Assembly (NCBI GenBank): GCA_022842165.1
Contig: JALHQC010000044.1
Coordinates: 1-35,052, forward strand
Length of the DNA: 35,052 nt
Direction of reading: 5' to 3'
Source: a bacterium
Lineage (GTDB): Bacteria; Pseudomonadota; Alphaproteobacteria; Rhizobiales; Aestuariivirgaceae
Shown: positions 1-35,052 of the stretch, piece after piece
Layout: each line of letters starts with the position of its first letter
How positions within the stretch are numbered: position 1 is the stretch's first letter
Made by a program: the position numbers and the translations under genes
Notes under the pieces: generated by a model
What the model saw: only the letters and a program-made list of their open reading frames with translations
Databases searched by the model: none
Told to the model about the DNA's origin: nothing

Positions 1-40
1 CATGCGTGTGGGAGAGGGGGAACTGCTACAGAGGTATCGT

Positions 41-1210
41 ATGAACATTCATGAGTATCAGGCCAAGGAAGTGCTCCGCGGCTTTGGCGTGGCGACGGGC
101 AGGGGCCATGCGGCCTTTACTGTCGATGAAGCGGTGAAGGCGGCGGAACAGATGCCGGGTCCGGTGTGGGTGGTGAAAGCCCAGATCCATGCGGGCGGGC
201 GCGGCAAGGGCGGCGGCGTGAAGGTCGTCAAATCGGTTGCCGATGTGAAGACGGAGGCCACGCGCATCCTCGGCATGAATCTGGTGACGCCGCAGACGGG
301 GCCCGAGGGCAAGCTGGTGCAGCGGCTCTATATCGAGGAAGGCACGGCGATTGCGCGCGAGCTTTATCTCTCGATCCTGGTTGACCGCGAAACTTCGAAG
401 GTTGCTTTCATCGCGTCGACCGAAGGCGGCATGAACATCGAGGAGGTGGCGCACGACACGCCGGAAAAGATCATCACCGTGCAGGTCGATCCCGCCGCTG
501 GCTATTCCGCTTACGTCGGGCGGCGCATCGCTTCGGCGCTGAAGCTCGAGGGCGATCTTACCAAGCAATGCGTGAAGATGATCGGGCAGCTCTACAAGGC
601 CTTCGTGGAAAAAGACATGAGCCTCTTGGAGATCAATCCGCTGGTCGTCACCAATGACAACAAGCTGATCTGCCTCGATGCCAAGATCAACTTCGATTCG
701 AACGCGCTGGACCGTCATCCCGAGATCAAGGAATTGCGCGACTTGAGCGAAGAAGATCCTAAGGAGATCGAGGCCTCGAAATTCGATCTCTCCTATGTGG
801 CGCTCGATGGCTCGATCGGCTGCATGGTGAATGGCGCCGGTTTGGCGATGGCGACGATGGACATCATCAAGCTTTATGGCGCGGAGCCTGCGAACTTTTT
901 GGACGTCGGCGGTGGTGCCACCAAGGAGAAGGTTGCGGCGGCGTTCAAGATCATCACCGCGGACCCGAAAGTGAAGGGCATCCTCGTCAACATCTTCGGC
1001 GGCATCATGAAATGCGACGTGATCGCGGAAGGCGTGATTGCGGCGGTGAAGGATGTGGGCTTGAGCGTGCCGCTGGTGGTGCGATTGGAAGGAACGAACG
1101 TGGACCTCGGCAAGAAGATCATCCGCGAGAGCGGTCTCAACGTGATCCCCGCCGACGACCTCGACGATGCGGCGGCCAAGATCGTCAAAGCCGTGAAGGA
1201 AGCAGCCTGA
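41..1210 (+). CDS. sucC: Succinyl-CoA ligase [ADP/GDP-forming], beta subunit
   Basis: Beta subunit of succinyl-CoA synthetase, which interconverts succinyl-CoA and succinate with nucleotide phosphorylation in the cytosolic TCA cycle. The 389-residue protein begins [12 protein letters not shown], the hallmark N-terminus of the family. It carries the ATP-grasp region ([16 protein letters not shown], about residues 46-61) and the C-terminal ligase half with the LDVGGGA and [10 protein letters not shown] motifs. Length matches the usual 385-400. The ATG at 41 was chosen over an in-frame upstream ATG at position 2 because the family N-terminus starts here and an AGAGG ribosome-binding sequence lies just upstream. 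Its TGA overlaps the sucD ATG by one base, so the two are translationally coupled. In related bacteria mdh usually lies just upstream, outside this window. Confidence 0.97.
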
Positions 1211-2085
1211 TGTCCATTCTCGTCAACAAGAATACACGCGTCATCTGCCAGGGCATCACCGGCAACAATGGCACGTTTCATACCGAACAGGCGATGGCCT
1301 ATGGCACGCAGATGGTGGGCGGCGTGACGCCGGGCAAGGGCGGGACCACGCATGTGGGGCTCCCTGTGTTCGACACGGTTTGGGATGCAAAACAGAAGAC
1401 CGGGGCGGATGCGACGGTCATCTACGTGCCGCCGCCGTTCGCGGCGGATGCGATCCTGGAAGCGATCGATGCCGAGATTCCGCTGATCATCACCATCACC
1501 GAGGGCATCCCCGTGATGGACATGGTGAAGGTGAAGCGGGCGCTTTCCGGTTCCAAGTCGCGGTTGATCGGGCCCAACTGCCCGGGCGTGCTGACGCCGA
1601 ATGAATGCAAGATCGGCATCATGCCGGGGAACATCTTCAGGAAAGGTTCGGTGGGCATCGTCTCGCGCTCCGGCACGCTGACCTATGAGGCTGTGTTTCA
1701 GACGACGCAGGAAGGCCTGGGGCAGACGACGGCGGTGGGCATCGGCGGCGACCCGGTGAAGGGAACAGAATTCATTGACATGCTGGAAATGTTTCTGGCC
1801 GACGATGAGACGCAATCGATCATCATGATCGGCGAGATCGGCGGATCGGCTGAGGAAGATGCGGCGGAGTTCATCGCGAAGTCCAAGAAGAAGAAGCCGA
1901 TGGCGGGTTTTATCGCTGGCCGCACGGCACCTCCCGGACGGCGCATGGGCCATGCGGGTGCGATCATTTCGGGCGGCAAGGGCGGGGCTGAATCGAAGAT
2001 CGACGCGATGAAGCGGGCTGGTATCGCAGTCGCAGATTCGCCCGCATTGCTGGGCAAGACGCTGGTGAAGACGCTGAAGGGCTAG
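1210..2085 (+). CDS. sucD: Succinyl-CoA ligase, alpha subunit
   Basis: Alpha subunit of succinyl-CoA synthetase (291 residues). It binds CoA and carries the histidine phosphorylated during catalysis. Visible motifs are the N-terminal CoA-binding Rossmann region ([18 protein letters not shown]), the IGPNCPG loop, and the phosphohistidine segment [13 protein letters not shown] with the active-site His near residue 248. Length is normal. The start codon shares its A with the sucC stop codon (TGATG), which keeps the two subunits stoichiometric. A palindromic repeat element separates it from sucA, so the downstream dehydrogenase genes may be expressed partly independently. Confidence 0.97.
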
Positions 2086-2095
2086 GTGACTAGTC

Positions 2096-2185
2096 CCCTC
2101 CCCCTTGTGGGGAGGGTTAGGGTGGGGGTCTTGGCGGATTGACTCGCGGCCCCCCACCCTCGATCCCTCCCCACGAGGGGGAGGG
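2096..2185. repeat. Intergenic palindromic element (G/C-tract type, GGATTGACTC core)
   Basis: A two-armed palindrome fills most of the sucD-sucA gap. The outer 21-bp arms (2096-2116 and 2165-2185) are reverse complements with one mismatch, and each arm can itself fold into a hairpin. Inner G-rich and C-rich tracts (about 2119-2129 and 2150-2159) also pair. The unpaired centre contains GGCGGATTGACTC, which resembles the centre of the element at 9211-9333. It looks like a dispersed REP/MITE-like element, and in RNA it would form a strong stem that could attenuate or stabilise the suc transcript. Confidence 0.85.
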
Positions 2186-2207
2186 AGGCTCAAGAGAGGA
2201 CACTGGG

Positions 2208-5177
2208 ATGAACAAGACGGACCTGACCACGGCATTCGAGCAGACCTCGTTTCTCTATGGCGGGAACGCCCAGTTCATCGAACAGCTCTATGCGAAATAT
2301 CTCGAAAATCCCGCCGCCGTGGACCAGCACTGGCGGCAGTTCTTTGCCGGGCTCGAAGACAATGCGGAGCAGGCCAAGGCGCAGGTGAGCGGACCTTCAT
2401 GGGCGCGGAAGGATTGGCCCCGCGCTGAATCGGGCGAGCTTGTTTCCGCACTCGACGGGCAATGGCCTGTGGTTCCGCCTGCCGCCGCGAAGGGTGGCGC
2501 CAAGCCTGCAACGGCTGAGAAAGCGCCAGGGCTTTCGGCGGACGACGTGCGCAAGGCGACGATGGATTCGGTCCGTGCACTGATGATGATCCGCGCCTAC
2601 CGGATGCGGGGTCATCTCGCCGCCGACCTCGACCCCCTGCGCCTCAAGGAAGAAGTGTCGCATCCCGAGCTTGACCCCGCATCCTACGGATTTTCGGGCG
2701 CGGACCTCGACCGGCCGATCTTCCTCGATCATGTGCTGGGCCTCGAGCATGCGACCGTCCGCCAGATCGTCGACATCCTGAAGCGCACTTACTGTGGCAC
2801 GCTGGGCGTCGAGTTCATGCATATCTCGGACCCCGAGCAGAAGGGCTGGATCCAGGAGCGGATCGAGGGCGCCGACAAGTCGATCAGCTTCACGCCACAA
2901 GGCAAGAAGGCGATCCTCAACAAGCTGATCGAGGCCGAGGGCTTCGAGAACTTCCTCAATGTGAAATATACCGGCACCAAGCGCTTCGGGCTCGATGGCG
3001 GGGAATCGATGATCCCGGCGCTCGAACAGATCATCAAGCGCGGCGGCCAGCTGGGCCTCAAGGAAATCGTGCTGGGCATGGCGCATCGCGGTCGGCTGAA
3101 CGTGCTGGCCAACGTGATGTCGAAGCCGTTCTCGGCGATCTTCCACGAGTTCAAGGGCGGGTCATCGACGCCCGATGAAGTGGAAGGTTCGGGCGACGTC
3201 AAATATCATCTGGGCTCGTCATCCGACCGCGCCTTCGACGACAATGTGGTGCACTTGTCGCTCACCGCCAATCCGTCGCATCTCGAGATCGTCGATCCGG
3301 TCGTTCTCGGCAAGGCGCGGGCCAAGCAGGACCAGCGGAAGGACAAGGAGCGCACGAGCGTGCTGCCGCTGCTGATCCATGGCGATGCGGCTTTCGCGGG
3401 GCAAGGTGTCGTCGCCGAATGCTTCGGGCTTTCGGGACTGCGCGGGCATCGCTCGGGTGGTTCGATCCACTTCATCGTCAACAACCAGATCGGCTTCACG
3501 ACGAGCCCGCACTGGTCGCGCTCTTCGCCCTATCCTTCGGACGTTGCGAAGATGATCGAGTCGCCGATCTTCCATTGCAATGGCGATGATCCGGAAGCGG
3601 TGGTCTATGCCGCGAAGATCGCCATGGAGTTCCGGCAAAAGTTCAAGAAGCCTGTCGTCATCGACATGTTCTGCTATCGCCGCTTCGGGCACAACGAGAC
3701 AGACGAGCCGGCCTTCACGCAGCCCTTGATGTACAAGCGGATTGCCGGGCAGCCGACGACCGTGACGCTTTATGGCAAGCGGCTGATCGAAGAGGGTGTC
3801 ATCTCGGCGGAAGAGTTCGACGCCATGAAGGCGGCCTACCGCAAGTCGCTGGACGAGGATTTCTCGGTGTCCGAAGGCTACAAGGCCAACAAGGCCGACT
3901 GGCTGGATGGCCGCTGGGCCGGCCTCAAGGCCGCGAAGGACCATGAGGAACCGCGCAAGGGCGAGACCGGCGTTCCGGCGGCAAAGCTGAAGGAAATGGG
4001 CCTCAAGCTGACGAAGGTGCCGAAGAGTTTCAAGGTTCACCGCACCATGCAGCGCGTGCTGGATGCGCGGCGCAAGATGATCGAGGAGGGCAAGGGCCTC
4101 GACTGGGCGATGGCGGAGCATCTGGCCTTCGGCACGCTGCTGATGGACGGGTTTCCGGTCAGGCTTTCGGGCCAGGACGTGCAGCGCGGCACCTTCTCGC
4201 AGCGCCATGCGGTGCTGGTCGACCAGGAGAACGAGAAGCGCTACACGCCGCTCAATCACCTCGTGAAGGACCAGCAGATCAAGATCGACGCCATCAATTC
4301 GATGCTGTCGGAAGAAGCCGTGCTGGGCTTCGAATATGGTTTCTCGCTGGCGGAACCCAATGCGCTGACGATCTGGGAAGCGCAGTTCGGCGATTTCGCC
4401 AATGGCGCGCAGGTGGTGTTCGACCAGTTCATATCTTCCGGCGAGCGCAAGTGGCTGCGCATGTCGGGTCTCGTGTGTCTGCTGCCGCATGGCTATGAGG
4501 GACAGGGGCCGGAACATTCCTCCGCCCGGCTCGAACGCTTCCTGCAGATGTGCGCGGAAGACAACATGCAGGTGGCGAACTGCACGACGCCGGCGAACTA
4601 CTTCCACATCCTGCGCCGCCAGTTGAAGCGCGACATCCGCAAGCCGCTGATCATCATGACACCGAAGTCGCTGCTGCGCCACAAGCGTGCGACGTCTTCG
4701 CTTGCCATGATGGACGAGGGCACGACCTTCCACCGGCTGTTGTGGGACGATGCCGAGATGATCGCGGATGAGGCGGTGAAGCTTGTGGCCGACGACAAGA
4801 TGCGCCGCGTGGTGCTGTGTTCGGGCAAGGTCTATTACGATCTTTACGAGGAGCGCGAGAAGCGCGGCCTGAACGATGTTTATCTGCTGCGCATCGAGCA
4901 GCTTTACCCGTGGCCGCACAAGGCGCTGATCAACATTCTCTCGCGCTTCCGCCAAGCCGAATTCGTGTGGTGCCAGGAAGAGCCTTACAACATGGGGGCG
5001 TGGAGCTTCGCGCAGCCCAATATCGAGCGTGTGCTCGAATTCATCGGCGCTCAGAAGACGCGGCCACGCTATGCGGGACGGCTGCCTTCGGCCTCGACCG
5101 CGACGGGACTGATGAGCCGGCATCTGAAGGAGTTGAAGAACTTCCTCGAAGAAGCATTGGGCGACAGCAAGGTTTAA
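2208..5177 (+). CDS. sucA: 2-oxoglutarate dehydrogenase E1 component
   Basis: Thiamine-diphosphate-dependent E1 subunit of the 2-oxoglutarate dehydrogenase complex, which decarboxylates 2-oxoglutarate and passes the succinyl group to the lipoyl arm of SucB. The protein has 989 residues, normal for alphaproteobacteria. In order it shows the N-terminal E2-binding segment (TSFLYGGNAQFIEQLYAKYL), the HRGRLNVL and GDAAFAGQG motifs of the ThDP-binding domain, the RFGHNETDEP segment, and the transketolase-like domain with EYGFSLAEP and LLPHGYEGQGPEHSSARLERFLQ. The ATG at 2208 was preferred over an in-frame ATG at 2139 because the extra 23 residues would be encoded by the palindromic repeat. The protein then starts MNKTDLTTAFEQTSF as in homologues. 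sucB follows 12 bp after the stop. Confidence 0.97.
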   Translation: MNKTDLTTAFEQTSFLYGGNAQFIEQLYAKYLENPAAVDQHWRQFFAGLEDNAEQAKAQVSGPSWARKDWPRAESGELVSALDGQWPVVPPAAAKGGAKPATAEKAPGLSADDVRKATMDSVRALMMIRAYRMRGHLAADLDPLRLKEEVSHPELDPASYGFSGADLDRPIFLDHVLGLEHATVRQIVDILKRTYCGTLGVEFMHISDPEQKGWIQERIEGADKSISFTPQGKKAILNKLIEAEGFENFLNVKYTGTKRFGLDGGESMIPALEQIIKRGGQLGLKEIVLGMAHRGRLNVLANVMSKPFSAIFHEFKGGSSTPDEVEGSGDVKYHLGSSSDRAFDDNVVHLSLTANPSHLEIVDPVVLGKARAKQDQRKDKERTSVLPLLIHGDAAFAGQGVVAECFGLSGLRGHRSGGSIHFIVNNQIGFTTSPHWSRSSPYPSDVAKMIESPIFHCNGDDPEAVVYAAKIAMEFRQKFKKPVVIDMFCYRRFGHNETDEPAFTQPLMYKRIAGQPTTVTLYGKRLIEEGVISAEEFDAMKAAYRKSLDEDFSVSEGYKANKADWLDGRWAGLKAAKDHEEPRKGETGVPAAKLKEMGLKLTKVPKSFKVHRTMQRVLDARRKMIEEGKGLDWAMAEHLAFGTLLMDGFPVRLSGQDVQRGTFSQRHAVLVDQENEKRYTPLNHLVKDQQIKIDAINSMLSEEAVLGFEYGFSLAEPNALTIWEAQFGDFANGAQVVFDQFISSGERKWLRMSGLVCLLPHGYEGQGPEHSSARLERFLQMCAEDNMQVANCTTPANYFHILRRQLKRDIRKPLIIMTPKSLLRHKRATSSLAMMDEGTTFHRLLWDDAEMIADEAVKLVADDKMRRVVLCSGKVYYDLYEEREKRGLNDVYLLRIEQLYPWPHKALINILSRFRQAEFVWCQEEPYNMGAWSFAQPNIERVLEFIGAQKTRPRYAGRLPSASTATGLMSRHLKELKNFLEEALGDSKV

Positions 5178-5189
5178 GGGACAGACAGA

Positions 5190-6437
5190 ATGGCAAAAGA
5201 AATCCGCGTACCGGCCCTGGGCGAATCCGTCACCGAGGCCACGATTGCAAAATGGTTCCGGCAGGCGGGCGATGCGGTGAAGGCCGATGAGCCGCTCGTC
5301 GAACTCGAAACCGACAAGGTGACGGTGGAAGTGCCGGCACCGGCATCGGGCAAGCTGTCGTCGATCGATGCGGCACCGGGCACCACCGTGAATGTGGGAG
5401 CACTTCTGGGGCTGATCGAGGAGGGTGCCGCGGGGGCCTCGACCGCGAAGGCCGTAGAAGCGCCGGCGCCGAAGAAATCCGAACCGGCTTCTGCTCCCGC
5501 GCCCGCTGCTGCCGCCAAGGCGGATACGCCACTGTCGCCCGCCGTGCGGAAGATGGTGGAGGAGAACAAGGTCGATACCGGTGCCGTGGCCGGAACCGGC
5601 AAGGATGGGCGCATCACCAAGGGCGATGTGATCGCGCATCTGGAAAAGCCTGCCGCTCCCGTGGCCGAGGCAAGGCCGCTGGTCATTCCGGCGGCACCTG
5701 CACCGGCAGCGCGGGCACCTTCCGCCGCGGGCGATGGCGCGCGGGAAGAGCGTGTGAAGATGTCGCGGCTTCGCCTGACGATCGCGCGGCGGTTGAAGGA
5801 TGCGCAGAACACGGCGGCGATGCTCACCACCTTCAACGAGGTGGACATGACGGCGACGATGGCGCTCAGGAACCAGTACAAGGACCTGTTCGAGAAGAAG
5901 CACGGCGTGAAGCTGGGATTCATGAGCTTCTTCGTCAAAGCCTGCATCGCGGGCCTGAAGGAGATTCCGGCGGTCAATGCCGAGATCGACGGCGATGATA
6001 TCGTCTACAAGAATTTCTACCACATCGGCGTGGCGGTGGGCACCGAGAAGGGCCTTGTCGTTCCCGTATTGCGCGATGCGGACAATCTTTCGTTCGCGGG
6101 CGTTGAGAAGACGATTGCCGATTACGGCAAGCGCGCGCGTGACGGGCAGTTGCAGATCACCGACATGCAGGGCGGCACCTTCACGATCTCGAACGGCGGC
6201 GTCTATGGCTCGCTGATGTCGACGCCCATTCTCAATGCGCCGCAGTCCGGCATCCTCGGCATGCACAAGATCCAGGAGCGGCCGGTGGTGGTGAACGGGC
6301 AGATCGCGATCCGCCCGATGATGTATCTGGCGCTGTCCTATGATCACCGCATCGTCGACGGCAAAGAGGCCGTGACCTTCCTCGTGCGCGTGAAGGAAAA
6401 TCTGGAAGATCCGCAGCGTTCGATTCTGGATTTGTAA
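5190..6437 (+). CDS. sucB: Dihydrolipoyllysine-residue succinyltransferase (E2 of 2-oxoglutarate dehydrogenase)
   Basis: E2 core of the 2-oxoglutarate dehydrogenase complex. It transfers the succinyl group from lipoate to CoA. The 415-residue protein shows one lipoyl domain with the lipoylation lysine at residue 43 ([11 protein letters not shown]), an Ala/Pro-rich flexible linker (about 85-111), a peripheral-subunit-binding domain (about 112-150, [11 protein letters not shown]...GRITKGDV), a second Ala/Pro linker, and a C-terminal acyltransferase domain. The acyltransferase catalytic motif is DHRIVDG (His386, Asp390). Domain order and length are typical of a single-lipoyl SucB. It lies 12 bp after sucA, so the two are almost certainly cotranscribed. 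A palindromic element follows the stop codon. Confidence 0.97.
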
Positions 6438-6439
6438 AT

Positions 6440-6569
6440 TTGTCCCTCTCCGCGCGGCGGGGAGGGTGTCAGCCGCGGCGCGACTGACGGGTGGGGTTGT
6501 GCCCGAGGCGAGAACCCCATCCGTCCGCTTCGCGTCCACCTTGCCCGCGCTTCGCGCGAGGAAGGACAA
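6440..6569. repeat. Intergenic multi-hairpin palindromic element
   Basis: The sucB-SDR gap is filled by a GC-rich repeat with several inverted segments. It is bounded by short outer arms (TTGTCC at 6440 and GGACAA at 6564). The inside includes a hairpin around CCCGCGC-TTC-GCGCG (about 6544-6558) and GGGTGGGGTTG/AACCCC pairing around 6490-6520. It looks like the other dispersed intergenic elements in this window and contains no reading frame of note. It may act as an mRNA processing or attenuation structure between sucB and the downstream genes. Confidence 0.7.
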
Positions 6570-6581
6570 GGGAGTGAGAGA

Positions 6582-7328
6582 ATGACAAACGTTGCCATCG
6601 TGACAGGCGGAAGCCGGGGGATCGGGCGGGCTGTTGCGCTGAAGCTTGGCAAGGCGGGGTATAGCGTTGTCGTCAACTATGCGACCAATGCGAAGGCGGC
6701 GGATGAGGTTGTCTCGGCCATTACAGCCGATGGTGGCAAGGCTGTGGCCTTGCGGGGTGACGTTGGCGTTGAAGCCGATGTTCTCAATCTTTTCGCGGAG
6801 GCTGCGAAGCTTGGTGACCTCCGTGTGCTGATGAACAATGCCGGCATCATGGACCGGCAGAACCGGCTCGATGAAATGTCGACCGAACGGCTGAAGCGGC
6901 TGTTCGACGTCAACATCCTCGGCTCGTTCCTGTGCGCGCGGGAGGCCGTGAAGCTGATGTCGACCAAGCATGGCGGCAAGGGCGGGGCGATCGTCAATCT
7001 TTCGTCAGCAGCTTCGGTGCTGGGTGCGCCTGGAATGGGTGTGGAATATGCGGCCTCGAAGGGTGCCATCGACGTGATGACGATCGGGCTAGGCCGCGAA
7101 GTGGCTGCCGAGGGCATTCGCGTCAACGCCGTGCGGCCCGGCATCATCGATACCGAAATCCACGACAGTTCGGGCATTCCCGGCCGCGTGAAACTGATGC
7201 GCGACGTGATCCCCATCAAGCGCGAAGGCACGGCGGACGAAGTGGCCGACGTGATGATGTGGCTCGCCTCCAAACAATCTTCCTATGTGGTTGGAACCAT
7301 CGTGGCGGTCGCCGGCGGGCGCTGCTGA
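6582..7328 (+). CDS. Short-chain dehydrogenase/reductase (SDR) family oxidoreductase
   Basis: Classical SDR, an NAD(P)-dependent cytosolic oxidoreductase of 248 residues. The cofactor motif TGGSRGIG lies at residues 8-15, NNAG at 85-88, the catalytic serine in NLSSAAS near 142, and the YxxxK pair at Tyr156 and Lys160. The C-terminal half has the AVRPG segment typical of FabG-like members. Substrate cannot be read from sequence. It resembles sugar/alcohol SDRs and FabG paralogues rather than a dedicated fatty-acid reductase. It sits between sucB and lpd, 20 bp upstream of lpd, so it is probably cotranscribed with lpd. A role linked to the 2-oxoglutarate dehydrogenase complex is not implied by the family and is only suggested by position. 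Confidence 0.9.
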
Positions 7329-7348
7329 AGCAACAGGAACAAGAGACC

Positions 7349-8737
7349 ATGGCTGAAGCTTTCGACGTCACCATCATCGGCACCGGGCCTGGCGGCTATG
7401 TCTGCGCCATTCGCGCGGCGCAGCTTGGGCTGAAAGTGGCTGTCGTGGAAAAGCGGGCAAGCCATGGCGGCACCTGCCTGAACGTCGGCTGCATTCCCTC
7501 GAAGGCGCTGCTGCATGCGACCGAACTTTATGCGGAATCGAAGCATGCCTTCGCCAAGATGGGAATCGTCGCCCAGACCTCGATCGATTTTCCGAAGATG
7601 ATGGGCTTCAAGCAGGAAGCAATCGACGGCAACACCAAGGGTATCGACTTCCTGTTCAAGAAGAACAAGGTGACGGTGTTCAGGGGCGAAGGCAAGATCG
7701 TGAGCCCGGGCAAGGTGATGGTCGGCGAGCAGGTGATCGAGACGAAGAACATCGTGATCGCCACAGGCTCGGACGTGGCGCGGCTCAAGGGCATCGAGAT
7801 CGACGAGCAGCAGATCGTATCGTCGACTGGCGCGCTGGAACTGAAGAAGGTGCCGGACACCATGGCGGTGATCGGGGCGGGGGTGATCGGGCTGGAACTC
7901 GGCTCGGTCTATGCGCGGCTGGGGACGAAGGTGATGGTGATCGAATATCTCGACCGCATCCTTCCCGGCATGGATGCGGAAGTGGCAAAGGCGTTCCAGC
8001 GCATCCTGCAGAAGCAGGGATTCAGCTTCAAGCTCTCGTCCAAGGTGATGGCGGCGAAGAAGGCCAAGGGGAAGGTGAGCCTGAGCGTCGAGCCGGCCGC
8101 CGGGGGCACGGCCGAGACAATCGAGGCGGATGTGGTTCTCGTCGCGGTGGGGCGTGTTCCGTATACGGAGGGCCTCGGCCTCGCGGAGGCCGGGGTGACG
8201 CTGGACCCGAAGGGCCGGATCGAGGTCGATCATCACTATGCGACGAATGTGGCCGGCATCCATGCGATCGGCGACGTGATCAAAGGGCCGATGCTGGCGC
8301 ACAAGGCCGAGGACGAAGGCATCGCCATGGCCGAGATTCTCGCCGGCCAGGCGGGGCACGTGAATTACGGCGTCATTCCGGGCGTCGTCTATACCAGTCC
8401 GGAAGTCGCCGCCGTCGGGCCCACGGAAGAGGACCTGAAGGCGGCGGGGGTAGACTACAAGGTGGGGAAATTCCTGTTCCTGGCCAATGGCCGCGCCAAG
8501 GCCAACCAGACCACCGATGGCTTCGTGAAGGTGCTGGCGGACGCCAGGACCGACCGCGTGCTGGGCTGCCACATCGTTGGGCCGATGGCAGGGGAACTGA
8601 TCCACGAGGTGGCGGTGCTGATGGAATTCGGCGGATCGGCGGAAGATCTGGCGCGGACGTGCCATGCTCATCCAACGCTTTCAGAAGCTGTTAAGGAAGC
8701 CGCCTTAAGTGTGGCGTCGCGCGCCATTCACGCCTGA
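7349..8737 (+). CDS. lpd: Dihydrolipoyl dehydrogenase (E3)
   Basis: FAD-dependent E3 that reoxidises dihydrolipoamide on SucB and reduces NAD+. The 462-residue protein starts [20 protein letters not shown] (FAD-binding Rossmann motif). It has the redox-active disulfide [13 protein letters not shown] (Cys43 and Cys48), a second GxGxxG for NAD ([15 protein letters not shown]), the FAD-binding [13 protein letters not shown], and the C-terminal HAHPTLSEA with the catalytic base His. The ATG at 7349 is the family start and has an AAGAGA sequence upstream; longer in-frame extensions run into the SDR gene in another frame and are spurious. It completes the 2-oxoglutarate dehydrogenase gene set. Confidence 0.97.
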
Positions 8738-8772
8738 GCCGTTAACACGCGGTACACCAAGCAGCCGCTAGG

Positions 8773-8797
8773 CTTGATGCTCATTCAAGGGATCAAG
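8773..8797. promoter_or_regulatory. Inverted repeat overlapping the response-regulator leader
   Basis: CTTGAT (8773-8778) and ATCAAG (8792-8797) are perfect inverted arms separated by 13 bases, ending three bases before the receiver gene ATG. The intervening bases contain the likely Shine-Dalgarno (AAGGGA). The dyad could be a protein-binding site or an mRNA hairpin that hides the ribosome-binding site. It does not fit the FNR consensus spacing. The arms are short, so chance is possible. Confidence 0.35.
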
Positions 8798-8799
8798 TC

Positions 8800-9198
8800 A
8801 TGAGCCAGCCACAAAAGCAGGTCGATATTCTGGTGCTCGACGACGATGTCGACTTGCTGTCGAGCGTTGCCGACCTGCTGGTGGAATGCGGCTATCGCGT
8901 GAAGGCTTTCGCGGATGCGGACTCGGCTATCGAATTCGCCATGGGCCAGAGTTTTGCGCTGGGCCTGTTCGACTATCGCCTCGGCAGCCTGAAGAACGGC
9001 CTCGATGTGGTCGAGAAGATGCAGGCGCTGGGCTGCAAGTCGACCTATGTGATGATCACCGCGGACGTGGAGCAGGCCACGCAGATGCGCGCCGTGCACC
9101 TGAAGCTGTTCGAATTCATGAGGAAGCCCGTGCAGCCCGAAAAGCTGCTCGAAACCGTGCAGCGGGCGCTGGAGCACGTGAACAGGGTGGCGGCTTAG
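8800..9198 (+). CDS. Single-domain (receiver-only) response regulator
   Basis: CheY-like receiver domain with no output domain (132 residues), so it acts through protein-protein contact or as a phosphorelay intermediate in the cytosol. The acidic pocket is LDDD (Asp14-Asp16), the phosphoacceptor Asp58 lies in LFDYRLG, the signalling Thr87 in MITAD, and the conserved Lys109 in MRKPV. All residues needed for phosphorylation are present. No histidine kinase lies in the window, so its partner is unknown. It is separated from lpd by 62 bp containing a small inverted repeat at the ribosome-binding site, and is probably its own transcription unit. A repeat element with strong hairpins follows and could serve as terminator. 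Confidence 0.93.
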   Translation: MSQPQKQVDILVLDDDVDLLSSVADLLVECGYRVKAFADADSAIEFAMGQSFALGLFDYRLGSLKNGLDVVEKMQALGCKSTYVMITADVEQATQMRAVHLKLFEFMRKPVQPEKLLETVQRALEHVNRVAA

Positions 9199-9210
9199 GG
9201 CTTCTTTCAA

Positions 9211-9333
9211 TCTCTCCCGCCCTGCGGGAGAGAACGCCTGCGGAGCAGGCAAGTGAGGGATTGCGGTGGATTGACTCCCCCTCACCTGACTTTTGCTGTG
9301 CAAAAGTCGTCCTCTCCCGCTTTGCGGGAGAGG
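9211..9333. repeat. Intergenic multi-hairpin palindromic element (GGATTGACTC core)
   Basis: A cloverleaf-like element between convergent genes. Perfect hairpins are TCTCTCCCGC/GCGGGAGAGA (9211-9233), GCCTGC/GCAGGC (9236-9250), GACTTTTG/CAAAAGTC (9288-9308) and CCTCTCCCGC/GCGGGAGAGG (9311-9333). GTGAGGG (9253-9259) pairs with CCCTCAC (9279-9285) around a centre reading GGTGGATTGACTC. The two outer hairpins are near copies, so the whole element also pairs end to end. The centre matches that of the element at 2096-2185. It probably doubles as a bidirectional terminator. Confidence 0.85.
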
Positions 9334-9340
9334 TTGTTGG

Positions 9341-10669
9341 TTAAAGTCCCGTCGTCGGCCTCGGGTTCGAGCCGTCGAAGAATCTCGAATAGCGGAAGGG
9401 TGCGGGATCGACGCATGGGGTTTCGCCCATGACGATTTTGGCCATGAGCTTTCCGGCACCCGGGCCTAAGCCGAAGCCGTGGCCGGAGAAGCCCGTTGCC
9501 ATGTGGAAACCTTCGAGCTTTTCGACCTTCGAGATGACCGGCACGGCATCGGGCGTTGCGTCGATGGCGCCGCCCCAGCGCTCGGCGATCTGCATCGGCT
9601 TGAAGGCGGGGTAGTAGTCGATCAGGTTCCGCGCCGCTTCATCGAGAATGGAATGCACTGGTTCCGGATCGAGGATGCGGACCTGCTCGAAGGGCGTGAC
9701 CTCATCAAGCTGCCATTGGCGCTTGAGCGATGCCTCATCGATGAAGCGCCTGCCGATGCGGAGCTTCAGTCCCTTCCAGTCGAGCTTCAGCGCGGGAAGG
9801 AATTCGCGGAACAGGCGAAACGAATCCGGCAAGATATCCGCCACCGACAGGTGATTGTGGGTGACGGTGAAGCCACCATCCATGCGCTTCCGGAAGGTGA
9901 AATCTCCGCCCGAGCAGGTGCGGGTGTGGCCGGTGTCCAAGGGCGCGGTGCGCATCACCGAATTGACGACGGTGAGCTGCGGAAACTCGATACCCAGATT
10001 ATGACAGAAGCGGCGGGACCAGGCGCCGCCTGCCAGCACCACCGTGTCGCAGGCAATGGTGCCTTTTTCGGTGACGACGGACGAGACGCGGCCTCCCTTG
10101 GTTTCAAGCCCGCGCGCGGCGCAATTGGTGAAGATCTTCGCACCCTTTTTCCGTGCGCCCAGCGCCATCGCCGGAACTGCGATGAAGGGCTCGGCGCGGC
10201 CATCGGCGGGAGTATAGAGCGCGCCCTTCCAGGCCCTCGTGCAGCCGGGCTGAAGCTCGCCTGCTTCACGCCCCGAGATCATCCGTGTCGGGAGTTTCCA
10301 GGGCACGGCGTTCTCGTCGTACCATTTCTGCTTCGCCGCGACCTGCTCTTCGGTTTCGCAGAGATAGAGGATGCCGCAGCGGGCGAAGCCGGTTTCGCCG
10401 CCGATCCGCGCGTTCATGCCGTCCCACAGGTCGAGCGAGAGCTTGATCAGCGGAATTTCGCGGGGATCGCGGCCCATCTGGCGGCACCAGCCCCAATTGC
10501 GGCTCGACTGTTCGGCGGCGATCTCGCCCTTTTCGAGGACGACGACATCGAGCCCGCGCTCGGCCAGTTCAAGGGCTGTCGCGATGCCGGCGACGCCGCC
10601 GCCGATGATGACAACGGAAGCGGTTTTGGGAAGCGTCTGGTCGGAAGTGATGAGGTCTATGACAGGCAA
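9341..10669 (-). CDS. FAD-dependent oxidoreductase, DAO (glycine/D-amino acid oxidase) family
   Basis: Flavoprotein of the D-amino-acid oxidase/sarcosine oxidase-like family, 442 residues. The dinucleotide-binding motif is VVIIGGGVAGIATALELAERG (about residues 19-39), followed by VVLEKGEIAAEQSSRNWGW, typical of amine-oxidising DAO members. The C-terminal FAD contact is ATGFSGHGFGLGPGAGKLMA. The likely reaction is oxidative deamination or demethylation of an amino acid or amine; the substrate is not readable. No signal peptide or [2Fe-2S] motif is seen. The start is a TTG at 10669 with no clear Shine-Dalgarno, 10 bp after the stop of the upstream TraB/GumN gene, which suggests expression by readthrough or reinitiation in the same operon. 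An in-frame CTG lies two codons further upstream. The next in-frame ATG would remove the FAD motif. Confidence 0.85.
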   Translation of the reverse strand: MPVIDLITSDQTLPKTASVVIIGGGVAGIATALELAERGLDVVVLEKGEIAAEQSSRNWGWCRQMGRDPREIPLIKLSLDLWDGMNARIGGETGFARCGILYLCETEEQVAAKQKWYDENAVPWKLPTRMISGREAGELQPGCTRAWKGALYTPADGRAEPFIAVPAMALGARKKGAKIFTNCAARGLETKGGRVSSVVTEKGTIACDTVVLAGGAWSRRFCHNLGIEFPQLTVVNSVMRTAPLDTGHTRTCSGGDFTFRKRMDGGFTVTHNHLSVADILPDSFRLFREFLPALKLDWKGLKLRIGRRFIDEASLKRQWQLDEVTPFEQVRILDPEPVHSILDEAARNLIDYYPAFKPMQIAERWGGAIDATPDAVPVISKVEKLEGFHMATGFSGHGFGLGPGAGKLMAKIVMGETPCVDPAPFRYSRFFDGSNPRPTTGL

Positions 10670-10679
10670 GGTCAGGCAC

Positions 10680-11684
10680 TCACTGCAGGGGAACGACCTT
10701 GTAGCCCGCGCCGCGGATCAATTCCACAAGGCCCTGCTCACCGGGCAGGTGCAATGCGCCCACTGCAATGAAGGCGTTGCCTTTGGCCAGCAGCTCTTCC
10801 GCGCGGCGCATCATGATGCGGTTGCGCTCCGTCATTTCGTCCTCCATGAATTTCGTGAGTTTCATGTCCAACTCTTCAGGCGGACCGTACCCGCTCGCAA
10901 GCGGGTCCACTGCCGCAACTCTTCGCTGAGTATAAAGGCTGATGATGGTTTCGTAGATGTCTTCGGCGTCTGTTCCAGTGTTGGCGGCGTTCAGCAATTC
11001 CTGAACCTGGAGCTCGGAAGGCATGTTCTCCAGCTGTTCGAAAAACTCCTCGACTGTTTCGAGCCCGACAACCGGAATGCTGCTCTTGACCGCTAATTCT
11101 GCCAGGGCTTCATCGAGTATGGGTATGCCTGCATCCTTACGCGCCTCTTCACAAGGCAATTCATCTACGATGTTGGTGACCACCCATGGCCTGTAAGCAG
11201 AGATTTTTTCGATGATCTCTGGCGTCATGTTGGGATGGTTTCGGATCAGTGATTCCTTTGAGTCAGGTATGAAGTCCCAAAGCGTTTGGCCAACCGGCAG
11301 ATCGAGATTCTGTCGATAAAGAGACAATGCGCGTGCGAGCTTCTCTTCATCCGCAATCTCCTCCACTTCGACAGCTACGACCGCAGCTCCCAAGAGCGCC
11401 TTTCGGGTGATGTCCGGCAGATCGGCGACGCGAGGATCGGTGACGTGGATTGTGCCCAACAGATAGGAAGGCTTGGTGCCTTCACGATCAATCCGCCAGA
11501 ATACCGCCTCACCGTTTGAAGCTTTTTCTGCCTGTGCCAAGACAGAGTCGTATCGTCTGGGGTGCTCATTCTTGAGTTTGGCGAAAAGGTCAGTGCCACC
11601 GCAAACCGGAGGACTTTTTGACCAGAGCATGAATGCGCCAATGCCAACCAATAGCACAACCAAAGCAGCGAGCAGCCGTTTCAT
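10680..11684 (-). CDS. TraB/GumN family protein, copy A
   Basis: Member of the TraB/GumN (PF01963) family, 334 residues. The N-terminal hydrophobic stretch (about residues 3-22) looks like an uncleaved membrane anchor or a signal peptide without a clear AxA site, so the body is expected in the periplasm. The family core appears as FWRIDREGTKPSYLLGTIHVTDPR (GTIH motif near residue 78) and the C-terminal VGALHLPGEQGLVELIRGAGY. TraB-domain proteins are proposed to be metal-dependent peptidases, but function in bacteria is poorly known. The body is visibly less GC-rich than its neighbours. The last 149 bp are almost identical to copy B, whereas the rest is clearly divergent. It lies downstream of copy B with a 55-bp gap. 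Confidence 0.85.
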   Translation of the reverse strand: MKRLLAALVVLLVGIGAFMLWSKSPPVCGGTDLFAKLKNEHPRRYDSVLAQAEKASNGEAVFWRIDREGTKPSYLLGTIHVTDPRVADLPDITRKALLGAAVVAVEVEEIADEEKLARALSLYRQNLDLPVGQTLWDFIPDSKESLIRNHPNMTPEIIEKISAYRPWVVTNIVDELPCEEARKDAGIPILDEALAELAVKSSIPVVGLETVEEFFEQLENMPSELQVQELLNAANTGTDAEDIYETIISLYTQRRVAAVDPLASGYGPPEELDMKLTKFMEDEMTERNRIMMRRAEELLAKGNAFIAVGALHLPGEQGLVELIRGAGYKVVPLQ

Positions 11685-11739
11685 TGCCAGTGGCGCGTCC
11701 TGATTTCGATGTGATTGCTGCCGGGCAAGATCTAGGGGC

Positions 11740-12741
11740 TCACTGCAGGGGAACCACCTTGTAGCCCGCGCCGCGGATCAATTCCACCAGGCCCTGCTCA
11801 CCGGGCAGGTGCAATGCGCCCACTGCAATGAAGGCGTTGCCTTTGGCCAACAGCTCTTCCGCGCGGCGCATCATGATGCGGTTGCGCTTGATGGTGAGGT
11901 CCTGCTCGACGAAGGCCATCATCTTCTCGCTGTCGGCATTGGCGGGTTCGACCCGCAGCGTCAGGGGCATATAGGCGGTGATGAGGCGCCGGTCGTAGAG
12001 GCTGATCAGGGTTTCGAAATAGTCTTCGGTCTTGGGGCCGAGCCTGGCCACGGAGATGAGATAATTCACCTGGAGGTCGAGCGGCATGGCGGCGAAAACC
12101 GAAAGCTGCTCCTCGACGGTTTCGAGGCCGACAACCGGCGTGCCGGACTTCGTGGCATCTTCGGCGATCATCATGTCGAGCGGGGGGAGGCCTGCCTGCT
12201 CGCGGGCCTGTTCGCAGGCGGGGATTGAAAGCATGGCGGCAACGACCCAGGGCTGATAGCCGAAGATCGACTGCCTGGCGTGTTGCGGCAGGTTGGGGTT
12301 GTCGCGGACCAGCGGCTCCTCGGCATCGGGGATCAGGTCCCACAGCGTCTGCCCGGGCGGGAGAACCATGAGGCGGGCAAGCTTCATGGCGGCAAATGCA
12401 AATTCCTGGCTGTCGCGCAGTTCCTTCAGTTCGAGGGCCACGACATCGACGGTATCGAGTGCGGCCTCGACCTGCAGCGGCAGGGCGGTGACACGTGGAT
12501 CGGTGACATGGGCGGTGCCGAGCAGGAAGGAGGGTTCGATGCCGTCACGCTCGATCCGCCAGAAGACCGCCTCGCCATTGGGCGTGGCGCGGGCCTCGGC
12601 CATGACGGCCTCATAATCGGCCGGACGCTCGGCTTTCAACTGGTCGAGCAGGTTGGCGCCGGCGCAGGCGGGCGGCATTTCCGCATGGGCGGGGCCGAGG
12701 CCGACGGCGATGCCGAGCAGGAGGGCGGCGATCCATTTCAT
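11740..12741 (-). CDS. TraB/GumN family protein, copy B
   Basis: Paralogue of the adjacent gene, 333 residues, same TraB/GumN family. It has a clean Sec signal peptide (MKWIAALLLGIAVGLGPAHA, cleavage predicted after AHA near residue 20) and is therefore periplasmic. Family motifs are FWRIERDGIEPSFLLGTAHVTDPR and the C-terminal VGALHLPGEQGLVELIRGAGYKVVPLQ. The two copies align over their full length, but only the last 47 residues plus stop are identical in protein. GC content is like the surrounding genome. The ATG overlaps the xerC stop codon (ATGA), so translation is coupled to xerC. The biochemical role is unknown; peptidase activity is only a family hypothesis. Confidence 0.87.
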   Translation of the reverse strand: MKWIAALLLGIAVGLGPAHAEMPPACAGANLLDQLKAERPADYEAVMAEARATPNGEAVFWRIERDGIEPSFLLGTAHVTDPRVTALPLQVEAALDTVDVVALELKELRDSQEFAFAAMKLARLMVLPPGQTLWDLIPDAEEPLVRDNPNLPQHARQSIFGYQPWVVAAMLSIPACEQAREQAGLPPLDMMIAEDATKSGTPVVGLETVEEQLSVFAAMPLDLQVNYLISVARLGPKTEDYFETLISLYDRRLITAYMPLTLRVEPANADSEKMMAFVEQDLTIKRNRIMMRRAEELLAKGNAFIAVGALHLPGEQGLVELIRGAGYKVVPLQ

Positions 12742-13673
12742 GCGCGGGGGTGTGCCTTCCGGTATTGCGCGAGAAGATGCGTGCGGTTCACTTCGGTATA
12801 GACTTGCGTGGTCGACAGGCTGGCATGGCCCAGCAATTCCTGGATGACGCGCAGGTCAGCGCCATTCGACAGGAGATGCGTGGCGAAGGAATGGCGGAGC
12901 GCATGGGGGGTCGCGGTATCGGGGAGGCCCAAGGCGCCGCGCAGCCGCTCGATCAGGAGCTGGATCAGGCGGGCGTTCAGGGGGCCGCCCTTCACGCCCC
13001 GGAACATCGGCTGGTTCTGGTGGAGTGCGAAGGGGCAGAGGTCGAGATAGGTGGCGACGGCTTCCTGCGCGGCGGGAAGGACCGGTACGATGCGGGTCTT
13101 GTTGCCCTTGCCGGTGATTACAAGCGGCGAGGTGCCGGCCTGTTCCGGCGTCAGCGACAGGGCTTCGGAAATGCGGAGGCCGCAGGCGTAGAGCAAGGTG
13201 AGAACGGCAGAATCGCGCGCCAGCACCCATTTGGGTGTTTCGTCCGTGGCCAGCGCGCCGGCCTTCGCGACTTCTGCGGCGGCGGCGACCGAGAGGGGCT
13301 TCGGCACGGCATGGGGAAGCTTCGGCGAGCGGATCGCCGCGAGGGCGGCATTGCGGAACAGGGCGTTACGCTCGGCGAAGCGGTAGAAGGAGCGGAGCGA
13401 CGACAATTGCCGGGCCAGCGTGCGGCTTTCAGCACCTTGCACGCGGCGGCGGGCGAGGAAGGCACGGAAATCGGAGAGGGTGAGGGTTTCGAGATCGGCG
13501 ATCGATGGCGGTTCGCCGAGGTGATCGGCCATGAAACCGGCGAACTGGCCAAGGTCTCGGGCATAGGCCTCAAGCGTCAGGGGTGCCATGCGGCGCTCGG
13601 ATTTGAGCGCGGCGAGCCAGCGTTGTGCGGCGGCGGCGGCATCGGGCGCGAAAGTGAGGGCGAAACCGGACAT
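12738..13673 (-). CDS. xerC: Tyrosine recombinase XerC
   Basis: Site-specific tyrosine recombinase, 311 residues, which with XerD resolves chromosome dimers at dif. It has an N-terminal SAM-like core-binding domain (about residues 13-105) and a C-terminal catalytic domain. All catalytic residues are visible: Arg167 (CGLRISEAL), Lys189 (TGKGNKTR), His257 and Arg260 (HALRHSFATH), His283 (LGHASLSTTQ) and nucleophile Tyr292 (VYTEV). Length and absence of integron- or phage-integrase features fit the housekeeping XerC rather than a mobile-element integrase. It is the first gene of a minus-strand run, and its stop codon overlaps the TraB/GumN copy B start. XerD is the alternative, but the protein's composition and length fit alphaproteobacterial XerC better. 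Confidence 0.9.
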   Translation of the reverse strand: MSGFALTFAPDAAAAAQRWLAALKSERRMAPLTLEAYARDLGQFAGFMADHLGEPPSIADLETLTLSDFRAFLARRRVQGAESRTLARQLSSLRSFYRFAERNALFRNAALAAIRSPKLPHAVPKPLSVAAAAEVAKAGALATDETPKWVLARDSAVLTLLYACGLRISEALSLTPEQAGTSPLVITGKGNKTRIVPVLPAAQEAVATYLDLCPFALHQNQPMFRGVKGGPLNARLIQLLIERLRGALGLPDTATPHALRHSFATHLLSNGADLRVIQELLGHASLSTTQVYTEVNRTHLLAQYRKAHPRA

Positions 13674-13727
13674 GGCCGGGAGGTTAGGGCGGAATGGTTG
13701 AGGAAGGGTACCATCTCACCCCATCAC

Positions 13728-13796
13728 CTGTCATCCTCGTCCCCGGACTTGATCCGGGGACGGGGATGACAGTTTTGGGGGAGTGCGGGGATGACA
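13728..13796. repeat. Intergenic palindromic element (GTCATCCCCG type)
   Basis: Arms of 20 bp (13728-13747 and 13753-13772) are reverse complements with one mismatch around the 5-base loop CTTGA, reading CTGTCATC...CCCCGGA and its complement. A partial extra copy of the right end (GCGGGGATGACA) sits at about 13784-13795. The same end sequence bounds the element at 24871-24969. This GTCATCCCCG palindrome is a common kind of alphaproteobacterial intergenic repeat. Here it lies between the start of xerC and the end of the ABM gene. Confidence 0.85.
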
Positions 13797-13808
13797 ATGG
13801 AGAGGAGG

Positions 13809-14108
13809 TCAGCCGGTGACCACCGCGTCCCCGTAATGCTCGACAACTGGGAAAGGGTCGTAGAAGTGATGCAGGAGGCTGCGCCATTGCTGGTAGCGGG
13901 CCGAGCCGCGGAAGCCGATGGTGTGGGCTTCGAGGGTTTGCCACTTCACCAGCAGCACGAAACGGTCCGGCGTTTCGAGACAGGGGCGGACTTCGAGGCT
14001 GATGAAGCCCTCGGTGGCCGAAATGAGCGGCAGGGCCTCCCCCAGCGCCGACAGAAAGGCCGGGCTTTCACCCGGCCTCACGTTCAGGATCGCATGTTCG
14101 AGGATCAT
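13809..14108 (-). CDS. Antibiotic biosynthesis monooxygenase (ABM) domain protein
   Basis: Small 99-residue protein with the ferredoxin-like ABM fold signature: an N-terminal strand (ILEHAILNVRPGESPAFLSALGEALPLI), the GFISLEVRP segment near residues 34-42, and the FVLLVKWQTLEAHTIGFRGSARYQQWRSLL block typical of YgiN/ABM proteins. Such proteins are usually dimers that oxidise quinone-like or aromatic substrates without cofactor, or degrade haem; neither can be assigned here. Its ATG lies one base past the transaldolase stop codon, so it is translated from the same message. The combination with a sugar-phosphate aldolase has no obvious metabolic logic and may just reflect compact packing. Confidence 0.82.
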   Translation of the reverse strand: MILEHAILNVRPGESPAFLSALGEALPLISATEGFISLEVRPCLETPDRFVLLVKWQTLEAHTIGFRGSARYQQWRSLLHHFYDPFPVVEHYGDAVVTG

Positions 14109-14109
14109 C

Positions 14110-14760
14110 TCACAGCGTCTGGCCGGACTTCTTCCAGTCGGCCATGAATTGCTCGATGCCCTTGTCGGTCAGCGGGTGCTTGACGAGGCTCTTGATGACA
14201 GCCGCCGGACAGGTGGCGACATCGGCACCGATCAGGGCCACCTGCTTCACGTGCAGCGGCGTGCGGATCGAGGCGGCGAGGATTTCGGTGTCGAAGGCGT
14301 AGTTGTCGTAGATCTGGCGGATCTCGGCGATCAATTCGGTGCCGTCGAGGTGAATGTCATCGAGGCGGCCGATGAAGGGCGAGATGAAGGTGGCGCCGGC
14401 CTTGGCGGCAAGCAGCGCCTGATTGGCCGAGAAACACAGCGTGACGTTGACCATGCAGCCATCGGAGGACAGCGCCTTGCAGGCCTTGAGGCCATCGAGC
14501 GTCAGGGGCACCTTCACGGTGACGTTCTTCGCGATCTTCCTGAGGTCGGCGGCTTCGCGCATCATGCCATCGTAGTCCAGCGAGACGACTTCGGCCGAGA
14601 CGGGGCCATCGACGATGGCGCAGATGTCGGCGATCACGTCCTTGAAGGCGCGGCCCGACTTGGCAATCAAGGAGGGATTGGTGGTGACGCCATCCAGAAG
14701 CCCCAGATCGGCCAGTTCACGGATGTCCTTTACTTCTGCGGTGTCGACAAAGAATTTCAT
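14110..14760 (-). CDS. tal: Transaldolase / fructose-6-phosphate aldolase-like (TalC/FSA type)
   Basis: Short-type transaldolase of 216 residues. It begins [32 protein letters not shown], diagnostic of the FSA/TalC subfamily, and carries the Schiff-base lysine Lys83 in NVTVKVPLT. Further conserved blocks are [32 protein letters not shown] and the C-terminal [18 protein letters not shown]. The reaction is reversible transfer of a dihydroxyacetone unit between sugar phosphates in the non-oxidative pentose phosphate pathway, or direct aldol cleavage of fructose 6-phosphate; the subfamily contains both activities and sequence alone does not decide. A GAGAGAGGA ribosome-binding sequence precedes the ATG. 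It is the first gene of a two-gene unit with the ABM gene. Confidence 0.93.
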
Positions 14761-14814
14761 GCCTTGTGTCCTCTCTCGGTTGACCGCGAGGCTTAGACTT
14801 GCACGGGGGCCAAA

Positions 14815-15657
14815 TCAAGCTTTGGGGGCGCGCCCGCATTGCAGCCGCGCGGAATCGCATAGCGAAGCCTCGATTTCCGAGAGATCGCGCTGCGCCAGCG
14901 GCTGCTGGTCCAGCGATTTCACCGGGCGGATGAGCCGCAGGCTGTTGGTGAGGAAAACGGCATCGGCGGAGAGAAGCTCGGCCGGCATGACGGCGCGTTC
15001 CTCGGTGGCGATGCCGAGTTGCCCCGCGGCGGAAATGAGCGCCTGCCGGGTAACGCCGGTCAGGATGCCCTGATCGCGCGCCGGCGTTACCAGCGTGCCG
15101 TTTTTCAGGATGAAGAGATTGGCGATGGTCGAACAGGCCACGGCGCCGGCGACATTCAGCATCAGCGCATCCTCCATGCCGCGCGCTGCGGCCTCGCGGG
15201 CGGCGGCGATGTTGTCGATATAGGAGATCGTCTTGAGGCGCGATGCCGGCGAGGTGGGGTTGCGGCGGATTGCCGAGGTGGCGAGCATCACCGGCTGGAA
15301 CATCAGGGCGGGATCGAAGGGGTCGAGCGTGATGAGCAGGGTGGGGGTGCCGCCATTGCTGCCGAGGCCGCGGGTGGAGCCGCCGCGCGTCAAGGTGATG
15401 CGGAGGACCTGATGGGTCTCTGGCGCATCGTCAAGGATTTCGGCGATGGCGTCATCGACGGCGTCGCGCGCGAAGCCGATGCCGAGCTCCTTCGCCGCAC
15501 TTTCCATGCGGGCCAGATGCATGTTGGCCCACAGCGCAGTGCGGTTGAGGACGAGGAGGGTTTCGAAAATCCCGTCGCCCAGCAGCAGGCCACGGTCCCT
15601 CGGGTCGAGCGGCAGGGTGCGGGATTTCAATTCGCCGTTGAACCAGACGCGCCTCAT
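14815..15657 (-). CDS. pabC: Aminotransferase class IV, probable aminodeoxychorismate lyase
   Basis: PLP fold-type IV enzyme of 280 residues. The PLP lysine is Lys142 in RLKTISYIDNIAAAREA, with the N-terminal VWFNGEL...DRGLLLGDGIFETL motif of the PabC/Dat/IlvE family and a C-terminal phosphate-binding GILTGVTRQ. Context decides the call. It overlaps the pabA stop codon by ATGA and ends the pabB-pabA-pabC run, so it most likely eliminates pyruvate from 4-amino-4-deoxychorismate to give p-aminobenzoate. By family alone a D-amino-acid or branched-chain aminotransferase could not be excluded. Confidence 0.87.
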   Translation of the reverse strand: MRRVWFNGELKSRTLPLDPRDRGLLLGDGIFETLLVLNRTALWANMHLARMESAAKELGIGFARDAVDDAIAEILDDAPETHQVLRITLTRGGSTRGLGSNGGTPTLLITLDPFDPALMFQPVMLATSAIRRNPTSPASRLKTISYIDNIAAAREAAARGMEDALMLNVAGAVACSTIANLFILKNGTLVTPARDQGILTGVTRQALISAAGQLGIATEERAVMPAELLSADAVFLTNSLRLIRPVKSLDQQPLAQRDLSEIEASLCDSARLQCGRAPKA

Positions 15658-16214
15658 CGCGTGAGCCCCAGAAAATTGCGCAGCATGCCGTAGCCCCCCT
15701 CGGTGAGGATCGATTCGGGATGGAATTGTAGGCCAAAGGTCGGGTGCGATTTGTGGCGGAGGCCCATGATCTCGCCCTCGTCGCTGCGGGCGGTCACTTC
15801 AAGCGGCGTGTCGCGGCCTTCGAGATCGACGATCAGGGAGTGGTAGCGGCCGGCGCTGAAGCGCTGGGGCAGGCCTTCGAAGATATCTCTGCCATTGTGG
15901 TTGATCTCGGATGAGTCACCATGCATGGGGCGGCGGGCGCGCCTGACGAGGCCGCCGAAAACTTCGCCCATGACCTGGTGGCCGAGGCAGATGCCGAGGA
16001 TTGGAAGCTGGCCCGAATAGTCGCGCATGATCGCCATCGACTGGCCCGCTTCCGTGGGCGTGCAAGGGCCGGGCGAGATGACGATGGCTTTGGCCTTCAA
16101 GTCATCCGGCGTCACGGCATCGTTGCGGACGACGCGCGTCCGCTCGCCCAGTTCCTCGAAATAGCGCGCGACGTTGTGGACGAAGCTGTCGTAATTGTCG
16201 ACGATGAGGATCAT
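15654..16214 (-). CDS. pabA: Aminodeoxychorismate/anthranilate synthase glutaminase component
   Basis: Class I glutamine amidotransferase of 186 residues that releases ammonia from glutamine for chorismate amination. The catalytic triad is complete: nucleophile Cys76 in GICLGHQ, then His165 and Glu167 in FHPES. The oxyanion motif SPGPCTP is present near residues 47-53. Such subunits can serve both PabB and TrpE. Here it lies between pabB and pabC, so folate synthesis is the main role, with possible dual service for tryptophan. A palindromic repeat separates it from pabB, and its TGA overlaps the pabC ATG. Confidence 0.93.
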   Translation of the reverse strand: MILIVDNYDSFVHNVARYFEELGERTRVVRNDAVTPDDLKAKAIVISPGPCTPTEAGQSMAIMRDYSGQLPILGICLGHQVMGEVFGGLVRRARRPMHGDSSEINHNGRDIFEGLPQRFSAGRYHSLIVDLEGRDTPLEVTARSDEGEIMGLRHKSHPTFGLQFHPESILTEGGYGMLRNFLGLTR

Positions 16215-16221
16215 GGGTTCA

Positions 16222-16337
16222 CCTCGCGGGCCCCACGCGCCTCGCTGGCGCGAGGCACCCTCCCCGCTTCGCGAGGAGGGATGAATCTTATCCTTCCTCG
16301 CGCAGCGGGGGAGGTGGCGCGCAGCGCCGGAGGGGGC
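16222..16337. repeat. Intergenic multi-hairpin palindromic element
   Basis: A GC-rich repeat fills the 130-bp gap between pabB and pabA. Hairpins include GCCTCG/CGAGGC (16239-16256) and two nested stems on CCCTCC...GGAGGG (about 16258-16280) and CCTTCCTCGC...GCGGGGGAGG (about 16291-16313). It resembles the other dispersed elements, although its outer arms are less regular. Because it lies within the operon it may modulate pabA and pabC expression relative to pabB. Confidence 0.7.
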
Positions 16338-16344
16338 AGTGCAG

Positions 16345-17685
16345 TCATGGCCTGAACGCCTCCATGATGCGTTTTACCTTCGTCAGGCTCTCCTCGTATT
16401 CGGCGGCTGGATTGGAACGCGCGGTGATGCCGCCGCCGCCTTGCACGCGGGCGATACCGTGAGAGAACTGCGCCGTGCGGATGGCGATGTTCAGGTCCGT
16501 GCGGCCATTGAAGCCGATGTAGCCGATGGTGCCGCAATAGACGCCGCGCGGGGCCTTCTCAATTTCGGCGATCACCTCCATGGCGCGGATCTTGGGCGCA
16601 CCGGTGATCGAGCCGCCGGGGAAGGTGGCGGCGATCAGATCGCCAATTGTGTTGCCATCGCGCAGTTCGCTGATGATGGCCGAGACGAGGTGATGGACAT
16701 TGGCATAGGTCTCGAGCCCGCAGAGCACGGGCACCTTCACCGTGCCGGGCTTCGAGACTTTGGAGAGATCGTTCCTGAGCAGGTCGACGATCATCACGTT
16801 CTCGGCACGGTCCTTGCGGCTCGACGTCAGTTCGGCGATCAGGGCGGCATCGCGCGAGGGATCGGGGTCGCGCCGCCGCGTTCCCTTGATGGGGCGGGCC
16901 TCGACGGCGGCGCCAACGCAGCGCAGCAGGCGTTCGGGCGAGGAGGATGCGATCTGGATGTCGCCGTAATCCATGAAGGCTGCGAAAGTCGACGGGTTCT
17001 TCAGGCGCAGCACGCGGTAGAAGGCGAGGGGATCGAAGGTTTCAGGGATCGCCGCTGAAAAAACCTGCGTGATGTTGGCCTGGAAGATGTCGCCCGCCAG
17101 AATATATTCCACCGTCCGGGCAATCGCCGTCTCATAGTCCTCGCGCGTGAAGTTCGAGGACCAGCCGGCGATGACATGGGTTCCGAGCGGCTGCGGCGCC
17201 TGTGCGATCTGGCCTCCGAGTTCATCGGCCTTTTCAGGGTCAACGGCGATGATCCAGGCGCGTTCCTGCATGTGGTCGAAGGCGGCGACGGCATCATAGT
17301 GGTGGAGCACGAGGTCGGGTGCGATCGGCTCGAACTCCGGTATCTTCGCATGGGGTTCGAGGCGGCGGCCGAAATCATAGGAGATGAAGCCCGCAAGGCC
17401 GCCCTGGAATGGCGGCAGGCCCCGCACATGGGCCTGGCGGTTGGCGGCGATGATGCGGTCGATGAGGGCAAGGGGGGATTGCTCCTGCTTCACGCCGTCG
17501 AGGAAGGTGCCTTGGCGCGTGACTTCGAGCGTCGATTTCGGATTGCAGGCGAGGAAGGAATAGCGGCCAAGATTTTCGCCGCGCATGACGCTTTCGAGGA
17601 GTGTCAGGTGGCGCTGGCCCTTCAGCCTGAGCGCCAGTGCGGATGGCTCGAAGCAGACGATTTCGCGGACGTGCGGCTCGATCAT
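16345..17685 (-). CDS. pabB: Aminodeoxychorismate synthase component I
   Basis: Chorismate-utilising enzyme of 446 residues that aminates chorismate to 4-amino-4-deoxychorismate with ammonia from PabA. The subfamily-diagnostic motif is PIKGT (265-269, Lys267), whereas anthranilate synthase TrpE carries PIAGT; this separates PabB from TrpE. Further family blocks are FQANITQVFSA, ASSSPERLL, the ENVMIVDLLRNDLSKV segment, FPGGSITGAPKIRAMEVI and the C-terminal GGGGITARSNPAAEYEES. It begins 54 bp from the divergent priA start, so the short spacer must hold both promoters. It is the first gene of the pab operon. Confidence 0.95.
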   Translation of the reverse strand: MIEPHVREIVCFEPSALALRLKGQRHLTLLESVMRGENLGRYSFLACNPKSTLEVTRQGTFLDGVKQEQSPLALIDRIIAANRQAHVRGLPPFQGGLAGFISYDFGRRLEPHAKIPEFEPIAPDLVLHHYDAVAAFDHMQERAWIIAVDPEKADELGGQIAQAPQPLGTHVIAGWSSNFTREDYETAIARTVEYILAGDIFQANITQVFSAAIPETFDPLAFYRVLRLKNPSTFAAFMDYGDIQIASSSPERLLRCVGAAVEARPIKGTRRRDPDPSRDAALIAELTSSRKDRAENVMIVDLLRNDLSKVSKPGTVKVPVLCGLETYANVHHLVSAIISELRDGNTIGDLIAATFPGGSITGAPKIRAMEVIAEIEKAPRGVYCGTIGYIGFNGRTDLNIAIRTAQFSHGIARVQGGGGITARSNPAAEYEESLTKVKRIMEAFRP

Positions 17686-17693
17686 GGTGGCGG

Positions 17694-17723
17694 CATATAA
17701 GACTGGAAGGGGGCCGCGCCCAA
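17694..17723 (-). promoter_or_regulatory. Candidate sigma-70 promoter for pabB
   Basis: In the 54-bp spacer between the divergent pabB and priA genes, reading on the minus strand, TTGGGC (17723-17718) is followed after 18 bases by TATATG (17699-17694). The -10 matches the consensus at four positions and the -35 at three. The transcript would then have a very short leader before the pabB ATG at 17685. This is a sequence-only guess. Confidence 0.3.
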
Positions 17724-17739
17724 GCCTATTTCAGACGGC

Positions 17740-19920
17740 ATGACTGCCGATTCCGCCACGGATCCCAAAGTTGCCGAGGTACTTCTGCCGCTGGCGCTGG
17801 AGGGGGCCTATTCCTATGGCATTCCGGACGGCATGACGCTGCGGCCCGGCGATTTCGTCGCCGTGCCGCTGGGGCCGCGGCAGACGATCGGCGTCGTCTG
17901 GGCGCTCAAAGCCGAGGCCGGAACGGACAAGAAACTGCGCGACGTGATCGGCTGGTTCGACATGCCGGCCTTGTCCGAAACGCACCGGAAATTCATCGAC
18001 TGGCTTTCGGCCTATTACCTCGAACCGGCCGGGAACGTGCTGCGCATGGTGCTGCGGGCGCCCGGCGCCTTTGAGCCCCCGCGCGAGCAGATCGCCTATC
18101 GCGCCACCGAATCGGTTCCGAAACGGATGACGCCACAGCGCGCGCGGGTGCTGGAAATCGCGCGTGAGGGCTTCGCCATGCGGGCCGCGGAACTCGCCGA
18201 AGCGGCGGGCGTGGGCACTTCCGTGGTGAAGGCGCTGGCGAAGGACGGGGCGCTGGAAGCCGTGGCGCTGCCGGCACTTCGGGCCTTTACGGAGCCTGAC
18301 CTCAATGCCGGGGGCTTCACGCTGTCGAAGGATCAGGCGCAAGCGGCGCAGGCCTTGCGGGCCGTGGTGGCGCAGCGCCAGCACAAGGTGATGCTGCTCG
18401 ATGGCGTCACTGGATCGGGCAAGACGGAGGTTTATTTCGAGGCGATGGCGGCGGCGCTGGCAGCAGGCGTTCAGGTCTTGCTGCTGCTGCCGGAGATTGC
18501 GCTGACCGGACCGTTTCTGGAGCGTGTCGAAAAACGATTCGGATGCGAACCGGCGCAATGGCATTCGGATGTTCGGCCGCGCGAGCGGGAGCGGGTGTGG
18601 CGGGGCGTGGCAGACGGCACGGCCCGCATCGTTGTCGGCGCGCGCTCGGCCCTGTTCCTGCCATGGAAGAAGCTGGGGCTCATCGTCGTCGATGAGGAGC
18701 ATGAAAGCGCCTACAAGCAGGACGAGGGTGTGCCCTATCACGCGCGTGACATGGCGGTGCTTTATGGCGCGCTGGCGAAGTTTCCTGTGGTGCTGTCATC
18801 GGCCACGCCGTCGCTCGAGACTTTGGTGAATGTCGATCGCGGGCGCTATGGCGTGGTGAAGCTGAAGGACCGGCATGGGCGGCCGGAGCTGCCGGAGATC
18901 GGGCTGATCGACATGAAGTCCGTGGCGCTGGAACCCGGCGCGTGGATTTCGCAGCCGCTGTTCGAGCAGGTGGAGGCCACACTTGCCTCGGGTGACCAGG
19001 CGCTGCTGTTCCTCAACCGCCGGGGCTATGCACCGCTGACGCTGTGCCGCGCCTGCGGGCACAGGCTCGAATGCCCCAATTGTGCGGCTTCGCTCGTCGA
19101 GCATCGCTTCCGGCGGCAGCTGATGTGCCATCACTGCGGGCATCTCGAACCGATGCCGCAGGCCTGCCCGCATTGCGGCGTTCACGGCAAGATGGTGCCG
19201 GTGGGGCCGGGCGTGGAGCGGCTGGCGGAAGAGGCGGCGCTGCGTTTTCCGGAGGCGCGGATCACCATATTGTCGAGCGATCTGTCGCGCGGGACGCTGC
19301 TGCGCGACGGGCTGAGAGATGTGGCGGAGGGGCACTATAATCTCGTCATCGGCACGCAGCTGGTGGCGAAGGGGCATCACTTCCCGCATCTCACACTGGT
19401 GGGTGTGGTCGATGCCGATCTGGCGCTCGAATCGAGCGATCCGCGCGGCGGTGAGCGGACTTGGGCGCTGATGGCGCAGGTGGCGGGACGTGCGGGGCGA
19501 GGCGCCAAGCCGGGTGCTGCGCTGGTGCAGACCTATCTGCCCGAGCATCCGCTGATGAAGGCTTTGCGGAAGGGCGACCGCGATTCCTATCTCGACCAGG
19601 AAAAGATCATCCGCGAGACTGCCGGGCTGCCGCCTTATGGACGGCTGGCGGCGATCATCATTTCAGGCACCGACGCGCATGAGACGGAACGCTTTGCACG
19701 GAATATCGGCATGATCGCGCCGCTGGCGGAGGGCGTCACCGTGCTGGGGCCCGCACAGGCGCCCATTTCCATCGTGCGCGGGCGGCACCGGATACGGTTC
19801 CTCGTGAAGGCGACGCGGGAGGTGAATATCCAGGGGTTTTTGCGGCTGTGGCTGAAGGACGTGAAGCCCAAGGGCTCGCTGGCGCTGCAGGTGGATGTGG
19901 ACCCGTATAATTTTTTGTAA
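17740..19920 (+). CDS. priA: Primosomal protein N' (replication restart helicase PriA)
   Basis: Superfamily 2 3'-5' DNA helicase of 726 residues that recognises stalled forks and reloads the replisome. It has the N-terminal 3'-end-binding domain (about 10-110), a winged-helix region, helicase motif I GVTGSGKTE (222-230), the DEEH box (318-321), SSATPS motif III, and the zinc-binding insert with eight cysteines (436, 439, 445, 448, 463, 466, 476, 479). Motif VI appears in QVAGRAGRG. All active-site motifs are intact and length is normal. The protein ends VDVDPYNFL, and a degenerate second copy of this terminal coding sequence lies 436 bp downstream at 20357-20386. It diverges from pabB. Confidence 0.97.
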   Translation: MTADSATDPKVAEVLLPLALEGAYSYGIPDGMTLRPGDFVAVPLGPRQTIGVVWALKAEAGTDKKLRDVIGWFDMPALSETHRKFIDWLSAYYLEPAGNVLRMVLRAPGAFEPPREQIAYRATESVPKRMTPQRARVLEIAREGFAMRAAELAEAAGVGTSVVKALAKDGALEAVALPALRAFTEPDLNAGGFTLSKDQAQAAQALRAVVAQRQHKVMLLDGVTGSGKTEVYFEAMAAALAAGVQVLLLLPEIALTGPFLERVEKRFGCEPAQWHSDVRPRERERVWRGVADGTARIVVGARSALFLPWKKLGLIVVDEEHESAYKQDEGVPYHARDMAVLYGALAKFPVVLSSATPSLETLVNVDRGRYGVVKLKDRHGRPELPEIGLIDMKSVALEPGAWISQPLFEQVEATLASGDQALLFLNRRGYAPLTLCRACGHRLECPNCAASLVEHRFRRQLMCHHCGHLEPMPQACPHCGVHGKMVPVGPGVERLAEEAALRFPEARITILSSDLSRGTLLRDGLRDVAEGHYNLVIGTQLVAKGHHFPHLTLVGVVDADLALESSDPRGGERTWALMAQVAGRAGRGAKPGAALVQTYLPEHPLMKALRKGDRDSYLDQEKIIRETAGLPPYGRLAAIIISGTDAHETERFARNIGMIAPLAEGVTVLGPAQAPISIVRGRHRIRFLVKATREVNIQGFLRLWLKDVKPKGSLALQVDVDPYNFL
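19891..19920 (+). repeat. Direct repeat, left copy (3' end of priA)
   Basis: The last ten codons of priA including the stop (VDVDPYNFL*). A second copy at 20357-20386 matches 24 of 30 bases in the same orientation. Three of the six differences are silent third-position changes. Together the two copies bracket 436 bp that contain a small AT-richer gene, as expected for an insertion or allele replacement at the 3' end of priA. Confidence 0.75.
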
Positions 19921-19951
19921 TTCTTGGAATGATGCATCGAAGGGGAATGCC

Positions 19952-20341
19952 ATGTGGATGGGAAAGCACAAGAAGTGGAATCCACTTCCACAATTCGCAG
20001 AAAAGACTTTCTTTGCTCTTCAATTACACGATGACAAGGACGGTTTCCGACTCCAGTTCGAGTTACGCGACCCTCACCTCCTGCTGACAGCAAGTTTCGA
20101 CTCCCAGCTTCTCTACATGAATGTAGATGAAGGTGACCGCCTGCTCTCCGCGGAAGTTGAAGGTGAATTTCCGCATTTGTTCTGGAAGGTAGAAGCCTCA
20201 GAACTGACGGGCCGCTTCTGCCAAATGACATCAGGCAAATTCGAAGCCAACAGCATTACGCATTTCGTGTTCATAAGCGTAGACGACTGCATCGACGTGC
20301 TCGCACTGGAAGGACCAAATTTCAGCTGGGTACAGAGATAA
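19952..20341 (+). CDS. Hypothetical protein, AT-richer orphan
   Basis: A 129-residue protein of no family I recognise. The start ATG at 19952 was chosen for its strong GAAGGGGAA ribosome-binding sequence; a longer frame from 19895 would overlap priA. It is soluble-looking, with no signal peptide or membrane segment. It has a run of alternating hydrophobic strands (GFRLQFELRDPHLLLTASF, LLYMNVDEGDRLLSAEVE, THFVFISVDDCIDVLAL) that suggests a beta-rich fold. Base composition is clearly more AT-rich than flanking genes, and codon choice differs (for example many GAA, ACA and TTC/TTT-rich stretches). It lies between two copies of the priA 3' end and is probably acquired DNA. Function is unknown. 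Confidence 0.65.
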   Translation: MWMGKHKKWNPLPQFAEKTFFALQLHDDKDGFRLQFELRDPHLLLTASFDSQLLYMNVDEGDRLLSAEVEGEFPHLFWKVEASELTGRFCQMTSGKFEANSITHFVFISVDDCIDVLALEGPNFSWVQR

Positions 20342-20356
20342 AGCATATCGCTACTG

Positions 20357-20386
20357 GTGAATGTGTTCCCGTATAACTTCTTATAA
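20357..20386 (+). pseudogene. Degenerate second copy of the priA 3' end
   Basis: Reading in frame, these 30 bases encode VNVFPYNFL and a TAA stop, against VDVDPYNFL and TAA at the end of priA. The preceding codons (SISLL) also resemble priA (SLALQ), extending the similarity upstream to 20342 in protein. There is no open frame upstream, because a stop codon lies at 20339-20341, so this is a remnant and not a gene. The synonymous differences suggest it comes from a diverged priA allele rather than a very recent tandem duplication. Confidence 0.7.
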
Positions 20387-20396
20387 CGGCGAAGAG

Positions 20397-20515
20397 GCCC
20401 TCATCCCCCTGTCGGGACCTTCTCCCATGGCAAGCCACGGGAGAAGGCACATCTTTATTTGCGCCTTCTCCCGTTCGAAGAATGGGAGAAAGTGGCCAAT
20501 AGGCTGGATGAGGGC
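20397..20515. repeat. Intergenic palindromic element (CCTTCTCCC type)
   Basis: Outer arms GCCCTCATCC (20397-20406) and GGATGAGGGC (20506-20515) are perfect inverted repeats. Inside are two hairpins: CCTTCTCCC/GGGAGAAGG (20418-20447) and a similar less perfect one near 20464-20490. The element lies between convergent genes and a related copy is found at 21474-21525, so the epimerase gene is flanked on both sides. A terminator role for both flanking genes is plausible. Confidence 0.8.
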
Positions 20516-20517
20516 TC

Positions 20518-21441
20518 TTACCTCGAGAACCGCCATTCCATGCGGTGTTTGTAGACTTCTCCGGGGCGTAGTACGGCACTTGGGAAGTTCGCATGGTTCG
20601 GTGCGTCGGGGAAGTTTTGCGGTTCGATGGCGATGGCGGCGGATTGCTTGAGTGGTCCGCTGCGGCCGGGCATGGCTTCGTTCCAGTGCCAGGCTGTGTA
20701 CATCTGCATCCCGGCTTCGGTGGTCCAGACATCCATCTGGCGGCCCGAGACGGGATCGCGCAATGTGAGGCCGTGGCGCAGGGTGCCGCGATTGCCGTTC
20801 AGCACCCAGCAATTGTCGAAGAACTCTCCAACGATCTTCCGTGTACGGAAGTCTTGGCGCGCACCATCGACTTTGCGGATTTCGCCGGAGGGGAGCAGCA
20901 GGTCGTTCAGCGGCAGGAAGCTCTCAGCGTCGATCATCATCTCGTGCGCGAAGGCGTTGCGTTCGCCGCCCGAGAGATTCCAGTAGGCGTGGTTGGTGAG
21001 GTTGATGACGGTGGGCTTCGTGGTGCGGGCTTCGAGGTCGAGGGCCAGCGTATCGCCATCAAGCGTGTAGGTGGCGGTTGCATCGACGGCGCCGGGATAG
21101 CCCTGGTCGCCATCGGGGGAATGGATGGTGAAGCGGATGGAATTGTCCGTGGACTGAGCTTCCCAGTGGCGGTTGCCGAAATTGTCCGGCCCGCCGTGAA
21201 GCTGGTGCTCGCCCATGTTGGGGGTGAGCTTGTGCTCGGTGCCGTCGAGCGTGAAGCGGGCGTTGGTGATGCGGCCGGCGATGCGGCCGATGACGGCGCC
21301 GGCCGTCCAGTCGCCGGCGAGGAATTGTTCATCGGTGCCGCCACCTGCAACGAGGTCGACACCGTCCATGTAGAGGGAAACCAGCCGTGCGCCGAGGGTT
21401 GAGAAGGTGGCGCGGAGATGGGGCGATTTGAGTTCGAGCAT
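20518..21441 (-). CDS. galM: Aldose 1-epimerase (mutarotase)
   Basis: Galactose-mutarotase-like enzyme of 307 residues that interconverts alpha and beta anomers of free aldoses in the cytosol. Conserved features are LVSLYMDGVDLVAG, the substrate loop GEHQLHGGPDNFGNRHW (His82), the catalytic acid His151 in INLTNHAYWNLSG, and the catalytic base Glu273 in IAIEPQNFPDAPN. The ATG at 21441 was chosen because GAGGA lies at proper spacing; a TTG five codons upstream is possible. It is downstream of a xylonate-type dehydratase on the same strand with a 104-bp gap containing a repeat, fitting a role in pentose or hexose catabolism, though cotranscription is not certain. Confidence 0.92.
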   Translation of the reverse strand: MLELKSPHLRATFSTLGARLVSLYMDGVDLVAGGGTDEQFLAGDWTAGAVIGRIAGRITNARFTLDGTEHKLTPNMGEHQLHGGPDNFGNRHWEAQSTDNSIRFTIHSPDGDQGYPGAVDATATYTLDGDTLALDLEARTTKPTVINLTNHAYWNLSGGERNAFAHEMMIDAESFLPLNDLLLPSGEIRKVDGARQDFRTRKIVGEFFDNCWVLNGNRGTLRHGLTLRDPVSGRQMDVWTTEAGMQMYTAWHWNEAMPGRSGPLKQSAAIAIEPQNFPDAPNHANFPSAVLRPGEVYKHRMEWRFSR

Positions 21442-21473
21442 CGTGGGTGTCCTCAACAGGTGCGCTTCGCGCC

Positions 21474-21525
21474 ACCCTCATCCGGCGTTTCACGCCACCT
21501 TCTCCCGCCACGGGCGGGAGAAGGG
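21474..21525. repeat. Intergenic palindromic element (CCTTCTCCC type), short copy
   Basis: It contains a perfect 12-bp stem, CCTTCTCCCGCC/GGCGGGAGAAGG (21498-21509 and 21513-21524), with a 3-base loop. It is preceded by CCCTCATCCGGCG and TTCACGCC, the same outer end seen in the copy at 20397. It lies between the dehydratase and the epimerase and may act as a transcription or mRNA-stability element. Confidence 0.8.
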
Positions 21526-21545
21526 ATTAAGGTGGGAGATTCGCG

Positions 21546-23348
21546 TCAGTGGTTGTCGCGGGGGAGGCCCATGGTCTTGGCGACGCGCTGGAACTTGGTG
21601 GCGCCTTTCAGCACCATGCCGCCGTCGAGCTGGCCCACTTCCTTGCGGAAGATTTCCTGCCAGGGCGTCTGGCTCGGCGGCACCTTGTAGCCGCCGGCCT
21701 TCTCGAGCTCCGCCTTGCGCTTCGCAATCTCGTCCGCCGAGATCAGCATGTCGCAGGTGCCCTTGTTGAGGTCGATCCGCACCTTGTCGCCGTTCTTCAA
21801 AATCGCAAGACCGCCGCCTGCGGCCGCTTCAGGCGAGGCGTTGAGAATCGAGGGCGAGCCGCTGGTGCCGGACTGGCGGCCATCGCCCACGCAGGGGAGC
21901 GAGCGGATGTTCTTTTCGAGGAGATAGTTCGGTGCCCGCATATTGACGACTTCCGCGGCACCGGGATAGCCCAAGGGGCCAACGCCGCGGATGAAGAGGA
22001 TGGTGTTCTCGTCGATGCCGAGCTTCGGATCATCGATCGAAGCGTGATAATCCTCCGGCCCGTCGAACACGATGGCCTTCGCCTCGAAGGCGTTGAGATC
22101 GCCGGGATGCGAGAGATAACGCTGGCGGAATTCGTCCGAGATGACGGAGGTCTTCATGATGGCGTTGTCGAAGAGATTGCCGCTCAAGCGCTTGAAGCCG
22201 GCGTGTTCCTTCATGGGGGAGCCGAATTCCTTGATGACCGTACGGTCCCACGAGAACTTGCCCTTGCAGTTCTCGCCAATGGTCTTGCCGTTGGCGGTGA
22301 TGCAATCCTCGTGGATCTTTCCCGCACCGATCAGTTCGGCGATGACGGCGGGAACGCCGCCGGCGCGGTGATAGTCCTCGCCCAGATATTCACCGGCGGG
22401 CTGGAGATTGACGATGAGCGGCAGGTCGTAGCCGTGCTGTTCCCAGTCGGCCACGGTCAACTCGATCCCCAGATGCGCGGCGACGGCGTTCAAGTGATTG
22501 GGCGCGTTGGTGGAGCCGCCGATCGCGGTGTTGACCGCAATCGCATTCTCGAAGGCCTTCCTGGTCATGATCTTCGACGGCGTCAGGTCTTCCTCCACCA
22601 TGTCGACGATGCGGCGGCCGGTCATGTAGGCCATCTGGCCGCGCTCGCGGTAAGGCGCCGGAATCACGGCATTGCCGGGGAGGCACATGCCGAGCGCCTC
22701 GGTCAGCGAGTTCATGGTCGTCGCCGTGCCCATGGTGTTGCAGAAGCCGGTCGACGGCGCCGAGGTGGCGACAAGTTCGACGAAGCCTTCATAGTCAAGC
22801 TCGCCTGTCGCGAGCTTCTCACGCGCCATCCAGACGATGGTGCCGGAACCCGTGCGCTGGCCCTTGTACCAGCCGTTGAGCATGGGGCCTGACGAGAGGC
22901 AGATCGCCGGGATATCGACGGTGGCCGCCGCCATGAGGCAGGCGGGCGTGGTCTTGTCGCAGCCGATCGTCAGTACCACGCCATCCAAGGGATAGCCGTA
23001 GAGGACTTCGACGATCGAGAGGTAAGAGAGGTTGCGGTCGAGCGACGCCGTGGGGCGCTTTCCCGTTTCCTGGATCGGGTGAACGGGGAATTCCATGGGG
23101 ATGCCGCCGGCCTCGTAAATGCCGTCGCGCAGACGCTTCACGAGATCGACATGGGCGCGGTTGCAGGGGCTGAGGTCGGAGCCTGTCTGGGCGATGCCGA
23201 TGATCGGCTTGTGGCCCTGAAGTTCGGAACGGGTGAAGCCGTAATTCAGGTAGCGCTCGAGATAGAGTGCCGTCATGTCGGCGTTGGCCGGATTGTCGAA
23301 CCAGTTCTGCGAGCGGTACTTCAAGGGTTTCTTGGTATTGTCTGCCAT
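21546..23348 (-). CDS. IlvD/Edd family sugar-acid dehydratase, probable D-xylonate (or L-arabinonate) dehydratase
   Basis: Iron-sulfur dehydratase of 600 residues that removes water from an aldonic acid to give a 2-keto-3-deoxy sugar acid. The N-terminus [28 protein letters not shown] and the [25 protein letters not shown] block are those of the pentonate dehydratase branch and resemble my recollection of Caulobacter XylD, not IlvD of branched-chain synthesis. The three cluster cysteines are Cys62 (SPCNR), Cys130 (IGCDKTTPA) and Cys203 (FCNTMGTA). The Mg/substrate serine region [16 protein letters not shown] is present. The ATG at 23348 has a perfect GGAGGA upstream. Substrate between xylonate, arabinonate and related acids is not decided by sequence. 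It diverges from preT across 181 bp. Confidence 0.9.
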
Positions 23349-23454
23349 GGGGTCCTCCGAATTGTCATACATTTAGAAGGAACGGCCCGCGAAGTCCAAT
23401 CCCGGAGCGCATGACAGGGCGGTGCCAGGCGGGGCCGGACGCCCCCTCATCCGA

Positions 23455-23478
23455 GAATTTGACCATTTGAACAAATTC
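23455..23478. promoter_or_regulatory. RutR-like palindromic operator upstream of preT
   Basis: Perfect inverted arms GAATTTG (23455-23461) and CAAATTC (23472-23478) around a 10-base centre. Within this, positions 23459-23474 read TTGACCATTTGAACAA, close to the TTGACCA-NN-TGGTCAA consensus I recall for the pyrimidine-responsive repressor RutR: the left half matches fully, the right half at five of seven. It sits 52 bp before the ATG of preT, a pyrimidine-degradation gene, which is the type of target RutR controls. It could also act on the divergent dehydratase. Confidence 0.55.
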
Positions 23479-23529
23479 TGTCATCCTCACTTCCAACACA
23501 AGAAAACACCAGCTTCTGGAGGAAGCAGC

Positions 23530-24867
23530 ATGGCGGAGAAGAAGCCCGATATCGCGGGCAAGCGCCTTTCCGTGGCGGAGTATCAGGTGAACTTCGCCGA
23601 TCTTCATCCGCCGCTCGACCATCACGAGGCGCTGGTCGAGAGCGACCGCTGCTATTTCTGCCATGATGCGCCCTGCATGCAGGCGTGCCCGACCTCGATC
23701 GACATTCCGATGTTCATCCGCCAGATCCAGACGGGGCATGCCAAGAGTGCGGCGAAGACGATCTTCGACCAGAACATCTTCGGCGGCATGTGCGCCAGGG
23801 TTTGCCCGACGGAGACCTTGTGCGAGGAAGTCTGCGTGCGCGAGATCGCCGAGGGGAAGCCCGTGAAGATCGGGCTGCTGCAGCGCTATGCAACCGATGA
23901 GGCGATGGCGGAAGGTGTTCATCCTTACGTGCGTGCCGCTGCCACCGGCAAGAAGGTGGCCGTGGTGGGCGCGGGCCCGGCGGGGCTCGCCTGCGCGCAC
24001 CGGCTGGCGGTCCATGGCCATGACGTCACCGTGTTCGAGGCGCGGGAGAAAGCGGGCGGGCTCAATGAATATGGCATCGCCGCTTACAAGTCGGTCGATG
24101 ATTTCGCGCAGAAGGAAGTGGATTTCATTCTTGCCATCGGTGGCATCAGGATCGAGCATGGCAAGAGGCTGGGCGAGACGCTGAGCCTCGCCGACCTGCA
24201 GAAGAATTACGATGCGGTGTTCCTCGGAATCGGGCTGCAGGGCGTCAATGCGCTGGGTGCGAAGGATGAGGACGCGGACGGGATCTCGGACGCGGTCGAC
24301 TACATCGCCGAGCTGCGGCAGGCGAAGGACGTGTCTGCATTGCCGGTCGGCCGCCGCGTCGTGGTGATCGGCGGCGGCATGACGGCGGTCGATGCCGCCG
24401 TGCAGTCGAAGCTGCTGGGTGCGGAGGATGTGACCATTCTCTATCGCCGTGGGCCTGCACAGATGAAGGCCAGCGGTTTCGAGCAGCAATTGGCGCAGAT
24501 CAAGGGCGTCAAGATCAAGCACTGGGTGGCGCCGAGGCAAGTGCTCGCCGAGGATGGCAAGGCGATCGGCCTGCGCTGCGAATACATGCGCGAGGCTTCC
24601 GGAACATTGACCGGCACGGGCGAGACATTCGACATTGCCGCCGACATGATCTTCAAGGCGATCGGGCAGACTTATGTCGACGTGCTGGGCGGGCAGCTGG
24701 CGCTGGAGGCCGGGCGCATCAAGGTGGACAGCCTGAAGCGCACGAGCGTTTCCGGCATCTGGGCCGGCGGCGACTGCGTGGCCGGCGGCAAGGACCTGAC
24801 GGTCGCATCGGTAGATGACGGGCGGCGGGCGGCGGAGAATATTCATCAGTTTTTGAAGTCACTGTAA
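23530..24867 (+). CDS. preT: NAD-dependent dihydropyrimidine dehydrogenase, subunit PreT
   Basis: Electron-transfer subunit of bacterial dihydropyrimidine dehydrogenase, 445 residues. It passes electrons between NAD(H) and PreA, which reduces uracil or thymine. The N-terminal glutamate-synthase-small-subunit-like domain carries two cysteine clusters (CYFCHDAPCMQACP about residues 40-53, and CARVCPTETLCEEVC about 85-100). It is followed by a FAD motif (VAVVGAGPAGLACAHRLA, about 140-157) and an NAD motif (VVVIGGGMTAVDAAVQS). It ends GGDCVAGGKDLTVASVDDGRRAA. The ATG at 23530 has a perfect GGAGGAAG upstream; longer in-frame starts are not supported. preA follows after a repeat. Glutamate synthase GltD is the nearest alternative, excluded by the preA neighbour. 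Confidence 0.93.
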   Translation: MAEKKPDIAGKRLSVAEYQVNFADLHPPLDHHEALVESDRCYFCHDAPCMQACPTSIDIPMFIRQIQTGHAKSAAKTIFDQNIFGGMCARVCPTETLCEEVCVREIAEGKPVKIGLLQRYATDEAMAEGVHPYVRAAATGKKVAVVGAGPAGLACAHRLAVHGHDVTVFEAREKAGGLNEYGIAAYKSVDDFAQKEVDFILAIGGIRIEHGKRLGETLSLADLQKNYDAVFLGIGLQGVNALGAKDEDADGISDAVDYIAELRQAKDVSALPVGRRVVVIGGGMTAVDAAVQSKLLGAEDVTILYRRGPAQMKASGFEQQLAQIKGVKIKHWVAPRQVLAEDGKAIGLRCEYMREASGTLTGTGETFDIAADMIFKAIGQTYVDVLGGQLALEAGRIKVDSLKRTSVSGIWAGGDCVAGGKDLTVASVDDGRRAAENIHQFLKSL

Positions 24868-24870
24868 CAT

Positions 24871-24969
24871 TTGTCATCCCCGCACGTGTTGCGGGGACCC
24901 ATGGTTCAATTCATCGCATGCCGGAGTGCTTCGATGAATGGGTCCCCGGGACAAGCCCGGGGATGACAA
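24871..24969. repeat. Intergenic palindromic element (GTCATCCCCG type), full-length
   Basis: Outer ends TTGTCATCCCCG (24871-24882) and CGGGGATGACAA (24958-24969) are perfect inverted repeats. Inner nested pairs include GGGGACCCAT with ATGGGTCCCC and ATTCATCG with CGATGAAT, giving a long hairpin with side stems. It is the same family as 13728-13796 and lies inside the preT-preA operon. Confidence 0.88.
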
Positions 24970-24995
24970 AACAAAGAGGCAAATGGAGCAATCCC

Positions 24996-26306
24996 ATGGC
25001 TGACCTTCGTTCGAACTTCATCGGCATCAAGTCGTCCAATCCGTTCTGGCTCGCATCCGCGCCGCCGACGGACAAGGAATATAATGTGGTGCGCGCCTTC
25101 AAGGCCGGGTGGGGCGGCGTCGTCTGGAAGACGCTGGGCGAGGACGGGCCGCCGATCGTCAATGTCAACGGGCCGCGCTATGGCGCGATCCATGGGGCGG
25201 ACCGCAGACTTCTCGGCCTCAACAACATCGAGCTGATCACCGACCGGCCACTCGAAGTGAATCTCCAGGAGATCAAGCGCGTGAAGCGTGACTGGCCGGA
25301 CCGGGCGATGATCGTGTCGATCATGGTTCCGTGTACGGAGCAATCCTGGAAGGCGATCCTGCCGCGCGTCGAGGAGACGGGCTGCGACGGGATCGAATTG
25401 AACTTCGGTTGCCCGCATGGCATGAGCGAGCGCGGCATGGGCTCGGCGGTCGGCCAGGTGCCGGAATATATCGAGATGGTGGCACGTTGGTGCAAGCAAT
25501 ACACCCGCATGCCGGTGATCGTGAAACTTACTCCCAACATCACCGACATCCGCTATCCGGCGCGCGCCGCGAAGAAGGGCGGTGCCGATGCGGTGTCGCT
25601 CATCAACACCATCAGTTCGATCGTCTCGGTCGACCTCGACAATTTTGCACCGATGCCAACGATCGACGGCAAGGGCAGCCATGGCGGCTATTGCGGCCCG
25701 GCGGTGAAGCCCATTGCCCTCAACATGACTGCGGAGATCGCCCGCGATGCCGAGACGCGCGGGTTGCCGATTTCGGCGATCGGCGGCATCACCACCTGGC
25801 GCGATGCGGCGGAGTTCATCGCGATGTCGGCGGGAACCGTGCAGGTGTGCACGGCGGCGATGACCTATGGTTTCCGCATCGTCGAGGAAATGAAGACCGG
25901 GCTTTCCCGCTGGATGGACGAGAAGGGCTATAGCACCATCGAGGATTTCCGCGGGCTTGCGGTGCCCAACGTCACCGACTGGCAATACCTCAACCTGAAC
26001 TACGTGACGAAGGCGAGGATCGACCAGGATCTCTGCATCAAGTGCGGGCGCTGCTATGCAGCCTGCGAGGATACGTCGCACCAGGCCATCATGCAGGAGA
26101 AGGACGGCAAGCGCCATTTCGAGGTGATGGACGACGAATGCGTGGCCTGCAACCTCTGCGTCGAGGTGTGCCCGGTCGATAGCTGCATCACCATGGTGCG
26201 GCAGACCGAAGGCGTCGACCCGCGCACCAACAAGAAGATCGATCCGGCCTATGCCAACTGGACGACGCATCCCAACAATCCGATGGCAAAAATCGCGGCG
26301 GAGTAG
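24996..26306 (+). CDS. preA: NAD-dependent dihydropyrimidine dehydrogenase, subunit PreA
   Basis: Catalytic FMN and iron-sulfur subunit of dihydropyrimidine dehydrogenase, 436 residues, reducing uracil/thymine to the 5,6-dihydro forms as the first step of reductive pyrimidine catabolism. The dihydroorotate-dehydrogenase-like barrel shows IELNFGCPHGMSERGMG, with Asn136 and the catalytic cysteine Cys139 matching the active-site NxxCPHG of mammalian DPD. VKLTPN and the phosphate-binding SAIGGITTW also fit. The C-terminal ferredoxin domain holds two 4Fe-4S motifs, CIKCGRCYAAC and CVACNLCVEVC. The ATG at 24996 follows a TGGAG sequence. It is separated from preT by a palindromic repeat but on the same strand. 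The later pathway genes (dihydropyrimidinase, ureidopropionase) are not in the window. Confidence 0.95.
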   Translation: MADLRSNFIGIKSSNPFWLASAPPTDKEYNVVRAFKAGWGGVVWKTLGEDGPPIVNVNGPRYGAIHGADRRLLGLNNIELITDRPLEVNLQEIKRVKRDWPDRAMIVSIMVPCTEQSWKAILPRVEETGCDGIELNFGCPHGMSERGMGSAVGQVPEYIEMVARWCKQYTRMPVIVKLTPNITDIRYPARAAKKGGADAVSLINTISSIVSVDLDNFAPMPTIDGKGSHGGYCGPAVKPIALNMTAEIARDAETRGLPISAIGGITTWRDAAEFIAMSAGTVQVCTAAMTYGFRIVEEMKTGLSRWMDEKGYSTIEDFRGLAVPNVTDWQYLNLNYVTKARIDQDLCIKCGRCYAACEDTSHQAIMQEKDGKRHFEVMDDECVACNLCVEVCPVDSCITMVRQTEGVDPRTNKKIDPAYANWTTHPNNPMAKIAAE

Positions 26307-26406
26307 CCATTCCCGCATTACAGGTCGCAAATCCGGCTATCACCGTCTATATTCGAAGAACGAGCCATCACTTGCCGCAGTGGCGTTTCGGAGAGTATAG
26401 AAGATC

Positions 26407-27159
26407 ATGCACGGATCATCGCCACACATTCTGCCCGACGTCCTGCACCGGTGCGACAATTGCTCGATCCGCCATCAGGCGGTGTGCGGCGCCATGGACG
26501 ACGTTCAGGTCAGGAAGCTGGCGCAGATCGCGCACCGCAAGAAGGTGCCCGCCGGACAGACCATCATTTCGGACGAAGAGCCCGTCGATTTCTTCGCCAA
26601 TGTCATAACCGGAGCGGTGAAGCTGACGAAGACGCTGCCCGACGGACGCCAGCAGATCGTCGGGTTGCTGTTCGCTCCCGATTTTCTTGGCCGGGCCTAT
26701 AGCAAGAACAACCCCTATACGGCGGAAGCGGCGACCGACGTCGAGATCTGCACATTTCCGAATGCGGCCTTCGAGCGGCTGGCCGGCGAGTATCCGGGGT
26801 TGCAGCAGCGGCTGTTCCGCCACACGCTCGACGAACTCGATGCGGCACGCGACTGGATGCTGCTGCTGGGACGCAAGACGGCGGAGGAAAAGGTCGCGAG
26901 CTTCCTCTACATGCTGGCCCGGCGCAGCATGATGACGGGCTGCGAGCACAAGAACACGCCGGGCGCCTCGGCCTTTGAGCTGCCGCTGACGCGGTCGGAC
27001 ATGGCGGACTATCTGGGGCTGACCATCGAGACGGTGAGCCGCCAGCTGACACGGCTGAAAACCAGCAATGTCATCCGCCTCAGCACCAACCGGCTGATCA
27101 TGGTGCCCGACGTCGACAGGCTGGCGCATGCTGCCGGACAGGACAACGGGCGGCATTGA
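26407..27159 (+). CDS. fnrN: Oxygen-responsive transcription regulator, Crp/Fnr family
   Basis: CRP/FNR-type regulator of 250 residues. It has cysteines in the pattern CX2CX7C at residues 16, 19 and 27 plus Cys115, the four ligands expected for an oxygen-labile 4Fe-4S cluster as in FnrN/FNR. A cyclic-nucleotide-like beta barrel (about 30-145), a dimer helix (about 148-175) and a helix-turn-helix follow, with the recognition helix ETVSRQLTRLK (Glu208, Ser211, Arg212), the E--SR signature that reads TTGAT half-sites. It should be active without oxygen and control microaerobic or anaerobic genes. A matching FNR box overlaps its own stop codon in front of the universal stress gene. No clear FNR box is seen upstream of this gene itself, so autoregulation is not supported here. 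Confidence 0.92.
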   Translation: MHGSSPHILPDVLHRCDNCSIRHQAVCGAMDDVQVRKLAQIAHRKKVPAGQTIISDEEPVDFFANVITGAVKLTKTLPDGRQQIVGLLFAPDFLGRAYSKNNPYTAEAATDVEICTFPNAAFERLAGEYPGLQQRLFRHTLDELDAARDWMLLLGRKTAEEKVASFLYMLARRSMMTGCEHKNTPGASAFELPLTRSDMADYLGLTIETVSRQLTRLKTSNVIRLSTNRLIMVPDVDRLAHAAGQDNGRH

Positions 27160-27169
27160 TCCCGGTCAA
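27156..27169 (+). promoter_or_regulatory. FNR/FixK box with class II promoter spacing
   Basis: TTGAT-CCCG-GTCAA matches the FNR consensus TTGAT-N4-ATCAA at nine of ten defined bases. The sequence CATATT at 27192-27197 is a possible -10. A start site near 27204 would put the box centre about 41 bp upstream, the geometry of FNR class II activation. The ATG of the universal stress gene follows about 20 bp later. The box overlaps the stop codon of the Fnr gene just upstream. Confidence 0.65.
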
Positions 27170-27223
27170 GGACCGGAGCCGTCGCCTTCTTCATATTCGC
27201 CGCGAATGCATGAGGATGAAGCG

Positions 27224-28066
27224 ATGACCTACAAGACAATCCTTGTTTCCCTGAACGAAGTGGGCCGGATGGCCGAACTCGCAGCCGCCGCGGCCGGGCT
27301 GGCGCGCGACCTCGGCGCGCATGTGGCGGGGCTCTATGTCGTGCCAGCCGTCCAGGTCTATCCGTCGGTCGGCTTCGAGGCGGCGCCCCAGGTGTTCGAG
27401 GGCAACCGCAGCTATTTCAAGGACCATGCGGCGCGCGTGAAGCAGAGCTTCGGGGATGCGATGACGCGCGAGGGGCTGGCGCACGACTTCCGCCTCGTCG
27501 ACGCGCGGACCCCGGTGATCGCTGACGAAGTGATCGCCCAGGGGCGGAGTTCGGACGTCATCATCGTGTCGGCGACGAACCCCGACGAGATCACCGGCGT
27601 CGAACGCGATTTCGTCGAACAGGTGGTGATGTCGGCGGGGCGGCCCGTCGTGGTGCTGCCCTATCAGGGCGAGGCGAAAATCAGGCTCGACGACATCGTG
27701 GTCGGCTGGGACGGCGGACGGGAGGCCTCGCGCGCGGCCTTCGACGCGCTGCCGCTGCTGAAACTGGCGAAAACGGTGCGGATCGTGCGGGTGGACCCGC
27801 AGAAGGACCCCGCCCTGCGCGGCAGCGTGGCGGGCGCCGATCTCGCCGAAACGCTGGCGCGCCATGGCGTCAAGGCCGAGGCGATGGGCTATCCGACCGA
27901 CGGCATGGACGAGGGCCAGGCGCTGATGCGCTGCGCGGAAGACAATGGTTCCGGGCTCATCGTGATGGGGGCCTATGGCCATTCGCGGCTGGCGGAATTC
28001 ATCTTCGGCGGCGCCACGCGTTTCGTGCTGACGCGCATGACCCGCCCGGTTCTGATGTCTCACTAG
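27224..28066 (+). CDS. Universal stress protein, tandem UspA domains
   Basis: Two UspA domains in one chain (280 residues): domain 1 about residues 1-148, starting MTYKTILVSLNEVG, and domain 2 about 155-280, starting IVVGWDGG. The second carries an ATP-binding loop of the kind VMGAYGHSRLAEFIFGGATRFVL, close to the Gx2Gx9G(S/T) consensus; the first lacks a clear copy. Such tandem proteins in alphaproteobacteria are often induced by low oxygen. The ATG at 27224 has an AGGATGA ribosome-binding sequence. It lies just behind the Fnr gene with an FNR box in front, so oxygen-limited induction is a strong prediction. The hypothetical gene 12 bp downstream is likely cotranscribed. Confidence 0.93.
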   Translation: MTYKTILVSLNEVGRMAELAAAAAGLARDLGAHVAGLYVVPAVQVYPSVGFEAAPQVFEGNRSYFKDHAARVKQSFGDAMTREGLAHDFRLVDARTPVIADEVIAQGRSSDVIIVSATNPDEITGVERDFVEQVVMSAGRPVVVLPYQGEAKIRLDDIVVGWDGGREASRAAFDALPLLKLAKTVRIVRVDPQKDPALRGSVAGADLAETLARHGVKAEAMGYPTDGMDEGQALMRCAEDNGSGLIVMGAYGHSRLAEFIFGGATRFVLTRMTRPVLMSH

Positions 28067-28078
28067 AGGGTTTCGATC

Positions 28079-28450
28079 ATGCTGACCAAGATCAGGCTCG
28101 AACTGGCGCGCGACCATGACCATCCGGTGGGATCGAATGCCATCGGCTACGAGTTCGCAGCGCCGCTCGACAAGGCCGGGAAGATCGATCCGGACGAATG
28201 GCACAAGCGGCGCGAGAACTGCCGGGTGCGGCGCTTCCGGCCGGGCGAGGCCGACGACATCGGCCACCTGATTCGCAAGCCGGGTGGATCATGGGCCTTC
28301 CACTATGACATCGATTCGGACGAGGAAGACGACGAGGCGGGCTACCGCTTCGGCGACCATGCCTTTACGCTCGGCGAATATGTCTCGATCCGCGAGGACG
28401 AGGGCTTGCGCACCTTCCGGGTGGTGCGGGTGATGCCGGTCGAGGCGTGA
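28079..28450 (+). CDS. Hypothetical protein, probably cotranscribed with the Fnr-linked universal stress gene
   Basis: A soluble 123-residue protein rich in charged residues, with no signal or membrane segment. It starts MLTKIRLELARDHDHPVGSNAIGYEF and has an acidic patch DIDSDEEDDEAG (about residues 77-88) followed by YRFGDHAFTLGEYVSIREDEG. From memory, similar proteins occur beside universal stress or microaerobic genes in Rhizobiales, but I do not know a named function or domain. It begins 12 bp after the universal stress stop with an AGAGGG ribosome-binding sequence, so it should share the low-oxygen control of that gene. Confidence 0.8.
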   Translation: MLTKIRLELARDHDHPVGSNAIGYEFAAPLDKAGKIDPDEWHKRRENCRVRRFRPGEADDIGHLIRKPGGSWAFHYDIDSDEEDDEAGYRFGDHAFTLGEYVSIREDEGLRTFRVVRVMPVEA

Positions 28451-28531
28451 GCCGCCGCCGGAGATGACAAGGCCCTGAAGACCGTCTATCTGCGAGGCTC
28501 GGAGAAGCGCCGGGATTCGGGCTGAGGGCAT

Positions 28532-29986
28532 ATGACTGTCGAACGGAAGCGGAAGACTTACCAATCCTTTCCGGATCAGCCGGGCGGTTCGCAGTCCTTC
28601 GACAAGCTCATCCAGCTGCGGCTGCCGGCGCTCAAGGGGAAAAGCTTCCTCGATGTCGGCTGCAACGAGGGCTTCTTCTGCGGCTTCGCCCTGCACCAGG
28701 GCGCAAGCCGCGCCGTCGGGATCGACATGAGCGCCGATTTCATCGCGCGGGCGCGGGCGCGGTTTCCGGCCTGCGAATTCCTGCAGCAGACCTGGGACAG
28801 GCTGCCGGACGAGAAATTCGATGTCATCCTGCTCGCCTCGGCCATCCATTATGCCGAAGACCAGCCGGCGCTGATCGCCAGGCTCGTCGAGCAACTGGCG
28901 CAGGACGGGACGCTGGTCCTCGAGATCGGGATCGTCAGCGATCCGAGCAACCAGTGGATGCCGGTCAAACGCAGCATCGACACGCGCTACTTCCCGACGA
29001 TGCGCAAGCTGCGCGAGGTGCTCGAGCCCTATGCGTGGAAATACGTGGGAACAAGTGTCTCGCAGACGGGCGACCCGATCGGGCGCTATGTCGTCCATAT
29101 CCGGCGGCGGCGGCCTCTCGCGTACCTCCTCATGGTGCCCTCGTCCTATGGCAAGACCTATGTGGCGAATGCGCTGTTTCCCAAGGCCAACATACCGGTC
29201 GTCATGGGGGACGTGCTGCTCGACGATATCGCCACGGGCAAGCGCCAGGCTTCGGAAGCGCTGACCGCCTTCCTCGCCAGGCGCTACACCAAGGGCGAAG
29301 TGGACCGGGTGATGCGGGAGCTTTTCGCGGAAGGGCTGGGCGATGATTTCACCGGCGCCTGGGCGGGGGACAGTGCTGCGGCCGACATCGCCTTCGACGG
29401 CTTCATTCCGGACCGCAACCAGGATGCGATGAAGAAGCGCCTGCTGGCGCTCGGCTATTTTCCGGTGGAGATGGTGTGGCCGCTGGTCGGCAGCGTGCTG
29501 ACCGGGCCCCGGATCGCCGCGGAGCAGGCCGCGGCCTATGGCAAGCATCTGGCCGCCGCGATGCCGCCCCCGGCCGAGGCGGCAACACCTGAACCCAAGG
29601 CTGGCGCACCCTCCAATCTGGTCAAATCCTGGAAGGCCGACGGCGTGCTGGGTTTCGTCGACAAGGTGCAGGCCGAGGGGCGCGACATCGCGATCTCGGG
29701 CTGGGCGGTGGACGAGACCGGCGCCCTGCCGCAGGGCTTTGTGGTGAGCCTCAAGGGCGAGGACCATCACTGCCGGAGCGAAACCAAGGTCATGCGGCCC
29801 GATGTCGGCAAGGCCATGGGCCTGAAGGATGGCCGGGTGGGCTATCACCTGCGCCTGAGGCTGGCGGAGGCGGCAGCGCTTCCGGAGGTGATCGCGGGGC
29901 TCAAGGTCGTTGCCGCCCCTGACGGCGAGCCCAAGGGCAAGCCGTTCCGGATTTCGGCCAAGATCAGGCCAGCCGCCACGGCATAG
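28532..29986 (+). CDS. Fusion of SAM methyltransferase, P-loop kinase-like and glycan-associated beta domain
   Basis: A 484-residue protein of three modules. Residues 1-190 form a class I SAM methyltransferase (motif I FLDVGCNEGFF at 39-49, acidic GIDMS at 63-67, DVILLASAIHYAED). Residues 197-325 look like a P-loop kinase: PSSYGKT at 203-209 resembles a Walker A but has Val202 where Gly or Ala is usual, followed by VVMGDVLLDD and DIAFDGFIPDRNQDAMKKRLLALGYFP. After an Ala/Pro linker (344-360), residues 368-478 form a module with GFVDKVQ and IAISGWAVDETG, of a type seen in glycosyltransferase and sulfotransferase proteins of surface polysaccharide loci. No signal peptide. Substrate unknown; a role in modifying a sugar or glycan precursor is inferred from the tail and the downstream genes. 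The start ATG has GAGGG upstream. Confidence 0.75.
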   Translation: MTVERKRKTYQSFPDQPGGSQSFDKLIQLRLPALKGKSFLDVGCNEGFFCGFALHQGASRAVGIDMSADFIARARARFPACEFLQQTWDRLPDEKFDVILLASAIHYAEDQPALIARLVEQLAQDGTLVLEIGIVSDPSNQWMPVKRSIDTRYFPTMRKLREVLEPYAWKYVGTSVSQTGDPIGRYVVHIRRRRPLAYLLMVPSSYGKTYVANALFPKANIPVVMGDVLLDDIATGKRQASEALTAFLARRYTKGEVDRVMRELFAEGLGDDFTGAWAGDSAAADIAFDGFIPDRNQDAMKKRLLALGYFPVEMVWPLVGSVLTGPRIAAEQAAAYGKHLAAAMPPPAEAATPEPKAGAPSNLVKSWKADGVLGFVDKVQAEGRDIAISGWAVDETGALPQGFVVSLKGEDHHCRSETKVMRPDVGKAMGLKDGRVGYHLRLRLAEAAALPEVIAGLKVVAAPDGEPKGKPFRISAKIRPAATA

Positions 29987-30096
29987 GCCGCCGCGCGCCC
30001 CGCGCTCATGATATGCGCTGCGGCGATGGCTTACGTCTTGCCTCGGGATGTCATCCCCGCTAGCTATCGCGCCGGTTTCAACGGATGGGGCAAGTC

Positions 30097-31206
30097 ATGG
30101 CCAGCTACAATCTGTTCCTGCTTCCGGGCGACGGCATCGGCCCGGAGGTGATGAGGCAAGCCGAAGCGATCATCGCGTGGTTCAACGCGGAAGGCATCGC
30201 CCGCTTCGAGACCGAGCGCGGGCTGGTCGGCGGCTCGGCCTATGACGCGCATGGCAAGGCGATTTCGGAAGACCACATGGCCATGGCCAAGGCGTCGGAC
30301 GCGGTATTGTTCGGCGCCGTTGGCGGCCCGAAGTGGGACAAGGTGCCCTATGACGTGCGGCCCGAAGCGGGGCTCCTGAGGCTCCGGAAGGACCTGGGGC
30401 TGTTCGCCAACCTGCGCCCGGCGATCTGCTATCCCGCACTGGCCGACGCCTCGTCCCTCAAGCGCGACGTGGTCGAGGGGCTCGACATCCTGATCGTCCG
30501 TGAACTGACGGGCGGGGTCTACTTCGGCGAGCCCAAGACCATCACCGACCTCGGCAATGGCCAGAAGCGCGGCATCGACACGCAGGTCTACGACACCTAC
30601 GAGATCGAGCGCATCAGCCGGGTGGCTTTCGAACTGGCCCGCACGCGCCGGAAGAAAGTGTCTTCGGCGGAGAAGCGCAACGTGATGAAGACGGGCGTGT
30701 TGTGGAACGAAATCGTGACCAGGGTTCATGCGCAGGAATATCCCGATATCCAGCTCGAACATGTGCTGGCGGATAATTGCGCCATGCAACTGGTGCGCTG
30801 GCCCAAGCAGTATGACGTGATCGTCACCGACAATCTGTTCGGCGACGTGTTGTCCGACGTGGCGGCGATGCTGACCGGCTCGCTCGGCATGCTGCCGTCG
30901 GCCTCGCTGGGGGCGGCCGACGAGAAGACCGGGCGGCGGAAGTCGCTCTACGAGCCGGTGCATGGCTCGGCACCCGACATTGCCGGCACGGGGGCCGCGA
31001 ACCCCATCGCCATGATCGCCTCCTTCGGCATGGCGCTGCGCTATTCGCTGGGGCTTGGCGAATGGGCCGACAAGCTCGACCAGGCGATCTCGGCGGTGCT
31101 GGCCAAGGGCATCCGCACGAAGGACATTGCCGGCGACAAGCCGGCGAACGCCACGACGGCGGACATGGGCGCTGCCATCCTGAACGAGCTTCAGGCGCTG
31201 GCCTGA
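30097..31206 (+). CDS. leuB: 3-isopropylmalate dehydrogenase
   Basis: NAD-dependent decarboxylating dehydrogenase of leucine biosynthesis, 369 residues. It begins [19 protein letters not shown] and shows GAVGGPKWD, the [14 protein letters not shown] arginine-rich substrate loop, [27 protein letters not shown] with metal-binding aspartates, and the NAD-binding [20 protein letters not shown]. Isopropylmalate substrate is supported by the LLRLRKDL loop; isocitrate and tartrate dehydrogenases differ there. The ATG at 30097 was chosen over ATG 30085 because the family N-terminus begins here. It is not accompanied by leuC or leuD, which is common in alphaproteobacteria. It sits between glycan-related genes and looks like a housekeeping gene in the middle of that run. 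Confidence 0.96.
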
Positions 31207-31236
31207 AGTTCCGGCGCGGCGCGAAAGCTCTTGAAT

Positions 31237-31253
31237 CCGCGCCTCCAGCGCGG
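31237..31253 (+). terminator. Possible hairpin after leuB
   Basis: CCGCGC-CTCCA-GCGCGG forms a 6-bp perfect GC stem 30 bases after the leuB stop codon. No U-tract follows, so intrinsic termination is doubtful. Confidence 0.25.
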
Positions 31254-31332
31254 GGAATGAGCAACTTGACATTGGAGTCGCGCGAATTGCAAAAAAGGCC
31301 AAGGACACTCCCGCATCGAGGATGATTCTCGC

Positions 31333-31536
31333 ATGACCACAGCCAGGCCCACTCCGCCCGTCAGCCGCCGGCCGCGCAAGGCTGCGGGAGCGAAGAAATT
31401 CGGCGACCGCGCGCGCCTGCACTACATCGCCATCAGGCTCGCGGAATTGAGCGCCGAGCGCACGCGCCTGAAGGAAGAGCGCGTGCTGCTGAAAGCCAGG
31501 ATCGGCGCGGCGGGCGGTGAAGAGACCGCGAGATAG
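31333..31536 (+). CDS. Small basic coiled-coil protein, hypothetical
   Basis: A 67-residue protein with a basic, Pro-rich N-terminus (TTARPTPPVSRRPRKAAGAKKF) and a C-terminal helix predicted as coiled coil (ARLHYIAIRLAELSAERTRL then KEERVLLKARIG). An AGGATGA-like ribosome-binding sequence precedes the ATG. No family is recognised and it could bind nucleic acid or a partner protein, but that is a guess. It precedes the glycosyltransferase by 59 bp on the same strand and may be cotranscribed. Confidence 0.55.
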   Translation: MTTARPTPPVSRRPRKAAGAKKFGDRARLHYIAIRLAELSAERTRLKEERVLLKARIGAAGGEETAR

Positions 31537-31595
31537 TTGACCCGGAACCGTCCCTCAGGCGCCGCAGTCTTGGCAAGGCCTTGTCTGGAACCCTC

Positions 31596-33854
31596 GTGAG
31601 CAAGCGGCCGCTCTCGTGGCGCGGAAGGGTTGAAGGCGAGATCGACCTTCTCGGCGCCTATCGTACCATCGGCAGCAACGACCTGATGCGCGAGGGCGAT
31701 TTCTGGCGGGCCAGCGGCACCGATCCCTATCTCGTGTTCCGCATCGACAAGCTTGCCAACCGCGGCGCGCTCATCGTCGAGCTCGACATCCAGGTGCTGG
31801 AAGGCCGCATCTATCCACGGCTCTATTTCCAGAAGGGCGATGGCTTCGCGCAGGAGGCTTCCGAACTGATGCGGCGGACCGGCATGGGGCACTACAAGCT
31901 GACGGCCTATCTTACCAAGCCCAGCGCCATGCTGCGGCTGGACCCCGCCGAACAGGCCTGCGCCTTCCGCATCCGGCAGTTCTCGATCCGGCGCACGACA
32001 CCCGCCACCTTCTTCATGCGGACCTTGCGCAACGGTGCCAACAAGGGCGAGGAGCAGCCAAAATTCGCCCGCGTGATGCGCGCCATCCGGCAGGTGGCGA
32101 AGAGCGGCATCGCCTTCGAGACGATCGAGGGCGGCAAGACGGAAAAGCCGGCCGACTCGCGCTATCTGCGCTGGATCAATTATTTCGACCATTCGGATGA
32201 GGACCGGAGCGCCGTCGAGGCGCGGATCGAATGCCTCGCCGCGGCACCGCTGATCTCGGTCGTGATGCCGGTCTACAATACGCCCGAGGCGCTGCTCGAC
32301 CAGGCGATCGAAAGCGTTGCCAAGCAGATTTACCCAAACTGGGAACTGTGCATCGCCGATGACGCGTCGACCGCTGCCTGGGTCAAGCCCGCGCTCGAGC
32401 GCTGGATGGCGCGCGAGCCGCGCATCAAGGTGTGCTTCAGAAGCACGAACGGCCATATCGCCGCCGCCACCAACTCGGCCTTCGCACTCGCCAGCGGCCA
32501 GTTCGTGGCGCTGCTCGATCATGACGACATCCTGAGGCCGCATGCGCTGGCGGAAGTCGCCTTCGCGCTCGACCGCAATCCGGACGCGCAGATCATCTAT
32601 TCGGACGAGGACAAGATCACCGAGGACGGGCAGCGCCGCTTCGATCCGTTCTTCAAGCCGGACTGGAACCCGGACCTGTTCCTCGCCCAGAATTACCTGA
32701 ACCACCTGACGGTGCACCGCGCCGCCAACATCCGCGCGGCGGGCGGATGGCGGGAAGCCTATTACGGCAGCCAGGACTACGACCTCAACCTCCGGATCGT
32801 GAAGGCGATCGGGCAGCGCCACATCGTGCATATTCCGAAGATCCTCTATCACTGGCGGCTGACCGCGCAATCGATGGCGCAGGACGAGGGCTCCAAGACC
32901 TATGCGGTGGACAATGCCATCAGGGCCCTGCAGTCGCATCTCGATCAATCGGAAGCCAGAGGCGCGGTCGAGCAGATTCCCGAGACCAACTGGTACCGCA
33001 TCCGCTACGCCCTGCCGGAACCCGCGCCGCTCGCCTCGATCGTCATTCCGACGCGCAACGGCCATGCGATCCTGAAAAGCTGCATCGATTCGATCACGGC
33101 CAGGACCACCTATCCGAATTACGAGATCATCGTCGTCGACAATGGCAGCGACGATCCGGAGGCGCTGGCGTATTTCGAAAGCCTCGAAGCGGGCGGTGTT
33201 GCGCGGGTGCTGCGCTATCCTCACGCCTTCAACTATTCGGCGATCAACAATTTCGCGGTGGCGCAGGCCAGGGGCCAGGTGGTGGCGCTGGTCAACAACG
33301 ACATCGAGGTGATCTCGCCCGATTGGCTGACCGAGATGGTGAGCCTGGCGCTGCGGCCCGGCACCGGCTGCGTGGGTGCCAAGCTCTATTATCCCAACGA
33401 TACGATCCAGCATGCCGGCGTCATCGTCGGGCTTGGCGGCGTGGCGGGCCATTCCCACAAGACCTTCGAGCGCAAGGCGCGGGGCTATTTCGGGCGGCTG
33501 ATGGTGACGCAGAATGTTTCCGCCGTGACGGCGGCCTGCCTCGTGGTCCGCAAGGCGGTCTATGAGGAGGTTGGCGGCCTCGATGAGGAGAACCTCAAGG
33601 TGGCATTCAACGACGTCGATTTGTGCCTGAAGGTGAGTGCGGCCGGCTATTTCAATGTGTGGACGCCGTTCGCCGAACTCTATCATCACGAGTCGGTGTC
33701 GCGCGGCAGCGAGGACGATCCCGTCAAGCGCGCGCGGTTCAAGGCGGAAGTCATGTTCATGAAATCGAAATGGGGCGCGGCGCTGACGGCGGACCCGCAT
33801 TATTCGCCGCATCTGACGCTGAAGTATGAGGATTATTCGATCAATGCCGAGTAG
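31596..33854 (+). CDS. Glycosyltransferase with two GT2 (GT-A) domains
   Basis: A large GT-A fold protein (752 residues from this GTG; a TTG at 31581 would add five). Numbering from the TTG, an N-terminal extension of about 220 residues of unknown fold is followed by two family-2 glycosyltransferase domains. The first (about 224-460) has ISVVMPVYNTPEALLDQAIES and the metal motif DHDD at 313-316. The second (about 484-715) has ASIVIPTRNGHAILKSCIDS and NNDIEV with Asp574. Two catalytic sites suggest a processive or alternating polymerase for a capsule, O-antigen or exopolysaccharide. There are no membrane segments, so it acts at the cytoplasmic face. Start choice is uncertain: GGAA precedes the GTG at short spacing, and neither start is strong. 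It is followed by a sulfotransferase. Confidence 0.85.
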   Translation: MSKRPLSWRGRVEGEIDLLGAYRTIGSNDLMREGDFWRASGTDPYLVFRIDKLANRGALIVELDIQVLEGRIYPRLYFQKGDGFAQEASELMRRTGMGHYKLTAYLTKPSAMLRLDPAEQACAFRIRQFSIRRTTPATFFMRTLRNGANKGEEQPKFARVMRAIRQVAKSGIAFETIEGGKTEKPADSRYLRWINYFDHSDEDRSAVEARIECLAAAPLISVVMPVYNTPEALLDQAIESVAKQIYPNWELCIADDASTAAWVKPALERWMAREPRIKVCFRSTNGHIAAATNSAFALASGQFVALLDHDDILRPHALAEVAFALDRNPDAQIIYSDEDKITEDGQRRFDPFFKPDWNPDLFLAQNYLNHLTVHRAANIRAAGGWREAYYGSQDYDLNLRIVKAIGQRHIVHIPKILYHWRLTAQSMAQDEGSKTYAVDNAIRALQSHLDQSEARGAVEQIPETNWYRIRYALPEPAPLASIVIPTRNGHAILKSCIDSITARTTYPNYEIIVVDNGSDDPEALAYFESLEAGGVARVLRYPHAFNYSAINNFAVAQARGQVVALVNNDIEVISPDWLTEMVSLALRPGTGCVGAKLYYPNDTIQHAGVIVGLGGVAGHSHKTFERKARGYFGRLMVTQNVSAVTAACLVVRKAVYEEVGGLDEENLKVAFNDVDLCLKVSAAGYFNVWTPFAELYHHESVSRGSEDDPVKRARFKAEVMFMKSKWGAALTADPHYSPHLTLKYEDYSINAE

Positions 33855-33909
33855 ACAGGCGTTCAAGACTACTGCGCCGGCGGCGGGCGCCGCCGATAGG
33901 AAATGATCC

Positions 33910-35052
33910 ATGCCGAAGTGTATCTTGCATGTGGGAATGCACAAGACCGGGACGACCTCGATCCAGAGCAGCCTGAAGGCGCTCGACGACGAGAATTTCT
34001 ACTATGCGCGGATCGCCGGACGGCCGAACCACAGCACCAGCCTGCAGAGCATTTTCGGAACGCTCAACACCGGCGGATCGCGGAAGCATCTCGGCAGGAA
34101 CGGGCTGGGACGGAAGGAAAACGCCGACCGCGCGCGTGCCGATCTCGAAGCCTCGGTTGCCAATGCGCACGGCCGCACGCTGGTGATTTCCGGCGAAGGC
34201 ACGCTCAGGCTTTCGGCCGGGGAACTGCGCAAGCTCGCGGCCTATCTGGCCGAGCGGGGCTATGAGGACATCGAGGTCATCGCCTATGTGCGCCCGCCCT
34301 ATGCCTATGTGTCCAGCGCCGTGCAGCAGCGGCTCAAGACAGGCGCGGGCAGTTCGCTGATGATCCGCAATTCGCTGCCGCAATACGAGGCGAAGTTCGC
34401 GAAGTTCGACGAGGTTTTCGGCCGCGATAAAGTGCGCCTGCTGAAATTCGACCCGGCCGGATTCGAGGGCAAGGACGTGGTGCTCGACTTCATTGCCAGG
34501 CTCGGCATTCCGCGCGCGAGCATCACGCCGATCCGCGAGAACGAATCGATCACCCGGCTGGCGGCGCAAGTGCAATACCAGTATCAGGCGCTGGTGGAAG
34601 CCGGGCTGCAGCGGCCGGTGAAGGGCGCCATGGGCAATGCGCTGTGCGTCCGGCTGCGGCCGCTCGACAATACGCGGTTCCGCCTCGCGCCGAGCCTGCT
34701 GAAGCCCTATATCGACAGCGTCCGGCAAGACGTGGCGTGGATGGAACGGCGGCTCGGCCAGCCGCTGACGGAGGACCTGGCGGACGAGCCGGGCGATATT
34801 CTGTCCACTGAGGATCTGCTGGCGCCGATCCCGGGGATCGATGGCAAGCTGCGTGCCCTGCTGGCGGCGGCGGGCGTGACGCTGAGCGGCCGCGATGCGG
34901 AGACGACAGGCGACCTCATCAGCCTTCTGGCGCATGGAAACCGAAAGCCCGATGACTTCGCCCCGCCGCGCGGCGGTGCGCGCGCAACGGAACAGGATGA
35001 GCGGCGCACCGCGCGGCGCGCGCTGGCGGAAATGCGGCGGAAGCTGCTGCCG
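33910..35052 (+). CDS. Sulfotransferase family protein (incomplete at window end)
   Basis: An open frame of 381 codons that has no stop before the window ends. It begins MPKCILHVGMHKTGTTSIQ, where GMHKTGTT (9-16) is the PAPS 5'-phosphosulfate-binding loop of sulfotransferases. VIAYVRPPYAYVSSAVQQ (about 123-140, Arg128 and Ser135) matches the 3'-phosphate-binding segment. It should transfer sulfate from PAPS to a sugar hydroxyl or similar acceptor. The ATG at 33910 has AGGAA upstream at good spacing. It lies 55 bp after the glycosyltransferase stop, on the same strand, so it may modify the polymer that protein makes. The far end, beyond about residue 300, is Ala/Arg/Glu-rich and may lead into another domain outside the window. 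Confidence 0.88.
   Translation, partial: MPKCILHVGMHKTGTTSIQSSLKALDDENFYYARIAGRPNHSTSLQSIFGTLNTGGSRKHLGRNGLGRKENADRARADLEASVANAHGRTLVISGEGTLRLSAGELRKLAAYLAERGYEDIEVIAYVRPPYAYVSSAVQQRLKTGAGSSLMIRNSLPQYEAKFAKFDEVFGRDKVRLLKFDPAGFEGKDVVLDFIARLGIPRASITPIRENESITRLAAQVQYQYQALVEAGLQRPVKGAMGNALCVRLRPLDNTRFRLAPSLLKPYIDSVRQDVAWMERRLGQPLTEDLADEPGDILSTEDLLAPIPGIDGKLRALLAAAGVTLSGRDAETTGDLISLLAHGNRKPDDFAPPRGGARATEQDERRTARRALAEMRRKLLP

Follow-up and report, generated by a model that had tools for sequence, protein, structure and literature searches.

A foreign gene of a probable immunity family between two copies of the priA 3' end in an Aestuariivirgaceae genome

The priA 3' end and its second copy

The analysed DNA, here referred to as the window, is a stretch of 35,052 bp that forms one whole contig of the 4.3-Mb genome of an alphaproteobacterium of the family Aestuariivirgaceae. 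It contains a priA gene, a convergent galM-like gene and, in between, a small gene encoding a protein of 129 amino acids (aa), arranged as follows:

17740–19920, + strand: priA, full length with an intact end (tail 1 proper, 19891–19920)
19883–19920, + strand: tail 1, the last 38 bp of priA, which recur downstream (from local alignment)
19921–20348, + strand: inserted foreign segment, A+T-richer, between both tails (from G+C content and absence in relatives)
19952–20341, + strand: the 129-aa gene, probably encoding an orphan immunity protein of an unnamed family (from the context of its relatives)
20349–20386, + strand: tail 2, a second and probably decayed copy of the priA 3' end (from alignment and private bases)
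20399–20517, no strand assigned: palindromic sequence in the intergenic gap from tail 2 to galM (from the DNA fold)
20518–21456, − strand: galM-like gene, convergent to priA (from tblastn relatives behind priA in congeners)

The priA gene carries the PriA_3primeBD, DEAD, Zn_ribbon_PriA and PriA_C domains (Pfam). Its reading frame is restored, the gene being full length despite the insert, and its stop codon lies 31 bp upstream of the start codon of the 129-aa gene. The palindromic sequence, which we take to be REP-like, folds as DNA with −37.9 kcal/mol (z −5.86; 20380–20525), and no RNA family was matched in 19500–21000. The name galM for the convergent gene is our own presumption rather than the result of a family search.

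Tail 1 (19891–19920) ends in VDVDPYNFL and a stop codon, while tail 2 (20357–20386), on the same strand and separated from it by 436 bp, ends in VNVFPYNFL and a stop codon. The preliminary description of this DNA had reported such a recurrence of the last ten priA codons, with three of the six base changes being silent. Alignment bears out the recurrence (24 of 30 bases identical) and a base-by-base comparison the count of silent changes. The best local match between the tails extends over 38 columns with 30 identities and no gaps; at 79% identity these are hence not near-identical repeats of the att type. The longest identical core comprises 9 bp (CCCGTATAA). Within the last 30 bases, all three differences to the right of this core are silent and all three to its left alter the protein.

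Several controls bear on a chance origin of the second tail, by which it would be unrelated to priA. None of 4908 30-mers sampled from the window reaches a 24/30 match within the following 600 bp, the maximum being 23/30 (two of the 4908). The last 60 bases of priA score 36 against the downstream sequence. Their best score in any of 274 other overlapping 500-bp segments, taken from both strands, is 26, and first-order Markov shuffling of the 500 bp downstream never yields more than 29 in 20,000 rounds. When 27 gene ends in the window were scored, the 26 others gave at most 25, none of them coming near the priA tail. One other place in the window does give a similar score: two of 3749 random 60-mers, both from near 6867, reach 38 in gapped alignments, and an equally strong match somewhere in 35 kb is therefore within the reach of chance. 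Against chance stand the position of tail 2 at a stop codon and the pattern CCNTAYAAYTTYYTNTAA, which occurs twice in the 4.3-Mb genome, at both tail sites only. Furthermore, the controls with other gene ends and with congener loci give nothing similar; in about 1.5 kb downstream of 24 congener priA loci, the best match to the respective tail is 14–19 of 30. In 297 genomes of the order, a looser tail pattern was present in 45, and two copies lie near each other in this genome only, the copies being on different contigs in the other genomes with two; the remaining 252 genomes are without the pattern and hence uninformative on a second tail. A chance origin of the second tail, with no relation to priA, is thus very unlikely, and the earlier observation is confirmed.

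The source of the two tails can be approached by comparison within the genus. priA was found in all 37 genus genomes (own included) and 30 loci were taken, of which 25 were scored, again with the own locus included. L012 was left out because a contig end cuts it, and L017, L018, L024 and L026 because they gave no match to the strict tail pattern; the 24 congener tails compared are those with this pattern. Over 39 bases, tail 1 shows two differences from the nearest congener (L013) and no private base relative to the 24 congeners. Tail 2 shows at least nine differences from each of them and has four private bases, all protein-changing (Q to L, D to N, D to F). Set beside sister priA alleles, tail 1 thus matches the congeners and tail 2 matches none, and the earlier proposal that tail 2 is the end of a diverged priA allele is doubtful in view of its private bases (4 of 39). 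As tail 1 has none, they look like decay after duplication. In addition, both tails have a TTR leucine codon followed by TAA as the stop codon, a combination that the 24 congeners lack, which favours duplication within this lineage. On the simplest reading of these alignments, a single priA end underwent duplication in this lineage and its downstream copy then decayed.

The surroundings are in part conserved. A convergent galM-like gene follows priA within the fetched stretch in 19 of the 24 other scorable congener loci (tblastn), or in 20 of 25 with the own locus. The gap between the two genes, with the edge of the tblastn match counted as the galM end, ranges from 0 to 1323 bp (0 to 386 bp in 16 of the 19) and varies in content. 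The end of tail 2 lies 131 bp from the galM stop codon, which is a usual distance for an insert-free locus, so that tail 2 sits where the native end would be. The priA 3' flank of most scored congeners resembles the present one in its convergent galM but not in its second tail, which none of the 24 loci has.

The 129-aa gene and its relatives

The preliminary description had considered the intervening gene clearly different in base composition and a member of no recognised family. Its composition is indeed different, with 49.0% G+C (56.9% at third positions) compared to 66.1% (79.9%) for priA; the stretch 19921–20356 has 48.9% G+C compared to 63.1% for the window. The gene was absent from 60 other relatives searched, 36 congeners among them, and is foreign. 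As to its family, the curated libraries are empty, no Pfam, PHROGs, NCBIfam or PADLOC model matching the protein at E up to 1, yet relatives of the protein do exist and appear to form an unnamed immunity-like family. The 385 genomes of the class and the 398 of the phylum each yielded the own genome plus one weak match. Viral and phage collections gave only two records of one Paenibacillus phage (E 0.4), plasmids searched with the 129-aa protein alone gave nothing, and solved structures gave nothing convincing. The preliminary description had asked whether the gene always follows priA or a priA tail; its relatives were found beside an integron integrase, behind toxin-like ends or beside an annotated immunity gene.

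The closest relative, P0003 from a Lysobacterales metagenome-assembled genome (MAG), is 42% identical over residues 1–124 and was the sole match in the genome-contig scan. Its gene (5001–5405 of locus L034) is the first gene beside a divergent integron integrase (3844–4806, − strand), which scores 388.9 bits against a cut-off of 265. Behind the P0003 gene, an attC-like stretch can be read by eye at about 5400–5475; the hairpin has a z of −1.75, with 10 of 200 shuffles being as good. Among 348 genomes of the same order, a two-sequence profile matched three, one of them being the MAG itself; in the two others the members (L048 and L049) lie at the ends of RHS-core proteins. The L048 member is located 10 bp behind its RHS protein and, in a two-sequence comparison with the 129-aa protein, is 30% identical over 123 columns at an E of 1e-12. 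The L049 member, the open reading frame of which overlaps the end of the RHS protein and has an uncertain start codon, matches the 129-aa protein at E 1e-5 (two-sequence comparison) and P0003 at E 2e-9. The toxin-like C-termini of the two RHS proteins are related.

Two plasmid-borne members, of Duffyella and Cronobacter, were reached through the L048 member and its neighbour, not directly through the 129-aa protein. The Duffyella member (L095) lies 6 bp behind a hemagglutinin-repeat protein, the end of which is 55% identical to the L048 toxin-like end. The Cronobacter member adjoins a gene annotated as 'immunity 42 family protein' and is matched by P0003 at E 0.3 only. A related toxin-like end is present in eight plasmid records; in the three that were opened, the next gene is a clear member in Duffyella only; in Bradyrhizobium and Lactococcus the protein that follows the related end shows only weak similarity to the family. 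The toxin-linked members are distant from the 129-aa protein, at 18–31% identity. Viral contigs searched with the L048 member held no relative, and beside a distant family member (L064) there was no plsX-like tail duplication. No counterpart of the L048 toxin-like end was detected (E up to 0.1) in the genome of the window, which leaves room for a toxin of other sequence; matches in 8 of the 37 genus genomes (E 0.007 to 0.1) are too weak to count.

Since its relatives are found behind toxin-like ends and beside an immunity gene, the 129-aa gene is most likely an orphan immunity gene.

Origin of the insertion

The comparisons above establish the duplication, the foreignness of the gene, its family membership, the toxin-like neighbours of its relatives and the lack of a matching toxin end in the own genome. 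Nothing beyond these observed features is required for the favoured explanation, a one-time capture or illegitimate recombination by which 38 bp were duplicated. We assign a probability of about 0.6 to the reading that a one-off recombination or repair event put a foreign gene of the immunity family at the priA 3' end, duplicating about 38 bp. The promoterless gene would have been inserted once, in this lineage, either through illegitimate recombination or by being captured at a staggered break, with priA staying whole and its last ~38 bp coming to flank the insert on both sides. The upstream copy would be the functional priA end, kept under selection, and the downstream copy a relic that has decayed since. 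The family may confer immunity to the C-terminal toxins carried by RHS and by hemagglutinin-repeat (CDI-like) proteins, in which case the 129-aa protein, presumably expressed by read-through from priA, would protect the cell against the toxins of its neighbours. As the congeners are distant and none is a near relative with an empty site, we infer the insertion event rather than see it.

A possible, though rather unlikely, alternative is import from a donor in which the gene already stood behind priA, by homologous recombination inside priA and illegitimate recombination at the priA end of the recipient, whose old tail was left behind. Homology-facilitated illegitimate recombination of this kind has been proposed to underlie the orphan immunity genes of Vibrio T6SS clusters as well as Rhs orphan 3' regions (PMC5361080). 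Import would account for the immunity gene, the intact priA and the old tail left behind. However, the gene is present in none of the 36 congeners and no such donor was found. Identity along priA neither changes nor drops toward the 3' end in comparison with 11 congeners, all of which are distant (61–91% identity in 180-base windows). The leucine/stop codon pair that both tails share and the 24 congeners lack also argues against import. This reading and the favoured one overlap except for the source of tail 1, and the probabilities assigned to them do not sum to one.

Site-specific integration is unlikely; in this reading, a circular element with an attachment site that mimics the terminal part of priA would have inserted at the 3' end of that gene and provided it with a new end. 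The 466 bp seen today would then represent either a minimal element or what is left of one, its integrase having been lost or never present. In favour of integration, the insert sits precisely at the stop codon, the frame of priA being preserved, and the direct repeats of 38 bp share a 9-bp identical core. Moreover, silent differences to the right and protein-changing ones to the left fit a tail 1 composed of a native left and an element right part, and a tail 2 composed of an element left and a native right part. Such a split, which a crossover within the core between two coding tails would produce, tells against simple duplication with decay but, with six differences only, it is not decisive. 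Against integration, the repeats are not identical (30/38), and the 436-bp insert is without an integrase and holds a single 129-aa gene without a family match. An integration of this kind depends on a recombinase and as a rule recurs. Neither the 24 other priA loci of congeners nor 19 loci of other families show a second tail (L086, one of 20, was left out as it is not a priA end); the 19 were covered for 6–7 kb downstream, over which tblastn with two probes detected no recombinase either. Viral contigs, phages and plasmids are likewise without a match to tail plus insert: the five viral contigs that carry the tail pattern code for a different protein there, and one Sphingomonas plasmid matches the priA tail alone, inside a priA gene. 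A literature search found no report of priA as an integration site, which is no proof of absence in print. The preliminary description had combined an insertion of DNA at the 3' end of a conserved gene with an integrating element that targets priA and supplies the replacement end. The insertion is retained and the element is not, there being no integrase and no second case in the 24 + 19 other loci; element-driven integration at priA is possible but unsupported.

It is improbable that the insert is a minimal mobile immunity cassette of ~470 bp, with a single promoterless immunity gene, an attachment site that mimics the coding priA 3' end and a recombinase acting in trans. Integration at the priA end would in that case allow the gene to be read from the priA promoter, and the cassette would represent an integron-like transfer of antidotes in which housekeeping gene ends take the place of attC sites.

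Very little credence can be given to an integron cassette inserted at a secondary genomic (attG-like) site. The closest relative does adjoin an integron integrase and precede an attC-like hairpin, but behind the 129-aa gene no hairpin is stronger than shuffles (z −0.16 and −0.28; 20325–20400, either strand), and none of the 37 genus genomes, own included, holds an integron integrase over the TIGR02249 cut-off. Cassette insertion is not known to duplicate 38 bp of its target.

The following readings were rejected. An integron cassette in place is without an attC and without an integrase over the cut-off, and for template/variable repeats of the DGR kind, only two of the six differences fall on A in tail 2. 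A tandem duplication with loss of the second gene copy does not agree with the 40 bases behind tails 1 and 2, which are unlike each other. Finally, the CGTATAA block resembles a Xer half-site but belongs to the conserved coding part of priA, and no second half of a Xer/dif-like site can be recognised.

Comparison with known systems and meaning

The closest parallel is offered by the orphan immunity genes of RHS, CDI and T6SS systems, which are likewise small, foreign and without a matching toxin end found in the genome. As in those systems, members of the present family are found elsewhere directly behind toxin-like ends, and one stands beside an annotated immunity gene. In contrast to polymorphic toxin systems, the 129-aa gene stands alone behind a housekeeping gene, outside a secretion or toxin locus, and in contrast to known orphan immunity genes its family has no Pfam, NCBIfam, PHROGs or PADLOC model (E up to 1).

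Genomic islands occupy the 3' ends of conserved genes, such as trmE and tRNA genes. The priA insert resembles these islands in its position at a 3' end, the intact frame and the direct repeats, and differs from them in having no integrase, repeats of just 79% identity, a single gene and no other case at priA among the examined loci. With integron cassettes, to which the closest relative points by its location in an integron, the 129-aa gene shares the single gene, putatively without an evident promoter. It differs in the absence of an attC and of an integron integrase over the cut-off in the genus, and in repeats that are priA ends. Vibrio T6SS arrays and Rhs orphan ends likewise have a new segment behind a conserved body with old 3' material downstream (PMC5361080). 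In contrast to these, the anchor here would be priA and not an effector gene, only 38 bp remain and no mosaic signal was found.

The main gain of this analysis is the probable identity of the 129-aa gene: what was formerly an 'orphan gene' can now be placed, on the evidence of its relatives, in an unnamed immunity-like family. The locus would furthermore represent a rare readable scar, of a single antidote gene settling behind a housekeeping gene without harm. If more such scars exist, conserved convergent gene ends may be safe landing places for antidotes.

Distribution of a toxin-like C-terminus

An unnamed toxin-like C-terminus is common to RHS and hemagglutinin-repeat proteins at three loci, two with a member of the 129-residue protein family at the end of an RHS protein (L048 and L049) and one on a Duffyella plasmid encoding a hemagglutinin-repeat protein (L095):

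L048, 5254-5571: toxin-like C-terminus
L049, 5036-5500: toxin-like C-terminus
L095, about 3640-3871: toxin-like C-terminus

In L048 and L049, this region ends in ..RPTxxxQ..VRYGxK. When the L048 end was compared with Pfam, using a query slightly inexact over its first residues, DUF7232 was the sole match, and a weak one (E 0.026).

A distant family member and a paralogous gene pair

At L064, in another genome, the gene at 7170-7526 (minus strand) encodes a distant family member (E 2.6e-5). It is located between two genes, presumably plsX-like and fabH-like, with further small genes alongside. A search for a duplicated plsX tail at this locus found none.

Within the window, two neighbouring genes are paralogous, with 146 of their final 150 bases identical and no gap-free alignment outside this stretch:

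10680-11684, minus strand: first paralogue
11740-12741, minus strand: second paralogue

Their shared 3' ends may have arisen recently, by gene-end conversion or by duplication.

The priA-galM gap in congeners

A conserved promoter-like sequence, TTGACAGCGCGCGCTCGNKGTGCTAGG, is present in the priA-galM gap of four congeners (L005, L006, L007 and L011), where it may belong to a small RNA or be the remnant of a promoter; it was not found in the window with up to 3 mismatches allowed. Furthermore, both the length and the content of the gap vary among congeners (L009, L015, L022, L025, L028 and L032), and insertions are therefore tolerated at this position.
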